64,000 bases of DNA from Methanosarcina vacuolata Z-761 (GTDB lineage Archaea; Halobacteriota; Methanosarcinia; Methanosarcinales; Methanosarcinaceae). Below, piece by piece: positions 1 to 64,000 of the stretch. Position 1 is the first letter of the stretch. The number at the start of each line of letters is the position of its first letter. A program made the position numbers and the translations under genes. Under the pieces are notes generated by a model that was not told the DNA's origin, searched no databases, and saw only the letters and a program-made list of their open reading frames with translations. Location of the stretch: NCBI RefSeq assembly GCF_000969905.1, contig NZ_CP009520.1:62001-126000 (forward strand), given 5' to 3'.

Positions 1-162
1 TATTCCGGTTATATTACCAAAGGAGACAATGCTGTAACCAACAGTCACTATGACCAGGAAGGGCAGATAAGTTATAATATGCCTGTAAAAGATGAATGGA
101 TTATAGGGACTGCGAAGTACAGGATTCCTTATCTGGGATATGTCAGATTGCTCTTCTCATGA
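1..162 (+). CDS. Signal peptidase I, C-terminal end (partial)
   Basis: The reading frame is open from base 1 to a TGA at 160-162 and lacks its start, which lies before the window. The visible 53 residues include TKGDNAVTNSHYD, resembling the GDN/D box near the catalytic site of archaeal Sec11-type signal peptidases, and end with YRIPYLGYVRLLFS, like the IPYLGYV segment that precedes the C-terminal membrane helix in that family. Signal peptidases cut signal peptides from exported proteins at the outer membrane face. The catalytic Ser and Lys/His boxes are not in view, and the protein ends right after the IPYLGYVR segment, so a longer C-terminal helix seems absent. Identification rests on these two motifs only. 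Confidence 0.65.
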   Translation, partial: YSGYITKGDNAVTNSHYDQEGQISYNMPVKDEWIIGTAKYRIPYLGYVRLLFS

Positions 163-344
163 ATCAAATTCATATGACTCTCGACTTATCTTTTTAAATC
201 CCTGAATCAGTTTTCTTGATTAACTGGTTCAGGCATCCTGTTCTTTATTTCTTGAATCTTTTCAGGTTCTTGGTTTGTGTTTCTCTTATTATTATATATT
301 ACAATGATTATGTTTTTAAGTAATCGTTCTATTTTTGCCAGAAA

Positions 345-505
345 TTGTGTGAGTTTCTAGTTGCGTGAATTTCTAGTTGCGTAAGTTCCTGATTGCGTAA
401 ACTTCTGGTGCGTAAACTTCTGGTTGCGTGAATTTCTAGTTGCGTGAATTTCTAGTTGCGTGAATTTCTAGTTGCGTAAACTTCTGGTTGCGTGAATTTT
501 TAGGT
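345..505. repeat. 16-bp tandem repeat array downstream of the signal peptidase
   Basis: About nine imperfect copies of a 16-bp unit (gttgcgtgaatttcta and variants with aaacttctg) run head to tail. No gene is evident. It lies in the spacer between the signal peptidase end and the dihydrouridine synthase gene. Confidence 0.85.
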
Positions 506-699
506 TTTGGCGTATTAGAGAAAACTCACATAGATTCAAAGAATTTCAGGAAATCAAAAGAGGCTCAATAAATCACAAAAAGGTTTCAATTACAGGAAGC
601 TAGAGGCAGCAATCTTTGAGGAGGCAACTCCAAAACAAATAAATAAGGGAAAGGAATGAGAAAACCACTAGGAAAATAATTAGAAAAACAGTCAAAAAA

Positions 700-815
700 C
701 AACCAAAAGAAACCAAAAATAACCAAAAATAACCAAAAACAATTAAAAATAGAATCAAAAACAGATCAAAACAGAATCAAACTGGAATCAAAACAGAATC
801 AAACTAGAATCAAAA
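700..815. repeat. A-rich short repeats upstream of dus
   Basis: The spacer before dus consists of degenerate short repeats: first aaccaaaaat units, then copies of a unit like aaaacagaatcaaact. Base composition is strongly A-rich on the + strand. This probably forms the untranslated leader or upstream region of dus; no clear ribosome-binding site precedes the dus start. Confidence 0.6.
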
Positions 816-836
816 TATTCAAAAACCGTTGGAAAA

Positions 837-1808
837 ATGAAACTTAATAAACTAAAAATCGGCAAGACCGAAACACCTGGAAACCTTCTTCTTGCGCCTA
901 TGGCAGATGTTACAAATCTGGCTTTCAGGTTGCTCTGCAGGCAGAATGGAGCTGACCTTACATATACTGAGATGATCAGCGCAGATGCCCTGGTCAATGA
1001 AAACCGAAAATCACTCCTCAAGGGGCTGTCTTCCCCTGAAGACCGACCTTTTGGAGTTCAGCTTGTAGGAAGTTCTCCTGAGAAACTGAGGGAAGCTGCT
1101 CTCTTTATTGAAGACGAGTATAGACCTGAACTCATTGACGTGAATATGGGTTGCCCTGCACAGCGCATTACTGGAACAGGGTGCGGCTCAGCTCTTCTTA
1201 ACTCCCCGAAACTTGTATATGAAATTATCTCAGAGCTGACCGATGTGCTGAAGACTCCTGTGACTGCAAAGATCCGCATTCTGAAGAGGGATGAAAAAAC
1301 CCTTGAGATTGCACGCCTGATCGAAGAGGCTGGGGCTTCTGCCCTAACTGTACATGGCAGGAGGGCAGAGCAAATGTACTCCGGAAGTTCAGACCTTAGA
1401 GCGATAAGGGCCGTTAAACAGGAACTTTCCATTCCAGTAATTGCAAACGGCGATGTAAGGGATGAGGAGTCTGCCGAAGCTGCCCTTGATTTTACTGGAT
1501 GTGATGGGCTTATGATCGGACGCGCAGCAATGGGGAATCCCTTTATCTTCAAAAGGATAAGGCATTACCTGGAAACTGGGGGAAGGCTGGAATTTGACAG
1601 GCAAGTTCGGCAATTGGAGGACTTTGAGAATTATATCGCCTTACTTGAAGAATATGACCTCAGCACGTCTACAAATCTAAGAATGCACGCTCACTGGTTT
1701 ACAAAAGGGTTGCGCGGCTCGCGGCAGATTAGGGAAAAGATTAATAATCTGAAAGATGGAAAAGCGATGATTGAGTTAATAAAGGATTTCTATAAAGAGA
1801 AATATTAA
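837..1808 (+). CDS. dus: tRNA-dihydrouridine synthase
   Basis: A 323-residue flavin enzyme of the Dus family, which reduces specific uridines in tRNA to dihydrouridine. Visible family motifs are the N-terminal LAPMADVTN segment that binds FMN, TYTEMISA, the DVNMGCPAQRITGTGCGSALL stretch carrying the conserved catalytic cysteine, TAKIR with a flavin-binding lysine, the VHGR segment, VIANGDV, and GLMIGRAAMGNPF for the FMN phosphate. Length is normal for the family. The ATG at 837 is chosen because the conserved barrel begins about 17 residues later, although no strong ribosome-binding site is seen (ccgttggaaaa precedes it). The gene stands alone between repeat-rich spacers. Which tRNA position it modifies cannot be told. 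Confidence 0.93.
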   Translation: MKLNKLKIGKTETPGNLLLAPMADVTNLAFRLLCRQNGADLTYTEMISADALVNENRKSLLKGLSSPEDRPFGVQLVGSSPEKLREAALFIEDEYRPELIDVNMGCPAQRITGTGCGSALLNSPKLVYEIISELTDVLKTPVTAKIRILKRDEKTLEIARLIEEAGASALTVHGRRAEQMYSGSSDLRAIRAVKQELSIPVIANGDVRDEESAEAALDFTGCDGLMIGRAAMGNPFIFKRIRHYLETGGRLEFDRQVRQLEDFENYIALLEEYDLSTSTNLRMHAHWFTKGLRGSRQIREKINNLKDGKAMIELIKDFYKEKY

Positions 1809-2422
1809 AATATCCCATATTTTTAAAAAGATATTTGTTTACGGCTATGGTGCAATAAAAACGTAACCAGACAACAGGTTAACCTGAATGTACCAAATAT
1901 AATACATTTAAAAAATAATTATAGATTAGAAATATATATAAAGAATATATTTCAATTCACCGAAAACCTAATAATATTCTACACTATTATCCATGAACTA
2001 TCAGGCATAAAACAGTGTGAATTCAGAATTGAAAATAAACCTTTCAATATTAGTTATAATTCATGATATGAAAGAGATCCAGGTTAACAATTTACCATCC
2101 AGGTTTTTGGGTCCCTGACATGGATGTACATGTCACACTTATTATATTACAGTAGTGCCTGAAGAAAGAGTCAGATGCTGTGGTTGTGTCTGGCAGAATA
2201 AAATGCTGATTATGTCTGACAAAATAAAATGCTGATTGTGTCTGACAAAGCAAATAAATTGAATAATATTGGGTTAATTCGCTTAGTATTTTGACTAATA
2301 GAGTGTGCCAGACAGCTAATTAAAACTTGTCAAACAGACTGCCGAGAACAGCAAAATTACAGAAAAATTTGAAAAACAATCGAAAAACAATAGATAAAAT
2401 CTCATTAAAAAGGAGAATCTAG
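1809..2422. other. Spacer between dus and por operon
   Basis: No gene is seen. It holds a perfect 12-bp palindrome caggttaacctg at 1875-1886, a related half (ccaggttaac) near 2081, and two and a half copies of a 26-bp unit (starting gtctgacaaaataaaatgct) at 2188-2246. The por promoter must lie here; the palindrome and the later half-site are candidate protein-binding sites, by inference only. Confidence 0.5.
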
Positions 2423-2971
2423 ATGAAGGAAATCAGAATACACGGTCGAGGAGGCCAGGGTTCTGTTACCGCGGCTGAAATGCTTTCCGTTGCAGCTTTT
2501 GAAGATGGAAAATTTAGCCAGGCCTTCCCCGCTTTTGGGGTAGAGCGTAGAGGTGCCCCAGTCCAAGCATTCACGAGGATTAACAATAATCCTATCAGGC
2601 TCCGAAGTCAGATTTACAAACCGGATTATGTTATTGTCCAGGACGCAACTCTGCTTGAGACTGTTGACGTTGCAAGCGGGGTAAAGGATGACGGAATAAT
2701 TATTGTTAACACAACCGAAAAACCGGAAAGCCTGAAACTCAATACAAAAGCTAGGGTCATGACCGTGGACGCTACCAAGGTGGCAATGGACATCATAGGT
2801 ATCCCCATTGTAAATACTGTCCTCCTTGGAGCTTTTGCGGGTGCAACCGGAGAAATCAATGTTGAATCAATTCAACATGCAATAAGGGCTCGTTTTTCAG
2901 GAAAGGTAGGAGAAAAGAATGCAAATGCAATTCAGAAGGCCTACAAGCTTATCAGGGGGGAAGAAGCGTGA
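2423..2971 (+). CDS. porC: Pyruvate:ferredoxin oxidoreductase, gamma subunit
   Basis: The 182-residue gamma subunit of the four-subunit archaeal pyruvate synthase/oxidoreductase, which interconverts pyruvate with acetyl-CoA, CO2 and reduced ferredoxin in the cytoplasm. The N-terminus shows the family pattern [17 protein letters not shown] followed by [18 protein letters not shown] good ribosome-binding site (aaaaaggag) lies 9 bases before the ATG. It is the first gene of porC-porD-porA-porB, the usual archaeal order, with no gaps between genes; its TGA overlaps the GTG start of porD. In methanogens the enzyme mainly works toward pyruvate for biosynthesis. The gene is also called porG in some annotations. 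Confidence 0.95.
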
Positions 2972-3252
2972 CAAATAAAGAGGAAGAATGTTTAAACATT
3001 TCACGCTGCAGAGTCTGTAAACCTGGTTCTACTCTCATAAACAAAACCGGAGGCTGGAGAAACTTCCGTCCTGTTTATATTTACGAAAAATGTACCAAGT
3101 GCGGAATTTGCCATATTGTCTGTCCTGATATGTCTATCAAACCTAGAGAAGATGGCTTTTTTGAATATGATTATGATTACTGCAAAGGTTGCGGCATCTG
3201 TGCAAATGAGTGTCCTGCAGATGCAATTGAAATGATTCTGGAGGAGAAATAA
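2968..3252 (+). CDS. porD: Pyruvate:ferredoxin oxidoreductase, delta (ferredoxin-like) subunit
   Basis: A 94-residue ferredoxin-like subunit with two classical [4Fe-4S] binding motifs: Cys42-x2-Cys45-x2-Cys48-x3-Cys52-Pro and Cys72-x2-Cys75-x2-Cys78-x3-Cys82-Pro. It passes electrons between the TPP/Fe-S core and soluble ferredoxin. The GTG start overlaps the porC stop (GTGA), which implies translational coupling. Two further cysteines in the N-terminal extension (SRCRVC) and one near residue 8 are outside the cluster motifs. Its stop overlaps the porA start by one base (TAATG). Confidence 0.95.
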
Positions 3253-4460
3253 TGATTGATCCGGCTTACAGAAAGAAAATGGTAGTCGTGGAAGGTTCCT
3301 ATGCTGTGGCCCATTCCGCAAAAATCTGCCGTCCAAATGTAATTTCCGCCTATCCGATTACTCCTCAGACACATATTGTCGAACATCTATCTCAGTTTAT
3401 GGCAGACGGGGAAATCCCTAACTGCGAGTATATTAATGTAGAAGCTGAGTTCTCGGCAATTTCTGCCCTTATAGGAGCATCAGCCGTAGGTGCAAGGACT
3501 TATTCAGCCACAACCTCCCAGGGGCTTCTGCTCATGCATGAGGCACTTTTTAACGCTGCAGGCATGAGACTTCCAATTTTAATGACAGTGGCAAATAGAG
3601 CAATTAGCGCTCCAATCAACATCTGGAACGATCATCAAGATGCTATTGCGCAGAGAGATACAGGCTGGATGCAGCTCTATGTAGAGGATGTTCAGGAAGC
3701 GTGTGATACCCTGCCTCAGCTCTACAAAATCGCAGAAGACAATGAGATCATGGTTCCGGGTATGGTCTGCATGGACGGCTTTATCCTGTCTCATGTTTAT
3801 GAACCTGTTGTCCTGCTTGAACAGGACCTAACTGATGAGTTCCTTCCGTCCTTCCAGCCCGAAGATATTCTTGATCCTGAAGACCCCAAGACTTTCGGAG
3901 CCTTTGCATCCCCTGATACATATGAAGAGTTCAGATATCTTCACGAGCAGGCAATGCAGAAAGCCCTTCCAAAGATCGAAGCCGTTGCAAAGGAATTTGG
4001 GGAAGTATACGGTAGATATCACGGAGGACTTATTGATGGTTATATGCTTGATGATGCCGAAATAATTATCATGGCTATGGGCTCTATTCTCGGCACTGTC
4101 AAGGATGTTGTTGATAAGTATAGAGCAAAAGGAGAAAAGATCGGCGTCTTAAAGGTCAGGTCCTTCAGGCCTTTCCCGAAGGAACAGATCTGCAAGGCTG
4201 TTAAGAATGCCCACGCAGTTGTCGTCCTTGATAAGAATATTTCTATCGGGACTAACGAAGGAGCGCTCTTTACAGAAACAAAATCCTGTCTCTACAACAG
4301 TAAAGTCCGTGTACCTGTGGTTGGCTATACTGTAGGGCACGGAGGCCGTGACATTCCAGTGGAAAGTATTGCAAAGGTTATAGAAGAAACCAAGAAAGTT
4401 GCAAAATCTGGAATCACGATTGAAAGCCAATTCCTGGATCTTAAGGAGGAGTTGCTATGA
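3252..4460 (+). CDS. porA: Pyruvate:ferredoxin oxidoreductase, alpha subunit
   Basis: The 402-residue alpha subunit, forming with PorB the thiamine-diphosphate active site. It shows the family's opening VVEGSYAVAHSAKICRPNVISAYPITPQTHIVE, the ATTSQGLLLMHE segment, and the C-terminal domain with VLKVRSFRPFP and VVVLDKNISIGTNEGAL. Length is normal. The ATG overlaps the porD stop by one base and the gene ends with a 4-base ATGA overlap with porB, so all four subunits are likely made from one message in equal amounts. Confidence 0.95.
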   Translation: MIDPAYRKKMVVVEGSYAVAHSAKICRPNVISAYPITPQTHIVEHLSQFMADGEIPNCEYINVEAEFSAISALIGASAVGARTYSATTSQGLLLMHEALFNAAGMRLPILMTVANRAISAPINIWNDHQDAIAQRDTGWMQLYVEDVQEACDTLPQLYKIAEDNEIMVPGMVCMDGFILSHVYEPVVLLEQDLTDEFLPSFQPEDILDPEDPKTFGAFASPDTYEEFRYLHEQAMQKALPKIEAVAKEFGEVYGRYHGGLIDGYMLDDAEIIIMAMGSILGTVKDVVDKYRAKGEKIGVLKVRSFRPFPKEQICKAVKNAHAVVVLDKNISIGTNEGALFTETKSCLYNSKVRVPVVGYTVGHGGRDIPVESIAKVIEETKKVAKSGITIESQFLDLKEELL

Positions 4461-5347
4461 GTAAAACTGCACCTCAAACATATATTACGTCCGGGCACAG
4501 CGGCTGTGCAGGTTGCTGTGATGCCTTTGCTGCAAAATTCACACTTATGGGCGCAGGCCCAAATACAATTATAGTTAACCCGACGGGTTGCCTTGAAGTC
4601 ATGTCTACACCTTTCCCATATTCCTCCTGGCAGGTTCCGTGGATTCACTCCCTCTTTGAAAATGCAGGTGCAGTGGCTTCAGGTGTGGAAGCTGCTTTGA
4701 AAGCCCTTGGAAAAAAGGATGACATCAAGGTTGTATCAATCGGGGGAGACGGTTCTACTATGGATATAGGTCTCGGTGCCCTTTCTGGTGCATTCGAGAG
4801 AGGCCACGACTTCACCTATGTGTGCATGGATAACGAAGCGTATATGAACACTGGAGTCCAGCGCAGTAGCGGAACACCTTTTGATGCAAGTACCACAACA
4901 ACTCCAGCCGGAAAAGTTTCCTTTGGAAACCCACGCCCTAAGAAGAACATGCCTGCTATCATGGCAGCTCATGGATCTCCTTATGTGGCCACGACCTCCA
5001 TAGGTTTCCCAAGAGACATGATACGAAAGGTCAAGAAGGCAACTGAAATCGTAGGGCCTACCTATATCCATGCTCAGGCCCCCTGTCCAACAGGCTGGGG
5101 TTTTGATACCTCCAAGACCCTGGAAATTGCCAAACTTGCAGTCGAAACCTGCCTCTGGCCCATGTATGAAATGGAAAACGGGGAAATTACCCAGGTCAGG
5201 AAAGTTAAGGACCCCAGGCCAGTTGAAGAGTACCTGAGAGCCCAGAAAAGGTTCAAACACCTCTTCACCATGGAAGGCGGCGAGGAAGAAATAAAGAAGA
5301 TCCAGGCTCTTGCAGACTGGAACATAAAGCACTTTGGGCTTCAGTAA
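4457..5347 (+). CDS. porB: Pyruvate:ferredoxin oxidoreductase, beta subunit (TPP-binding)
   Basis: The 296-residue beta subunit, which binds thiamine diphosphate and the proximal [4Fe-4S] cluster. The TPP motif is seen as GGDGSTMDIGLGALS followed about 25 residues on by DNEAYMNTG. Cluster cysteines are visible at Cys17 and Cys20 (HSGCAGC), Cys45 (NPTGCLEV) and in QAPCPTGW near the C-terminal third. Start ATG overlaps the porA stop as ATGA. It is the last gene of the operon; a short stem-loop with a T-rich tail straddles its stop codon. Confidence 0.96.
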   Translation: MSKTAPQTYITSGHSGCAGCCDAFAAKFTLMGAGPNTIIVNPTGCLEVMSTPFPYSSWQVPWIHSLFENAGAVASGVEAALKALGKKDDIKVVSIGGDGSTMDIGLGALSGAFERGHDFTYVCMDNEAYMNTGVQRSSGTPFDASTTTTPAGKVSFGNPRPKKNMPAIMAAHGSPYVATTSIGFPRDMIRKVKKATEIVGPTYIHAQAPCPTGWGFDTSKTLEIAKLAVETCLWPMYEMENGEITQVRKVKDPRPVEEYLRAQKRFKHLFTMEGGEEEIKKIQALADWNIKHFGLQ

Positions 5348-5380
5348 AAACTGAAGTTCTATTTTTTAATTTTAGTTTTT
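5339..5380 (+). terminator. Stem-loop and T-rich tract at the end of porB
   Basis: Arms cttcag (5339-5344) and ctgaag (5351-5356) flank a 6-base loop containing the porB stop codon, followed by attttttaattttagttttt. The stem is short, so the T-rich run may matter more than the hairpin, as is usual for archaeal termination. Confidence 0.5.
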
Positions 5381-5761
5381 AATATTACTTTTTTTTAATT
5401 TTACTATTACTTCACAATTTTCTATTTTCTTTACAACGCTACTGGAATTATAGAGTTCGATAGCTTAATTTTTCGGGATTGTCAACACAAAATTTTCTGG
5501 AAAAGAAAAAATATCAAAAATCAATAAACAATAAACAGAACTGTGAATTTTATAGTGTATAAATGCATGAAGCCCATTTGTACACTATAAACTATATCTT
5601 TCTGTCAAACTATTGCATCGATTCTCAAAATAAGTGCATAATAAAAAAATGATTCCTGCTTACAATTCGAATATTGTTTTAAAGTCGTATGAGATTTTTT
5701 AACGCAAAAACACAGCCAGTCGCAGAGCGATTTAATCTGAATATTACAACCACGGAATAAA

Positions 5762-5811
5762 CGGAAAACACGAGAGAACCACGCCTTTACTACTCATTTC
5801 CGTGTTTTCCG
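5762..5811. repeat. 11-bp inverted repeat
   Basis: Perfect arms cggaaaacacg (5762-5772) and cgtgttttccg (5801-5811) with a 28-base gap; the right arm is followed by another copy of the ccgtg-tttccgtg pattern. No gene lies inside. It may be the end of a decayed non-coding element. Confidence 0.6.
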
Positions 5812-5869
5812 TGCTTTCCGTGTTTTTTTAAAAATTCATTCTTGACATACTTTGAAATCAATAAACTAA

Positions 5870-5975
5870 TATTATGGCAACTTAATTATCGAGCATAATT
5901 TTTGATAACTTTTCATTAAACGATAGCGATTCAGATTTAACATATGGTTAATATCTAAATTTTCAAGATACTAGG
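5870..5975. repeat. Dispersed ~100-bp repeat, copy A
   Basis: This stretch aligns by eye with 44443-44545 over about 100 bases at roughly three-quarters identity, sharing blocks such as cataatttttgata, cgattcaga and ctaaattttcaagac/ata. Both copies are intergenic and contain no open reading frame, so this is a dispersed non-coding repeat family. Confidence 0.6.
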
Positions 5976-6189
5976 ATATAATATAAAGAATTTTTGGAGT
6001 TTAAGACATACTAAACGAACATGATATTCTTTGAATAACATGCAAAAACAATGAAAGTGCTTGCAGATGGTAGCATTTTCATGCTAAAGTAAACTTGAGG
6101 ATATCCAATACTAAAATGGAGATACGTAATGTGAAGAAAGAGAAAAATTCTTGAAACAAATACAAAAGGTTCCGTATTACGAAGACAGG

Positions 6190-6545
6190 CATCTGTTTTT
6201 TAAATGCCGTTTTTAAATGCCGTTTTTAAATACCGTTTTTAAATACCGTTTTTAAATACCGTTTTTAAATGCCGTTTTTTGAAAATCCGTTTTTAGTACC
6301 GTTTTTTAAAGATCTTTTTTTAAGATACCGTTTTTTAAATACCGTTTTTAAATACCGTTTTTAAATGCCGTTTTTAAATACCGTTTTTAAATACCGTTTT
6401 TAAATGCCGTTTTTTGAAAATCCGTTTTTAGTACCGTTTTTTAAAGATCTTTTTTTAAGATACCGTTTTTTAAATACCGTTTTTTAAATACCGTTTTTTA
6501 AGATACCGTTTTTTAAATACCGTTTTTTAAAGACACCGTTTTTTT
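6190..6545. repeat. Nested tandem repeat array (taccgtttttaaa)
   Basis: About 25 copies of a 12-14-bp unit of the form taccgtttttaaa, with variants tgccgttttt and agataccgttttt. There is a higher order: a block of about 140 bp containing gaaaatccgtttttagtacc and agatctttttttaagata occurs twice (around 6270-6345 and 6412-6480). No coding potential is seen. It sits mid-way in the 1.5-kb gap between porB and the gene at 6843. Confidence 0.85.
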
Positions 6546-6842
6546 ACAGATGCCTAGCAATTCAGATATCTTATGGTCATATAAAACTACGGATGTACTG
6601 AAAAAGAAATATATAATTCTGGAAGTACCGTAAAATATATAGAAAGTTTAAAGATAATAGAGAAAAAACTTCCTTTCTGCATTCAATCAAAACAGAGTAC
6701 TGGAAGCACATTCAATTCATAAAATTATTAAAATGATTAGAGTTAAGATACTTATTATAATCTTAAAATATAAAAGAGTGGAAGCCTGGTTTTGAACCCT
6801 GATGAAAAAAGAATTTGAGCGAAAAAGTAAGTTACCGGATGA

Positions 6843-7298
6843 TTACAGATCAATTAGTGGTAACTGTCTTCTCAGGTCAGGCAAATAGCCTTCTCTGTGC
6901 AGGGCTATTTTATAGTCGCTTATTGCTCTGCATAATTTGTGGGTATATTTTATGCAGTCGTTACCAACATTTCCCTTAAACAGCAATTTTTCTGTTTTTT
7001 CTATAAATTCGGGATACGTAAAAACCAGCTCTTCTTTGGTGTGCAGGAACAGAGCTGCAAAGTCCCTGTGAATGCCCATGCTTCTTTTAAGCAATTCAAC
7101 GTTAAGATGTTCCTCAGACAGATAGGGGTTGAACTTCACAAAGGTGTGAAAATCTGCAATGTTCTGGTTTAAGGAGTTTAGAATTGAGTATAGAACGTTG
7201 TCGGTTTCCGGAAGGGGGATATCCGGAAGATCGAGGCAGTCTCCATCAAAAGTCTCGTTTTCTTTTATATTTTGATCTCGGGTTGTATCACGATCCAT
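6843..7298 (-). CDS. Hypothetical protein, 151 residues
   Basis: I do not recognise this protein. It is soluble, acidic and probably mostly helical, with several Leu-rich helices (SILNSLNQNIADFHTFVKF) and no cysteine cluster or membrane segment; two cysteines near the C-terminus (GNDCIKYTHKLCRAIS). The start is placed at the internal ATG (7298) rather than the longer frame start at 7370 because ggtgat lies six bases before it, whereas no site precedes the longer form. It stands alone, surrounded by repeats and non-coding DNA. Confidence 0.7.
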   Translation of the reverse strand: MDRDTTRDQNIKENETFDGDCLDLPDIPLPETDNVLYSILNSLNQNIADFHTFVKFNPYLSEEHLNVELLKRSMGIHRDFAALFLHTKEELVFTYPEFIEKTEKLLFKGNVGNDCIKYTHKLCRAISDYKIALHREGYLPDLRRQLPLIDL

Positions 7299-7370
7299 TT
7301 TATCACCCTGATTGTAAAAACTTATTTTAATGAATGCTCTGGTGGCTTCCGTTTCGTATAACGGGTTCAA

Positions 7371-7771
7371 TCACTTGCTTTAATATAGTTTTCAGATACA
7401 CTTATCGGATTGTCTTCGGGTGGCTCCAAATAAATCCATTGTGTTAATCACCGGCGTTTCCGTCGCTTCCCCACTCGAAGCGGTTGTACGCACATGGGTT
7501 TAGATGCTTCAGATTCCGTTTTTATCTCCACGAACCCAGCCTTAGAGGTCTAGGCACTGAGTCCTGTAAAGTATGATCAATTAAACGTTTAGGCTCTAGC
7601 ATCTCACCATATATAAAATTATGTCTTAATAAAACAGACTAAATATAATTATATTAAAAATTTTTACTTGATACTGTAAAGATCCTGAATAGCTATCTAA
7701 ATTGACCTTAAGCAATCTTGAATAAATCGTAAACACCAATTTAAAGCCTTTAAAATAAATTTCAGGGAATT
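7371..7771. other. Spacer with possible gene remnant
   Basis: From 7371 to about 7570 the G+C content is higher than in the rest of the gap, and on the minus strand short open stretches separated by stops can be read (for example EIKTESEASKPMCVQPL). This looks like a decayed coding end, perhaps the tail of a transposase gene, but no family motif is left to prove it. From 7570 to 7771 the sequence is AT-rich with nothing recognisable. Confidence 0.3.
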
Positions 7772-8596
7772 TTAAACCCCTGAACTTCTTCTGTTCTCCA
7801 GCATTTCCATCCCGAAAGCTGCAACTCCATAAACAAGGCTCAGTACGAGAATGATCGTCGCACCGGATGGGACATCCAGAGCATATGAAAGACCTATTCC
7901 TGTAACGCTGATTACAGTTCCAAAGGCTATGGAAATCAGCATCATACGCTTCAGGTTATGAGTGAATTTACGGCTCAGGGAAGCAGGAATGGTAAGTAGA
8001 GCGATTACAAGGATAATACCCACGACCTTAATAAGCACCACAATTGTTAGCGCAATTATGCAGAGCAGGAAAAGGTAAAGCTTCTCGGTAGGAAGTCCCT
8101 GCACGGTTGTGAATTCTTCGTCAAAACAGAGAGCAAGGAATTCCTTATAAAGTAAGTAAACTGCACCTACTATTACTATATCAAGAGCTAGCATAAAGTA
8201 AAGGTCGGAGCGGGGCACCGTTAAAATATTTCCGAATAGATATGTCATAAGATCAGGAGCATATCCAGGGGTTAAATAGACAAAAATTATTCCAAGTGCC
8301 ATTCCAAGAGACCAGAGTATGCCTATAGCACTGTCTTCAGGGATTTTAGACCTCTTGCTAACTGTTCCCATAACAAGAGCCGAAAGCAAGCTGAAGGGAA
8401 GAACTCCGAACATAGGGTTGATTCCCAGGTAATAGCCCAGCCCAACACCTCCAAAGGAAGCATGAGCTATCCCCCCACTTATGAATACTATTTTTTTGAC
8501 GACAACATAGACTCCTATAATCCCGCAGGCTATACTTGCAAGAATTGCGGCTGCAAGAGCGTTCTGGATAAAGGTGTATTGCAGAAAATTAAACAT
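7772..8596 (-). CDS. znuB: Metal ABC transporter permease (ZnuB/MntB type)
   Basis: A 274-residue integral membrane protein of the ABC-3 family, the permease of zinc/manganese uptake systems. Eight or so hydrophobic segments are visible, with family signatures such as VVKKIVFISGGIAHASFGGVGLGYYLG near the N-terminus and VVGIILVIALLTIPASLSRKF in the second half. It lies 54 bases after znuC on the minus strand, last in the order dtxR, znuA, znuC, znuB. Zinc versus manganese or iron cannot be decided from the permease sequence. Confidence 0.9.
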   Translation of the reverse strand: MFNFLQYTFIQNALAAAILASIACGIIGVYVVVKKIVFISGGIAHASFGGVGLGYYLGINPMFGVLPFSLLSALVMGTVSKRSKIPEDSAIGILWSLGMALGIIFVYLTPGYAPDLMTYLFGNILTVPRSDLYFMLALDIVIVGAVYLLYKEFLALCFDEEFTTVQGLPTEKLYLFLLCIIALTIVVLIKVVGIILVIALLTIPASLSRKFTHNLKRMMLISIAFGTVISVTGIGLSYALDVPSGATIILVLSLVYGVAAFGMEMLENRRSSGV

Positions 8597-8650
8597 TCTT
8601 ATTTCTCCGTCTGTTTTTCGAGTCAGTCTTTTTCGGACAAGTCCTGATTA

Positions 8651-9415
8651 TCAGGAGTTCTCCTTATGGTTTTCCAGCACTCTGTGAGGTATTCCATGAG
8701 CAATCAGTTCAACAGGGCACTGGTAGGTAGCTTCAAGATCTTCAACCGGGATTTCTCTGGAGTTGTGGTAATGGAGAGTGCGGTTTAAGCAGGCTATTCT
8801 ATCGACATAAATAGAAACCGCGCTGAGGTCGTGAGTAACCATGATGACTGCCATTTCCTTCTTTAGCCTGTCCAGCAGGCGGTAGAGTTCCTCCTGCATA
8901 TGCGGATCAAGCCCGGAGTTAGGTTCGTCCAGAAGCAGAAGTTTGGGGTTTGTGGCAAGAGCTCTCGCAATAAAGACTCTCTGACGCTGCCCTCCCGAAA
9001 GCTGGCCAATCTGCCGGTCCTTGTACTGGAACATTTCTACCATCTTCAGGGCTTCTTCTGCAGCCTTTTTGTCTTCTTCTCTGTATTTTTTCCGAAAACC
9101 CGTATGGCTCATCCTGCCTGTGAGCACCACTTCCCAGACACTTATAGGAAAGTCAAAATCGAAACCTTTGTATTGAGGAACATAGCCTATAAGCTCTCTG
9201 CTCTTTTCGGGTGTTTTCCCAAAGAGCTTCACACTGCCTTTATAGGGTTTCAAAAGTCCAAGGAGCACTTTTAGAAATGTGGTCTTTCCTCCCCCATTAG
9301 GTCCGATAATCCCAAGCAGTCCATTGGGCTCTTTTAATTCAAAATTGATTGCCTCAAGGATAATCTGGTTTCCGTAACGAACCCAGACATCTTTCAGTTC
9401 TATAACCTTCTCCAT
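8651..9415 (-). CDS. znuC: Metal ABC transporter ATP-binding protein (ZnuC type)
   Basis: A 254-residue cytoplasmic ATPase that drives metal import with ZnuB and ZnuA. All ABC motifs are present: Walker A GPNGGGKTT (about residues 38-46), Q-loop YVPQYKGFDFDFPISVWEVV typical of the ABC-3 metal subgroup, signature LSGGQRQR, Walker B LLLLDEPNSGLD, and switch histidine in VTHDLSAVS. The ATG is preceded by ggaaggcaATG on the minus strand (agaa-ggga-aggca). A repeat-filled gap of 250 bp separates it from znuA upstream. Confidence 0.93.
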   Translation of the reverse strand: MEKVIELKDVWVRYGNQIILEAINFELKEPNGLLGIIGPNGGGKTTFLKVLLGLLKPYKGSVKLFGKTPEKSRELIGYVPQYKGFDFDFPISVWEVVLTGRMSHTGFRKKYREEDKKAAEEALKMVEMFQYKDRQIGQLSGGQRQRVFIARALATNPKLLLLDEPNSGLDPHMQEELYRLLDRLKKEMAVIMVTHDLSAVSIYVDRIACLNRTLHYHNSREIPVEDLEATYQCPVELIAHGIPHRVLENHKENS

Positions 9416-9430
9416 TGCCTTCCCTTCAGA

Positions 9431-9512
9431 ATATCGTTTTTATTATCGTTTTTATCATCGTTTTTATTATCGTTTTTATCATCGTTTTTATCATCGTTTT
9501 TGTTTATCGGAT
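9431..9512. repeat. 12-bp tandem repeat in the znuA-znuC gap
   Basis: Six to seven copies of tttttattatcg / tttttatcatcg run in tandem, directly upstream of the znuC start on the minus strand. It would form part of the message leader of znuC if the operon is transcribed as one unit. Confidence 0.8.
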
Positions 9513-9574
9513 TACAATCTTTTGATATTTATATACGAAATTTGAGTGGTTGACTTTACCAGAACTCAAATGCT

Positions 9575-9680
9575 AATTTTACTAACTTCGTACCTTACTG
9601 ACTTTTTACCTTACTGCCTTCGTACCTTACTGCCTTCTTACATACTGCCTTCGTACATACTGCCTTCATACGAGGTTTCT
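9575..9680. repeat. 15-16-bp tandem repeat starting at the znuA stop
   Basis: Read on the minus strand, the last bases of znuA (gtatgaaggca, containing the TGA stop) begin an array of related units: gtatgtacgaaggca, gtatgtaagaaggca, gtaaggtacgaaggca and so on, about six copies. Thus the stop-codon region of znuA appears to have been copied downstream. Confidence 0.75.
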
Positions 9681-10628
9681 GGCAAAAATATCAGATACAT
9701 TATCCATATTTGCAATGTAATCCTTTGCAAGCGGGTCTACAGCTACAACCTCACCGCCGATCTCTTCAGCTACGGCTTGAGCACTCTGCTTACTTGTTTG
9801 GGGCTGGATAAAGATTACTTTGACGTGCTTTTCCTTTGCAAGATCTACAAGCTTCGCCAGATCCTCAGCGCTTGGCTCTTTTCCTTCACTCTCAACTGAA
9901 ATCATGGTAAGGTTATAATCCGCTGCAAAATATCCCCAGGAAGGATGATAAACCATGAAGTTTCTTTCCGTTTTTCCCGAAAGCTTTTCGCGAATCCTTG
10001 CGTCCAGGGTGTCCAGGTCCTTAAGATAGGCGTCTCTGTTCTGAGCATAGTAAGTCTTGTTCTCAGGATCTATTTTGGCAAGTCCCTCATAAATGTTCTC
10101 GACCATTATTTTTGCATTTGCAGGAGATGTCCATATATGGGGGTCCAACCCAGTTTCTTCTTCATCAGCTTCAAGTTCCCCTGCTCCTTCTTCTTCGTGA
10201 TGATCGTGAGCAGCAAGTTCTCTGAGTTTAATTCCATTAGAAGAGTTTACAATAAGAGTTCCACTGTTAATAGATTCAAACCTGTCGATCCAGACTTCCT
10301 CAAAGGGCATATCGATTCCGACTGTAACATACATACTGGCTTTGCTTATATTTTCTATCTCTTTAGGGGATGGTTCATAAGTATGAGGGTCTGCTCCCGG
10401 AGGAATTATGACAACAGTTTTTACTTTGTCTCCCCCCACTTTTTCTACAAACTCAGCCTGAGGAAGTACACTTACAGCTACAATTACAGGCTCGTTTGAC
10501 CCTGCTACTCCAACTTCCTGTCCTGTACTCTCATTAGTTTGGGAGTCATCTGGGCTTGTACAGCCGCTGGCAAAAAGGCTCAGACCAACAGTCAAGAGCA
10601 CTAATAAAGGTAGAATTTTCAGATTCAT
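9666..10628 (-). CDS. znuA: Metal-binding lipoprotein of ABC transporter (ZnuA type)
   Basis: A 320-residue extracellular solute-binding protein of the cluster A-1 (ZnuA/TroA) family. The N-terminus is a lipoprotein signal peptide with lipobox FASGC (Cys23), so it is likely anchored to the membrane outside. Metal ligands of the family are visible: His in PPGADPHTYEPSP, His in DPHIWTSP, a conserved His in MVYHPSWGYFAADY, and an acidic residue near the end (VDPLAKDY). The acidic, histidine-containing loop AAHDHHEEEGAGELE between the first two sites is typical of zinc-specific members, which favours zinc. It begins the transporter part of the cluster, downstream of the DtxR-type regulator. Confidence 0.93.
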   Translation of the reverse strand: MNLKILPLLVLLTVGLSLFASGCTSPDDSQTNESTGQEVGVAGSNEPVIVAVSVLPQAEFVEKVGGDKVKTVVIIPPGADPHTYEPSPKEIENISKASMYVTVGIDMPFEEVWIDRFESINSGTLIVNSSNGIKLRELAAHDHHEEEGAGELEADEEETGLDPHIWTSPANAKIMVENIYEGLAKIDPENKTYYAQNRDAYLKDLDTLDARIREKLSGKTERNFMVYHPSWGYFAADYNLTMISVESEGKEPSAEDLAKLVDLAKEKHVKVIFIQPQTSKQSAQAVAEEIGGEVVAVDPLAKDYIANMDNVSDIFARNLV

Positions 10629-10664
10629 ATTAAGATCCCACTTTCTTCACTTTCACTTTTCTTT

Positions 10665-10697
10665 GGCTCATGAATGGCTCATGAATGGCTCATGAAT
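10665..10697. repeat. Three tandem copies of ggctcatgaat
   Basis: Exact copies at 10665-10675, 10676-10686 and 10687-10697, in the leader upstream of znuA. Each unit contains the palindromic tcatga core. Confidence 0.9.
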
Positions 10698-10762
10698 ATA
10701 TTTCTGGATGAGATAAGGCCGACATTATTCAAAGTCTCTCTATACCCAAAGTCCATAAGTAT

Positions 10763-10827
10763 CCAAATTTGGCATATGTCCAAATTTTTGAGTTATTCAG
10801 ATAATTTTTTGGTGTATGGCCAAATTT
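10763..10827. promoter_or_regulatory. Candidate operator cluster upstream of znuA
   Basis: A perfect palindrome ccaaatttgg (10763-10772) is followed by ccaaattttt (10780) and ccaaattta (about 10820). Repeated half-sites between a metal regulator and its likely target gene suggest binding sites, but no known motif is being matched; this is inference from position and symmetry. Confidence 0.35.
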
Positions 10828-10910
10828 ATCTTGAAGCTCATACTCAGCACTTAATTAGCACTTTAGTTCTTCATCTAACATTTCGTTTAATGCTCCACTT
10901 ATTCAGGCAT

Positions 10911-11360
10911 TCAATCATGTTTTTCTTCATACAAGCATCTTTCATGGCTTATTTCCCCGCATACTCCGAACATTGGGTGGCCCATTGAGCTGCAGATTTT
11001 ATTTACAGCGTCCCTTGAGACGAAAGCCTCAAAACGCGAAACTTCACTACAAGCTTCCTCCGACGAAAGACCGTAATGGGTTAAGAGAAGGCTGAGGATC
11101 CTGTGCCTTCGGATAAGAAACTGCGTATACGCCTCACCCATTTCCGTCAGATCCACCCCCCTGTAAGGGACATGGTTCAGGTAGCCTGCACTTGCAAGCT
11201 CGTTTAAGGTCTTGGTTGTGGTTGAGGGGTCTACTTGCAGGCCTGAAGAAATCTCTGTAGTTTTTACAGTGCCTCCTTTTTCTAGAATGAACTTAAGATA
11301 ATCTACCTTTCTCGGCGAGAGTTCAAGGCCTGTAAATTCATGATAACTTTGCTCATTCAT
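10911..11360 (-). CDS. DtxR/MntR-family metal-dependent regulator
   Basis: About 149 residues. The N-terminal winged helix-turn-helix (SPRKVDYLKFILEKGG...VDPSTTTKTLNELASAGYLNHVPYRGVDLTEMGEAYT) and the following helical segment (RRHRILSLLLTHYGLSSEEACSEVSRFEAFVSRD) match the DNA-binding and metal-binding/dimerisation domains of DtxR-type repressors. The family's metal ligands (Cys/Glu/His in this helix region, C...E...F.) are partly visible; a Cys/His-rich tail (FGVCGEISHERCLYEEKH) could add ligands. The start is placed at ATG 11360; the longer GTG start at 11399 would lie within an inverted repeat that better suits an operator. Upstream of znuACB on the same strand, it is the obvious candidate for metal-dependent control of that system. 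Confidence 0.85.
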   Translation of the reverse strand: MNEQSYHEFTGLELSPRKVDYLKFILEKGGTVKTTEISSGLQVDPSTTTKTLNELASAGYLNHVPYRGVDLTEMGEAYTQFLIRRHRILSLLLTHYGLSSEEACSEVSRFEAFVSRDAVNKICSSMGHPMFGVCGEISHERCLYEEKHD

Positions 11361-11391
11361 ATAGAGAAATATAAAAAACTGGTATTTATTG

Positions 11392-11436
11392 TTTGCCACG
11401 TCCCAAATTATGAAGTTATAATTTTACTGTGGCAAA
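11392..11436 (-). promoter_or_regulatory. Promoter with inverted repeat upstream of the DtxR gene
   Basis: Perfect 8-bp arms tttgccac (11392-11399) and gtggcaaa (11429-11436) lie 29 bp apart and enclose, on the minus strand, an AT-rich TATA-like stretch (aaaattataact). The arrangement fits a repressor pair gripping the promoter, probably autoregulation. Regulatory role is inferred. Confidence 0.45.
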
Positions 11437-11508
11437 ATTAGAAAAGCGGGAAGAATGTGAGGAGTAGAGTTTAAAACTCTCAGTAAAAAACACGGTAAAA
11501 GGAAGAAT

Positions 11509-12822
11509 TCAGTAAAAGAAGATATACACAGTAGATATCAGCAAGAAACTCACGATACCCATCAAGGCGTTCCCAAGGGTATTTGACTTGAAAACCTTAG
11601 ATGGCTCCAGTTCTGCAAGCTCTCCGAAAATCCAGAAGAAGGGATCATTGACATGGGAAATTAGAAAAGTGCCTGAAGCCATTGAAAGGATAACAATTTC
11701 CGGAGGAATCCCAAGTTCAGGAACCAGTGGCAGTAAAAGGGAGGGTGCAATAAGCATGGTAACAACCCTTGATCCCTGAACGGTTTGAAGGGCTGCGGCA
11801 ACGAGAAAAGGCACAAGGATATGGGGAAGGCTCAACTGCAAGAAAAACCTGCCAAGAGCTTCTCCTGCCCCGGTCATGGCAAGAGTTGCCCCGAGAGCGC
11901 CTCCTCCGCAAAGGTCAAGAAGAACAACTCCACTTCTTCTCACAGCTTTTTCGATCAGTTCCCTCAGTACGAGAGATCCAAGTTTTCTGGCAGAAAAGAT
12001 GGAGAGAAGGACCCCTATAAGAAGAGCAATATTTGGGTTTCCCAGAAAGGTGAGCACAGGATGGTGTTCAAAGCCTGTGTGAAGGAGAATAAGGAGTAAA
12101 GGAAAAAAGATTGGGGCGTAGGCCTCAAGCCGTTTGGGTCTTTTGACAGAGTTACTATATATTCCTGAGGTTTTTTCCTGAATTTCAGTTGTCTTTTCCT
12201 CTACCCTGTTCGAAAGATATGCAGTCTCAGACTTTTCCAGATTTTTGGAATAAAGGTAACCTGCAATGGAAGTCGGAAGTGCGATAAGAAGTCCCAGAAT
12301 AAAAAGCCTGTCCACATTAGCTGATAGCTCTTCTGCTGCCGAGATTACTACCGGTGAAGGATAGACAAGGTTAAACGAGGCAACGGCTCCGAGTGCAAGG
12401 ACTGTTGCAGTGGAAATGGGGGGGTTATCGAGCCTGGCAGCCAACTCTTTAGCTATTGGAATAAAGATAACATAGGCAAGAATGTAACACATCAGGGGAA
12501 CAGAAAAAAGAAAGCCAAGGACATTAAGGGCAAGTAGGGGATTTCTGGAAAAACGTATAATATCAGAGGCTATTAAGGACATCCCTCCGGTTCCCTGAAG
12601 CAGGAGTCCAATAACACTTCCACATGTAATAATAATAGCAAAACGAGAAAATACACTGCCCAATCCTCCGGTTATTGCTTCGACCGTAGCCAGGGGCTCT
12701 CCTGCAAGGATTCCTGTAAAAACGGATACAAGGACAAGACTGATAAAAGGGTGCAACCTGAGTCTGGCTGTAAAAAATAAGATGCAGAGAAGGGCAAAAA
12801 GGAATATGATTACAGGATGCAT
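11509..12822 (-). CDS. GntP-family permease (gluconate:H+ symporter-like)
   Basis: A 437-residue membrane protein with about a dozen hydrophobic segments. The opening (PVIIFLFALLCILFFTARLRLHPFISLVLVSVFTGILAG), the GLGSVFSRFAIIITCGSVIGLLL segment, and the C-terminal HILVPFLVAAALQTVQGSRVVTMLIAPSLLLP with SHVNDPFFWIFGELAEL are characteristic of GntP transporters, which carry gluconate or similar hydroxy acids with protons. The true substrate here is unknown; Methanosarcina does not use sugar acids for growth, so a small organic acid is only a guess. It is a single gene 110 bp upstream (minus strand order) of nothing obviously related. Confidence 0.85.
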   Translation of the reverse strand: MHPVIIFLFALLCILFFTARLRLHPFISLVLVSVFTGILAGEPLATVEAITGGLGSVFSRFAIIITCGSVIGLLLQGTGGMSLIASDIIRFSRNPLLALNVLGFLFSVPLMCYILAYVIFIPIAKELAARLDNPPISTATVLALGAVASFNLVYPSPVVISAAEELSANVDRLFILGLLIALPTSIAGYLYSKNLEKSETAYLSNRVEEKTTEIQEKTSGIYSNSVKRPKRLEAYAPIFFPLLLILLHTGFEHHPVLTFLGNPNIALLIGVLLSIFSARKLGSLVLRELIEKAVRRSGVVLLDLCGGGALGATLAMTGAGEALGRFFLQLSLPHILVPFLVAAALQTVQGSRVVTMLIAPSLLLPLVPELGIPPEIVILSMASGTFLISHVNDPFFWIFGELAELEPSKVFKSNTLGNALMGIVSFLLISTVYIFFY

Positions 12823-13520
12823 GTTTAAAACCTGATCGTGGATGGTCTCTCTTTATTCGATTGATGTTTTAAAACACCTGAATGTCAGCAGTTCCTTTAA
12901 AGTCCATATTGAGTTCACAATTCCTGCCGCTCTTGCAGGTGTATTATGTAAGTCCCATTCCCGGAAATATTGCCTCGGTTAGTAAGACCATAGAGCTTGC
13001 AGGTTTTATTTGGACAGGCAACGTTAAAGAATTGTGGGTTTTGACTTCTTTTCCCCTAATGTACACATATGATATTCAAATATCTAATACAAATCAAATA
13101 TAAATTAACCCTCATATTGACTCAGTACCAAAATCTAGTGATGAATGTAAAATTCAAAATCACTAGATTTTGTAATTGGTCACAATCCTTGTAATACAAC
13201 TTAGGGATTGACGTCTTTAGATACCGAATATTGATTTTAGTGAAAACCGAATTTTTCTTGCTAATTCAGATTTTCAATCAAAAAATGCAAAAATCACTGG
13301 ATTTTGGACCAGAGTCCTCATATTCTTTTTCTTAAATCAAAAATAAGGATTAGCTTTCAATAATACTTTTATAACTTTTGAATAAAACTAGAACTTTAAG
13401 GATTCTCAGATACTAAAAAATCTATCTGATGAATAGTTGCATTTAATGTTGTATTCTAACACTTTGTGTGGAGAGTAGGTATACTCTCCGACACATATGT
13501 TATATTTTTTGCTGGCTAAT
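12823..13520. other. Spacer between GntP gene and the cysteine-rich protein gene
   Basis: No gene with support. It contains a MITE-like element at 13125-13310 (listed separately); the rest is AT-rich. Confidence 0.5.
13125..13310. mobile_element. MITE-like element with ~18-bp terminal inverted repeats
   Basis: The left end (13125-13142, core ccaaaatctagtgat) and the right end (13293-13310, core atcactggattttgg) are inverted copies matching at 15 of 18 positions. A further internal copy at 13159-13172 is the perfect inverse of 13129-13142, giving a 14-bp hairpin at the left end. About 185 bp in all with no coding frame. Size, terminal repeats and AT-rich interior suggest a non-autonomous insertion element; the related transposase is not in this window. 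Confidence 0.5.
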
Positions 13521-15218
13521 TTATTCACATTCTTTTGTTGAAGTCTCTGCAGCATTATCACATGTCTTTTCTTCTGTTGAAGTCTCTGCAGCATTGTCAC
13601 ATGTCTTTTCTGTTGTTGAAGTCTCTGTTGAGGTATCTACAGCATTGTCACATGTTTTTTCTTCTGTTGAGGTATCTGCAGCATTGTCACATGTTTTTTC
13701 TTCTGTTGAGGTATCTGCAGCATCGTCACATGTCTTTTCTGTTGTTGAAGTCTCTGTTGAGGTATCTACAGCATTGTCACATGTTTTTTCTTCTGTTGAG
13801 GTATCTGCAGCATTGTCACATGTTTTTTCTTCTGTTGAGGTATCTGCAGCATTGTCACATGTCTTTTCTGTTGTTGAAGTCTCTGTTGAGGTATCTACAG
13901 CATTGTCACATGTTTTTTCTTCTGTTGAGGTATCTGCAGCATTGTCACATGTTTTTTCTTCTGTTGAGGTATCTGCAGCATTGTCACATGTCTTTTCTGT
14001 TGTTGAAGTCTCTGTTGAGGTATCTACAGCATTGTCACATGTTTTTTCTTCTGTTGAGGTATCTACAGCATTGTCACATGTTTTTTCTTCTGTTGAAGTC
14101 TCTGCAGCATTGTCACATGTTTTTTCTTCTGTTGAGGTATCTACAGCATTGTCACATGTTTTTTCTTCTGTTGAGGTATCTGCAGCATTGTCACATGTCT
14201 TTTCTGTTGTTGAAGTCTCTGTTGAGGTATCTACAGCATTGTCACATGTTTTTTCTTCTGTTGAAGTATCTGCAGCATTGTCACATGTTTTTTCTGTTGT
14301 TGAAGTATCTACAGCATTGTCACATGTTTTTTCTTCTGTTGAGGTATCTGCAGCATTGTCACATGTCTTTTCTGTTGTTGAAGTCTCTGTTGAGGTATCT
14401 ACAGCATTGTCACATGTTTTTTCTTCTGTTGAGGTATCTGCAGCATTGTCACATGTTTTTTCTGTTGTTGAAGTATCTACAGCATTGTCACATGTCTTTT
14501 CTTCTGTTGAAGTATCTGCAGCATTGTCACATGTCTTTTCTGTTGTTGAAGTATCTGCAGCATTGTCACATGTCTTTTCTGTTGTTGAAGTCTCTGTTGA
14601 GGTATCTGCAGCATTGTCACATGTCTTTTCTGTTGTTGAAGTATCTGCAGCATTATTACATGTTTTTTCTGTTGTTGAGGTATCTGCAGCATTGTCACAT
14701 GTTTTTTCTGTTGTTGAAGTATCTGCAGCATTGCCACATGTCTTTTCTGTTGTTGAAGTATCTACAGAAACGCAGCTGTGTAATTCAGAGCTACAATTTG
14801 TTGAGCTACAATTTACTACGTTGCAATTTACTAGGTTGCAATTTACTAAGCTACAATTTGCTAAGCTACAATTTGCTTGCTCGCAGTCTGTAATAGACTC
14901 GCAATTACAAGAGGTACATTCCTTATTACAATATTTGTTCTGTTTTCCGTCTACAATAGAAACGCAGCCGTATAATTCAGAGCTACAATTTGCTGAGCTA
15001 CAATTTGTTACGCTACAATTTACTAAGCTGCAATTTACTAAGCTGCAATTTGCTAAGCTACAATTTACTAAGCTACAATTTGCTTGATCACAGTCTGTTG
15101 CAGACTTTACAGAATTATCACAGGAAGCTGCTCCTGCGGTAATTGAAGTTGAGATCATTAGTAATATAAATAAAATAGATCCCATTATTTTTGCAATTGA
15201 TTTTTCATTAGAATTCAT
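13521..15218 (-). CDS. Secreted cysteine-rich tandem-repeat protein, 565 residues
   Basis: No known family is recognised as a whole. Residues 1-32 are a clear signal peptide (IMGSILFILLMISTSITAGAAS). Two related modules (about 43-85 and 112-150) consist of five-residue units NCSLV/NCSLA, like a pentapeptide repeat with Cys in every unit, each ending SELxxCVS; they are separated by a linker with C-x3-C-x2-C-x-C spacing (NKECTSCNCES). From residue 153 to the end run about 29 copies of a 13- or 17-residue unit, typically DTSTEEKTCDNAA, each with exactly one Cys; in the later part they form a higher-order 17+13+13 pattern. The protein is acidic, Thr/Ser-rich and rich in NxS/T sites, so it may be glycosylated and disulfide-linked outside the cell. 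The minus strand is chosen over the long open frame on the plus strand because it has the signal peptide and gagg eight bases before its ATG. Repeat copy number probably varies between strains. Confidence 0.8.
   Translation of the reverse strand: MNSNEKSIAKIMGSILFILLMISTSITAGAASCDNSVKSATDCDQANCSLVNCSLANCSLVNCSLVNCSVTNCSSANCSSELYGCVSIVDGKQNKYCNKECTSCNCESITDCEQANCSLANCSLVNCNLVNCNVVNCSSTNCSSELHSCVSVDTSTTEKTCGNAADTSTTEKTCDNAADTSTTEKTCNNAADTSTTEKTCDNAADTSTETSTTEKTCDNAADTSTTEKTCDNAADTSTEEKTCDNAVDTSTTEKTCDNAADTSTEEKTCDNAVDTSTETSTTEKTCDNAADTSTEEKTCDNAVDTSTTEKTCDNAADTSTEEKTCDNAVDTSTETSTTEKTCDNAADTSTEEKTCDNAVDTSTEEKTCDNAAETSTEEKTCDNAVDTSTEEKTCDNAVDTSTETSTTEKTCDNAADTSTEEKTCDNAADTSTEEKTCDNAVDTSTETSTTEKTCDNAADTSTEEKTCDNAADTSTEEKTCDNAVDTSTETSTTEKTCDDAADTSTEEKTCDNAADTSTEEKTCDNAVDTSTETSTTEKTCDNAAETSTEEKTCDNAAETSTKECE
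13540..14770. repeat. 39/51-bp tandem repeat array within the cysteine-rich gene
   Basis: The DNA encoding the 13- and 17-residue units is a near-perfect tandem array of 39-bp units, some lengthened by 12 bp to 51 bp. Because unit lengths are multiples of three and lack stops, three frames stay open through it, which creates long false frames on the opposite strand. Confidence 0.9.
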
Positions 15219-15642
15219 CTTATTCCTCTAGTTCCTCTGATTCCTCTGATCTTGTAACTTGAGAAAATCCGGAACTAAAGTTCATCCTTTCAATTATATA
15301 TATAACAATACTTACATTAAATACGTTATATAATATTCACAAGAATGTTTCTAATACTTCATAACCTCTAATAAGGCGATAAAAACAAATTTAAAGCTTT
15401 ATAATGCTTTATTTACTTCTAACACTTATTTATAAAGTCACGAACTTAAATATTAATTAATTTTATTAAATTTTGCTGTTGTTCTTTCTGTTTAACCGCA
15501 CTTATTACTAACATTATAACATTTTTATTATATATTAAAATTTTCAAAATTTTTTCATTCTTTTTTTGGACGCGATCATAAAGTGCTGAAAACAGCCGGA
15601 TTGATAGCTTTAATATATTTTAACGGCAACAATATCCAGCAG
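15219..15642. other. AT-rich spacer between divergent genes
   Basis: No gene is seen. It must hold the promoters of the cysteine-rich protein gene (leftward) and the CbiA-type gene (rightward). AT-rich throughout, with several TATA-like runs but no single clear choice. Confidence 0.4.
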
Positions 15643-16962
15643 ATGACAAAAGGAATACTTATTGCAGGAACCCATAGTGGGGTCGGAAAAACGACAGTCT
15701 CCATGGGTATCATGGCTGCCCTTAAACACAGGCAGCTAAAGGTTCAGCCTTACAAGGTAGGGCCTGACTATATCGATCCTTCTCATCACACTGCAATTTG
15801 CGGGCGTCCTTCAAGGAACCTGGACACATACATAATGGGCACTGACGGAGTCGGGCAGACTGTGGCCCGGACTTCTGCAGATGCGGATATTGTGGTAGTA
15901 GAAGGAGTTATGGGGCTCTTTGATGGAATTGATTCTACAGAAATTGCAAGTTCCGCACATATCGCAAAAACCCTTAAGCTCCCGGTAATTCTGGTAATCA
16001 ATGTGCATGGGATGTCCAGGAGTACCGCTGCCCTCCTTAAAGGGTATTCTGAGTTCGATCCTGAAGTAAGGGTTGTAGGCGTTATCCTGAATCAGGTAGG
16101 CAGCCAAAGGCATGCGGAACTCGTAAGAAATTCACTTCCGGGTAACATTCCTATTGTAGGTATGATTCCAAGAAGGAAAGATATCGAGGTTCCCTCCAGA
16201 CATCTCGGGCTGTACATGGCTCATGAAAAGGACTACAATACTGAGGAAATGGCGGCTTTTATTGAGGAAAATGTTGACCTTGATGCAGTGATCGAACTTT
16301 CTGAGCCTATTTCGGTCCCGGAGATCAGAAATATCACTGGGCCTGAAGCGGATCTCAGGATAGGAATTGCTATGGACCCGGCTTTCTGCTTCTATTACCA
16401 GGATATGTTCGACGCTTTCAGGGATTGCGGAGCTGAAGTCGAATTTTTCAGTCCTATGGAAGGAGAACTTCCGGATGTAGACGGAATTTACCTTGGAGGC
16501 GGCTACCCTGAACTTTACGCAGAAACCCTTGAAAAGTCAGAAACGACCCGAAAACTTAAAGGTCTTGCAGCTGACGGTTTGCCTATCTATGCAGAATGCG
16601 GTGGCCTTCTTTACCTCTGCGGGACATATGAAATCGATAACAGAACATATAAGCTCGCAGATGTCGTGCCTGCAAACACACGCATGACAAACCGGCTTAA
16701 AGCCCTGGGATATACTGAAGCTCGCCCTCTGGATAAAACCTTCTCTTCTCACAATATCAGAGGTCACGAATTCCACTACTCTGTCACAGAATGTGATCGC
16801 GATGCAAAGTTTGCATATGAAATGCTGCGCGGAAAAGGTATACAGGACGGTTTTGATGGCCTTGTCGAGCATAACACCCTGGCAGGCTATATGCATTCTC
16901 ACCCTGCTACCTTTCCGGTGGAAAAATTCGTGCAAAAATGCAAGGAATACAGAAAACGGTAA
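15643..16962 (+). CDS. Cobyrinic acid / Ni-sirohydrochlorin a,c-diamide synthase (CbiA/CfbB type)
   Basis: A 439-residue ATP- and glutamine-dependent amidotransferase. The N-terminal dethiobiotin-synthetase-like domain has the P-loop GTHSGVGKTT and VGPDYIDPSHH; the C-terminal class-I-like glutaminase domain (GATase_3) shows YLGGGYPELYAE, nucleophile Cys in YAECGGLLYL, and the paired SSHNIRGHEFHYS / GYMHSHPA segments. It amidates the a and c acetates of either cobyrinate (cobalamin) or Ni-sirohydrochlorin (coenzyme F430); methanogens carry both paralogs and this lone gene cannot be assigned to one. ATG 15643 is preferred over the upstream GTG at 15583 because the domain starts at once after it (MTKGILIAGTHSG). 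Confidence 0.88.
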   Translation: MTKGILIAGTHSGVGKTTVSMGIMAALKHRQLKVQPYKVGPDYIDPSHHTAICGRPSRNLDTYIMGTDGVGQTVARTSADADIVVVEGVMGLFDGIDSTEIASSAHIAKTLKLPVILVINVHGMSRSTAALLKGYSEFDPEVRVVGVILNQVGSQRHAELVRNSLPGNIPIVGMIPRRKDIEVPSRHLGLYMAHEKDYNTEEMAAFIEENVDLDAVIELSEPISVPEIRNITGPEADLRIGIAMDPAFCFYYQDMFDAFRDCGAEVEFFSPMEGELPDVDGIYLGGGYPELYAETLEKSETTRKLKGLAADGLPIYAECGGLLYLCGTYEIDNRTYKLADVVPANTRMTNRLKALGYTEARPLDKTFSSHNIRGHEFHYSVTECDRDAKFAYEMLRGKGIQDGFDGLVEHNTLAGYMHSHPATFPVEKFVQKCKEYRKR

Positions 16963-17002
16963 ATGTTCTTTTAGAATAAAGCACAGATTCAGGATCAGTG
17001 TA

Positions 17003-17028
17003 GTTGCTTGCAAAGCAAGCAACTTTTT
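17003..17028 (+). terminator. Hairpin terminator after the CbiA-type gene
   Basis: Perfect 9-bp arms gttgcttgc (17003-17011) and gcaagcaac (17015-17023) with a 3-base loop, followed by ttttt, 40 bp after the stop codon. It has the form of an intrinsic terminator. Confidence 0.65.
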
Positions 17029-17501
17029 AATTTCTACCTTTTTAATTTCTACAATTCTTAAAACATATGCTGTGTCTTTTGTTGAAGTTTTTAACTGATA
17101 ATATTACTGCCATTTTCATTTATCTCTTAAATTCGCGATCTGTCTGAAGATTCTTTTTTCTTTCTCTTCGTTTTTCTCCTTTTTTTCTCCCTTTTGGGTT
17201 TTTCTGAGAGCTTTTTGTGGGTGGTTTAGAAGTCTTTTTAGAAGTCTTTACAAATTTTAAGTTTCAACAATATAGTTCGAATTTTTTGGCACTTTTACCT
17301 GAAATTTCATATAAACACTTTCAGTCTGTTAGGCTATAATTTATAATGTCTAAAGTAATTTACAATTACCAACGTAATTTTTGGAACGGAGGAAAATAAA
17401 ATATAAGGGGATGTACCAGAAGAGAATGCACTTTAAGAGAACTCAGTACAAGAGAATACAATAGAAGAGGTATCATATTATTTACAAAAGGAGAATCTAA
17501 A
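17029..17501. other. Spacer upstream of VOC-family gene
   Basis: T-rich and then A-rich DNA with no gene. Around 17418-17471 the motif aagagaat/aagagaactc recurs about four times just before the ribosome-binding site of the next gene. Confidence 0.4.
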
Positions 17502-17966
17502 ATGAAATTTATATGCCCGCTTATTGTTGTAAATGATATAGGGGCTTCCAGAAGCTTTTACGAAAACGTCCTTAATCAAAAGGTACAGTGCGATTTCGGT
17601 GAGAATGTATCATTTGAAGGCGGCTTTGCTATACACTTGAAATCACATTTTTCAGATTTAATAAGCATAAGCAAGAACGACATAGTTCAAAAGTCAAACA
17701 ATTGTGAATTGTATTTTGAAGAAGACGATCTGGATAGTTTTCTTCAAAAGCTGAAAGATGTGGGTTCCATTGAATATGTACACGGTTTGAAAGAACAGCC
17801 CTGGGGACAGCGAGTTATCAGATTCTACGATCCTGATATGCACATTGTTGAGGTTGGCGAACCTATGGAAAGCGTAGTAAAAAGGTTCTTGAGTCAAGGC
17901 TTATCAATTGAAGAAACCGTAAAACGCACTTTAATGCCAGAGGAATTTGTCAAACAGTGTTTGTAG
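17502..17966 (+). CDS. Glyoxalase/bleomycin-resistance (VOC) superfamily protein
   Basis: A 154-residue protein with the VOC fold pattern: ICPLIVVNDIGASRSFYENVLNQKVQCDFGENVSFEGGFAIHL in the first half and PWGQRVIRFYDPDMHIVEVGEPM in the second, containing typical His and Glu metal-ligand positions of this superfamily. The last 35 residues (KRFLSQGLSIEETVKRTLMPEEFVKQCL) form an added helical tail seen in a subset of these proteins. A strong aaaaggag lies eight bases before the ATG. Members include glyoxalase I, dioxygenases and antibiotic-binding proteins; the substrate cannot be told. Confidence 0.82.
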   Translation: MKFICPLIVVNDIGASRSFYENVLNQKVQCDFGENVSFEGGFAIHLKSHFSDLISISKNDIVQKSNNCELYFEEDDLDSFLQKLKDVGSIEYVHGLKEQPWGQRVIRFYDPDMHIVEVGEPMESVVKRFLSQGLSIEETVKRTLMPEEFVKQCL

Positions 17967-18711
17967 ATAAATGAACTATTTTTGAGATCTAAATTACGGG
18001 TTGGCAGTGCAACAATATCGATTTTAGCAAAATATGCCGTGAAAATGTTTCTGTATGGGTAATTTGTATATAAAGTGGAATTTTGTGGAAGAAATAAATG
18101 AGAAATCGCCAGATTACGGAATAGTGTCCTAAAAATATTATAAAATCAAATTGCGTGCTGCAATCTCTCCTAAAGGATGCTTCGTGCCTTTCGCCTGGTT
18201 TCTGAGGAATTGTGTAATGTCCATGTATGAGATTTCCATAAGATAAAGTTGCATTCTCAACTATGTAACCGGAAGTGCCAGGAAAGCTCATTTTACAAAG
18301 AAACGATGGTAAAGAAGTTTAAACGAAAACAAAAAGAGGCGAGGATTCACTTCGTCCCGCACCTGAATGCAGGGTATTCGTAACCTTCCGCGCTCCCGAT
18401 ATAATAATATTATTAATTTACAGTACTTAGCAAAAGTTATTATAGGTTTTGATGAATACCATCTTTAAACCTTTGACAATCCACTCCTGTTGGTCTTTTT
18501 GTAAAGTTAGAGAAGTACTACTTTTCCCGATTAATCTGAGTTCAAATACTGGCTTTCTAAATATTAAAAACATAAATTTATCCTGACTGACTTCAATTAG
18601 GTCTGAATAATCTTCAAATAAGTCGGTATTGTTTTTAGATTAAGTTCGCACAATGACTTGTACTTTGTACTAATTCGAGTTTATGCACAGGTTTTTAGGA
18701 AGGAATTAAAA
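17967..18711. other. Long spacer before marker 14
   Basis: No gene with good support. Between about 18120 and 18400 the composition is less AT-rich and short broken frames appear on both strands, which may be remnants of an old gene. The promoter of the next gene should lie near 18600-18690. Confidence 0.35.
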
Positions 18712-20145
18712 ATGGCTCTGAAACCCAGAATTACAGAATCCCCTCAGGTTCGTTTGATTGACCTTAAGTCAAAACCTTTCTTTATTGTAGCTTCCGTAGA
18801 GGTTGGAAACACCACAACCAAATGTATCCTTACAGCTACCAATATGGAGACTGGAAGGACTCATATTATTAATAAGGTAGTGCGGATGACCAGAGATGTC
18901 CGCCACCCTAGTCCCGGAGAAGTTGTATTCGGGAGGACACTTACCGGTGTGGAACTCACTCGTGAATCCGTTGCAGAACTGGTACGTGGAACCCTGGCCG
19001 AATCAATGGAAAAAGCAAGTCTGGATATAAAAACCGATCTGGACTTTGTGGTTCGTTCCACTGGAGTTGTTGCAGGTTTTGATTCTCCGGAAGAAGTGGG
19101 CGAATTTATCAAGGCTCTGGCAGATGGCTGCCTGATGGCAGGAGTTCCCCCGAAAAACATGACCCCACCAATGTCTATTTCAAATATCCCCAAAAAATTC
19201 CAGAAATACAGTAAACTGGAAAAAGTAATTTTTGATGGGGCTGTAGCCGGCGTACTACCTCCGATAGGTTCAACTGGCGTTGAAATCGTTGCAAATGAGA
19301 TGGAAGGGGAGCTTGCAACCGCGGGGATTAAGGAAGCATCCAAACTTACAGATGTTGATTTCAGGAACCCCTGTATTTCAATCGATTTTGGGACAACCCT
19401 TGATGGCAGGGTCACAAATTCGGATCAACCGTATGCAAAAACAGTGGGTAACTTCTGTGGCTATGCCGGGGCAATTCCTGACGCAATTATTCGGGGTTCG
19501 AAGATTGTGGACTCAAAAGTAGGAACTGCTCTCGAAGTTTTTGAAAAAGAGAAACCGCCTTCTTTCCTTACTTTAAAAATGAAGGCTAAAGCGATTGAAA
19601 CGTATACAAAGCGTATTCATGAACTTATTGTTATAGAACAGGTTCCACGGGACAGAACGAGGTACGGAAGCGTGCCTGTAAGGCCTGATGCAGCTGAACA
19701 GATAGGTGTAACACTTATAGGTTGCGATGTAGGAGTAAACGGCTCCGATATGGGCAAGCTTAGTGCTATAGGCATGGAAATCTGCAAGACTCACGGACTT
19801 CAGGTTGTTTCTGCTGTTATTGATGAGGTTATGGCAGGCGTGGTTTGCAGGTTGATTAAGGTTGCAAAAGAAGCAAAGCTTGTTTTTGAGGATACAACTA
19901 TAGGGATCACTGGCAGGGCAGGGATTACGGGGAACAAACCTAAATTGATCTTGAAATGCTTGGAAGATCTGAATATTTCTTCGAAAATCGATGAGAGAGT
20001 AGTCTTCGTAGACGATGGACTTGCCAGGGGCGCAGCCGTAATGGCTCGGTGTATGAATTCTCTTGGCTCGCCGCAAAACCCTCTAGGCGGCAGGCACGGT
20101 GGAAAATGTATTCTTGCACAGAGGGTAAAACTACAGAATAAATGA
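18712..20145 (+). CDS. Methanogenesis marker protein 14
   Basis: A 477-residue protein that I recognise as the family called methanogenesis marker 14, found in methanogens and of unproven function. Segments such as FFIVASVEVGNTTTKCILTATN and ISIDFGTTLDGRV look like the phosphate-binding turns of the actin-like/sugar kinase (ASKHA) fold, and IIGITGRAGITGNKP-type glycine-rich turns occur near the end, so an ATP-using role is plausible. ATG 18712 is chosen because ggaagg lies eight bases upstream and the conserved region starts soon after; the open frame upstream has only a TTG. It is a lone gene, and the end of its coding sequence is the first unit of a tandem repeat running downstream. Confidence 0.85.
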   Translation: MALKPRITESPQVRLIDLKSKPFFIVASVEVGNTTTKCILTATNMETGRTHIINKVVRMTRDVRHPSPGEVVFGRTLTGVELTRESVAELVRGTLAESMEKASLDIKTDLDFVVRSTGVVAGFDSPEEVGEFIKALADGCLMAGVPPKNMTPPMSISNIPKKFQKYSKLEKVIFDGAVAGVLPPIGSTGVEIVANEMEGELATAGIKEASKLTDVDFRNPCISIDFGTTLDGRVTNSDQPYAKTVGNFCGYAGAIPDAIIRGSKIVDSKVGTALEVFEKEKPPSFLTLKMKAKAIETYTKRIHELIVIEQVPRDRTRYGSVPVRPDAAEQIGVTLIGCDVGVNGSDMGKLSAIGMEICKTHGLQVVSAVIDEVMAGVVCRLIKVAKEAKLVFEDTTIGITGRAGITGNKPKLILKCLEDLNISSKIDERVVFVDDGLARGAAVMARCMNSLGSPQNPLGGRHGGKCILAQRVKLQNK

Positions 20146-20238
20146 CCTTAAAATTGCAGGACAAATGGCCTTAAAACTACAGAAAAAATAACCTCAAATT
20201 CAAGATAAATTACCTTAAAATTACAGGCCAAATGACCT
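20126..20238. repeat. 23-bp tandem repeat starting in the end of the marker 14 gene
   Basis: The unit taaaactacagaataaatga plus cct first occurs at 20126-20148, covering the last codons and stop of the gene. Degenerate copies follow at 20149-20171, 20172-20194, 20195-20215 (21 bp) and 20216-20238. Confidence 0.8.
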
Positions 20239-20324
20239 TAAAATACTAAAAATATAAAAAATATTTAAAATGTGGAAAAACTCGAAATATTAAAAGAGAA
20301 GGTTTTTAAATGCAGCAAGAGGAA

Positions 20325-20651
20325 TTAACCTCCTGCTCCTCCACCACCGGCTTTTCCAAGGTCGAAGGCTTGCATTGTTTCTCTCTCTTTTCTGAATCTT
20401 TCTTCCAGTTCCTCGGCTGTGAATTCTCTTTCTTCTTTCTTTTCTTTAGCTTTAAGCTCAGTTAGTTCCAGGGTTTCTTCCCTGTACCATAGCTCTGTAC
20501 TTTCGAGCAGAACCCATACCTTTCCCTGCTCATCCTTTTTGATTTGAGTTACGCGGCTGACCGTATCACTGTTTACGTATTTGACGGTATCTCCCGCTTT
20601 AATGGGTTTTTTATTTCGCCCTACTGCTGTGATTACTTCAGCATCAGCCAT
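20325..20651 (-). CDS. DUF2098-type protein
   Basis: A 108-residue protein. Its first two thirds (PIKAGDTVKYVNSDTVSRVTQIKKDEQGKVWVLLESTELWYREETLEL) form a small beta-barrel-like domain that resembles the methanogen family DUF2098; the last part is a charged helix (EEREFTAEELEERFRKERE) ending in a glycine-rich tail (GKAGGGGAGG). ATG 20651 is preferred to the longer frame because gaggt lies seven bases upstream. Function unknown. It is convergent with the marker 14 gene. Confidence 0.75.
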   Translation of the reverse strand: MADAEVITAVGRNKKPIKAGDTVKYVNSDTVSRVTQIKKDEQGKVWVLLESTELWYREETLELTELKAKEKKEEREFTAEELEERFRKERETMQAFDLGKAGGGGAGG

Positions 20652-21185
20652 GATCTTACCTCGAAGGCTTCCAGGACGCTGGTATTTCAGGCCCAAAAGT
20701 CCTTTGTTTTAATTTTCTGCTTATAGGTTGTCCAGGCCCTCTAATAAAGTTTATGTGGGTTAAACTCTGGGGTAACTCTGTAAATCCTTCTAAGAAAAAA
20801 ATCTCATCAAAAACTTTTTCGAAAAAAATCTGTAACTATTCAGCCTAGGAAAAACAACATCATTAGCCTGATTTAACAGAATTCAATTGGCAAATTTCAG
20901 AAAATGTATTTTATTTGATTGTTGGCTATTGATTACGTTTTTTTCAACTATCATTAGTTAGAATTCAGACATGCCGATTTCATCAAAATCGATATCGATC
21001 GATAGATTCCGGCAAGCTGAATCGTTACAAGAATCTCATCAAAAACGTTTTCGAAAAAAGTTTTATCAAAAACTTTGTGGAAATTGTTTTGGATTGAACT
21101 TTTGGGGCCTCTGGGGGTCAGAGCTTTTTCCAGAGACCTCCGGGGTTCAAGGTATAGGACGGGTCTATTTTGTATTCTCTTATTT
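20652..21185. repeat. Spacer with a 27-bp direct repeat
   Basis: No gene. A 27-bp sequence starting atctcatcaaaaac and ending ttttcgaaaaaa occurs at 20801-20827 and 21033-21059 with one mismatch. A cluster of cgat-based palindromes (cgatatcgatcgatag) lies at about 20990-21003. Confidence 0.55.
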
Positions 21186-22145
21186 TTAACTGTGATTAAT
21201 TTCCGACCTTAGATCTCCCATCAGGGCAACTCTTTCGGCATAAGCATTGTGCCTGTGAATGCTTTCCTCATTGGTTTGCTTGATAGTAATTACTGCATTA
21301 TCAGGAAGGTTCGGAAACTCTTTTACTACATTGTCTGCCATGGTTCTTACACAGTCTTCCACAAATTTCGGGTTCATATGTGCAGTTTCCACAACGACTT
21401 TTTCGTCTGAGCGTTTCAATACCTCATACACGCTGGAACTCATAGAGTGATCAATAATGCTGATGATGCTTTCGAGGGAGACGTCAAAATCATGTGCTAC
21501 CTTGATTGATATAATTCCTCTTCCACGCTGGTTATGGGTAGCCATGGGAACTTTTTCCAGGAATTTTATAATCGTATCTTTATCGACTCCAAGTTCAGAA
21601 AGCTCATTTGCGGCTTTATCTCGCATAATCTCCTGAGCACAGGGGCAGGCTGTCATTCCTACAACTTCGGCGCCTATTAGCTTCTTTACATCAAAATAGT
21701 CATCATTGCCCTGGCCCCTTATGGCTGATGCTTCAGCAAAGATATTTACAACTTCCTGGCACTTGATTCCGGTGGCAGGGGACGCACGCCTGATCATATA
21801 TTCGCTTGTCATCCTAACTTCGGCCTGGTTGGCGTATTCATGTCTGCCAAGCAAGTTGTGTGCGATATCACTGCAAAGCTGCTCAATTTCGTATACGGGC
21901 ATACTGAGTATTTTTTCCAGTACCTCATCTACAGCTTCGAAGTTCCTTGAGAGATTTGCTCCTTTTCGGTCCGAGGGCAGGTCAACAAAAACGTCAAAAG
22001 TTGAAATAAGTACGATAGGACGTTTGTCTTTTCGCTTGATTTCAACGAGTTTTTTAACATTTGTTACCCCTACTCGGGTAAGGTTTATAGCTATGCTTGG
22101 TTTGCTGGCCTGGACGTCCGGGAGGTTGAAAGTGCAATGTTCCAT
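21186..22145 (-). CDS. mptA: GTP cyclohydrolase MptA (FolE2/GCYH-IB family)
   Basis: A 319-residue enzyme of the archaeal GTP cyclohydrolase family, the first step from GTP toward the pterin part of tetrahydromethanopterin. Diagnostic segments are the opening [27 protein letters not shown], the metal-site cysteine region [14 protein letters not shown], the His-containing [11 protein letters not shown], and the end part [41 protein letters not shown]. MptA uses Fe(II) and makes the cyclic phosphate product. The length is normal. It stands alone; the ATG is followed immediately by the conserved start of the domain. Confidence 0.94.
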
Positions 22146-22483
22146 AATTAACCAGATCCATAAAAAGATGAATGTTTAATTTTGTAAAATGAATCTTGAT
22201 AAACATGCAATTTTATTCCATTTGGAAAAATATAATGATCATAAGGAGTAATAGCATGTAAAGTTTGTGCTTTCAGGGGTTTTCGAATATATACAATAAA
22301 CTCAAATTTCTTAATTGCCCAAAACTGATTTCCTAAAACATATTTTGGACTGCATTTCTAACAAGATATAATTATTTAAATATTTCCCATTTTGCCAACA
22401 ATATTGAAAAATTTAGTTTATATATTCCTCGCAAATTGAGGTGAATTTTTGATAAACCAATAACTACAGGCAACATCCTGAAG

Positions 22484-22499
22484 AAAGATTTTATATACT
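22484..22499 (+). promoter_or_regulatory. TATA box of the MC1 gene
   Basis: The sequence gaaagattttatatac has the form of an archaeal BRE plus TATA box (tttatata). It lies about 50 bp before the MC1 start, leaving a leader of about 20-25 bases with its ribosome-binding site, as expected for a highly expressed gene. Confidence 0.6.
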
Positions 22500-22545
22500 T
22501 TAAAACGTAATCAGTGTCTAGCAATACATTTGCGAGGTGACCTTT

Positions 22546-22830
22546 ATGTCCAACACAAGAAATTTTGTTTTACGAGACGAAGAAGGCAATGAACACGGCG
22601 TTTTCACAGGAAAACAGCCTCGACAGGCTGCCTTGAAAGCTGCAAATCGGGGCGCTGGGACTAAATCCAATCCGGATGTCATCCGACTCAGAGAACGCGG
22701 GACAAAGAAGGTGCACGTTTTCAAGGCATGGAAGGAAATGGTTGAAGCGCCTAAAAATAGGCCTGACTGGATGCCTGAGAAAATCAGCAAGCCCTTTGTC
22801 AAGAAAGAAAAAATAGAAAAAATCGAATAA
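22546..22830 (+). CDS. Chromosomal protein MC1
   Basis: A 94-residue DNA-bending chromosomal protein, the main architectural DNA-binding protein of Methanosarcina. The start SNTRNFVLRDEEGNEHGVF, the middle GKQPRQAALKAANRG, the RLRERGTKKVHVFKAW segment and the PDWMPEKISKPFVKKEK end match MC1 closely and the protein is rich in Lys/Arg. ATG 22546 is chosen over GTG 22537 because the known protein begins SNTRNF and gaggtgacc lies just before it. MC1 kinks DNA as a monomer. The gene end is copied into a short downstream repeat. Confidence 0.97.
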   Translation: MSNTRNFVLRDEEGNEHGVFTGKQPRQAALKAANRGAGTKSNPDVIRLRERGTKKVHVFKAWKEMVEAPKNRPDWMPEKISKPFVKKEKIEKIE

Positions 22831-22857
22831 ATCGGATAAATCGAACAAATCTGATAA
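22822..22857. repeat. 9-bp tandem repeat starting with the MC1 stop codon
   Basis: The final codons and stop of MC1 (atcgaataa) are followed in frame by atcggataa, atcgaacaa and atctgataa: four units of 9 bp. Confidence 0.75.
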
Positions 22858-22980
22858 AAATAATTTCTCTCATATACCCTGAAAATAGGGTTCTTTCTTT
22901 TTCTTTAATATAGATAAGGAATTAGCCTGGACTGGTCTTTAATTTTTTATACTATCCGGGCTGGCTTATTTCCAATGTTT

Positions 22981-23205
22981 TCATTTCCACTGCCTTCATT
23001 TCCATTGCCTTCATTTCCACTGCTTTCATTTCTACTGCTTTCATTTCCACTGCTTTCATTTCCACTGCTTTCATTTCCACTGCTTTCATTTCCACTGCTT
23101 TCATTTCCACTGCTTTCATTTCCACTGCTTTCATTTCCACTGCTTTCATTTCCACTGCTTTCATTTCCACTGCTTTCATTTCCACTGCTTTCATTTCCAC
23201 TGCTT
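22981..23205. repeat. 15-bp tandem repeat array, 15 copies
   Basis: Fifteen head-to-tail copies of tcatttccactgctt, almost exact, the first few with single changes. Read on the minus strand it gives a repeated MKAVE frame, but no ribosome-binding site or non-repeat domain is present, so it is regarded as a non-coding minisatellite. It lies between MC1 and argB and ends about 105 bp before argB. Confidence 0.9.
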
Positions 23206-23309
23206 TCTCAAAATTAATTCTCTTACTCTTATTTTTTTGCATGTTGTTTCTAACTATCACCAGAGTCTTTAACGATAAGTTTAAAAATAGATTTTCTGAT
23301 TCCTACATC

Positions 23310-24209
23310 ATGGAACTAAAGAGAGAGAACGTGCTTATTGAAGCTCTGCCTTATATGCAGGAGTTCTATGACTCAATCATGGTTATAAAAGTGGGCGGAA
23401 ATGCAATGGTTAGCGCCCAGATCATGGAGGATATCATAAAAGATGTTGTGCTCCTGCGCTATGTGGGAATCAAACCCGTTATTGTACACGGGGGCGGGCC
23501 TGAGATTACTGAAAAAATGGAGCGTATGGGCAAGAAAGCTGAGTTTTTCCAGGGATTACGTATTACAGATGACGAGACAATGGAAATTGCCAGGATGGTG
23601 CTTGTCGGAAATATCAATACCAAAATTGTATCTCTTATCGGGGTTTGCGGAGGAAATGGTATTGGGCTTACTGGATACGATGGAAGAATGATCCTTGGCC
23701 ATAAGCAGGCTGTAAAGAAGGTAGTGATTAACGGTATTGAGACTGAAGTTGATATTGGCTGGGTTGGGGAGTGTGAGGTAATTAATCCTGATATTCTCCA
23801 TATAGTACTTCAAAACGGTTATATTCCTGTCATTTCTCCTATTGCTGTGGATGCGAAAGGCAATGCCCTGAATATTAATGCCGATATAGTGGCAGGCGAT
23901 ATTGCAGCAGCTTTGCATGCTAAAAAGCTTATTCTGATGACTGATGTCTCAGGGCTACTTAGAGATGTAAATGATCCCAGTAGCCATATCTCCCGTGTAA
24001 CTCTGGATGATATTGATAACCTTATCGCCGAAGGCATTATACAGGGTGGTATGATCCCAAAACTCAAAGGCGCAGCAGTCGCAGTAAAAAACGGGGTTGA
24101 AAGGGCTCATATAATAAACGGAAGTGTTTCTCACTCCATGCTTCTTGAACTCTTTACTGATTGTGGAGTCGGAACCATGGTCTACAAGTTCAAAAAGCCA
24201 AAAGATTAA
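23310..24209 (+). CDS. argB: Acetylglutamate kinase
   Basis: A 299-residue enzyme phosphorylating N-acetyl-L-glutamate, the second step of arginine synthesis. Amino-acid-kinase motifs are seen: MVIKVGGNAM at the N-terminus, VIVHGGGPEI, FFQGLRITDDETMEIARMVL, NADIVAGDIAAALHAKKLILMTDVSGLL, and IIQGGMIPKLKGAAVAVKNGV. The ATG at 23310 gives the usual N-terminus (MELKRENVLIEALPYMQEF); the open frame extends further upstream but through unlikely sequence. No strong ribosome-binding site is visible. No other arginine genes are beside it. Confidence 0.94.
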   Translation: MELKRENVLIEALPYMQEFYDSIMVIKVGGNAMVSAQIMEDIIKDVVLLRYVGIKPVIVHGGGPEITEKMERMGKKAEFFQGLRITDDETMEIARMVLVGNINTKIVSLIGVCGGNGIGLTGYDGRMILGHKQAVKKVVINGIETEVDIGWVGECEVINPDILHIVLQNGYIPVISPIAVDAKGNALNINADIVAGDIAAALHAKKLILMTDVSGLLRDVNDPSSHISRVTLDDIDNLIAEGIIQGGMIPKLKGAAVAVKNGVERAHIINGSVSHSMLLELFTDCGVGTMVYKFKKPKD

Positions 24210-24230
24210 TTATAAACGACCCGGCAGCTT

Positions 24231-24284
24231 ATAAATACCTCTAGTTTTTGATTAATCTTGATAAAAGAGTTTAGAGGTATTTAT
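24231..24284 (+). promoter_or_regulatory. Inverted repeat masking the start of the acetyltransferase gene
   Basis: Perfect 13-bp arms ataaatacctcta (24231-24243) and tagaggtatttat (24272-24284) with a 28-base loop. The right arm contains the ribosome-binding site gaggt and the first two bases of the start codon, so in RNA this hairpin would hide the translation start. It might also serve as the argB terminator. Function is inferred. Confidence 0.5.
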
Positions 24285-24789
24285 GAATCTAATCATCAGG
24301 CCTGTCAGGTTAAGTGATTCTCAGGACATCAATGAGATGCGAAGGCAAAAAGAGGTCAGGGCACATAACCTTGCCCTTCCTACCGAAACTATTGAGTTTA
24401 CGGAAGGATTCCTGAGGAGTATGGGCGGTGACGACCATGTACTGGTATCCGAGTCCGAAGGAAAAGTTATTGGAATGGTAGGGATACATCTTCTGAAAGG
24501 TGTCAGGCAGAGACATTCCGCCTTCCTTGGAATTATGGTAAGGACTGAATATCAGGGGCAGGGTATCGGGAAAAAGTTGATGGAAAACATTCTTGACCTT
24601 GCAGATAACTGGCTTATGCTGGTAAGAATCGAGCTTGATGTTACTGCAGACAATGAAAAAGCTATCAGTCTTTACCAGTCTTTTGGTTTTGAGATCGAAG
24701 GGACAAAAAAATACGCAATAATAAAGGATGGGAAGTATGCCGACCTTCTCATGATGGCCAGGTACAATATTCCCACTCAGTTCAAATAA
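24283..24789 (+). CDS. GNAT-family N-acetyltransferase
   Basis: A 168-residue acetyltransferase of the GNAT fold. Motif A is seen as LGIMVRTEYQGQGIGKKLMENIL, where the QGQGIG loop binds acetyl-CoA, followed by the motif B region RIELDVTADNEKAISLYQSFGFEIEGTKKYAI, typical of RimI/PaiA-like members. The substrate cannot be told; the TxxNxxAxxLYxxxGF pattern is general. The ribosome-binding site gaggt lies five bases before the ATG within one arm of an inverted repeat. The gene is 73 bp downstream of argB on the same strand. Confidence 0.88.
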   Translation: MNLIIRPVRLSDSQDINEMRRQKEVRAHNLALPTETIEFTEGFLRSMGGDDHVLVSESEGKVIGMVGIHLLKGVRQRHSAFLGIMVRTEYQGQGIGKKLMENILDLADNWLMLVRIELDVTADNEKAISLYQSFGFEIEGTKKYAIIKDGKYADLLMMARYNIPTQFK

Positions 24790-24824
24790 AAAAAGTTCAG
24801 GTAAAAATGAATTTTTTACGGTTT

Positions 24825-25898
24825 TTAATCTAAAATAGGTGCTCCGTAGGTAAAGTCTTCAAGTTCCAGGACTTTTCTCCAGAGTTCTTTGCATTCGCAG
24901 TCTGTTTTGCTGAGGTCTTCTGGATTCTGGGTAAGTGAAAAAGTCCTTAGAGAGTCTGCAACATCCGAGCTGCAGATTTTACAATTGTGAGGACCGCGTT
25001 TTGAGCCTGCACCTACCGGATCGGACATAAGAGGAAGGTCTGGATGAGCGGCTTTTGCCCTTTTCAGGATTTCTACAATACTCCAGAGCCAGGGAGGGCG
25101 ATATTGTCCTTTTTCCCAGAGCGCTTCAACAAGGGTACCTTTCTGGACATTGCAGAGGTTGATCGAAATTGTGTCAGCGTAAGGAGCCGCATCATCTATG
25201 GAACCGATAATGTCCTCAAGAGCCTGGCGTTCGGAAAGAAATAGAGGTTTTAGCATCAGGTAGGCTTTAACAGTTGCCCCATTTTTCCTTGATATTTCTG
25301 AGGCACGGACAAAATCCCTGAAGGTAAAACCTTTATTAATAGAGTCCCTGCGGATTCTGTCCGAGCTAGTCTCCAATCCGAAAGCCAGTTCAAATGGCTT
25401 ATTTTTCAGAATATTGAGACATTCCTTAACATTCTCTTCAGTTACGAAGTTAGGGCGGGTTTCCGCAAGTACCTTGACTACTCTGGGATCGTCTGCAAGA
25501 GTTTTGAGGATTGCATCTCTTGCCTCAGGAGGAACCTCCTGCTCGTCAAGAAAACTGCCTGAGGTGAAAATTTTTACCATAAACTCAGGGAATTTTTCAG
25601 CTTTCTTCATTGCTCTTGCAAGCTGGGCCTTGTAATCCTCCAGAGTTGGGGGTTCACTTGCGCAGTCATAGACATAACCGCACATAGTACACCCTCCGGC
25701 TTTTCCCCAGCGGCACCCGGCGCTCTTGAAGATCACAGTCAAAGTCTTTACCTGAGTTTCATTTACCAGGTCTACTCCTGTCCAGCTTGCTGCAGGTTCA
25801 TTGGTAGGAGAAGGTCTAACTTTAATCCGCTGTCGGATTTCCATTACTGCTTTATTCAGTGTCATGGGCGTAAAAACTCGCTTTGTGGCTTGCTTCAT
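24825..25898 (-). CDS. raSEA: Archaeosine biosynthesis radical SAM protein RaSEA
   Basis: A 357-residue radical SAM enzyme. The iron-sulfur motif is the unusual spaced form Cys-x7-Cys-x2-Cys in AGCRWGKAGGCTMCGY, as in the Elp3-like archaeosine family, followed by KIFTSGSFLDEQEVPP and ETRPNFVTEENV; a C-terminal cysteine set (HNCKICSSDV and TDCECKELW) may bind a second metal. In archaea, RaSEA acts with ArcS to convert preQ0-lysine at tRNA position 15 to archaeosine. arcS is not beside it. Start ATG at 25898 follows the conserved beginning of the family. Confidence 0.85.
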   Translation of the reverse strand: MKQATKRVFTPMTLNKAVMEIRQRIKVRPSPTNEPAASWTGVDLVNETQVKTLTVIFKSAGCRWGKAGGCTMCGYVYDCASEPPTLEDYKAQLARAMKKAEKFPEFMVKIFTSGSFLDEQEVPPEARDAILKTLADDPRVVKVLAETRPNFVTEENVKECLNILKNKPFELAFGLETSSDRIRRDSINKGFTFRDFVRASEISRKNGATVKAYLMLKPLFLSERQALEDIIGSIDDAAPYADTISINLCNVQKGTLVEALWEKGQYRPPWLWSIVEILKRAKAAHPDLPLMSDPVGAGSKRGPHNCKICSSDVADSLRTFSLTQNPEDLSKTDCECKELWRKVLELEDFTYGAPILD

Positions 25899-26007
25899 AT
25901 TATAAAAAAGATTTGAAGCTGAGAGCCAGCTTCATTATTCATTCCTTATATTCTGTACTTTTACTTTTATACTCTGTAACTCTAATTCCATTTAAGTGGC
26001 CTGTGCT

Positions 26008-26925
26008 TCACTCAAACTCAATAGTTGCAGGCGGTTTTGGTGTGATATCATAAACCACTCTGGCTACTTTCGGGATTTCAGAGGTAATTCTTGATTCCAG
26101 CTTTTTGAGTACATCCCAGGGAAGTTCGAGCGCTTCTGCAGTCATTCCGTCTCTGGAGCCTACAGCCCTTACAGCTATTATCCAGCCGTAAGCCCGGATA
26201 TCTCCTTTTACGCCTGTTCCCTTGCCAAGTACAGCAGCAAAAGTCTGCCAGGGACAGAACCTGTCAAGAAGTTCTTCTTCAACTATAGAGTTCGCTTCCC
26301 GTACAACCTCAAGTTTCTCCTCTGTAACTTCTCCAAGAATCCGCACAGCCAGGCCAGGTCCGGGGAAAGGCATCCTTTCACAGATTTCGTCAGGCAGCTT
26401 GAGAGCCCAGGCAACTTCTCGAACCTCATCTTTGTAAAGGTCCTCGATAGGTTCTATTATCTTCTTGAAGTCCATTACGCTGGGCAGCCCTCCAACATTG
26501 TGGTGGGATTTGATTCCGCCTTCTGACTCGATCCTGTCAGGGTAAATTGTGCCCTGGATAAGATAATCGGCTTCAAGTTTCCTTGCCTCTTCTTCAAAGA
26601 CCCGGATGAATGTCTCGCCTATAGCCTTCCTTTTCTCTTCAGGGTCAGTTATGCCTTTCAGGGCTGCAAGGAACCTGTCCTTTGCATATACAATATCCAG
26701 GTTCATGTGGGAGAAAATATGCTTTATCCTCTCGGTTTCTCCTTTTCTCATGAGCCCTGTGTCAATGTAGATTGGTTGCAGCCTGCCCCCTATTGCCCTG
26801 TGAGCCAGTTCCGCACAAACAGAACTGTCCACGCCGCCTGAGAGTGCAATAATTGCTCTCCCATCCTTTATTTCCTTGCTAATTTTCTCAACTGCTTTTG
26901 GAATGAATTTCTCGGGTTTTACCAT
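26008..26925 (-). CDS. guaAB: GMP synthase, PP-loop (ATP pyrophosphatase) subunit B
   Basis: The 305-residue amination subunit of the archaeal two-part GMP synthetase, converting XMP to GMP with ammonia delivered by the separate glutaminase subunit GuaAA. The PP-loop [10 protein letters not shown], the LMRKGE and [14 protein letters not shown] segments, the [17 protein letters not shown] motif and the C-terminal [19 protein letters not shown] are all characteristic. Length is right for the stand-alone subunit. The glutaminase gene is not in the window. Confidence 0.95.
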
Positions 26926-27426
26926 TGAAATGCTCCTTAAATGATGCTGAACTGAAAATCCTTTGAAAAAATGATCGTGATCAGTAAAGACTTATTAGAA
27001 TTATCTGAATTTGACTATTTTAGTGTGATATATGAGTTTGTGCATGGGGTTTTTGATATTTAAAGGTATCATAAAAGAAGTTTGCAGATAAATAAAAATA
27101 TTTTACTTCTACTGAAACGAAATAAAATTTAAATGTATTCTCTTTGTCTAGCAGCTATAAACGGGAAATTAGTTTTTTAATTCCCAGTTATGATTTTGTT
27201 TTAGATCTTATTAGCCAGTAACTTACTGGCTGGTAAGATAACTTCAAATGGAGTCGAAATCAATTTCCTGAAGACTTTATGGAAAATTAAGCTTGATACG
27301 AAAGCAAGTATTCTACATAGGCAGAAATTTACGTCTACCCCCTCTAGAAAATTAAAAATTAGAATTATATACAAAGCTTTTCCAAAAATATTCCTATTAA
27401 AATCCAGAGAGGAATTGGTGATAGGA
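26926..27426. other. Spacer with a palindrome
   Basis: No gene is seen. A palindrome agccagtaa/cttactggct lies at about 27211-27230, flanked by related ttactggctggtaa sequence. The promoter of the small gene at 27427 should be at about 27360-27400. Confidence 0.4.
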
Positions 27427-27561
27427 ATGGGTAGTGAGAACTATGAGCTTGTCGATACGCTTGAAAGAATTGCAAAGTCCCTGGAAAGCCTGGCAGAGTC
27501 ACAGAAAAAAATAGCTGACACTCTGGAATGGGTGGTAAAAGACAAGGGATTTGTAGACTGA
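27427..27561 (+). CDS. Small acidic helical protein, 44 residues
   Basis: A short open frame beginning MGSENYELVDTLERIAKSLE and ending in WVVKDKGFVD. ggtgat lies six bases before the ATG, just as for confident genes here. The predicted product is one amphipathic helix with heptad-like Leu/Ile spacing (ELVDTLERIAKSLESLAESQKKIADTLEW, split here in words only), suggesting self-association. Codon use is coding-like. No family is recognised and it is too short for most gene finders. Confidence 0.6.
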   Translation: MGSENYELVDTLERIAKSLESLAESQKKIADTLEWVVKDKGFVD

Positions 27562-27655
27562 AGCGGGCGAAATTTTTGGAATAAGGAAAAGTGTGCCATG
27601 AATAGAAAACTGCGGAAAACTGAAAACATAGCTGGTTGGTATAGATTATCTTAAG

Positions 27656-27701
27656 AGGAAGATAAGAAGTACCTGGGTGTAGCCGCACTCCTTATCTTCC
27701 T
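27656..27701 (+). terminator. Inverted repeat downstream of the small gene
   Basis: Perfect 11-bp arms aggaagataag (27656-27666) and cttatcttcct (27691-27701), 24-base loop, about 95 bp after the 44-codon gene. It could be a terminator stem or the remains of an element end; there is only a modest T-run after it. Confidence 0.4.
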
Positions 27702-28280
27702 ATCTTTACCTAAGATCAAACATTAATAATGCTGACGCTAGAAACCAGTAAACCACTTGCTTATCACCACTTTTTAATCCTTTTCCGACTTTTCCTAATT
27801 TGGTGATGTGATTTTCTTTTCTAAATTTTTTCCTAATTTGGTAATTTAATTTTCCTTTCTATATCCTTTTTTGAATTTTACTATCTTGAGATACCTCTGA
27901 TGTATGTCCATAGCTTACAGCTAATACACCCGAGTACTTTCACCCCGCACACCTGCAACTTAAATATGATGAGCGTAAAACACCACAACATCAGGATTCC
28001 ATACCTGACACATTTTATACTGATATTACTGATGTCTAATTCCTCACTACACGGGAATAATTTACTATAGAGGAATAGTTTTCATAAACATAGAATAAGT
28101 CTATTATAAAAATTGAAATATTGAGGATATGTCTGTGCATGAGAGCATATCCACACTTTGACTTCCCTGGATCTTCTGGGGTTTATATTCTGGCGTGACA
28201 TTGATTCTACAGGTCAGGGGGATTCGAAAACGAGCACTGAGTATGATTTCTTGAAGGCAAGTAAACGTGAGCTTGAGCCA
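27702..28280. other. Spacer upstream of recQ
   Basis: AT-rich; no gene is seen. ggtgatgtgattttcttttctaaattt-like segments (ctaatttggtgat, ctaatttggtaat) occur twice near 27795-27850. Confidence 0.4.
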
Positions 28281-31058
28281 ATGCCTTCCCTGTCCGCCAG
28301 AATGCATTCAACCCTTCACCAGTATTTCGGATACACTTCCTTTCGCCCGTTGCAGGAGGCAATTATCAGGGATGTTCTGGAAAGGAAAGACGTTTTCGTG
28401 CTCATGCCTACCGGCGGGGGCAAGTCGATGTGCTACCAGTTGCCTGCCCTTCTCATGGAAGGAGTTACTGTTGTTGTTTCTCCTCTTATCTCTCTGATGA
28501 AAGACCAGGTTGATGGACTTGAAGCAAACGGGATTGCCGCAGCCTGCATGAACAGTACCCAGAGCGCCAGAGAAAACCGTGATGTAAAGACGGCTTTTCT
28601 CGAAAACCGGTTAAAAGTTCTTTACGTTGCTCCTGAAAGGCTTATGATGCCAGGGACCCTTGCTTTTTTAAAGAAAGGAAAGGTCAGTCTTTTTGCGATT
28701 GACGAAGCTCACTGTATTTCCGAGTGGGGCCATGATTTTCGGCCTGAGTACAGAAAATTGAAACTTTTGAGAGATCCTAAAACAGGCTTTCCTGATATCC
28801 CAATTATTGCGCTTACGGCAACAGCCACAGAAAGGGTCCGAGAAGATATCATATCGCAACTCAATCTTCATCTTCCTCCGGAAAAAGGTCCGTATGTGGC
28901 CAGTTTCAACCGGAAAAACCTTTACTATGAGGTCAGGCCAAAAAAAGAAACTTTTTCCGAGATTACTGACTACCTGCGCAGGCATAGAGGTGAAGCGGGT
29001 ATCATCTATTGCCAGAGCCGAAATAGTGTCGAAGCACTTACAAAAAAACTGAACATTGCAGGTTTCAGGGCCCTTCCCTACCATGCAGGGCTTTCAGACT
29101 CCGAGAGGAACCGAAACCAGGAGATGTTCATTAAAGATGACGTGGACATCATAGTAGCTACAATCGCTTTTGGGATGGGGATTGATAAGTCCAATGTACG
29201 TTTTGTAATACACTATGACCTTCCCAGAAATCTTGAGAGCTACTATCAGGAGACCGGCAGAGGAGGAAGGGACGGAAGCCCATGCGAATGTATCCTTTTT
29301 TTCAGCAGAGGAGACCGTTTCAAGATTGAGTACTTTATCTCACAGAAGACAAATGAAAAGGAGAAGGACATTTCTCTGGTGCAGTTAAGGCAAATGGTAG
29401 CTTATTGCGAGGTAAATAAGTGCAGGCGCCAGACTTTGATGGAGTACTTTGGTGAAGAGCTCCCAGAACCCTGCGGGAATTGTGACTGCTGCCTTACTCC
29501 TAAAGATACCTTTGACGGGACTGAAGCTGCAAAAAAATTGATAACCTGCGTCCAGGAACTGAACCAGCGCTTTGGCACTAACTATGTTATTGATGTCCTC
29601 ACAGGTTCAAAGAATAAAAAGATCAGGCAAAACCGTCATGAAAGGTTGAAAAGTCATGGCAGTGGCCTGGAGTTCACAAAAGAACAATGGAAATCATTAG
29701 CTTCCGAAATGATAAATACCGGTCTTCTGGACGTAAGTGGGACAAAGTATCCTGTATTGAAGCTTAATGCCATGAGCAGAAAAATACTGAAAGGGCTGGA
29801 ACAAGTAGAGCTTGTCTGCCCCGAAGGTTTTGCTCCTGAGGCTGAAGAAAGTTTCATGCCTTCTACGGTAACTGGTACAAAAGGCAAAAAAGCCGACGAT
29901 CTAAGTTTCTCTGAGGAAGAAACTTTTTCAGATAAATTTTCAGTTGCTTCTGACATCCTCAAAGCTTCAGAGGCGAAAAAAGCTATAATCTCCGGGAAAG
30001 AGCCTGATCCTATTCTTTTTGAACGGTTAAGAGCTCTGAGAAAGGAAATTGCTCTACAGAAAAATCTTCCTCCCTACATTATTTTTTCTGACACTTCCCT
30101 TAAGGAAATGGCTACAAGATTTCCGCAAACTTCTGAGGAGTTTCATTCTATTACAGGGGTTGGAGAACATAAATTAAGAAAATACGGGGATGTTTTTCTC
30201 AAGGAAATCGAAAACTACTGCACAGATTACAGTTTAGTACCCGCTGAAAAACCTGCTGAAAAATCTATTGAAAAACCTGTTGAAGAATCTGCTGAAACAC
30301 CTGTTGAGAAATCTATTAAAACACCTGTTGAAAAATCTATTGAAAAATCTATTGAAAAATCTATTGAAAAACCTGTTGAAAAATCTATTGAAACACCTGT
30401 TGAAAAATTAGAGGCTACCTGTAAAGACCCTGAACAAGAGGGAATAAACTCAAAAGAAACTGCTCAGAATGCTCAGAATGATGAAAATCCCAAAGTTGAG
30501 ATCGAGATGTTCGGGACTAATATCTCCGACCCCGAAACTGACAAAATCAACAGTTTGGAAGTTTGCAACTTATCCACAAAAAAGACAAGGTATCTGGATA
30601 CGAGCATTCAGGACTGGTCAGAGCGGAATTCTTCGGCAGGCGGCTTCAGGGAAATAGATACTGCAGAGATATCGCCTGAATTAGAGGTTGTAAACGCCAC
30701 CATAGCAGATCCTTCTATCTCCGGTTCTTTTGAAACGGATTCTATGCAAAGAACTTTCTCTCTTTTTACGCAGGGGTTTGGAATCGATGAGATTGCTGAC
30801 ATCCAGGGTATGAGTATCAGAGCCGTTTTCAGGCAACTTGAACAGCTCACTCTTTTTGGAAACGTAAGAAATATTGGAGGGCTCTTACCTCCCAAAAGAC
30901 AACAACAGATCAAAGCTTCCCTGGAAAGCTTAGAAGTTGAGCTAAACTCTCTGCTTCGGGCAAGGTTGGGTGAGAACTGCCAGGAAGAAGAAATGAAATT
31001 TGTCAGAGCTCTCCTTCTGTCCAGAATCTGCTTTTCCCAGTCTGAAGGTGGTAAGTAA
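28281..31058 (+). CDS. recQ: RecQ-family DNA helicase with C-terminal extension
   Basis: About 925 residues. The superfamily 2 helicase core has Walker [14 protein letters not shown], Walker B/DEAH as [20 protein letters not shown], motif [10 protein letters not shown], and motif VI region [20 protein letters not shown]. The RecQ zinc site follows (CEVNKCRRQ ... CGNCDCC), then the winged-helix RQC region and an HRDC domain ([22 protein letters not shown] ... [17 protein letters not shown]). Next comes a low-complexity linker of EKSIEKPVE-type repeats (about 30240-30410), then an extra C-terminal helix-turn-helix domain ([27 protein letters not shown]) of the kind attached to some RecQ proteins. 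It unwinds DNA 3' to 5' in repair and recombination. Start is uncertain: ATGs at 28281 and 28302 both fit, neither with a clear ribosome-binding site; the open frame continues to 28158. Confidence 0.93.
30240..30410 (+). repeat. 12-bp-based repeats inside recQ linker
   Basis: Imperfect tandem 12-bp units (gaaaaatctatt, gaaaaacctgtt and variants) encode four-residue units [12 protein letters not shown] about 14 times. They keep the reading frame and form an elongated charged linker between the HRDC and the last domain. Confidence 0.85.
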
Positions 31059-31096
31059 AACCCTTTTCTGCAAATTTCGCTGTTCTTCTTTGATTT

Positions 31097-31250
31097 TTAT
31101 GATTTTCTGACCTTTTTAATTTTCACTGTTTTTCAATTCTCACTACTTTTTAATTCTCGCTGTTTTTTAATCCCACTTTTTTTAATTCTCGCTGTTTTTT
31201 AATTATCACTTTTTTTAATTTTCACTTTTTTAATTCTCATTTGTGTTTTC
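31097..31250. repeat. Short T-rich repeats between convergent recQ and Hps genes
   Basis: Irregular copies of a unit like tttttaattctcactgtt, about seven times. T-rich on the + strand, so it could also serve as a termination region for recQ. Confidence 0.65.
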
Positions 31251-31284
31251 TTGTTTTTGGCCTGAGTCCTGAAAATGGGGGCAT

Positions 31285-32565
31285 TCAACGTTTTTCCCAT
31301 TTCTTTAGATTCATAATCTCAGACAGCGTCCCGCCTCTCTTGATTTCATCGAAGAGTCTTTTTTCGGTTTTGTAAACCTCTTTTGCTCTTCTTGCCAGCT
31401 CGTATGCCCTTTCTGCTGGAATTACCACAACACCGCTTTCGTCGCCCACTATATAATCTCCTGGCTTCACTGTCTGGCCACCGCAGGTAATCTCAGCGTT
31501 GATTTCTCCAAAACCTTTAGGATCTCCGGCGTTAGGTACTGTATTGCTTGTATAAATCGGAAGTCCCAGGGTTTCGACTTCGTCAATATCCCTGACAGCG
31601 CCCTCTATTACCACGCCTGCAATTCCCTTGTTCAAGGCGCTCCAGGTTGCAAGCCCTCCCCAGCAGGCAACATCCTTATTTTCATTGTAAATAACGATTA
31701 CGTCTCCTTCTTTTGCAATATCAATTGCTTCCACGGGCTTTGCCCAGTCTCCGGGAAAAGTCTGCACGGTAACTGCGGTTCCTACCATTTTTCCTCTTAC
31801 CAGAGGATGAATGCCTTTCATTGCGCCTTTCCGGTGCATGGCATCAGAAATGTTTGAAGTGGATACTTCCTTAAGAATTTCTCTGATTTCCTGGTCTACA
31901 GTGCTGACACTGCAGATTTCTACAGCTTCTGGGGAGTCCACACTCTGCCTGATTTTTCTTGCAGCTTCGGTTACGTTGTCAGAATGGGTGATATTCCCTC
32001 CGACAATTACAACTTTTGCCCCGGCCTTAACAGCCTGCACTGCACTATTTGCATCGAGCCCACCAGCGACTGCAAGCTGTACGTTGACTCTCTGTGAAAT
32101 TTCCCTGAGAAGCGATATGGGGTCTTTTCCCATCATCTGCTGGTCTATACCTATGTGTACATTAACATAGTCTACGCCCAGAGACTCAAGTTCAATTACT
32201 CTTTTTACAGGGTCAGGAGCCGAAATGAGGTCTGCCATTAACCTGACTCCATATTTATGGGATGAACGGAGTGCATCAAGTAACGTAGAATCATCTGCAC
32301 TCCCTAGCACAATAACGACATCAGCCCCAGCTTTTGCTGCCATCTCAACTTCTATAGCGCCTGTATCTACAGTTTTCATGTCTGCCAGAATCGTCCGGTC
32401 TGGAAAAGCTTTCCTCATAGTGCGGATTGCGTCCATTCCCTCACTTTTGATCAGAGGGGTTCCAATTTCGATCCAGTCCGCACCTCCTGCTATTGCCTCT
32501 TTTGCAATCTCTACCGCACGATCCAATTCCAGAAGATCAAGTGCAACCTGAATTATGGGAACTAT
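31285..32565 (-). CDS. Bifunctional hexulose-6-phosphate synthase / RraA-like protein, non-standard start
   Basis: A fusion of about 426 residues. Residues 1-215 are a 3-hexulose-6-phosphate synthase barrel ([59 protein letters not shown]), which in archaea runs toward ribulose-5-phosphate and formaldehyde for pentose supply. The remainder is an RraA/aldolase-like domain ([46 protein letters not shown]). The first ATG/GTG/TTG start in frame (TTG 32526) would cut off strand 1 of the barrel. The upstream frame adds [13 protein letters not shown], has a stop at 32575-32577, and gaggtgat is placed five bases before an ATA codon at 32565, which I take as the start. Stands alone, convergent with recQ. 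Confidence 0.85.
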
Positions 32566-32570
32566 AGTAT

Positions 32571-32576
32571 CACCTC
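32571..32576 (-). promoter_or_regulatory. Ribosome-binding site that places the Hps start
   Basis: Read on the minus strand, gaggtg lies five bases before the ATA codon at 32565. The fixed spacing and the conserved barrel residues that follow are the reason for the proposed non-standard start. Confidence 0.6.
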
Positions 32577-32931
32577 AAGCGGGAAATAGGAAAAGCTGAA
32601 ATTTTCAAGTATTTCTATATCAGCTGTCCTGTATGTTTTTATCCTGTTTTACTCCGGATCTATTCCTTCGGACTTCCGGGTTTTATATCGATTCTTTTAA
32701 TTTAATTCTCTTAAATTTATCCTTTTATTCTGACTCAAATTATCTAATTTTTATATGTGAGTTTTTCATTACCTATATTTCTTTTTATTTGCGACTGTTT
32801 TTGTGTTCACGGTGTTGTTTATATCTGACATTCACAGGTAAAGAATAAATATTAGCCAGTTATAAAAAATGAATATTATCCAGTTGTCGTAGGAATTTGA
32901 TTAATGCTATAATATTTACTGGGGGAAGACA

Positions 32932-33408
32932 ATGGAAAAGAACCTTGGAATATCCGAAAAGAATGATTCTGAAAATTATATCACAGATGAGGAACGCAAG
33001 CAGTTACTTTCGGCTCTGCATTCTCGCCTTTTCTGGGTAGGTCAGCGTATCCCGGATTATGTTGAGCTTGAGGGAGAAACTTATCCTCTTCACAACTATA
33101 TATGGGAACTGGTTCAAAAAGAGGAACTCAGTGAATCTGAGAAATCCAGGATAGATAAATGCATTGAAATTCTTTCAGCAAAGGAAATGAAAGATGAAAA
33201 AGAGCTTGAAGAGAATTCTCTTACTTCGGAAGAATCAAGAAATCTCTATCATGAGACTGCAGGCTTATTGCGTGCAATCACAAATTTGCAGGAGATCGAG
33301 AGCGGAATCTTCAAGCAAAATACGAAACGCTTTCAGGAACAGTTCGCTAATCAGAGGGTTAGAGACGCAAAGCTCTGGCTTGAATTCATAAAAAAAGTGT
33401 CTAAATGA
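32932..33408 (+). CDS. DUF5788-like small protein, paralog 1
   Basis: A 158-residue soluble acidic protein related to the protein at 35412 (shared pattern: ERxxLLxxLxSxxxWxGxxIPxxVExxGxxYxLxxxxxEL, then a helical region with AxxLYxExxGLxRA). From memory this resembles the archaeal DUF5788 family; function unknown. The second half is mostly helical and charged. gggggaag lies just before the ATG. It sits 330 bp upstream of pyrB on the same strand, and its stop-codon region starts a 17-bp tandem repeat. Confidence 0.75.
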   Translation: MEKNLGISEKNDSENYITDEERKQLLSALHSRLFWVGQRIPDYVELEGETYPLHNYIWELVQKEELSESEKSRIDKCIEILSAKEMKDEKELEENSLTSEESRNLYHETAGLLRAITNLQEIESGIFKQNTKRFQEQFANQRVRDAKLWLEFIKKVSK

Positions 33409-33481
33409 TGTAAGTGTCTAAATGATGTAAGTGTCTAAATGATGTAAGTGTCTAAATGATGTAAGTGTCTAAATGATGTGT
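33397..33481. repeat. 17-bp tandem repeat starting in the end of the DUF5788-like gene
   Basis: Five copies of gtgtctaaatgatgtaa begin at 33397, 33414, 33431, 33448 and 33465. The first copy includes the last codons and the TGA stop of the gene. The period is not a multiple of three. Confidence 0.9.
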
Positions 33482-33640
33482 TAGCATTGTAAGTGATATG
33501 TTAGCACTGAAAGTAATGCATTAGTACTGAAAGTAACATTGCAGCATTAAAAGTAATATCTTAGTACTGAAAGTAACCTCTCAGCATTAAAAGTAATGCA
33601 TTAGCACTTAAACTATCATATTACCATTGAACGTGATATG
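33482..33640. repeat. Degenerate ~24-bp repeats upstream of pyrB
   Basis: Loose copies of a unit like ttagcactgaaagtaatgca with alternate forms (cagcattaaaagtaata) follow the 17-bp array, about six copies. Together the two arrays fill most of the gap to pyrB. Confidence 0.7.
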
Positions 33641-33739
33641 TTAGCACTGAGGTACAATACTGGATTTAATTTCCTTCAATACTCTTAGAAATTTCTGGAG
33701 CAAAGGTTATATCTCTGGGAACCACTTTATGAAAACAGG

Positions 33740-34666
33740 ATGTCATTTAAGAACAGAAACGTCATCTCTATGAAGGACTTTTCGCGAAAAGAAATCGATT
33801 ACGTTCTGGATACGGCAGAAAAGCTTGAACCTGTAGCCAGAGGTGAAGAGAGGTCCCGGTTGCTGGATGGAAAAATAATAGCTCTTCTTTTTTTTGAACC
33901 AAGCACAAGGACAAGGCTGTCTTTTGAGGCCGCTGCGCAGAGGCTTGGAGGGCAGGTTCTTAACCTGGGTTCTGTGGAGGCAAGTTCAGTAATGAAAGGA
34001 GAAAATCTTGCCGATACTATCCGCGTAATCAGTAAGTATGCAGATCTTATAGTGTTGCGTCATCCTCTTGATGGGTCAGCACGAATGGCTGCGGAATTTG
34101 CAAGTGTTCCTATTATCAATGGTGGAGACGGCTCTCTACACCACCCTACGCAAACTTTCCTTGACCTCTATACTATTCGCAGGGAAAGCCATCTAGAAGG
34201 TCTGAAGATCGCTATGGCAGGAGACCTGAAGTATGGAAGAACAGTTCATTCCCTATGTCATGCCCTATCTCTTTACGGAGCCGAAATAACTTTAGTTTCG
34301 CCTCCTGAACTCAGGATGCCCCAGGAGATAATCAGGGATCTTCAAAAGAATAAGATCAGAATCAGAGAGACAACTTCTCTTGAAGAAATAATTGGAGATG
34401 TTGAAGTTCTTTATATGACAAGGGTTCAAAGGGAACGTTTCCCTGATCCCGAAGAATATGAAAAGGTCAAAAACAGGTTGAGGGTTACAGGTGACCTGCT
34501 GAAAAACGCAGATCCTAACCTTAAGATTCTTCATCCTCTCCCACGGGTCAACGAAATCTCTCCTGAAGTGGATTCAACACCGTATGCATGTTATTTCGAG
34601 CAGGCTTTTTATGGGGTCCCTACGCGGATGGCACTTCTCGCTCTTGCCACGGGAGTGATTGAATGA
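33740..34666 (+). CDS. pyrB: Aspartate carbamoyltransferase, catalytic chain
   Basis: The 308-residue catalytic subunit joining carbamoyl phosphate and aspartate, the committed step of pyrimidine synthesis. The carbamoyl-phosphate loop FFEPSTRTRLSFEAA, KGENLADTIRVIS, the HPxQ element in HHPTQTFLDLYTI, AMAGDLKYGRTVHSL and LHPLPRVNEI are all present. It overlaps pyrI by four bases (ATGA), the usual archaeal and enterobacterial arrangement for the regulated holoenzyme. Confidence 0.97.
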   Translation: MSFKNRNVISMKDFSRKEIDYVLDTAEKLEPVARGEERSRLLDGKIIALLFFEPSTRTRLSFEAAAQRLGGQVLNLGSVEASSVMKGENLADTIRVISKYADLIVLRHPLDGSARMAAEFASVPIINGGDGSLHHPTQTFLDLYTIRRESHLEGLKIAMAGDLKYGRTVHSLCHALSLYGAEITLVSPPELRMPQEIIRDLQKNKIRIRETTSLEEIIGDVEVLYMTRVQRERFPDPEEYEKVKNRLRVTGDLLKNADPNLKILHPLPRVNEISPEVDSTPYACYFEQAFYGVPTRMALLALATGVIE

Positions 34667-35133
34667 AGGAAAAAAGAGACCTGAAGATTCAGGCAATTGA
34701 AAATGGAACGGTGATTGACCATATAAAGGCTGGGCAGGCTTTGAATGTTCTGCGTATACTCGGGATTTCCAGTGCTTTTCGAGCTACTATCAGTTTCGTT
34801 ATGAATGCACCCGGTGCAGCAGGCATAAAAGACGTTGTGAAGATTGAAGGTAAGGAACTCAGCGTCGAAGAGCTTAACAGGATTGCTCTTATATCTCCGA
34901 AAGCCACTATCAATATTATAAGGGATTTTGAAGTGGTTCAGAAAAATAAGGTTGTGCTTCCTTCTTATGTTGAAGGTGTTGTACGCTGTACCAATCCAAA
35001 CTGTGTTTCTAATAGCAGTGAACCCATAAAATCAAAATTTTCCGTGCTTCAGTCCGAAGAAGAAGGGGTAACTCTACGCTGTCTTTACTGCGAGCACGTA
35101 ATTTCAGAAAATATAGCCGAAAATTTGCTGTAA
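34663..35133 (+). CDS. pyrI: Aspartate carbamoyltransferase, regulatory chain
   Basis: The 156-residue regulatory subunit that binds nucleotide effectors and mediates allosteric control. The N-terminal allosteric domain begins KIQAIENGTVIDHIKAGQALNVLRIL; the C-terminal zinc domain has the four ligands in CTNPNC and LRCLYCEH. The ATG overlaps the pyrB stop, so the two chains are made together. Its final codons and stop form the first unit of a 17-bp tandem repeat. Confidence 0.96.
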   Translation: MKEKRDLKIQAIENGTVIDHIKAGQALNVLRILGISSAFRATISFVMNAPGAAGIKDVVKIEGKELSVEELNRIALISPKATINIIRDFEVVQKNKVVLPSYVEGVVRCTNPNCVSNSSEPIKSKFSVLQSEEEGVTLRCLYCEHVISENIAENLL

Positions 35134-35237
35134 ATGAAAATTTGCTGTAAATGAAAATCTGCTGTAAATGAAAATTTGCTGTAAATGAAAATTTGCTGTA
35201 AATGAAAATTTGCTGTAAATGAAAATCTGCTGCAAAT
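35119..35237. repeat. 17-bp tandem repeat starting in the end of pyrI
   Basis: Seven copies of gaaaatttgctgtaaat run exactly from 35119 to 35237; the first contains the last four codons and stop of pyrI. Two copies have ctg for ttg and the last has caa for taa. Confidence 0.93.
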
Positions 35238-35411
35238 ATATGACTTTCTGTGAGCTAAAAATCAATTTTCGTTTTTATCTTGAGGTTCTCTTACAGGACT
35301 GAAGTGATCGGTAATTAATTCACAGGATATTAGTTCAGTGTAGTTCGAATATTATCTATTTGAATATAATTTTGCAGTTTTAACTGCTATTATCTTCAGG
35401 GGAAATTGCTC

Positions 35412-35885
35412 ATGATAAAAAGAGATAATGATACGGAAGAGGCAGATGACGAATATATAAGTACTCAAGAGCGCAATAAGCTCCTCTGGAGCCTAAGGAG
35501 TGATTTTGCCTGGACAGGAAAGAAAATCCCTGAAAGCGTAGAGATTGATGGGCGTGAGTACAAACTCAGGGACATGGTTCGAGAACTGAGCGAAAAAGAA
35601 TCACTGGATACAGATAAAACTGCCGAAATCAGAGCTCTTATCCCAAAATTGAATGAAAAATCAAAAGTAGACGAAGAATTAATAGAGACCGAAGAGCTTA
35701 CAAAAGCAGAGGCTGAAGCCCTCTACGAAGAAGCAACTGGGCTTATGCGGGCTTCAATGGAATTAAAAGACAAACTTGAGGGGAAAGGTGGGGAAAAAAG
35801 TGTTGATGAGTTTAAGCGTATGCTCAATAACCAGAAGATAGTGGACGAAAAGTACTTTCAGAATCTTATTAAAAGTTTAAAGTAA
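35412..35885 (+). CDS. DUF5788-like small protein, paralog 2
   Basis: A 157-residue acidic, helical protein, paralogous to the one at 32932 with the same layout: TQERNKLLWSLRSDFAWTGKKIPESVEIDG at the start and EALYEEATGLMRASMELKDKL later. The ATG at 35412 is chosen over an upstream TTG because aggggaaa lies just before it. The two paralogs flank pyrBI, so the pair may stem from a duplication into which or around which pyrBI came to lie. Function unknown. Confidence 0.75.
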   Translation: MIKRDNDTEEADDEYISTQERNKLLWSLRSDFAWTGKKIPESVEIDGREYKLRDMVRELSEKESLDTDKTAEIRALIPKLNEKSKVDEELIETEELTKAEAEALYEEATGLMRASMELKDKLEGKGGEKSVDEFKRMLNNQKIVDEKYFQNLIKSLK

Positions 35886-35975
35886 TAAGTTTGTTTGTGA
35901 TTTCTTCAGTGGTTTCGGCTTCAGGGAATTTCAATTTCAGGATAGTCTTTCGATTTCTTTTTTGTTTTCAATTTT

Positions 35976-36731
35976 CTACTTACTCTTATTTTTTAAGGTC
36001 GCCATAATGTCTTCAGGTTCTTCAGTGTAGAATTCCAAACTTAAGTTTGATCGTGTAGTAATTTTAAGAATCTGTTGATAAGGCACTGTGAGTTCGAAGA
36101 TATAAAAATAAATAACAAGGACATATGCAACTATCCAGAAATCTACCATGACTGAGCTTAGTTTTATGAAAGCTGGAGCTGCTTCCATCTGCAAATCTCT
36201 GGTTATATTTTCTACGATATGAGGCAGTTGAATTACAAGGGTAGCAAGGGCTAACAAACGCAGTGGCCAACGCAGGGAACGGCCTTTGTTCTTTGATATA
36301 GTGTTCGTCACGATATTCTCTTTCCTTAACACGAGGGATCTGAACAGATGCCGGCGAATAATTATTTTTTCAGGAGTCAACAACACAGTAGTATGATTAT
36401 AAAGAATAAAAGCCAAAAAAGCCAGATAGGGGATTAAGGAAGAAAAGAGATCGAAAAAAGAGCCTGCAGGACTATATAATCCCAAAATTAAACTGATTAC
36501 TAACGATGTACCGATAATTTTTCCAATTCCGTAGCCTCTATACAGGCCCCGTCCTTTCAGAACCTCACCTTCTTGCATACTTGCAGGAGAATGTACTGGT
36601 TGGCCCAGCTTTTCCAGTCCAAAACTATAACAGCCGCCTTCCTTCCTTTCTTTTTGGATAGAATCCTCCATAGGGCACCATCCCATCAATTTTCTAAAAT
36701 ATTTTACCAAAATCATTTCATAAGCCTTCAA
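35976..36731 (-). CDS. DUF1673-type membrane protein, array member 9 (last)
   Basis: A 251-residue membrane protein and the distal member of the nine-gene array. The N-terminus keeps the family motif (YFRKLMGWCP). Two hydrophobic stretches (about 73-112), a central TPEKIIIRRHLFRSLVLRKENI segment that looks like part of a bacterial PH-like beta domain, then two or three more membrane segments (about 155-215) and a charged tail ending in TEEPEDIMATLKNKSK. It forms a subgroup with member 8 (same central and tail segments). Its ATG overlaps the stop of member 8 by four bases. Function unknown. Confidence 0.75.
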   Translation of the reverse strand: MKAYEMILVKYFRKLMGWCPMEDSIQKERKEGGCYSFGLEKLGQPVHSPASMQEGEVLKGRGLYRGYGIGKIIGTSLVISLILGLYSPAGSFFDLFSSLIPYLAFLAFILYNHTTVLLTPEKIIIRRHLFRSLVLRKENIVTNTISKNKGRSLRWPLRLLALATLVIQLPHIVENITRDLQMEAAPAFIKLSSVMVDFWIVAYVLVIYFYIFELTVPYQQILKITTRSNLSLEFYTEEPEDIMATLKNKSK

Positions 36732-37519
36732 AACGTTTTTATTTCATTTTGATCCCTTTCGTTTTTGAGGAAACTTGTAAGCTCTTCAGGTTTATTAGTA
36801 AAAAACGTAATTTCCAGTTTTGAGTGAGTAGTAACTTTAAGGGCCCACTGATAAGGCGTTAAGAGTTCGGCATTGTAAAATGCCACAAGTAGAATTGTTA
36901 CTGTTGCAATATGTCCCAGAAATAGACTAAGATCAACATAGTTTGAAAGTAATCCTTCAATATATTCAACATATTCAATATATTGCGAGTTCCTTGGCAT
37001 CCCTTCTATAAAGTAGATTGGTATTAAAACTACACAAAACAAACGGGATAGCCATCGTAATGAATGATTATAATTTTTCGTTGTCGAGATTTGAATGATA
37101 TCCTCTTTTTCAATCACAATAGGCTTAAGCAGAGGCTTTTTGATTCTGATTTCCCCAGGTGTTACTGTGACAGCATCGGGGCGATTAAGAAGAAATATTA
37201 TAGGCAGAAAGAACTTAACAAGGCCTGAAAATATAATCAAATAAGAGTCTTCAGGAGTATATGCCCATAAAAGCGAGGAGGCTATTAATGTGGAAAAAAC
37301 GATTATTAAAACCCGCAATAACCACCACCAGTCAAAGAGACTGGCTTGCACTTTAAGAGTTCTGTTTTCCTGGAGATCTGCGGGAGAGGAGCTTAATTGA
37401 ATATTTCCATTTCCCCATTTAAAATCCGGGAGGCAACCTTCCTGCATTTGATTCTGGAGGGAGTTTTTTGTCGGGCACCATCCTATCAGCTTTTCTATGT
37501 ATCTGGACTCCCGGCTCAT
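36728..37519 (-). CDS. DUF1673-type membrane protein, array member 8
   Basis: A 263-residue paralog of member 9, with the motif as KLIGWCPTKNS, membrane segments near 70-110 and 160-225, a central TPGEIRIKKPLLKPIVIEKEDIIQI stretch, and the tail TNKPEELTSFLKNERDQ. Four-base ATGA overlaps join it to both neighbours. The substitution LIGWCP for LMGWCP is one of the few changes in the motif. Function unknown. Confidence 0.75.
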   Translation of the reverse strand: MSRESRYIEKLIGWCPTKNSLQNQMQEGCLPDFKWGNGNIQLSSSPADLQENRTLKVQASLFDWWWLLRVLIIVFSTLIASSLLWAYTPEDSYLIIFSGLVKFFLPIIFLLNRPDAVTVTPGEIRIKKPLLKPIVIEKEDIIQISTTKNYNHSLRWLSRLFCVVLIPIYFIEGMPRNSQYIEYVEYIEGLLSNYVDLSLFLGHIATVTILLVAFYNAELLTPYQWALKVTTHSKLEITFFTNKPEELTSFLKNERDQNEIKTF

Positions 37520-38139
37520 AGTTCTTCATCCTTTTCTCCAAGGACATACAACTTTTGCTGTCCCTTTTCTCTTTTCATGTACATTTTCATATGGTTTTTC
37601 TTCTCCCAGTAAATTAGCTGGAAATAGAATCCCCACATCAGAATCAGGGTTCCTGAAGTGAAAGAGTACAGTGCCTGATCGTTAAAAAGATAAGCTGCAT
37701 AAGACGAGATATAGGGCAATAAAGCCATGAGCAAAGTGAAACCCAAAAATAGGAATAAGATCACGCAGGCAAAAGTTCTTCTAAAGGAAGGAGAAACGAC
37801 AGGATTTCTTTTCACGGCATCGTATTGACGCATCTGTTTTTTCCAGCCGAGCAAATAGATCGGTAAAGAAAGTGAAAGGCCAAGAAGGAAAGCCTCTGTA
37901 TTTACACCTTTTTGAAATAAGTTTATATAAATATAAATAAAGATAATTGGTAGCAAGAGGAGTTGGTTATCAAGCCTGGAATGCTGTTTAGGAATATTAT
38001 TCAGACTTCTTGTCTTTTCTCCTCCGGACTGGTCATTTGCTGCAAAATTAGCAGAGCTAATTCGGGTTTCAGGTTCAAGTGCTTTTGCATTCGGGCACCA
38101 TCCCATAAGCTTTTTTATGTTTTCAACTCTAAGGCTCAC
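37516..38139 (-). CDS. DUF1673-type membrane protein, array member 7
   Basis: A 207-residue member of the middle subgroup (members 3-7). It starts MSLRVENIKKLMGWCPNAKA, has a variable polar region to about residue 55, two membrane segments, the loop KKQMRQYDAVKRNPVVSPS, two more membrane segments, and a tail YWEKKNHMKMYMKREKGQQKLYVLGEKDEEL. Overlaps both neighbours by ATGA. Function unknown. Confidence 0.8.
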   Translation of the reverse strand: MSLRVENIKKLMGWCPNAKALEPETRISSANFAANDQSGGEKTRSLNNIPKQHSRLDNQLLLLPIIFIYIYINLFQKGVNTEAFLLGLSLSLPIYLLGWKKQMRQYDAVKRNPVVSPSFRRTFACVILFLFLGFTLLMALLPYISSYAAYLFNDQALYSFTSGTLILMWGFYFQLIYWEKKNHMKMYMKREKGQQKLYVLGEKDEEL

Positions 38140-38738
38140 ATTTCTTCCTCCTTTTCCCCAATAGCATATGCCTTTTGGAAGCCATTTTCACTTTTAATAT
38201 AAATTCTCATGTGGTTTTTCTTTTCCCAGTGAATTAGCTGAAAATAAAAACCCCACATGAAAAAACAAAGAATTGAAAGTCCGAATAAGGCCAAGTGCCA
38301 GGATTGTATTATCATATAAGTGAGCAACATCATCGGAGCAATAAAAACTATGATTATCAAAAAAATCCAAAGATATGATAATTTAGAGATATAACGGACA
38401 ATAGGCTTTTTCGCAACGTCGTTGAACCGCTGAATCCGCTCATTCCAGTGAAATACAAAATAAAATAAGGGAGGTAATGGTGCAAAAAGGGATGGGAGAA
38501 GGCCCATGTGATTGTATATAAGGAAATGAACAAATGTTAAAAAAATAGCAAATAGAAGAATTTGATTGCTTTCTCTCTGGAGCCATCCAGGATTCTTTAA
38601 ACAGCTGTTATCTCCCCTTGCCCTGTCCGGAACATTGGAATCAAAATTTTCAAGGTCAATATTCCTTCTAGCTTCATATGCTTTTGCATTTGGGCACCAA
38701 CCCATTAGCTTTTTTATGTATTCGACTTTAAGGCTCAT
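38136..38738 (-). CDS. DUF1673-type membrane protein, array member 6
   Basis: A 200-residue paralog, closest to member 5: the two share an almost identical opening (MSLKVEYIKKLMGWCPNAKA) and the same PDRARG/LKxPGWLxxESNQILLF region. Four membrane segments are visible and the loop reads ERIQRFNDVAKKPIVRYISK. The tail is YWEKKNHMRIYIKSENGFQK-like with a terminal acidic EKEEEM. ATGA overlaps on both sides. It appears to be a recent duplicate of member 5. Confidence 0.8.
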   Translation of the reverse strand: MSLKVEYIKKLMGWCPNAKAYEARRNIDLENFDSNVPDRARGDNSCLKNPGWLQRESNQILLFAIFLTFVHFLIYNHMGLLPSLFAPLPPLFYFVFHWNERIQRFNDVAKKPIVRYISKLSYLWIFLIIIVFIAPMMLLTYMIIQSWHLALFGLSILCFFMWGFYFQLIHWEKKNHMRIYIKSENGFQKAYAIGEKEEEM

Positions 38739-39355
38739 ATTTCTTCCTCCTTTTTCCCAAGAGCATATGTTTTTTGGAAGCCATTTTCAAATATTATACA
38801 AATTTTCATGTGATTTTTCATCTCCCAGTAAATTAACTGGAAATAAAAGCCCCACATAAAGAACCAAAGAATTGAAATATAAAATATCGGTATCGATTGA
38901 CTGCCAAAGTTGAATATGTAAGAGAGAACTATAAGAAGAGATGTGAATAGAATAGTAAAAATTATGAATAGTAAACCTGGAAGATATTTTTCTTTAGAGC
39001 CATAACGAGTAATAGGTTTTCTCGCAATGTCGTTGTATCGCTGCATTTGCTTATTCCAGCGTAATACTAACTGAGATAGGGCCACTAAAAATCCAGCAAG
39101 TAAATAGAGCAGGTTCAGATCTATCAGATTAATCATCAGGAGATACACAAACGTTAAAAAAATATCAAATAGAAGAATTTGATTACTTTCTTTCCGGAGC
39201 CATCCAGGGTCCTTTAAATCTCCATTTTCTCCCCTTGCTCTGTCCGGAATATCGGAATCAAAACTTTCAAGATGAGCGTGCTGTCTGGCTTCATATGCTT
39301 TTGCATTTGGGCACCAACCCATTAGCTTTTTTATGTATTCAACTTTAAGGCTCAT
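38735..39355 (-). CDS. DUF1673-type membrane protein, array member 5
   Basis: A 206-residue paralog with four membrane segments, loop NKQMQRYNDIARKPITRYGSK, and a shortened tail (YWEMKNHMKICIIFENGFQK). The first 75 residues match member 6 closely, the later ones less so, suggesting duplication followed by uneven divergence or exchange. Overlaps neighbours by ATGA. Confidence 0.8.
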   Translation of the reverse strand: MSLKVEYIKKLMGWCPNAKAYEARQHAHLESFDSDIPDRARGENGDLKDPGWLRKESNQILLFDIFLTFVYLLMINLIDLNLLYLLAGFLVALSQLVLRWNKQMQRYNDIARKPITRYGSKEKYLPGLLFIIFTILFTSLLIVLSYIFNFGSQSIPIFYISILWFFMWGFYFQLIYWEMKNHMKICIIFENGFQKTYALGKKEEEI

Positions 39356-39969
39356 ATTTCTTCCTCTTCTTCCCCGATAGCATATGTTTTTTGGAAGCCA
39401 TTTTCATTTTTGATATGAATTATCATGTGATTTTTTTTCTCCCAGTAAAATAGCTGAAGACAGGTTCCCCACATAGTAAGAATCCAGGTTGCTGCAATAA
39501 AAGAATACATTGATTGAGAGTTAATAGAAGAAGGCGTGTTAGACAAGAAAACTATAGGTGGGAAACTCAAAAACAAAATTAGGGATAAGAAAACAAAGAA
39601 GAGTACTATTTTAGAGACATAACGAACAGTGGTTTTTTTTGCGGCAGCATCGTACTCACGTATCTGATTTTTCCAGAAAAGTAAATTTATCAGCAAAGAA
39701 AACAAAATGCCCAAAAAGAATAAATCAAAATTTACACCCTTTACTAATAGCATAACTGTGTAAACAGGAGTTAAGAAAAGTGTTGGTAAGAGTAGTCTGA
39801 CATCAAGCCTGGAAAAACGGCTAAGAGCCATCGGAATCCTGACTTTTTCTCCTCGAGGTTGATCATATGCTTCAAAATTAACAGGGCTAACTCTAGATCC
39901 GGTTTCAATTGTTTTTGCATTCGGGCACCATCCCATTAGCTTTCTAATGTATTTTGCTTCCCAATTCAT
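39352..39969 (-). CDS. DUF1673-type membrane protein, array member 4
   Basis: A 205-residue paralog beginning MNWEAKYIRKLMGWCPNAK, with the polar region containing NFEAYDQPRGEK, membrane segments near 55-95 and 118-170, the loop KNQIREYDAAAKKTTVRYVSK, and tail YWEKKNHMIIHIKNENGFQK. Overlaps both neighbours by ATGA. Function unknown. Confidence 0.8.
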   Translation of the reverse strand: MNWEAKYIRKLMGWCPNAKTIETGSRVSPVNFEAYDQPRGEKVRIPMALSRFSRLDVRLLLPTLFLTPVYTVMLLVKGVNFDLFFLGILFSLLINLLFWKNQIREYDAAAKKTTVRYVSKIVLFFVFLSLILFLSFPPIVFLSNTPSSINSQSMYSFIAATWILTMWGTCLQLFYWEKKNHMIIHIKNENGFQKTYAIGEEEEEI

Positions 39970-40583
39970 GACTCTCCCTCCTTTTCCCCAATAGCATACA
40001 TCTTTTGGAATCCCTTTTCACTTTTCACATAAATTTTCATATGACTTTTTCTTTCCCAGTAAATTAACTGAAGATAACTTCCCCATAACAGAATCAAAGC
40101 CCCTACAGTTAAGGAATACATTGACTGAGCGTTAAGAAAAGAGGGTATCTGAGATAAGAAGACCATAGGCAAAATTAAGAACAAGATTAGGACTAAGAAA
40201 ACCCATAAGAGCGTTTTCTTTGAGGAAGAGCGAACAATGGATTTTTTTGCCAGGGAATCGTAATGATGCATCTGCTTTTTCCAGCCGAGCAGGTAAATCA
40301 GCAGAGAAAGTAAAAAACCTAAAAAGAGAGCTTCTGCATTTATACCTTTTTGAAATAGCAAATTTATGTAAACAAGAGTTAGGAATAATGTTGGTAAGAG
40401 AATTCGGATATCAAATCTGGAAAAAAGCCTGGAAATACGACTTGCAATCTCTGGATTCCTGTCTTTTTCTCCTCCAGATTGACCATATAATTCAAAATTA
40501 GTAGGGATAATTCGAGATCCGGTTTCAAGTGTTTTTACATTCGGACACCATCCCATCAGTTTCTTGATGTATTCCAGAGTCAT
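39966..40583 (-). CDS. DUF1673-type membrane protein, array member 3
   Basis: A 205-residue paralog beginning MTLEYIKKLMGWCPNVK, with NFELYGQSGGEKDRNPE, four membrane segments, loop KKQMHHYDSLAKKSIVRSSSK, and tail YWERKSHMKIYVKSEKGFQK. A 13-base gap with ggag separates it from member 2; from here downstream every gene start overlaps the previous stop. Function unknown. Confidence 0.8.
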   Translation of the reverse strand: MTLEYIKKLMGWCPNVKTLETGSRIIPTNFELYGQSGGEKDRNPEIASRISRLFSRFDIRILLPTLFLTLVYINLLFQKGINAEALFLGFLLSLLIYLLGWKKQMHHYDSLAKKSIVRSSSKKTLLWVFLVLILFLILPMVFLSQIPSFLNAQSMYSLTVGALILLWGSYLQLIYWERKSHMKIYVKSEKGFQKMYAIGEKEGES

Positions 40584-40596
40584 AGCATCTCTCCGT

Positions 40597-41298
40597 TTAT
40601 TTATTTACAATGTAGACTCCCGGCATTTTGCGCCCGTACACAATGATTATTTTCCCATTCCTTTTTTCCCAGTACATATCTGTAAGGTAATACAGAAAAG
40701 CCGTCAAACAAAAGCCAGATAGAAATGCTATAATGTATTTCCAGCCAAGAAATGAACTTAAGCCGAGAAGCACTACTAAGCCAGTTGAATCAAAATTAAA
40801 ATAATAAAACAAAGCTATCAAACAAAAGGCAGAAATAAAAAACAAAATGAGTCCCCAATTAAACTGTGAAAAAAAGAGATACAGTAGTACCAGGGAAAGT
40901 AGTAGATTTATAATTCTCCATTTTGGAGATACAATATTCTTCTTTATTTTCTTGCCTGTGTTTTTTATTTTATTCAAGAAATGCCAGTTCCAGATGCACA
41001 AGAGCAGGTTAAAAATGGTTCCGATAGTTAACCCAAATATGAAACCTTTATCCATAGGATGAATGCCCAGAAATCCAATTCCCAATACAGAAAAAAGAGT
41101 CAATCCAGAGGATATTACTAATGCTCTATTATGGCGTTTGTTCCACCAACCAGTGGGTAAAACCGGAAGACTTCCAGCATCTCTCCCTTTAGCTTGGTCA
41201 CTGGCTTCAAAATATTTAGAATGGATGGAATGTTGAGTTTCAAGCATTTTTGCATTCGGGCACCATCCCATCAGTTTCTTGATGTATTCCAGAGTCAT
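40597..41298 (-). CDS. DUF1673-type membrane protein, array member 2
   Basis: About 233 residues. The ATG at 41298 (MTLEYIKKLMGWCPNAKMLE) is chosen because it matches the other members and gives the same 13-base gap as between members 2 and 3; an ATG at 41319 would add seven residues and overlap member 1. It belongs with member 1: both share HxxYFEAxxQxxGxDA, PxGWWNxRHNRxL and WNWHFLNKIKN. It has more membrane segments than the middle group (about six), as the interior repeats a LLLSLVLLYLFF-type stretch. The tail is short and lacks the KNHM motif. Confidence 0.78.
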   Translation of the reverse strand: MTLEYIKKLMGWCPNAKMLETQHSIHSKYFEASDQAKGRDAGSLPVLPTGWWNKRHNRALVISSGLTLFSVLGIGFLGIHPMDKGFIFGLTIGTIFNLLLCIWNWHFLNKIKNTGKKIKKNIVSPKWRIINLLLSLVLLYLFFSQFNWGLILFFISAFCLIALFYYFNFDSTGLVVLLGLSSFLGWKYIIAFLSGFCLTAFLYYLTDMYWEKRNGKIIIVYGRKMPGVYIVNK

Positions 41299-41311
41299 GT
41301 GTCCATTCCAT

Positions 41312-41893
41312 TCATGCATTTACAATGTAGATATCTGGCATGTAACTCCCTTCCAGAAGCACAATTTTTTCGTTTTTCTTTTCCCAGTATACATCTGTAA
41401 GGTAATACAGAAAAGTTGTCAAACAAAAACCGGAAATAAATGCCAAAACAACTCTCCAGCCAACCAGTGAAGACTGTGTAAGCAGCGTTGTAAGGCCTAA
41501 TAACCCAGATATGACTATCAATTTATTTTTTGTCTGAACTCTTTTGCTGGAGTTTTTTATTTTATTCAAAAAATGCCAGTTCCAGATGCAAAGAGGCAGG
41601 TTAAAGATAGTTCCGATAATTAACCCAAATATGAAACTTTCATCTCTGAGATGCACCCCAAAAAATCCAATTCCCAACAAAGATACAAGAGTCAACCCTG
41701 AGGACACCATTAAGGTCCTGTTATGGCGTCTGTTCCACCAGCCGGAGGGTAAAGGCGAATTTGCGGCATCTTTTCCTCTGGACTGGTTGTTCGCTTCAAA
41801 ATATTCAGGGTGGATGACATTTTGAGTTTCAATCGTTTTTGCGTTTGGACACCACCCCATAAGCTTCCTTATACTTTTTGTGAATACGTCCAT
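41312..41893 (-). CDS. DUF1673-type membrane protein, array member 1
   Basis: A 193-residue protein, the first membrane gene after the regulator, 40 bp downstream of it. It begins MDVFTKSIRKLMGWCPNAK and shares its middle with member 2 (SGWWNRRHNRTLMVSSGLTL, LCIWNWHFLNKIKN). About four membrane segments; tail YWEKKNEKIVLLEGSYMPDIYIV. Function unknown. Confidence 0.8.
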   Translation of the reverse strand: MDVFTKSIRKLMGWCPNAKTIETQNVIHPEYFEANNQSRGKDAANSPLPSGWWNRRHNRTLMVSSGLTLVSLLGIGFFGVHLRDESFIFGLIIGTIFNLPLCIWNWHFLNKIKNSSKRVQTKNKLIVISGLLGLTTLLTQSSLVGWRVVLAFISGFCLTTFLYYLTDVYWEKKNEKIVLLEGSYMPDIYIVNA

Positions 41894-41933
41894 CTTTAAC
41901 CCTTCACTTAATTTTACCTGCCTTTAGTCAGGC

Positions 41934-42383
41934 CTATTCAATCGATTCTTTTAATTTCTCAAATAATTCATCAGCTATCTTTGTGGGATCTTCCGTACTC
42001 TGGAGTTTGAGCTGCATCTCTTCTGCAAAGTCCCAGAGAAGTTCAATGCATTCCCTGTACCTCTCGCAAGACCCGCATTCACCTTCGTGTTCGTACCAGA
42101 CTTGCATTCCGTGTTTTGCCGAGACAAAGATTATTGCGTTGGCTTTGAAAGGGACCGATTTTCCAAAGAGTATCCCCTTTTTTGAGTCAAGTTTTTCTAC
42201 TTCGATCCTGTTTGCACTGGCCATTTCAAGCAGGGTTTCTTCAATGCGTTTATCCATACTAAGAAGGGCTCGCGAGACCGCCTGCCTGGAGACCCCGAAA
42301 CGTTTTGCGATATTGATATTCGGAAGCCCGTTTCGGCGCAGAACCCAGAATTCAAACTGTTTTTCACCTGCTGGAAGAAACAT
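41934..42383 (-). CDS. Helix-turn-helix regulator with Cys3 motif, heading the DUF1673 array
   Basis: A 149-residue likely transcription factor. Residues 1-45 form a helix-turn-helix (QFEFWVLRRNGLPNINIAKRFGVSRQAVSRAL, similar to sigma-70 region 4/resolvase types). The middle (60-97) is a small beta region and residues 103-112 hold Cys103-x2-Cys106-x5-Cys112 in GECGSCERYREC, a possible metal or Fe-S site, followed by a helical tail. It lies 40 bp upstream of array member 1 on the same strand, so regulator and membrane genes probably share a promoter near 42400. A damaged second copy lies at 43103-43303. Function of the target system is unknown. Confidence 0.75.
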   Translation of the reverse strand: MFLPAGEKQFEFWVLRRNGLPNINIAKRFGVSRQAVSRALLSMDKRIEETLLEMASANRIEVEKLDSKKGILFGKSVPFKANAIIFVSAKHGMQVWYEHEGECGSCERYRECIELLWDFAEEMQLKLQSTEDPTKIADELFEKLKESIE

Positions 42384-42418
42384 ATGTAAACATCTGAACG
42401 TTGACTATATATAACTTT
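42381..42418 (-). promoter_or_regulatory. Promoter and operator-like sequence of the regulator operon
   Basis: On the minus strand a TATA box-like ttatatat (about 42405-42413) lies some 25-30 bp before the start, and around the start codon the sequence catatgtaaacatctg (42381-42396) is an imperfect version of the palindrome found at the duplicate copy (43298-43313). Autoregulation is inferred. Confidence 0.4.
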
Positions 42419-42637
42419 CTGCTCTGAAAATTTTTGAAGCTATTTGTCTAAAAAAATTCTTCTCTCTAAAGATAATTCTAAAATCTTATTAAAAGCAGTT
42501 TAATGACCTGACCATAAAAAATATATAGAAACTGATTAAAGTTTAATCAGAGCTTTATATATTTTTACAAATATCTATATATTAAATCCCATTTTTGAAA
42601 TTATAAAATGAAAATGTAAAATCAATAGGGATGTTTT

Positions 42638-43054
42638 ATGCAAAAAGATAGTGATTTTGAAATAAATCCTGAAGTTATATATTTTTCTGAAGACTCAATA
42701 GCCGAAAATGAAAACGAAAAAAATAAGAAAGAAACTGAAGAATTTGAAGCCCAAGCTGCAGCATCTATTGATTCCAGAACCTATGAACACTCTTCTTTTT
42801 TTCTCGGTATACCTTTGATTATTATTATTGGGGGTATAAGAAGCAGTTATGAAAGTGTTTTCTCCATTGAATATAAAGGAAAAAACGTAGTTGTACTATA
42901 CAATGGTATCTGCCTTGTCTCAGTAGCGGACAGACTTTTTATTCACGGAAAATGGGACAAGGGAAAAAGGCTCGGAATACAGGGAAATGTCGTTGTTGCG
43001 GACAGAATTGAAAATTTGAGTTCTGGGCTTGTCTTCAGTCATGACAGTCAATGA
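42638..43054 (+). CDS. Short membrane-associated protein A, divergent from the regulator operon
   Basis: A 138-residue protein, no family recognised. The first 45 residues are highly acidic and polar; a hydrophobic segment follows (FFLGIPLIIIIGGI, about 52-66), then a beta-rich C-terminal region ending in HGKWDKGKRLGIQGNVVVADRIENLSS. That end looks like a small beta-barrel (OB-like) module. The last 80 bp of similarity are identical in DNA to the gene at 43799. Transcribed away from the regulator, possibly from a shared control region. Confidence 0.65.
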   Translation: MQKDSDFEINPEVIYFSEDSIAENENEKNKKETEEFEAQAAASIDSRTYEHSSFFLGIPLIIIIGGIRSSYESVFSIEYKGKNVVVLYNGICLVSVADRLFIHGKWDKGKRLGIQGNVVVADRIENLSSGLVFSHDSQ

Positions 43055-43102
43055 CCCTGCCTGGAAACTGTTCTATCAGGATTCACGTTAATTAGAGTCC
43101 GC
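43055..43102. other. Junction of duplicated block
   Basis: Short stretch between protein A and the truncated regulator copy; its ctggaaactgttctatcagg resembles the sequence just after the gene at 43799 (ggcaactgttctaccag), showing that the duplicated block includes DNA past the stop codon. Confidence 0.5.
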
Positions 43103-43303
43103 ATGAATTTGCTTTCGACTTCAATCCTGTTTGCCCTGGCCATCTCAAGCAGATTTCTTCGATGCGCTATTTATACTAAGAAAGGCTCGCGAGACCGCCT
43201 GCCTGGAGACCCCGAAACGTTTTGCGATATTGATATTCGGGAGCCCGTTTCGGCGCAGAACCCAGAATTCAAACTGTTTTTCACCTGCTGGAAGAAACAC
43301 ATG
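43103..43303 (-). pseudogene. Truncated copy of the helix-turn-helix regulator
   Basis: Aligned with 42188-42383, this copy keeps the first 43 or so residues (FLPAGEKQFEFWVLRRNGLPN through the helix-turn-helix) nearly unchanged, then diverges, frameshifts and stops without the beta region or the Cys3 motif. The start codon is GTG instead of ATG. The upstream promoter region is also conserved, so it may still be transcribed and could make a short DNA-binding peptide. Confidence 0.7.
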
Positions 43304-43313
43304 TAAACATGTG
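43298..43313. promoter_or_regulatory. Perfect palindrome at the start of the truncated regulator
   Basis: cacatgtaaacatgtg is a perfect inverted repeat with 7-bp arms and a 2-bp centre. It spans the start codon of the truncated regulator and lies beside a TATA-like tttatataac (about 43323-43332). A weaker version stands at 42381-42396. Probably the regulator's binding site, by inference. Confidence 0.5.
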
Positions 43314-43798
43314 AATGTTGACTTTATATAACTTCCTCTCTCATTAACTTTGTTGAGTCTCTTTAATGAAAATTTTTGCCAGATGAAGAAATCCTGAAGT
43401 TTTGTTAAGAATAGATTGAAGATCTGGTCATAAAACATATATAGAATAACATTAAAATTTATTCACAAATATAACTATTTATTGAATAATATAAAATTTG
43501 AATTCGATGTTATGGTACTATAAGTTCGAAGTTGAGGATTTATTTAGGTCTTGATATGCCGAAGAAATTATTCAGAATAAATTTAGAGATCCTGTTTCTT
43601 TTGGAAGATTCCCGAAAACTGGTGCAGACTCTCTCCAATGTTAAACTCTCTATAAATCCTGCACTTCCAAAAGTGACTGAACGCGGTGTTGCTCAATCTG
43701 TTCAAAATATGTAGGGCTGATGATCTCTGCGTTTTTAGGACTGATTCGCTTTTATATTGCTAGTAAATGGAATAAAAGTACAGAACTAAGTTTTAAGA
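43314..43798. other. Spacer between the truncated regulator and protein B
   Basis: AT-rich. A 60-codon open frame at 43532-43714 (including MPKKLFRINLEILFLLEDSRK) has no convincing ribosome-binding site and no recognisable family; not called as a gene. Confidence 0.4.
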
Positions 43799-44329
43799 GT
43801 GATAAATGTGACTAGAATATCAAATTCTCTCGTGATCGGGGTAATTGTAGTATTTATTGTAGGAACCATACTTTTTTATTCATATTCCGTAGGCCAGCTA
43901 CTCTGGGGCATTATAGCTGCGGGGATGATTATTCTGATTGCAGTTATGCTACTTTTTTTGCCGCTTATCACAGACCCTTTGAACTCATCCGGTTACAGGG
44001 GAAATGAGAAATCCGAATCTTTTGGCGTTGAATCTATATGTCTAGGCGATTCCATAGTTTATGAAAGACCATTTTTCTTCATCGGCTTGCCTTTCATTAT
44101 AATTGCTCTAGGAGGTATATTTTCTAAATACGAAAGTATATTTTCTATAGCATATGAGAGTGGAACAACATTGGTTCTATATCATGGAGTCTGTTTTGTT
44201 TTAAAAGACGACAAACTTAGCATTAGGGGTAAATGGTACAGGGGAAAAAGGCTCGGAATACAGGGAAATGTCGTTGTTGCGGACAGAATTGAAAATTTGA
44301 GTTCTGGGCTTGTCTTCAGTCGTAAATGA
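43799..44329 (+). CDS. Short membrane protein B, paralog of the protein at 42638
   Basis: About 176 residues from a GTG start. It begins with two membrane segments (SLVIGVIVVFIVGTILFYSYS and LLWGIIAAGMIILIAVMLLF) that protein A lacks, then a polar part, a third hydrophobic segment (FFIGLPFIIIALGGIF) and the shared C-terminal module IRGKWYRGKRLGIQGNVVVADRIENLSSGLVFS. So protein A looks like a shortened version or a different fusion of the same C-terminal domain. Function unknown. Confidence 0.6.
   Translation: MINVTRISNSLVIGVIVVFIVGTILFYSYSVGQLLWGIIAAGMIILIAVMLLFLPLITDPLNSSGYRGNEKSESFGVESICLGDSIVYERPFFFIGLPFIIIALGGIFSKYESIFSIAYESGTTLVLYHGVCFVLKDDKLSIRGKWYRGKRLGIQGNVVVADRIENLSSGLVFSRK
44242..44321 (+). 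repeat. 80-bp block identical to 42961-43040
   Basis: From gggaaaaaggctcggaatac to gtcttcagtc the two loci are the same base for base over 80 bp, while the upstream parts of the two genes have diverged. This suggests recent copying or gene conversion of the C-terminal module. Confidence 0.9.
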
Positions 44330-44415
44330 CTTTATATGGCAACTGTTCTACCAGATCATCGGGCAGTTCTGGCAGGTCTACCGCTTTCAGTTGTAAATGA
44401 CTTTATATGGCAACT
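44314..44415. repeat. Direct repeat copying the end of protein B's gene
   Basis: cagtcgtaaatgactttata-type sequence at 44314-44344, containing the stop codon of the gene, recurs at 44384-44415 with few changes (ctttcagttgtaaatgactt). Confidence 0.75.
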
Positions 44416-44442
44416 ATTTTGCCAGGGTTCTAGTGCCATGGC

Positions 44443-44545
44443 AATTTAATTATTTAGTATAATTTTTGATAGCTTCTCATCAACATATAACGATTCAGAG
44501 TTAACATGTTGACCAATAACTAAATTTTCAAGACACCAGTGTCGA
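44443..44545. repeat. Dispersed ~100-bp repeat, copy B
   Basis: Second copy of the element at 5870-5975, in the same orientation, sharing tataatttttgata, taacgattcaga and taactaaattttcaagaca. It lies in the gap after the duplicated regulator block. Confidence 0.6.
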
Positions 44546-44999
44546 GTCAATCTTCAAGGATCCAATAATTCCGAATAACTGCAATTGATTTTATACGACA
44601 TTTTGTTGTTGACTCAACACTAGATGTTATACTTCATGTTTTTTCTTTTGGTTTTGAGTTTTTTTGTCCAAGTTTGTAGTTTTCCTTATAATAGTTTTAA
44701 TGGAATATTGCTTGCAAGCAAGTATCCCTATTGTTGTGGGATGATATTTTGAGATTTCAGGGCTATATACTTACAAGCAAGCAGTATCCTATTTCCTATC
44801 CTATACTATATATAACTTTCCAGTCAACGGGTTAATATTAATCTCCTAAAAAGTAAACCTGCCTGGATTAAGTTAAAAAAGATTAGAAAAAAGAGAGTAA
44901 ATAGCTCTTTTCTAAGTTAAAAGAGAGTAGGCCTGATAAGGAAACTCAGGACTCAACCAGTTGTTCAAAATTTCTTTAAATTGCTGACTAAAGATGTTC
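44546..44999. other. Spacer before dapB end
   Basis: No gene. Two inverted gcttgcaagcaag-like motifs occur near 44709-44723 and 44770-44785, each followed by agtatcc; they resemble the stem of the hairpin after the CbiA-type gene at 17003. Confidence 0.45.
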
Positions 45000-45791
45000 T
45001 TATAAACCAAGCACATCGTCCATGGAATAAATTCCTGTTTTTTGCCTGCAGACCCATTCGGCTGCACGGACGGCACCTTTAGCAAAGATCTGGCGAGAGT
45101 GAGCCATATGCTTGATCTCAATTCTTTCAGAATTCCCCGCGAAAAGAACAGTATGGTCACCTGTGATATCTCCGGCGCGGACTCCATGAATTCCAATTTC
45201 TTTTCCGCGTGGGGCAATACCTTCCCTGCCATAGACATATTCCTTTCCGCCGAGAGCTTCACTTATAATGTCGGCTGCCCTAAGGGCGGTTCCGCTTGGG
45301 GCATCTTTTTTCTGGTTGTGGTGAGCTTCAATAATCTCGATATCATAATCTGCAAGATATTTTGCCGCTTCCCTGATAATCTTGAAAAAGACATTAACGC
45401 CTACCGAATAGTTGGGGGAAATGACGGCACTTACCTGGCCTTCATGAATAGCTTCATCAATTACTGCTCGCTGCTCCGGAGTCAGCCCTGTGGTTCCTAT
45501 TATTAGATTTACCCCGGCTCTGGCTGCTATTGGAGCGTTAACTACGGTTGCACCGGCTATAGTGAAGTCGATAAGGACATCAGCCTTGCTTTCTTTCAGA
45601 ACAGTTTCAAGGTCTTTTACGTCCGAGACCTTGACTCCCAGGTTCCCTACGCGGGCAAATTCTCCTATGTCCTTTCCGAAATTGTTGATGTCAAAAGCAG
45701 CAACAAGCTGCATGTCCGTAGAGTTGGTAACATTCTCCACAATTAAAGAGCCCATCCTGCCGCAGGCTCCGAGTACTGCTACGTTAATCAT
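45000..45791 (-). CDS. dapB: 4-hydroxy-tetrahydrodipicolinate reductase
   Basis: A 263-residue NAD(P)H-dependent reductase of the lysine/diaminopimelate branch. The Rossmann start INVAVLGACGRMGSLIVENV, DFTIAGATVVNAPIAARAGVNLIIGTTGL, the substrate site EAHHNQKKDAPSGTALRAA, and VLFAGNSERIEIKHMAHSRQIFAKGAVRAAEW match DapB fully. Its ATG overlaps the dapA stop by four bases. Operon order rps17e-dapA-dapB on the minus strand, as in other methanogens. Confidence 0.97.
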   Translation of the reverse strand: MINVAVLGACGRMGSLIVENVTNSTDMQLVAAFDINNFGKDIGEFARVGNLGVKVSDVKDLETVLKESKADVLIDFTIAGATVVNAPIAARAGVNLIIGTTGLTPEQRAVIDEAIHEGQVSAVISPNYSVGVNVFFKIIREAAKYLADYDIEIIEAHHNQKKDAPSGTALRAADIISEALGGKEYVYGREGIAPRGKEIGIHGVRAGDITGDHTVLFAGNSERIEIKHMAHSRQIFAKGAVRAAEWVCRQKTGIYSMDDVLGL

Positions 45792-46663
45792 TCTATAACC
45801 CCCAGTTTCCTGAGTTCATCTGCAACCTTCTGAGCATTTGTCTCACTAAGGGGCGCGAGTGGAAGCCTCAGTTGCCCGCTTGCCAGGCCTACGAGTTCCG
45901 CAGCTTTTTTAACTGGGATTGGGTTCGTTTCCAGGAAAAGGGAGCGAATCAGAGGGGCAATTTCAAAATGGATCTTCCTTGCAGTTTCGTAGTCTCCGGC
46001 AAGAGCTGCATTTACCATTCTGGACATTCTGTCAGGCACTATATTTGCAGCAACAGAAATGACTCCTCTGCCTCCTACGGAGAGAATAGGAAGAGTCAAA
46101 TTATCCTCACCTGAAATAACCACGAAGTCTTCATCTACAGTATTTTCCAGAATCTGGGAAACTTTCCCGATATTCCCACTGGCTTCTTTAATTCCCACGA
46201 TATTTTCAACTTTTGCAAGTTCGACAATGACTTCGAGTGGCATGTCCTGTCCTGTACGGGAAGGGATATTATACATAACCATAGGAACATCGACTGCTTC
46301 TGCAATCTTCTTAAAATGCGCAAGCAGCCCCGCAGGATTTGGCTTGTTATAATAGGGAGAAATCAGAAGTACACCATCGACACCCGCGTCTGCAGCGTGT
46401 TTTGTAAACTGGAGGGCTTCTCCTGTATTATTTGAACCTGTTCCTGCAATTACAGGAACTTTTGAACATTCCACTGCAATATCTATGACTTCTTCATGCT
46501 CAAGTGCAGAAAGAGTTGCGGATTCTCCGGTAGTGCCACAGGGCACAATCCCTGCAACTCCTCCCTCTTCAACAAATTCAATATTCCTTTGTAAGCCTTC
46601 CCTGTCAATCCTGTCATCTTTCGTAAAAGGAGTTATCAGGGCAGGCATTGTTCCTTCAAACAT
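45788..46663 (-). CDS. dapA: 4-hydroxy-tetrahydrodipicolinate synthase
   Basis: A 291-residue aldolase condensing pyruvate with aspartate semialdehyde. MPALITPFTKDDRID, IVPCGTTGESATLS, VIAGTGSNNTGEAL, LLISPYYNKP, MYNIPSRTGQDM and IVGIKEASGNIGKV (Schiff-base lysine) are all present. ggggat lies ten bases before the ATG. Second gene of the rps17e-dapA-dapB set, 40 bp after rps17e. Confidence 0.97.
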   Translation of the reverse strand: MFEGTMPALITPFTKDDRIDREGLQRNIEFVEEGGVAGIVPCGTTGESATLSALEHEEVIDIAVECSKVPVIAGTGSNNTGEALQFTKHAADAGVDGVLLISPYYNKPNPAGLLAHFKKIAEAVDVPMVMYNIPSRTGQDMPLEVIVELAKVENIVGIKEASGNIGKVSQILENTVDEDFVVISGEDNLTLPILSVGGRGVISVAANIVPDRMSRMVNAALAGDYETARKIHFEIAPLIRSLFLETNPIPVKKAAELVGLASGQLRLPLAPLSETNAQKVADELRKLGVIE

Positions 46664-46703
46664 TTCAGATATCCCCGCCTGTGTCCAGAAGTAAATCTTC
46701 TGC

Positions 46704-47288
<585 letters not shown>

Positions 47289-47458
47289 GTGACATTTGGA
47301 TATATCCTTTAAATATTCTGTACCTTCATGTGACATTTAGATATATCCTTTAAATATTCTATACCTTCATGTGACATTTAGATATATCCTAGATTAAATA
47401 TCCTGTACCTTCATGTGACATTTAGATTATCCTACATTAAATATCCAGCACCTTTATG
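47289..47458. repeat. 41-45-bp tandem repeat, four copies
   Basis: Units begin gtgacatttagatatatcct and continue to accttcat; the first two are 41 bp and almost identical, the next two carry small insertions. The array ends about 11 bp before the stop codon of the gene at 47470 (minus strand), that is, directly downstream of it. Confidence 0.9.
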
Positions 47459-47469
47459 TATTATATCTC

Positions 47470-47769
47470 TTATTTTCTCTTTACATAGTCTGTTTTACCA
47501 AGAAAGCGGTCAAGAGTCCCTGCGTTAGTGAAAACACGCTCTCTTCTCCCTTTACGGTTAATAAAGAGTCCTATTAATACTAAAAGTAGCCCAAGATCAG
47601 GTTTTGCTTCGACAGCAACTGCTCCTATCAAAACCATGGAAGAAGCTGCAAGTCCCTTCATGGCTCCTTTCCTGTAAGAACGGTAACCTGTTCTTTTAAA
47701 AATCCGGATATCCCGAAGGGTCAGGAAAAGAACTACAAAATAAGCAAACATTGCAATTTCTAGATACAT
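47470..47769 (-). CDS. Small membrane protein, 99 residues
   Basis: No named family is recognised with confidence. Two hydrophobic segments: LEIAMFAYFVVLFLTL at the start and SSMVLIGAVAVEA...LGLLLVLIGLFI in the middle, joined by a basic loop (RIFKRTGYRSYRKGAMKG), with a basic tail (RKGRRERVFTNAGTL). ATG 47769 is preferred to the one four codons upstream because ggag sits six bases before it. It may be a small integral membrane protein of unknown role. Confidence 0.7.
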   Translation of the reverse strand: MYLEIAMFAYFVVLFLTLRDIRIFKRTGYRSYRKGAMKGLAASSMVLIGAVAVEAKPDLGLLLVLIGLFINRKGRRERVFTNAGTLDRFLGKTDYVKRK

Positions 47770-47964
47770 TCTTTTCTCCATCTTCTGTTTTTAATTTTGT
47801 CTTCCTGCTCCTTTATCGGATTGAAAATATGAGTCTTATTTCTTTTTGTTCTTTTATCCCGGCTATACTTAATATCCTGATTATTTTTCAGCGAGCAGGC
47901 GAAGATTGATCAGTATACCAGTGTAAGCAAACAGATACACATTAAGTATATTACATAATATAAA

Positions 47965-47989
47965 ACCAGCAGGTTTTGAACCTGCTGGT
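47965..47989. terminator. Hairpin between two minus-strand genes
   Basis: Perfect 9-bp arms accagcagg (47965-47973) and cctgctggt (47981-47989) with a 7-base loop, followed on the minus strand by attatataa-rich DNA. It lies 75 bp downstream of the 48064 gene and could end its message. Confidence 0.5.
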
Positions 47990-48063
47990 AATTTTGAGTT
48001 GTAAAGATAACTAGGAGAATATAATTTATGAGGTATTTTTTAGACTTATTTTTTCACTAGACT

Positions 48064-48828
48064 TTACAGCATATTCAGATTGAGTAGTCCGCTTAGGAAT
48101 AAAAGTCCGAGAAAAAGGGGTTGATGAATGAAGTATATAACCAGAGAATGTTGCCCCGTTCTTGAAAACATCCTGATAAGGGGATTTTTTCCAGTATAGG
48201 GAATTTCAAACTGCCTTTTTCCGCCGGAGTACAGAAAATTACCCAGGCAAACTCCTGCTAGCAATACCCCAAACCAGGGAAATATAGGAAAGTAATCAAG
48301 GGTACTGAAATTTTCGGGAGTAAAGCCTAGCCAGAGCAGGCTGGAAAATCCAAAAGTCATATTCCTCAGGTAAAGCCCTATAAGGCCGAAAAACAGGCTA
48401 AAAAGGAGATTTTCTTTCCCATAATCCAGAAAGGGATAGACGAGTACTGCCGAAACCCCAAAAAAATGCAGGATTCCAAAGACAATATACTCTTCAGGTA
48501 AAAAGATCCAGGTTATAACTGTGAGCAAAAGCCCCATTAAATAGAGTTTTATTCCTCTTTTCAGGTACTTAGAAAAATTTTCTGCTTCATTTCCAGCAAA
48601 CTTTTTTTTAAGGGCTCTTGAATGGCTTATAGAAAGGGCCGCTCCTGAGATCAGGATGAAAAGTAAAGCTGAGAATCTGCCTGCATATAAAATTAAACCG
48701 GACCTGAGCTGAACATTTGCAATCTCGAAAAAGTTCAGGTCATAGAGAAAATGATAAAGGAGCATCAAGAGAACAGCAAGTCCTCGCAGACAATCAATCT
48801 CCCAGAAGCGGTCTGCATATCTGGCCAT
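48064..48828 (-). CDS. DUF1624-like membrane acyltransferase
   Basis: A 254-residue membrane protein of about seven segments. The opening RFWEIDCLRGLAVLLMLLYHFLYDLNFF is the signature of DUF1624/COG3503, related to membrane acyltransferases such as heparan-alpha-glucosaminide acetyltransferase; a conserved His (YHFLYD) and a later SLVIYFIHQPLFLGLLF end are family traits. ATG 48828 is chosen because ggag lies nine bases before it. Substrate unknown. Confidence 0.8.
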   Translation of the reverse strand: MARYADRFWEIDCLRGLAVLLMLLYHFLYDLNFFEIANVQLRSGLILYAGRFSALLFILISGAALSISHSRALKKKFAGNEAENFSKYLKRGIKLYLMGLLLTVITWIFLPEEYIVFGILHFFGVSAVLVYPFLDYGKENLLFSLFFGLIGLYLRNMTFGFSSLLWLGFTPENFSTLDYFPIFPWFGVLLAGVCLGNFLYSGGKRQFEIPYTGKNPLIRMFSRTGQHSLVIYFIHQPLFLGLLFLSGLLNLNML

Positions 48829-48930
48829 AAATTTTTCTCCGGAGCGCATCAAATTCCATTCATAAAGAATGAACGTTTTCTTTTAAAGACGTATATTTAT
48901 AATTTCTGGTTCATTCAGGAGAAGGCTAAG

Positions 48931-49005
48931 GTCTCTTACTCTTTGGTCTCTTACTCTTTGGTCTCTTACTCTTTGGTCTCTTACTCTTTAGTCTCTTACT
49001 CTTTT
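48931..49005. repeat. 15-bp tandem repeat, five copies
   Basis: gtctcttactctttg is repeated at 48931, 48946, 48961, 48976 and 48991, the last copies with one change. It lies upstream of the DUF1624-like gene. Confidence 0.9.
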
Positions 49006-49247
49006 ATGTAATGGCAACAGAGGCTTGATTCCTTCAGAAATTTCGATCAGCATGTCTAATCTGCCAGATAACTTCTCTTGCAACAGGAAAAAGGCACTCC
49101 TTGTAAGCAAATGGCTGCGTAAATAGTCAGGACTGAGTGTCTACTTCATTTCTATTAAGAATTAAGATTGCTACTATTAAGATCACTTCTATTAAGATCG
49201 AATACACTAACTTTCATGGACTTCTTCAAATCAACGTTTACAGTGTT
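49006..49247. other. Spacer
   Basis: No gene seen; three loose copies of ctattaagat/ctattaagaattaag occur at 49150-49200. Confidence 0.4.
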
Positions 49248-50123
49248 TTATATCAATCCAATTATGGGTCCTGCATGTGGGATTATCCCAAACAAGAACA
49301 CATTTATTGAGCCGTGAATCATTACCACAAGGGGAAGACTTCGGGTTTTATAAAATAGGTATCCTAAAAAACCTCCTAAAAGGAAGGTATATGCCATTTC
49401 GTAAGGAGTGCCGTAAGTAGAATGCATTATCCCGAAAAGGAGGCTTGAAAGAAAAATTCCCCAGGCTGGTCCCAGGAATTCTTCCAGGCTTGTCTGGAGA
49501 ATTGACCTGAAGATGAGTTCTTCTATAAGCCCTACAATAAAAACCATTATAATTATGAGTATCAGCAGGTTTCTCAATGAGAGATCTGGTATCAGTTCTC
49601 TGGCCCCTATCATTACATATTCTACCTGTCCAAAAACCAGGCCTGCAAGAATAGATAGAGGAAGGTAGATCCATATCCTCTTCAGAGTGTCTCTTTTTTT
49701 CTCATATATCACTTTCTGATGCACGGTAGCAAGAGTTATTGGAATTGCCATGGGTGCATAGATAAATATGAATGAATAAAGATTTCTCTCAAAAAAAATT
49801 GGCATTGAAAAATTTACCAATCTGAAAATTGTCAGAAGCAGGAGGGCTTGGTAGATTTTTCTTATTTCAGTCTTTTTTAAAACTGATATTGAATATGAAA
49901 GCGAGAGCAGAAGCAAGGTATAAGCTATTGAAGCTTCTCTTAACCTTCCTCCGAAAATCAACAATTCGATAAGGGTAATTGCAGCTACAGGGATTCCTGC
50001 ATAAATTATCTTTTTCAGGAACCCGCTTTTTTCTTCATTTTGCATTTTAAGCATTTTCCCGAGCTCCGGCAGAGAGGTCTTTCCCGCTTCCAGCTCTGAA
50101 GATATAAAATCCGAGATTGCCAT
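49248..50123 (-). CDS. CPBP-family intramembrane metalloprotease
   Basis: A 291-residue membrane protein with about eight segments. The catalytic motifs of the CPBP (Abi/CAAX protease and bacteriocin-processing) family are seen: EELIFRS (Glu-Glu-x3-Arg) and SLLFGIMHSTYG (x-His), then a third segment with GGFLGYLFYKT...MIHGSINVFLF containing the second His. It could process exported or prenylated proteins. It lies 2 bp after the DUF1616 gene on the same strand, suggesting an operon. Confidence 0.88.
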   Translation of the reverse strand: MAISDFISSELEAGKTSLPELGKMLKMQNEEKSGFLKKIIYAGIPVAAITLIELLIFGGRLREASIAYTLLLLSLSYSISVLKKTEIRKIYQALLLLTIFRLVNFSMPIFFERNLYSFIFIYAPMAIPITLATVHQKVIYEKKRDTLKRIWIYLPLSILAGLVFGQVEYVMIGARELIPDLSLRNLLILIIIMVFIVGLIEELIFRSILQTSLEEFLGPAWGIFLSSLLFGIMHSTYGTPYEMAYTFLLGGFLGYLFYKTRSLPLVVMIHGSINVFLFGIIPHAGPIIGLI

Positions 50124-50125
50124 CT

Positions 50126-51007
50126 TCAGGCCTCCTCAGTAACATTAATCCAGAGATGCAGGTTCCGGTAAGGTATGGTTTTCTCAGTTTCATTAAAGAG
50201 CAGAAACTCTAGTTTCATATTCTTTCCTTCAAGAGGTGGCGTAAAATTAACTGTTTGTTCCCAGGACATATTATTCCCCAGGCTTATCTGTTTCTTACTT
50301 TCCGGAAGCGACCTGTTTTCGAGCCTTACATCTATTGTATAATCCATTGGCCTGTACTCGTGGTTTATGATCCCTACAGTAACTGTTCCTTTTTCTCCCT
50401 GTACAAACTCTGTAGGATAGTCTCCGATCTTACTGTTGTTTCCAAGAATATAGAATTCGGTAAAGTGCTCTCCCTCTTTAGGGTTTCCTATAATATAAGC
50501 GAGGCTTCCCATAGAGGCCAGAATAGAAAGGATAAGGATAACCGCAATAACTTTATCAGTTTTCGATTCGGTCTTTTCAAGAATTCTGGCTTTCATGCTA
50601 AGGTAACATCTTTTGAATGAAACTCCAAAGGCTTCGGTTTCAGGCAGCAGTCCTCTTCTGTAATATGCAATTGCACACATCAGGAGAGTAAAAATTGAAA
50701 ATTCTGTCAGCAGAGGAATCTCCCTGATACCCCAGCTGGAATAGTTCAGGCCAAGTCCCAATAATGGGGCGATTGAAATACTCAGTCCGAAGGAAATTGC
50801 AGCTCTCTCAATTCCGTCAAGATCTTTTTTTGCTGGGAAGAGAGCTCCAGTGAGTGCATAGCCCGGCAAGAAAAGCACAATAATAATTCCCAGGTACGTG
50901 TGCAGGAAACTGTCGCTAAGTACAGGTACGAGTATGAAGATGTTAGTAATAAACACAAAACCTGCAACAAACAGCAGGTCCATGGAAAGTTGTCTATTTC
51001 CGGCCAT
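50126..51007 (-). CDS. DUF1616 membrane protein, copy 1
   Basis: A 293-residue protein. The first half has four to five membrane segments with the family core VLFLPGYALTGALFPAKKDLDGIERAAISFGLSI; the C-terminal half, from about residue 170, is an extracellular beta domain (GEHFTEFYILGNNSKIGDYPTEFVQGEKGTVTVGIINHEYRPMDYTIDV). It is a paralog of the protein at 52706 with the same layout. A 2-bp gap links it to the CPBP gene downstream. Role unknown; likely at the cell envelope. Confidence 0.85.
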   Translation of the reverse strand: MAGNRQLSMDLLFVAGFVFITNIFILVPVLSDSFLHTYLGIIIVLFLPGYALTGALFPAKKDLDGIERAAISFGLSISIAPLLGLGLNYSSWGIREIPLLTEFSIFTLLMCAIAYYRRGLLPETEAFGVSFKRCYLSMKARILEKTESKTDKVIAVILILSILASMGSLAYIIGNPKEGEHFTEFYILGNNSKIGDYPTEFVQGEKGTVTVGIINHEYRPMDYTIDVRLENRSLPESKKQISLGNNMSWEQTVNFTPPLEGKNMKLEFLLFNETEKTIPYRNLHLWINVTEEA

Positions 51008-51484
51008 TATATCACTAATAAAATTATTTTATACTGTGTCCTCTTTGAATTTATATCTATGCAAGCCTTTTACTGCTAAACCCTTCTCATTTTATTCATA
51101 AGTATAATTTGGTCTTTCAGATGGTCTTTTTAGGTGGCTCTTGCAGGAAAACAAGGGAGAACATGGCTTTCCGTTTGAATTTAATTTTTGCTGGTATTGT
51201 TCTCTATTTATGAAATTTAGTTTTGAAAATAATTTTACTTCTTTCTGAGGCTCAATTTTCTGAAAAACATCTCAATTTCCAAATTTCTTAGACTCCCCCT
51301 TTATTGATTAGGTCTCTTTGTATGAAAAATTTCCCTTCTTTTGAAGAACTTTTTTCCTCTTTTGGAAGAGACCTTTTCCAGGCTGTGTCATATTTTGTAC
51401 ACTTCAGGGAAGTTTTAGCTTTATTTTATAAACCTTTGGGCGCGCACAGAAAATTTTATTTTGTATTTTTCCCTTTCTGCAAGC
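51008..51484. other. Divergent promoter spacer
   Basis: AT-rich with no gene of its own; it separates the leftward DUF1616 gene from the rightward epimerase. The promoters of both should be here. Confidence 0.4.
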
Positions 51485-52381
51485 ATGAAAGTGCTGGTTA
51501 CTGGAGGAGCAGGTTTCATAGGCTCCCACATAGCTGAATATTTCGCAGAAGCAGGACATACTGTCAGGATGTTGGATAATCTTGCCACAGGTTTTCTCAG
51601 AAATATTCCGCAGTATAAAAACATCGAGTTCATTGAGGGAAATATATGTGACTTTTCCTCAGTCGAAAAGGCGGTTTCGGGCATGGATTACGTCTTTCAC
51701 GAAGCTGCCCTTGTATCCGTACCTTTAAGCTGTGAAAAACCTGCTGAAGCTTTCCAGATTAACACGCTTGGGACCCTTAATGTACTGCAGGCCTGCGTTA
51801 AAGCCGAAGTCAATAAATTTGTGACAGCGTCTTCAGCTGCGATCTATGGAAATAACCCTATCCTTCCAAAACAAGAGAACATGTATCCTGAACCGTCTTC
51901 CCCTTATGCTATTTCTAAACTTGATGGAGAATATCTGGCGAGGATGTTTTATGAAGACCACGGTCTTCGTACTACTTGCCTGCGTTATTTCAATGTCTAC
52001 GGTCCTCGCCAGGACCCAAAATCCCCATATGCAGCCGTTATTCCAATTTTCCTTGAGAGAGCGAAACTGGGAAAGGACCTTGTTATTTATGGAGATGGAC
52101 TTCAGAGCCGAGATTTCGTTCATATTAAAGATGTAGTCAGGGCAAACGCCGCGGCTCTTGAGCATGGGGATGGTCAGGTCTTTAACGTGGCTATGGGAAA
52201 AAGCGTGACAGTTCTAGAACTTGCCGAAAATATTATTAAGTTAACTGGCTCTTCTAGCAGGATTGTGCATGCTGCTTCAAGGGCAGGTGATGTTCGGGAC
52301 TCAAAAGCAGATGTCTCAAAAATCTCAAGCTGGTGGAAAGGAGAAATCGAGTTACAGGAAGGGTTAAAAAGCCTGATTTGA
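51485..52381 (+). CDS. NAD-dependent nucleotide-sugar epimerase/dehydratase
   Basis: A 298-residue short-chain-dehydrogenase-type enzyme. The glycine-rich NAD motif is VTGGAGFIGSHIAEYF, and YAISK with its preceding Ser (SSPYAISK) is the catalytic triad region; ASSAAIYGNNPILPK and RYFNVYGPRQDPKSPYAAVIP match UDP-glucose 4-epimerase-like members. The ATG at 51485 (MKVLVTGGAG) is the usual start. It may supply UDP-sugars to the glycan genes downstream. It sits between two DUF1616 genes. Confidence 0.92.
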   Translation: MKVLVTGGAGFIGSHIAEYFAEAGHTVRMLDNLATGFLRNIPQYKNIEFIEGNICDFSSVEKAVSGMDYVFHEAALVSVPLSCEKPAEAFQINTLGTLNVLQACVKAEVNKFVTASSAAIYGNNPILPKQENMYPEPSSPYAISKLDGEYLARMFYEDHGLRTTCLRYFNVYGPRQDPKSPYAAVIPIFLERAKLGKDLVIYGDGLQSRDFVHIKDVVRANAAALEHGDGQVFNVAMGKSVTVLELAENIIKLTGSSSRIVHAASRAGDVRDSKADVSKISSWWKGEIELQEGLKSLI

Positions 52382-52418
52382 TAGGATTGTAAGAGCTCTT
52401 ACTTTCTAATCTAAAAAC

Positions 52419-52449
52419 GAAAGCTGCTATCGGTTAGACAGCGGCTTTC
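52419..52449 (+). terminator. Hairpin after the epimerase gene
   Basis: Arms gaaagctgct (52419-52428) and agcggctttc (52440-52449) pair with a single wobble; loop of 11. It is 40 bp after the stop codon, so it likely marks the end of the message. Confidence 0.55.
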
Positions 52450-52705
52450 TCATTGGTTCAAGCAGTTTCTTACCTTAAGTAAAGGTTCCAAGTTGAGTTT
52501 TCAGTGTACTATCTAAAATTTTTATATGGTCAAATCTACAAATTCTTAAAAGAAAATATTCAGTTCGGATGACTGAGTTATATAATCTCCAACTCTTTAA
52601 TTGAGAGCTTTCAAACTGCAGAGATGCAGCTTAAAGACTGTATTATATGCTATTCGTCTGGAAATTTGAGAGCTCTTCCTGTTAAATATCTTTTCCGCCT
52701 GATAT

Positions 52706-53611
52706 TTAAGTTTCCAGTTGTTTTGGTGCACTCACATTTACCCATAGATGAAGGTCTCTATAAGGCACACTTTTCTCAGTGTCATTAAAGAGCAGGAACT
52801 GAAGCTTCAGATTCTTTCCCTCAACAGGAGGCATAATAGTAACTGGTTCTTCCCAGGTAGCGTTATGGGCAAGATTGATATGCTTCACATTTTCCGGAAG
52901 GAACAGTGATTTATTTTCAAGTTTTATTTCCATTGTGTAATTTACAGGCCTGTATTCATGGTTTACAACTCCAACTATCACGGTTCCACTTTGCCCGAGC
53001 GTGTAATTTGTAGTATAATTATCTGCTTTTCCTTCAGGTCCAAGAAGATAGAACTCTGTGAAATGTTCTCCTTCTTTTGGGCTCACAACCACATAAGCCA
53101 GGGTTGCTATGGACAGGAGAATGGAAATTATCAGGAAAACCGTGAGAGCTCTATCCAGCCTTGAGTCTGAAGTTTCCATGATCTCGCCTTTGAGCGAAAG
53201 TGCTGCTGCTTTGAAAGAGATATTAAAAGCCTCGTTTTCTGGGAGACTGATCCGTCTAAGATATGCAAGGCCACACATAATAAAGGTAAAAGCGGACAGA
53301 CTTATGAGAATTGGTAGAGTCCTGATTCCCCATGGAGTATAATTAAGGCCAAGGCCTATTAGTGGCACAACTGCAATACTCAGTCCGAAAGAAAGAGCGA
53401 CCCGTTCGATTCCGTCAAGATCAGATTTTGCAGGAAAAAGAGCTGCAATCAGAGCATACCCTGGCAGAAATAACACAAGAGGCAGTCCAAGTATGTTCCG
53501 GAACATTGTTTCATTTATTCCAGGAGTGAGCACAAAGATATCTGTTAGGAGCACGAGCCCCATAATAATAAACAGATCTGAGGAAATTTTTTTTACAGTC
53601 ATGCAGGTCAT
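52706..53611 (-). CDS. DUF1616 membrane protein, copy 2
   Basis: A 301-residue paralog of the protein at 50126, with LFLPGYALIAALFPAKSDLDGIERVALSFGLSIAV in the membrane half and GEHFTEFYLLGPEGKADNYTTNYTLGQSGTVIVGVVNHEYRPVNYTMEI in the external half. The two proteins appear to be duplicates that flank the epimerase gene in the same orientation. Function unknown. Confidence 0.85.
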   Translation of the reverse strand: MTCMTVKKISSDLFIIMGLVLLTDIFVLTPGINETMFRNILGLPLVLFLPGYALIAALFPAKSDLDGIERVALSFGLSIAVVPLIGLGLNYTPWGIRTLPILISLSAFTFIMCGLAYLRRISLPENEAFNISFKAAALSLKGEIMETSDSRLDRALTVFLIISILLSIATLAYVVVSPKEGEHFTEFYLLGPEGKADNYTTNYTLGQSGTVIVGVVNHEYRPVNYTMEIKLENKSLFLPENVKHINLAHNATWEEPVTIMPPVEGKNLKLQFLLFNDTEKSVPYRDLHLWVNVSAPKQLET

Positions 53612-54590
53612 CCAGCTTATAATAAAAATTATACTCTCTTCAGTTTCATTTAGATGAGTAAATATTTTTCTAATCCATTTTATTCTTTCGATCTATTTTT
53701 CCAAGATTTAAAATACTCAAATTTGAAATACTCAGGTTTTTTCTCCGATTTTTGTGCCCATCTTTTCCGATCCACGCCAATTGTCTTCCATTATCCTACA
53801 AAGTACTTTCTTCTTTATTTGCAGCTTCCTTTTTATTTCTTTTCCTGAATCTTTTTTCTCAACCTTTCTGGCTGATACTTTTTTAATAGCGCAGCTTAAT
53901 TAATTTAGGCTCTTCGTTGTTTTATGTGGAATCCTCATAATGTCTTCATAAAAACCAATGCATTCTCGAATTTAAAATCATCTTACCACAGGGAATGACA
54001 AAGGACCTTAATTCACATCGAATATTTTTTATGCTGCTTCACTTTCTTAATAGCTCTCTTTTCCTCTAACTAAAACAAACTCTATAATTTATTTTATCTC
54101 ATATGATTATCTTTATTTCTTATTTCTCAATATTAAAAATTGCGGCAAGTGGTGAGCAGGAATAATAGAGTTTTGAAACTTGAAATATTTCTAAATAGAT
54201 TCTCACAAAGATCCAGAAGTTTGCGGGACTGAAATCTTAAAGGTCTGAGCTTCCATACTATTGATTCTCAAGCTTACTTTTTCATATATTTGTCTATATT
54301 TTTAGAATATGTCAGTTAATACAGATTTTTAATCGTCGATATTTCAATTGTCCAATTTTATATTTGTACTAACATAGGGTCGAAGCATACTGATGCCCAC
54401 TACATACTATTCTTTTTAAAGTCGACCTGTCAATAAATTTATATATGTATTTTTCCAGATTTCACTTTAAAAACTAATCTTGTTGTAATGTTTAATAGAT
54501 CTAATCTCTTTCCAGATTTAACAACTTTTAGGATCTTCATAACTAATCTTCTAAATATATACGTGGCTATACGAAGGGGGGTTATCAAGA
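53612..54590. other. 979-bp spacer before the glycosyltransferase
   Basis: AT-rich and without a supported gene; short frames here look random. A TATA-like ctaaatatata lies at about 54551-54561 and aaggggggtt just before the next ATG. Confidence 0.4.
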
Positions 54591-55553
54591 ATGAGTGATC
54601 AGTTACTTATGAAAAGTGGTACAGGGCCTATAATAAATAAAAGAAATAAATGTACTATAAGCAGAGTCTCTAAAAATGTCACAGTTGTCCTTTCTGCCTA
54701 TAATGAAGAAACATCTATAGGAAGTATTGTACTTCTCACCAGGCTCTATGCTGATAGGGTGATTTTGGTTGATGACGCCAGTTCAGATCAAACAGCAGAG
54801 ATAGCAAAAAAAGCCGGGGCTGAAGTGATGATAAACAAGACTAGTAGGGGCAAAGGTGCGTCTCTAGAAACAGGTTTTGAAGCTGCAGTACATCTCGGCG
54901 CTGATGTAATTGTGACAATGGACTCAAGAGGTCGCCATAACCCTGAAGACATCCCAAGGCTCATTGACCCGATAATAACAGGAGGTGCAGATGTGGTCAA
55001 TGGGACTCGGTATTTAAACAAGGTGAGCAAGAACACTCCTGTTTACCGTCGTGTTGGGCAAACAATTCTGGGTAGATTCGCCAATAAAAAATCTGACAAA
55101 ATTAGAGATTCTCAGGTCACTTTTCGCGCCTTTACAGCCTCTAAAAAAGATATTATCTTCGATGCCCGGGACCTGGCAACAGAAGACGAGATGCTTATAA
55201 ATGCAGACAAATCTGGCCTTCGCATAAAAGAAATCGAGATAGGTACCCATTATACCTTTGAAGACCCAATACAAGCTCCAGTTAAGTATGTTCGTGGAGT
55301 ACTAAAGACTGTAATCAGGGATATAGAGGCCAATAAGCCACTATACTTCTATGCAGTGCCAGGTTTTGCCCTTGCAACATGCGGTTTTTGTATGGGTGTG
55401 AAGTTTCTTGAAGTCTTAGTCCTTGGAATAGAAAGCCTTCATTTCTGGTATGTAATTATAATGATTTTTCTATCTGTTGCCGGAGTATATATGACAGTGA
55501 AAGGAATTGTACTGCATTCCCTGGCAGAGGTGACCCAAACTGAGGCTACATAA
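54591..55553 (+). CDS. GT2-family glycosyltransferase with C-terminal membrane anchor
   Basis: A 320-residue enzyme. The GT-A fold starts VVLSAYNEETSIGSIVLLTR and continues VILVDDASSDQTAEIAKKAG and INKTSRGKGASLETGFEAA, as in dolichol-phosphate mannosyl/glucosyl transferase relatives. The place of the usual DxD/DGDGQH motif reads MDSRGRHNPEDIP, with Asp-Ser-Arg instead of Asp-x-Asp. Two hydrophobic segments at the end (YFYAVPGFALATCGFCMGVKF and WYVIIMIFLSVAGVYMTV) anchor it. It probably builds lipid-linked sugars for surface glycans. A strong aaggggggt precedes the ATG. Confidence 0.9.
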   Translation: MSDQLLMKSGTGPIINKRNKCTISRVSKNVTVVLSAYNEETSIGSIVLLTRLYADRVILVDDASSDQTAEIAKKAGAEVMINKTSRGKGASLETGFEAAVHLGADVIVTMDSRGRHNPEDIPRLIDPIITGGADVVNGTRYLNKVSKNTPVYRRVGQTILGRFANKKSDKIRDSQVTFRAFTASKKDIIFDARDLATEDEMLINADKSGLRIKEIEIGTHYTFEDPIQAPVKYVRGVLKTVIRDIEANKPLYFYAVPGFALATCGFCMGVKFLEVLVLGIESLHFWYVIIMIFLSVAGVYMTVKGIVLHSLAEVTQTEAT

Positions 55554-55762
55554 TACCTGATACACAATTACTCAAGATCATATTCTGGGAATATCGTCAA
55601 ATAGAACATGTTGAAATGAAAAATAAGATACAGAAAACGCTTTTAACGGTGTGCGAAGTAAAAAGTTCAGTTTTCTTTTAGTTTGCTTGAACAGGCTTTC
55701 TTGGGGTTTCTTAATTAAAGCCTGACTTCATGTTTTCAGGTTTCATTGTTTGAACGAATTCT

Positions 55763-57298
55763 TCAATTTTTGAATTCTCCAAATATCTTTTTTATCTGTT
55801 CATCGCTTTTCAAGATATACAGATAGTATAAACAGACAATTACACCGGAAAAGATAACAAGCAGTATCTGGTTTATTTCTATAATTTTAAGGGCAATAAT
55901 GATAGCTCCTGCAGGAACAAAGAGAATAAAATTCGAAAATACTATTTTCAGGGCTCTCGAAGTCTTTACTCCGGCATAGGACATCATCTTTAGGCAAAGG
56001 TAACCGTATACTGCAATACCTGATAGTGAAAAAAGAATCAGTGCCGCACGGGCACTTCCAAGCAAGCCGCCGATTATAAGGGAAAGGAGGCGTGTTATCA
56101 GGTTGAATAAATTATAATGAAAACCGAAGTGATATTTTTCGACTACTACGTATATAGCAGTTAATGGAGAGGAGATAAACCATACAAAAGCCCAGAGACT
56201 AAGAATCTGAGCGTAGATGCCTGCTTCTGTCCAGGCTTTTCCAAAAATAACCGTAAAGACGTCGCCGCCGACAATTGTCAGGATAAGTATCGGGAACATG
56301 CCTATAACCACAAGCATTCTGAACACATTCTCAACAAGGGAAGGGAGAGTGCCCTCGGTGAAGGCTCTTGAGGCTCTCTGGAAAAATACCTCTGAAATCG
56401 AACCTCCAATGAAACTCATCGGCAGCTGCAGAAGGCGAAAGCCGAGAGAATAAAAACCTACTACTGCAGGAGTGAAGAAAGCCGAAAGAAGGAAGGCAGG
56501 AAGCTGCCAGGATACTGAGTTCATGAGGGCTCCCCATGTATCTACAAATGAAAACTTGCGGTACTTCTTAAACCCCTCATAAATTTTTTCCCAGCTCAGA
56601 CTTTTTACAATTAATTTCCTGTCATCTCTCCAGATCTGTCCTCCAAGTACAAATGTTGCAATAGACTGACCGGCAAGGCTTCCAACTATCAACCCTCCTG
56701 CTCCAATCTTTTTTGTAACCCCCAGGCCTATCTGTGTTGCAGTACTCGAGAACGAACTGAAAACTTTTGCAAATGAAAGCCTTTTAAAAAGTTTTGTTCT
56801 TGTATTCCAGCTATTCAGTGCAAGAAATAACCCGTTTACAAAAATAAAAGGAGGTACAAGCCAGAGATAGTTTCCTATCTGCTGAGAATTTAGAATATTA
56901 ACTATTGGTTCTTTAAAGTACCATATGACTGGAAAGGTCAAACCTGTTACGAACAGCACTGCTAGAAAACTCAGTCCCAACAGGTTTACAGCCTCTTCAC
57001 TCGATTCAGGTAGCATTATGGAATATTCGTATCTCATGCAGGCAATAACACTGATAATGCTGGTGATAGAAAGGTAAAGAGCCCAAACTCCAAAATCATC
57101 AGGCCCATAGAGGCGAGTCAATACAGGAGCAGCTAAAATTGTAAGGATTTGAGCAAAGGTTGTTCCGCCTGCAAGTGTTATCACATCAAAAACAAAGCTT
57201 TCCTTTTTGCTGTTATCAGGCTTTTTCTCTGCTGCATCTGCTGTTCCTTCATCCATTTCCGGTACCTTAAAGAAATTTCCTTTAGAGCTGAAATCCAT
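55763..57298 (-). CDS. Polysaccharide/oligosaccharide flippase (Wzx-like)
   Basis: A 511-residue membrane protein with about 12-14 segments of the polysaccharide biosynthesis (MATE-like/PST) family. The start VITLAGGTTFAQILTILAAPVLTRLYGPDDFGVWALYLSI is typical, as are RYEYSIMLPES and FFQRASRAF. It would move lipid-linked oligosaccharides across the membrane. The first 30 residues are a polar cytoplasmic extension. It is the outermost gene of the minus-strand glycan set but separated by 600 bp from the next gene. Confidence 0.88.
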   Translation of the reverse strand: MDFSSKGNFFKVPEMDEGTADAAEKKPDNSKKESFVFDVITLAGGTTFAQILTILAAPVLTRLYGPDDFGVWALYLSITSIISVIACMRYEYSIMLPESSEEAVNLLGLSFLAVLFVTGLTFPVIWYFKEPIVNILNSQQIGNYLWLVPPFIFVNGLFLALNSWNTRTKLFKRLSFAKVFSSFSSTATQIGLGVTKKIGAGGLIVGSLAGQSIATFVLGGQIWRDDRKLIVKSLSWEKIYEGFKKYRKFSFVDTWGALMNSVSWQLPAFLLSAFFTPAVVGFYSLGFRLLQLPMSFIGGSISEVFFQRASRAFTEGTLPSLVENVFRMLVVIGMFPILILTIVGGDVFTVIFGKAWTEAGIYAQILSLWAFVWFISSPLTAIYVVVEKYHFGFHYNLFNLITRLLSLIIGGLLGSARAALILFSLSGIAVYGYLCLKMMSYAGVKTSRALKIVFSNFILFVPAGAIIIALKIIEINQILLVIFSGVIVCLYYLYILKSDEQIKKIFGEFKN

Positions 57299-57896
57299 TT
57301 AGTCCTACATTTTCAAGCCGCGTCAAAACTTTAAAAATTAAGTTATATCTTATACTAATGTATGATATTCTCAAGCTGATACTGAATATTAGACTTTTTC
57401 CCTCTAGACCCCCTATAAATAAACACCTTGAAATAAATCTATCGGTTTCCTCAGTCTATATAAACGTTAACAACTGGAACCATATATTTTCTCCTGACTC
57501 CTCATTTTCTCTTCCGTTATCTTTAAAACCACTTTATCACATTTTTTTATAAATTCTAGCGAGTTACAGTCATAATGAATATTTTTAACGCAACGTCAGT
57601 GTTAATTTTTAAAGAATTTCGGTCCCAAAAACGGTAGTATCCGCTTTACCAACCTCAAGCCCGTTCTAAATTGAAAAAAGTTATTAATTATGCTTGTCTT
57701 CGGCGGTGATTTTATATTTTTTCAATGTGTTAATATATTTGGTTTAATTTGATAGTGTTAATTTGATAGTGTTAATTTGATAGTGTTAATTTGATAGTGT
57801 TAATTTGATAGTGTTATCTTGCTTATGTAGAGAAACTAATCTATCTTAGTGCCTCTGGTGATTATCAACTGATTCCGATCCTGTACCTGTTTTTTT
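57299..57896. repeat. Spacer with 14-bp tandem repeat
   Basis: No gene. Five exact copies of taatttgatagtgt run from 57745 to 57814; the rest is AT-rich. Confidence 0.8.
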
Positions 57897-58943
57897 TCAA
57901 TATCGTGGTTCAATATTGGTAGACCACCAGTTATATATTTCCTCTCCACTTGCAAGCCAGGCTTTTTTGCCGGAAACATATTTGAGGAATTTTTCGTAGT
58001 ATTTAAGGCCTTCTCCATCAATGGATGTATTGTTGTGCCATAGAATTGTGATTACACCATTGTACTGTTCAACTTTATCAACAAGGCTTTTTGTGAGTTC
58101 CCAGGCCGTTTTAACGTCAAACCGCATGTAACTTTTTAATAACGTCCGGTCCATAACTATGAGAGGAAGCTCAATGATATCTATTTGTTTTCCAGTGTTT
58201 ATATTATATGGCCTGAAAGGATGACACATACCATTTCTAAAGCCTGCACAATCCGAATACCCAAATGTTGTGTCATACTTAAAGTTTGCTTTGCTTAATA
58301 ATTCCCATGTGTCCGGTACTTTAAACCTTAAATAATGATTCCTGTACCCTATAATTTCCTTACCCAATACTTTTTCAAGTCTCTGCTTTTTTTCCTTTAT
58401 ATCTTCCAAGCTTCTGTAAGACTCATGCCCTCCATGCAACCCTACTTCCCAACCATGAGTGGATATATACTTCAATTCAGCTTCGAGATCCTCAATTTCA
58501 TAATTGAAATCTTTCTCTCCAGGCCTCAAGGCCAGAAAATAAAAGCTGGATTTTGCATTATATTTTGCCTCCAGCTCCATTATTTCTCTAAAGTTCCAGC
58601 AAGGGTTAAACTTTTTGCAAATTCTACAAAAAGGCGTCTTTATAGCATCTGTTAAATTTCCTTTAGCAAAAGCTTTGGCAGTTCCAATGATCGTGTAGAT
58701 CTTTTCCGGATATATCACATCAATATCATGAGTAAGGCAGACTGCGAATTTTTTTCCGTCTGGATACTCAGGGTGTAACCCGTTTTCTACCAGAAACCTG
58801 GAAACACTGGGATCAAAAATATTCCTCTGGCTGCTTAAATAGTACGGAAACCTATCGTACTGGTCAGTAAAGGTCAAATTGTATTCTTCTTTTTTGCTAA
58901 ATAGATCCCAGAGTTCCTCATTTTGTTTCAGTTCCTCGATCAT
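57897..58943 (-). CDS. Polysaccharide deacetylase-family protein
   Basis: A 348-residue protein with the NodB-type barrel. The metal and base motifs are seen as CLTHDIDVIYP (in place of TFDDG) and GWEVGLHGGHESYRS (His-x-x-His), with IGYRNHYLRFKVPDTWELL and FKYDTTFGYSDCAGFRNG later and ELPLIVMDRTLL at the sugar site. It may deacetylate sugars of surface polysaccharides or act as a related hydrolase; some members of the family are inactive. It is in the glycan gene region. Confidence 0.85.
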   Translation of the reverse strand: MIEELKQNEELWDLFSKKEEYNLTFTDQYDRFPYYLSSQRNIFDPSVSRFLVENGLHPEYPDGKKFAVCLTHDIDVIYPEKIYTIIGTAKAFAKGNLTDAIKTPFCRICKKFNPCWNFREIMELEAKYNAKSSFYFLALRPGEKDFNYEIEDLEAELKYISTHGWEVGLHGGHESYRSLEDIKEKKQRLEKVLGKEIIGYRNHYLRFKVPDTWELLSKANFKYDTTFGYSDCAGFRNGMCHPFRPYNINTGKQIDIIELPLIVMDRTLLKSYMRFDVKTAWELTKSLVDKVEQYNGVITILWHNNTSIDGEGLKYYEKFLKYVSGKKAWLASGEEIYNWWSTNIEPRY

Positions 58944-59000
58944 CTTTCATCCTTTTTCCAGATTTTAATGCCCTAACTTTTTTTTTAAATAAATTTTAGT

Positions 59001-60428
59001 TTACATTAATAAATGTTCGTTTTTATCGCCTCTCCCTATTCCCTTATAGACAAATCCCTTACTAATAAATTCGTCCGGTTCAATTACATTTCTTCCATCT
59101 ACAATAACTGGGTTTTCTTTGTCTGTAATTTTCTTTACCCAATCAGCCTTTATATCAGAGTATGCACTGTGCCCTGCAAGAATGACCACAGCATCCGCGT
59201 CTCTGATAACATTTTCAAGATTATCTGAAATCTCAATTCCTGGATAGTTCACAACATAAGGATCATGCACAGTAACTATTGCACCTGCCTTCAGGCAGAG
59301 TTCCCTGTAAGGTTCTGAAGGCGTGTTCCTTGCATCATCCGAGTCCCGGATGAAAGCCCAGCCGAGAATTGCAATCTTTGAGCCTTTCATTTCCTTTCCA
59401 ATCCTTTTAAGAGCTGCAACAGTCAGGTTGTACATATGGGCAGGCATGAAATCATTGACTTTTCTTGCGAGCACGTAGATTGAATCTGCACCTTCCGGAT
59501 AGTCAAGCTGTCCATTACCTATCTTAACTCCTCTCTCCAGGTGGTATGTATCTTTTGTAAGGCAGTGGCCTCCAACACCTGCTCCTGGCCAGAGTATAGC
59601 TCTTGTAATGCCTTCTCCTTTTAGACTGTCTACTCCAGTCCTTACATCGTACACGTTTATTCCCATAGCTTCACAGTAAAGGGCAAGCTGGTTGATTGCT
59701 GCAATCTGGAGGTCGCGGAAAGTATTTTCTGCAGTTTTCGTTACCTCGGCTGCAGTTGCACTCATAGGAATTACTTTTCCCACAGTCAATACAGGAGAAT
59801 AGAGCTCGATAGCCCTCCTGGTACTTGCTTCGTTTATCCCGCCTACAATTCTATCATGTTCCCTGATATTTTTTAAAAGCCTGCCTACCATTACTCTTTC
59901 AGGTGCATGGGCAAGAGCAAAGTCTTCTCCGGCTTTTAGGCCTGATTCTTCCTCAAGAATCTTTTTTGCCATACCTTCGGTTGTACCAGGGGTAATTGTG
60001 GACTCAAGAACTACGAGCATTCCTGGCCTCAGGTATTTTCCTACGTTTCTTATACCTTCAATAAGTGCGGAAAAGTCAGGTTCCAAATCTTTAGGATTTG
60101 CAAAAGGAGTTTGGATTGCAAGCGTTACAGCATCAAGTTCTGATATCCTTGAGAAGTCTGGGGTGCATTCAAATTTGCCGGCTTTTACAACTTTGTTAAT
60201 AAGGTCTTCCAGACCAGGCTCCTCTCCTTTAAGAGGACTTTCTCCACGGTTGAGCATACCAATCTTGTAACTTGAACTTTTTGAATTGCGCTGGAAGCCA
60301 AGAACTTTATTGAAACATGGAGCATCTGCGAAAAGAACCGCTGAAGGAATACCTACATAGCCCATTCCAAGTACTCCAATTTTTTTTATCGGGCCTCTTT
60401 CCTGGAAAAGTTTTTCTAATTTACTCAT
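59001..60428 (-). CDS. UDP-N-acetylhexosamine 6-dehydrogenase (WbpA/WecC type)
   Basis: A 475-residue nucleotide-sugar dehydrogenase that oxidises a UDP-HexNAc to the uronic acid in two NAD-linked steps. NAD site IGVLGMGYVGIPSAVLFADA, central helix region GTEGMAKKILEEESG (TPGTT), catalytic Cys in GAGVGGHCLTKDTYHLE, and KIAILGWAFIRDSDDARNTPSEPY in the last domain. ATG 60428 (MSKLEKLF) is preferred over a start three codons earlier. First step of a likely UDP-GlcNAc(3NAc)A pathway with the next three genes. WecC-type use of UDP-ManNAc is an alternative. Confidence 0.88.
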   Translation of the reverse strand: MSKLEKLFQERGPIKKIGVLGMGYVGIPSAVLFADAPCFNKVLGFQRNSKSSSYKIGMLNRGESPLKGEEPGLEDLINKVVKAGKFECTPDFSRISELDAVTLAIQTPFANPKDLEPDFSALIEGIRNVGKYLRPGMLVVLESTITPGTTEGMAKKILEEESGLKAGEDFALAHAPERVMVGRLLKNIREHDRIVGGINEASTRRAIELYSPVLTVGKVIPMSATAAEVTKTAENTFRDLQIAAINQLALYCEAMGINVYDVRTGVDSLKGEGITRAILWPGAGVGGHCLTKDTYHLERGVKIGNGQLDYPEGADSIYVLARKVNDFMPAHMYNLTVAALKRIGKEMKGSKIAILGWAFIRDSDDARNTPSEPYRELCLKAGAIVTVHDPYVVNYPGIEISDNLENVIRDADAVVILAGHSAYSDIKADWVKKITDKENPVIVDGRNVIEPDEFISKGFVYKGIGRGDKNEHLLM

Positions 60429-60524
60429 GCATATCACTTTCTAAATTGTTTTTTTCAGATCTTTTCAAACCTTTCTCATTTTCAAAAGTTGTCGAGATTT
60501 TACTTTTTCAGAGTCTTTTTCGGC

Positions 60525-61463
60525 TTATTGTCCTACTTCAATTAATCTTCCTTCTTCATAGGATTTTATAGCGGCCATTGCCACTTCAAGGGCATGTTTT
60601 CCGTCTTCTCCGCAAGGGTTAGGATTTTTACCCTTCGTAGCACAATCTATGAAATAGGTGAGTTCGTTTTTCAGGGGTTCGCTATGTTCTACTTTGGCTT
60701 TTCTTATCCATTCGTTATCGTGTAGCTGTACTGTCTGATTAATATAGTCCAGATAGGCAACTCCCTTAACTCCAATCGCTGTTAGCTGCCTTATCTTGTG
60801 AGGAGTCAGCCAGTTTGTTTCCACAACCCCTGCAAAATTATGGTCCATACGCAGGATAATTGAGGCGTGATCTTCAAATGAGTGAATGTCAGCACCTGCA
60901 ATTGCATAAACACTATTTATTTTCTTGCCGTAAAGATATGAGATCACATCAATATCATGGACACCAATATCCAGGATTACTCCCACGTCTCTTATTCTCG
61001 GGTTATAGGGTCCTACTCTTTTGGTTGAGATTGAGACTATCTTTCCCAAAATGCCTGAATTTATAATCTCTTTGAGTTTTATAACTGCGGGGTTAAAGCG
61101 CTCAATGTGCCCAACCATAAGGATTTTTCCCGCTTTTCTTGCAGCTGCTATCATCAGGTCCGCGTTTTCAGTCGTGTCTGCAATCGGCTTTTCTACAAGG
61201 ACATGTACGCCTGCCTCAAGAGCATCAAGTACGACTTGCTTATGCAGTTTGGTGGGCACAACCACACTTACCGCATCAAGTCCTTCGGCTAACATTTCCT
61301 TATAATCTGTAAAGGCTTTTGTCTTGAACTGCGTAGCCATTGCTTCAACACGCTTCTGGTCTACATCCGAGATTCCGGCAAGCTCCACGTCATTCATTTC
61401 ATTGTAAATCCTTACGTGGTTCTGCCCCATAGCACCTGTACCTATTACTCCTACTCTAATCAA
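60525..61463 (-). CDS. Gfo/Idh/MocA-type oxidoreductase (WbpB-like)
   Basis: About 312 residues. The Rossmann start RVGVIGTGAMGQNHVRIYNEM, the HVLVEKPIADT motif of this family (catalytic EKP), and GVHDIDVISYLYGKKI are visible. By context it fits the 3-dehydrogenase step (WbpB/WlbA) that makes the 3-keto sugar for amination. The start may be TTG 61463, with aggaag nine bases before it; a GTG at 61472 lies too close to that site. It lies between the dehydrogenase and the aminotransferase in one minus-strand set. Confidence 0.87.
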   Translation of the reverse strand: MIRVGVIGTGAMGQNHVRIYNEMNDVELAGISDVDQKRVEAMATQFKTKAFTDYKEMLAEGLDAVSVVVPTKLHKQVVLDALEAGVHVLVEKPIADTTENADLMIAAARKAGKILMVGHIERFNPAVIKLKEIINSGILGKIVSISTKRVGPYNPRIRDVGVILDIGVHDIDVISYLYGKKINSVYAIAGADIHSFEDHASIILRMDHNFAGVVETNWLTPHKIRQLTAIGVKGVAYLDYINQTVQLHDNEWIRKAKVEHSEPLKNELTYFIDCATKGKNPNPCGEDGKHALEVAMAAIKSYEEGRLIEVGQ

Positions 61464-61508
61464 AAGTTTCACTTCCTGATTCTGAGAATGCGGTGGCTGG
61501 AAAACTAA

Positions 61509-62591
61509 TCAGTCCTTTACATAAAATTCTTTGGTCGCGTCAATTATTTTCTGTAAATCAGTTCTGGATAATGCAGGGTGCACAGGGAGAGATAGAACCT
61601 CGTCGGCTGCTTTTTCTGCGACAGGCAGTGAGTCCCTGTATCCAAGTTCCATGTAGAAAGGTTGCTTGTGAATAGATATAGGATAGTGGACTCCTGTTCC
61701 TATTTCTTTTTCTTTCAGGAAAGTTGCCAGTTGATCTCTCTTTTCTGCTCTTACCGTATACTGGTGGAATACGTGGGTGCAGCCGGTTCTTATTACTGGT
61801 GGCATAATTCCAGATATACCTTTTAACCCTGCTGAAAGAATCTCCGCATTCTTTTGTCTGGTTGCTGTAAAACCATCTAGCTTTCCGAGCTGTACAAGTC
61901 CGATTGCAGCTGCAACGTCAGTCATGCGCAGGTTAAAGCCCAGCATTTCGTGCAGATATCGTACTTTTGAGCCATGGGCTCGAATCATTTTTGCTTTCTC
62001 TGCAATTTCCTTATCGTCTGTAGTGAGCATTCCACCTTCGCTGGTTGTCATATTTTTAGTAGGGTAAAAGCTGAATGCTCCTGTTCCGAAGCTGCCCACT
62101 TTTTTTCCAAGGCATTCTGCGCCATGGGACTGGCAGGCATCCTCAATTACAATAAGCTTATTATCATCTGCAATTTCCATTATCGCTTTCATGTCTGCAG
62201 GGTGCCCATAGAGGTGAACAGGCAAAATTGCTCTGGTTTTTGGAGTTATTTTCTCCTGAATTCTTTCAGGATCTATATTATATGTATCTGATTCAATATC
62301 TGCAAAAACAGGTTTTGCCCCGGTATAAAGGATGCTGTTTGCTGTTGCAATGAAACTGAAAGGACTTGTAATCACTTCATCTCCTTTTTCTATACCATTG
62401 GCAAGAAGCGCAATGTGCAAAGCTGCAGTGCCAGAGTTCACAGCAACTCCATGCTCACAACCAGTGTATTCAGAAAAAGCAAGTTCAAATTCTTCGACTT
62501 TCGGGCCCTGTGCAATCATGCCTGATCTCAGGACCTCTGTTACTGCATCAACCTCTTCCTTACCCATCAGGGGCTTGGCAATTGGGATCAT
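61509..62591 (-). CDS. DegT/DnrJ-type sugar aminotransferase (WbpE-like)
   Basis: A 360-residue PLP enzyme. The start [64 protein letters not shown], and Lys in [16 protein letters not shown] (Schiff base) are characteristic of the sugar aminotransferases. It would aminate the 3-keto sugar made by the oxidoreductase using glutamate. Gaps to neighbours are 40-65 bp, all in one direction. Confidence 0.92.
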
Positions 62592-62654
62592 TTTAGAACC
62601 TCTTTTAATAATCTTGATAAAACTAATCTTACTTACGATTGAGTTTTTATAAGT

Positions 62655-63323
62655 TTATATCTGATTCAATTCCTTTAAATCTTTGGGGAGTTCTTGTATT
62701 CTGGCAGGCGCTCCAATTGCAAGTTTCCAGGCGGGCACGTTTTTTGTCACAAGTGCTCCCCCTGCAACCATTGCTCCTTCTCCTATTTCAACATCGGGAA
62801 GTAAGGTGGCGTTTGCACCGATAGACGCACCTTTTCTCAATACAGGACCCTTCAATTCGTATTTCTTTCGAATAGGATATTTATCGTTGGCCAGAACAGC
62901 ACAGGGCCCAATAAATACATTGTCCTCGATAACAACATTGGTTGGAATGTAGACATTTCCCTGGATGCTTACGTTATTTCCTATTTTTACATGTCCATCT
63001 ATGATGACATTGGTTCCAATAAGAACATTGTTTCCAATTTCTGTATTTTCTCTAATCATTACGTTATGCCCGGTTTTGAAGTTTTTTCCGGTTTTTACAT
63101 TGGAAAATATCGTTGAGCCAGCCCTTACAATTGAGTTTGGACCTATGGTACACCCTGGAAAATCAAAGTTTTCAATTTCGACGTTTTGCCTCAGGATTTC
63201 CATCAGGACCCTATGTTCAGGGTATCCTAGAATCACATTTTCCATTATTACTGTGTCTTTCCCAATTACAGAGGTTCCGTATATCTTAGAGGAATTGTGA
63301 ATTTTAAATTCAGTAGAGTTCAT
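62655..63323 (-). CDS. Left-handed beta-helix acetyltransferase (WbpD-like)
   Basis: A 222-residue acyltransferase with many hexapeptide repeats (for example [62 protein letters not shown]). It fits the N-acetylation of the 3-amino sugar (WbpD/WlbB type), completing the set. ATG 63323 is chosen since ggggggaaca lies just before it; the longer frame to 63386 is not supported. Its message probably also covers the three genes after it. Confidence 0.9.
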
Positions 63324-63842
63324 TGTTCCCCCCGTTCTTCTGGTTTTTCTTAGCCAGATAAACTTTCTGTTGGAGCATAAAAACATCTGCTTACTTTATG
63401 CAGTTTTTCATAATCATTCATTTCATAGTTTTTCATGTTCCCGAGAATCGGGCTATTCAAGCTCTCAGGACAAACCCAATATATTGTTATTGCTTTTTTT
63501 ATATTCATTTCTTTGATTTTTCTAACTACCTCTAAATTTTTAGTTTAAAGGGCTCTTTAATTATTTAATGATTTGGTTCATTTTTCTACTCTTCTTTCCT
63601 ATCTTTTCTAAGAATTATTCAATTATATTCTGCGTTTATATTTTTACAATATAATTTTTAATTTTATTCTTTTGATTGCAAACTCAAACTCATAGTATTT
63701 TCTTTATCTATTAAGGAAATTTCCTACCGTTTTCCAAAATTCGAATTTTATGCCTCTTCTCTTGATGTTTATCAATTGTATGAGGAGGATTTTTATATCT
63801 TATCGCGTATTTGTTCCTGTAATATGCTAATCAACTCTAGGA
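63324..63842. other. Promoter spacer of the glycan operon
   Basis: AT-rich, no gene. It must hold the leftward promoter for the acetyltransferase gene and the rightward promoter for the last partial gene; a TATA-like tttttatatct lies at about 63789-63799. Confidence 0.4.
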
Positions 63843-64000
63843 GTGCTGACTACGCTTACAAGTTTAATAACGTCCAACTCCGTTTCTTCAGGTGTGCTCT
63901 CAGTAACTACCGTAACACCGGGAATTCCTGAAGGCGCATCTGTGGCTGCGGCAGTTTTACTTTTATTGCTTTTGCTCAGGGACTTCCTCCCTGCATCGAA
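63843..64000 (+). CDS. Start of a small membrane protein (partial)
   Basis: From a GTG at 63843 the frame stays open to the end of the window (52 residues). aggag overlaps the start region (63839-63843), and the in-frame stop lies at 63828-63830, so GTG is the only start. The residues begin LTTLTSLITSNSVSSGVLSV and include a hydrophobic stretch (AAAVLLLLLLLRDFLPAS), as in small Methanosarcina membrane proteins. The rest is missing. Confidence 0.45.
   Translation, partial: MLTTLTSLITSNSVSSGVLSVTTVTPGIPEGASVAAAVLLLLLLLRDFLPAS

Follow-up and report, generated by a model that had tools for sequence, protein, structure and literature searches.

How archaea couple membrane events to transcription is largely an open question, and archaea of many lineages have few two-component systems. 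A locus of Methanosarcina vacuolata Z-761, located within the window analysed here (the whole stretch of 64,000 nucleotides), bears on this problem and raises the question of what a single helix-turn-helix (HTH) regulator gene, here called R, does at the head of nine membrane protein genes.

All ten open reading frames proposed in the initial annotation, one regulator gene and nine paralogs on the minus strand, were confirmed, and together they make up an operon at 35976-42383 (-) that consists of R and nine DUF1673 genes. R (41934..42383) encodes a 149-aa protein with an N-terminal HTH and an HX3CX2CX5C site (H99, C103, C106, and C112), and is a predicted autorepressor. The genes that follow, all on the same strand, encode DUF1673 proteins bearing a common N-terminal tag: the membrane protein m1 of 193 aa (41312..41893; PF07895 E value 1.9e-53), m2 of 233 aa (40597..41298, with a possible longer start at 41319; 1.5e-50), m3 (39966..40583; 1.9e-46; ribosome-binding site GGAG), m4 (39352..39969), m5 (38735..39355; 2e-49), and m6 (38136..38738) and m7 (37516..38139; GTG start), both of which match PF07895 above the cut-off. 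The last two tagged proteins are m8 (36728..37519; 6.2e-21), with a predicted PH-like domain split by a transmembrane (TM) hairpin, and m9 (35976..36731; 4.9e-12), which is of the m8 type and starts at a TTG or at an ATG about 15 nt further in.

Exact 4-base ATGA overlaps had been reported for most junctions, which held in the main: ATGA joins m3/m4, m4/m5, m5/m6, and m7/m8. The m6/m7 overlap is GTGA, that of m8/m9 is also 4 bases (TTGA) provided that the TTG start is correct, m1/m2 and m2/m3 are joined other than by 4-base overlaps, and a gap of 40 nt separates R from m1. GGAGG-like ribosome-binding sites for m4-m7 lie inside each preceding gene (for m4, GGAGG within m3). In about 38 arrays, the junctions are −4 (ATGA/GTGA) or 0 (TAA directly followed by ATG) nearly throughout, indicating an arrangement beyond chance. 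Open frames of 416-422 aa and 554 aa, considered as fusions of neighbouring members, proved to be separate neighbours that share a frame but have a stop codon between them, TAA wherever a pair was checked.

Upstream of R is the TATA box of the operon promoter (TATATATA; 42406..42413, minus strand), which has the same position in 39 of the 39 loci compared. Between it and the R start codon lies an operator palindrome (GTCAACGT-TCAG-ATGTTTAC; 42386..42405). Because TATA box and palindrome occur only before R and the junctions behind it are tight, the single promoter supposed in the initial annotation appears likely from the sequence. A truncated duplicate of R (43145..43300, minus strand), a pseudogene whose first 47 aa show 85% identity, is itself preceded by a second, intact operator (43303..43322).

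The earlier assignment of the nine members to DUF1673 was verified by a genome profile search, in which all nine scored 46-195 bits against PF07895 (gathering cut-off 30.4) and proved to be the sole DUF1673 genes of this genome. The family corresponds to arCOG06827 of supercluster SC.00027, to which all nine belong. The start close to KKLMGWCPN described earlier is reflected in a GWCP present in every member, and the division into three subgroups (1-2, 3-7, and 8-9) is upheld. For members 8-9, the PH-like segment ascribed to them is supported by the predicted structure of m8 (model m251ab1fd3c89; pLDDT 78), in which a two-helix TM hairpin splits the PH-like domain; the best PDB matches of this model are PH folds with a Foldseek probability of 1.00, yet with an E value of 0.05 or worse. 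The expansion of DUF1673 in Methanosarcina and its MGWCP motif were previously noted in a line of a table and a single sentence (PMC4158269; PMC4390880), and the family has been listed as one of the "dark matter island" families of archaea (PMC4158269); regulator, operator, portable tag, and function are absent from these passages. What was known before is thus the family, its expansion, and the motif, and what is new relative to those passages is the surrounding system.

The association of R with these genes extends far beyond the window. When R and DUF1673 were searched for separately in 112 genomes of the family, each turned up in 44, and the two sets of genomes were identical; at the order level, R was present in 72 of 74 DUF1673 genomes, the two others being one incomplete MAG and one weak match. 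R immediately precedes every array read and shares its strand, a point on which the initial annotation had made its proposal depend. Phylum-wide, 80 named loci were compared, from Methanosarcina, Methanococcoides, Methanolobus, Methanoperedens, other ANME-2, Methanoculleus, Methanoregula, Methanolinea, Methanospirillum, and Archaeoglobales. Among the 66 loci with at least 3 kb of sequence after R, 61 have a GWCP-tagged ORF no more than 3 kb downstream of R and in its orientation, one has such an ORF upstream, and none has one on the opposite strand; these linkage counts, like the genome counts, are not independent, because relatives share ancestry and inherited linkage inflates co-occurrence. 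At a few loci R and the operator occur without a recognised tag: at L164, R is followed directly by a MacB-type ABC transporter, while MSWCP is present at two others. In Methanosarcina the locus keeps its position adjoining pyrI. A true STT3 homologue adjoins R in two Methanoperedens-type loci.

The element common to the followers of R is the tag, I(R/K)KxMGWCP in about 17-20 N-terminal residues, unlike the DUF1673 body. The picture of one family under the regulator therefore needed widening: it stands for the nine DUF1673 genes of this operon, but the regulator also governs other bodies besides DUF1673, and the constants are R, the operator, and the GWCP tag. In 31 Methanosarcina genomes, 146 MGWCP-coding 14-mers were detected, all at R arrays or at R satellites or relics; none was found in the five of these genomes that are R-less, and the reversed-pattern control also gave none. 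Tagged proteins other than DUF1673 include Yip1 proteins (E values 4e-16 and 1.3e-19), a Wzx flippase (Polysacc_synt_3; 3e-21), a PLDc_N-like protein (7e-7), and SdpI/DUF1648 proteins (6.6e-18 and 1.3e-17, at loci L184 and L202), the last being rare (2/80 named loci); further tagged bodies under R are split-PH and GPDPase_memb/DUF6159-like. Tagged proteins of about 430 aa carry a WWD motif like the AglB core and match PF21436 with an E value of 9e-4, below the cut-off, so that an AglB/STT3 identity is only suggestive. The Wzx-type flippase with a fused tag lies behind a second R copy in two Methanosarcina species. At locus L080, a tagged protein has a body that shares 68% identity with an untagged divergent neighbour, an instance of how the capture of bodies can come about.

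The tag itself appears as a short amphipathic helix ahead of GWCP. A role as a heme Cys-Pro motif was considered and is unlikely, because the tag also occurs in Methanomicrobiales, which are not known to have cytochromes. An AlphaFold prediction of the R-TGA-D1 readthrough of locus L091, run as a single chain outside complex mode with an alignment of 71 rows, gave a well-folded R, a tag region with pLDDT below 50, and no docking of the tag, and so lends no support to a contact between tag and R.

The operator is as constant as the tag. Of the 80 loci phylum-wide, 77 have the palindrome GTMAACAT-N4-ATGTTKAC in the stretch that separates the TATA box from the start of R, and it is conserved from Methanosarcina to Methanomicrobiales, whereas the flanking DNA is not. 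Genome scans located it at the array in 26/26 Methanosarcina genomes with the system and in 0/5 without it, and the reversed-pattern control yielded scattered single matches in the same scans. The TATA box lies about 22 nt before the R start codon, which makes a leaderless mRNA probable. By its position, the operator would overlap the expected transcription start, the classic place of a repressor. Further full-consensus operators in Methanosarcina, every one of them preceded by a TATA box, are remnants of R genes, some together with a member, suggesting that the regulon is R's own operon and speaking against R as a global regulator. R thus looks like a protein dedicated to its own operon, and by the placement of its site it is very probably an autorepressor of that operon.

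R matches known families weakly. Its score against TIGR00721 (Tfx) was 18.4 bits, short of the cut-off of 60.25, and its best Foldseek match was 8hno with an E value of 0.17. No PadR family appeared among its Pfam and NCBIfam matches, nor did an SdpR-type (ArsR) match. The M. mazei gene MM2441, an sRNA162 target, is ArsR-type and the second gene of its own operon, and is thus a different gene (PMC3510493). The predicted structure of R comprises the HTH, a four-stranded sheet, and two helices, mostly with pLDDT above 85. The HX3CX2CX5C site is in the C-terminal half and probably serves metal binding or redox sensing. The three-cysteine character noted at the outset was well founded: the cysteines are invariant in 29 relatives, down to 53% identity, and so is the upstream histidine H99, which is replaced by Q in one further locus. 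This conservation of H99 with the three cysteines weakened the idea of a shared four-Cys site made of three R cysteines and one tag cysteine, since three cysteines and a histidine already supply four ligands, so that a metal site would be complete without the tag cysteine.

Selection acts unequally on the two partners. Among orthologues of four Methanosarcina species, dN/dS was 0.02-0.11 for R versus 0.22-0.72 for the tagged members, and the Wzx fusion gave 0.25 across two species, indicating purifying selection. Within the DUF1673 type, mean identity was highest in the tag (0.64) and lowest in TM3 and the following loop (0.21-0.23). Genomes carry from 1 to 16 members, and cut-off or frame-broken members are frequent (e.g. 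G089, with six stops), which points to fast turnover. Loss of frame across strains, raised in the initial annotation as an argument against a maintained system, was therefore observed in part: decayed members are common, and the surviving ones are under purifying selection.

The genomes themselves show which parts there are, that these are linked exclusively, that there is an operator and where it lies, that the tag is portable, and that selection on R and on the bodies is unequal; from this we infer repression, a signal, and a contact between tag and R. In the model that we favour, R, probably as a dimer, would bind the palindrome between the TATA box and the start codon and block its own leaderless operon. 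The following genes would supply membrane proteins in which fast-changing transmembrane bodies share one cytosolic N-terminal tag, I[R/K]KxMGWCP, and the bodies may be receptors and/or protectants against something at the membrane, most likely membrane stress or antagonists. The tag would inform R of the body's state, in the simplest case by retaining R at the membrane, so that the operon would be turned on when needed; the HX3CX2CX5C site of R may take part in the tag contact. The exclusive pairing of one R with one tag on unrelated bodies is best explained by recognition of the tag by R or by a step acting on R. We judge the whole model, in which R represses the operon and tagged membrane proteins sense and act on R, to have an even chance of being right; that the tag acts on R is plausible, at slightly short of evenly balanced.

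Several features of R would also suit a plain cytoplasmic redox or metal sensor, with the membrane proteins as its response in envelope protection or transport and the tag used for insertion or assembly without touching R. Such a sensor agrees with cysteines that do not vary among 29 regulators, even where identity falls to 53%, with an operator overlapping the start region, with the likeness of the tag to a short amphipathic helix before GWCP, and with the single-chain AlphaFold run (no complex mode) that gave no docking. However, it leaves unexplained that the tag is never found away from R, that it is retained on unrelated bodies, and that relocated R copies still have a tagged partner, and we consider it unlikely.

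The variability of the members admits two other accounts. The array may be a fast-evolving repertoire for defence or competition immunity against viruses, archaeocins, or membrane toxins, with one body per agent, copy number and outer loops shifting in an arms race, and R only limiting cost; numbers of 1 to 16 members with decay and turnover, the poorly conserved loop after TM3, the SdpI-type immunity bodies, and the place of DUF1673 in the "dark matter island" list (PMC4158269) are in line with it. Nevertheless, no PADLOC family was recognised, the anti-phage models giving chance-level matches only; searches of 50,697 phage records and 72,556 plasmid records found no R; the Methanosarcina locus stays beside pyrI; and every dN/dS is below 1. 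We regard this account as rather improbable, and it is compatible with the favoured model, the two not being mutually exclusive. Alternatively, slippage and recombination may have expanded the array neutrally, with members mostly inconsequential and R kept to silence them. Truncated or frame-broken members are many and copy number varies, as this would predict, but purifying selection on the members and the Wzx fusion, near-invariant tag residues on unrelated bodies, and persistence over methanogens, ANME, and Archaeoglobales make it highly improbable.

The favoured model, of membrane proteins acting on R through a shared tag, has counterparts in bacteria. The HAAS module is a typically N-terminal, cytosolic element shared by numerous multi-TM proteins whose bodies are unrelated and whose genes invariably adjoin that of a free-standing HTH protein, and it has been proposed to pass membrane signals to the neighbouring PadR in bacterial envelope-stress contexts (PMC11237479). 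The R system likewise combines a single module, carried by diverse TM bodies, with an HTH protein encoded separately next to them, and in this it works like HAAS-PadR. It is not a member of that group: its tag is a GWCP peptide rather than a helical HAAS domain with GxP, R does not match PadR, the tagged proteins scanned had no Pfam match to DUF1700, DUF1129, or DUF1048, and the system is archaeal and has tandem arrays. In Bacillus subtilis, SdpI is the receptor and immunity protein for the SDP toxin and sequesters the autorepressor SdpR at the membrane (PMC1626106). The order of a predicted autorepressor gene and then a membrane gene under one putative promoter is similar here, and the comparison is strengthened by the two R operons (L184 and L202) with a tagged SdpI/DUF1648 protein; the window members scanned had no SdpI match. 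Unlike SdpR, R has up to 16 varied partners and no known toxin gene. EnfR of Thermococcus, a dimer on a promoter pseudo-palindrome, belongs with Methanothermobacter Tfx to the Tfx family (PMC10570040), which is the nearest fold match of R and a weak profile match; R is of similar size with an N-terminal HTH, but differs in its HX3CX2CX5C site and in its 20-bp operator, which the TATA box immediately precedes. PspA, PspC, and Toastrack of the phage-shock (PSP) response had no Pfam match in the scanned members. We file the R system as a putative membrane-coupled autorepressor type, apart from HAAS-PadR, Sdp, Tfx, and PSP. The literature searched contained nothing on R or its operator, nor on the exclusive linkage or the portable nature of the tag.

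A conserved DNA-binding protein before a changing membrane set that shares only a short N-terminal tag looks like an undescribed link from the membrane to gene control. Tentatively, with somewhat more doubt than belief, we propose an undescribed archaeal form of one-component transmembrane signalling, in which a portable GWCP peptide would make any membrane protein an input of one R, and new bodies captured by recombination onto the tag would yield an evolvable set of sensors or protectants in a single feedback loop. Since operator, tag, and regulator are all defined, the model is directly testable in genetically tractable Methanosarcina. If true, it would reveal a widespread coupling of membrane and transcription in methanogens, ANME archaea, and Archaeoglobales, made of parts unrelated to HAAS-PadR and SdpR-SdpI, and the expanded "dark matter" family DUF1673 would gain a role.

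The first tagged membrane-protein gene behind the regulator R, m1 (window 41312–41893), showed a dS of 0.06 to its best match in L093, an R locus from another genome, vs. 0.33 for the neighbouring R, suggesting gene conversion or recent transfer. A second R copy and its operator occupy window 43145–43322 on the minus strand. The copy is cut to the N-terminal part, retaining the first 47 aa with 85% identity to R; the operator ahead of it is intact and could act as a decoy site. Two related plus-strand genes (window 42638–43054 and 43799–44329) have C-terminal parts that are 55–64% identical. The former gave no family match, and many Methanosarcina carry a divergent homologue upstream of R.

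Among the R loci of other genomes, L127 encodes a 332-aa protein (L127:4420–5415) in which both the GWCP tag and the membrane part occur twice, a real tandem fusion. In the last m8-type members of L072 and L092, MRWHP replaces MGWCP, and the His is possibly another metal ligand at the position of the tag Cys. In L164 (ANME-2), R and its operator are followed after 2094 directly by a MacB-type ABC transporter, without a tagged protein.

A GWCP-tagged Wzx-type polysaccharide flippase (L086:5130–6746 and L087:5333–6943) adjoins a relocated, intact R and an MsbA-like ABC transporter; the operator there has drifted and reads GTCAATTTTGGTACGTTTAC. R loci of Methanoperedens relatives contain STT3/AglB-like oligosaccharyltransferase genes (L161:3228–4967 and L150:9095–10834), together with or near 430-aa tagged proteins bearing a WWD motif. 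A link between these loci and protein glycosylation is possible.
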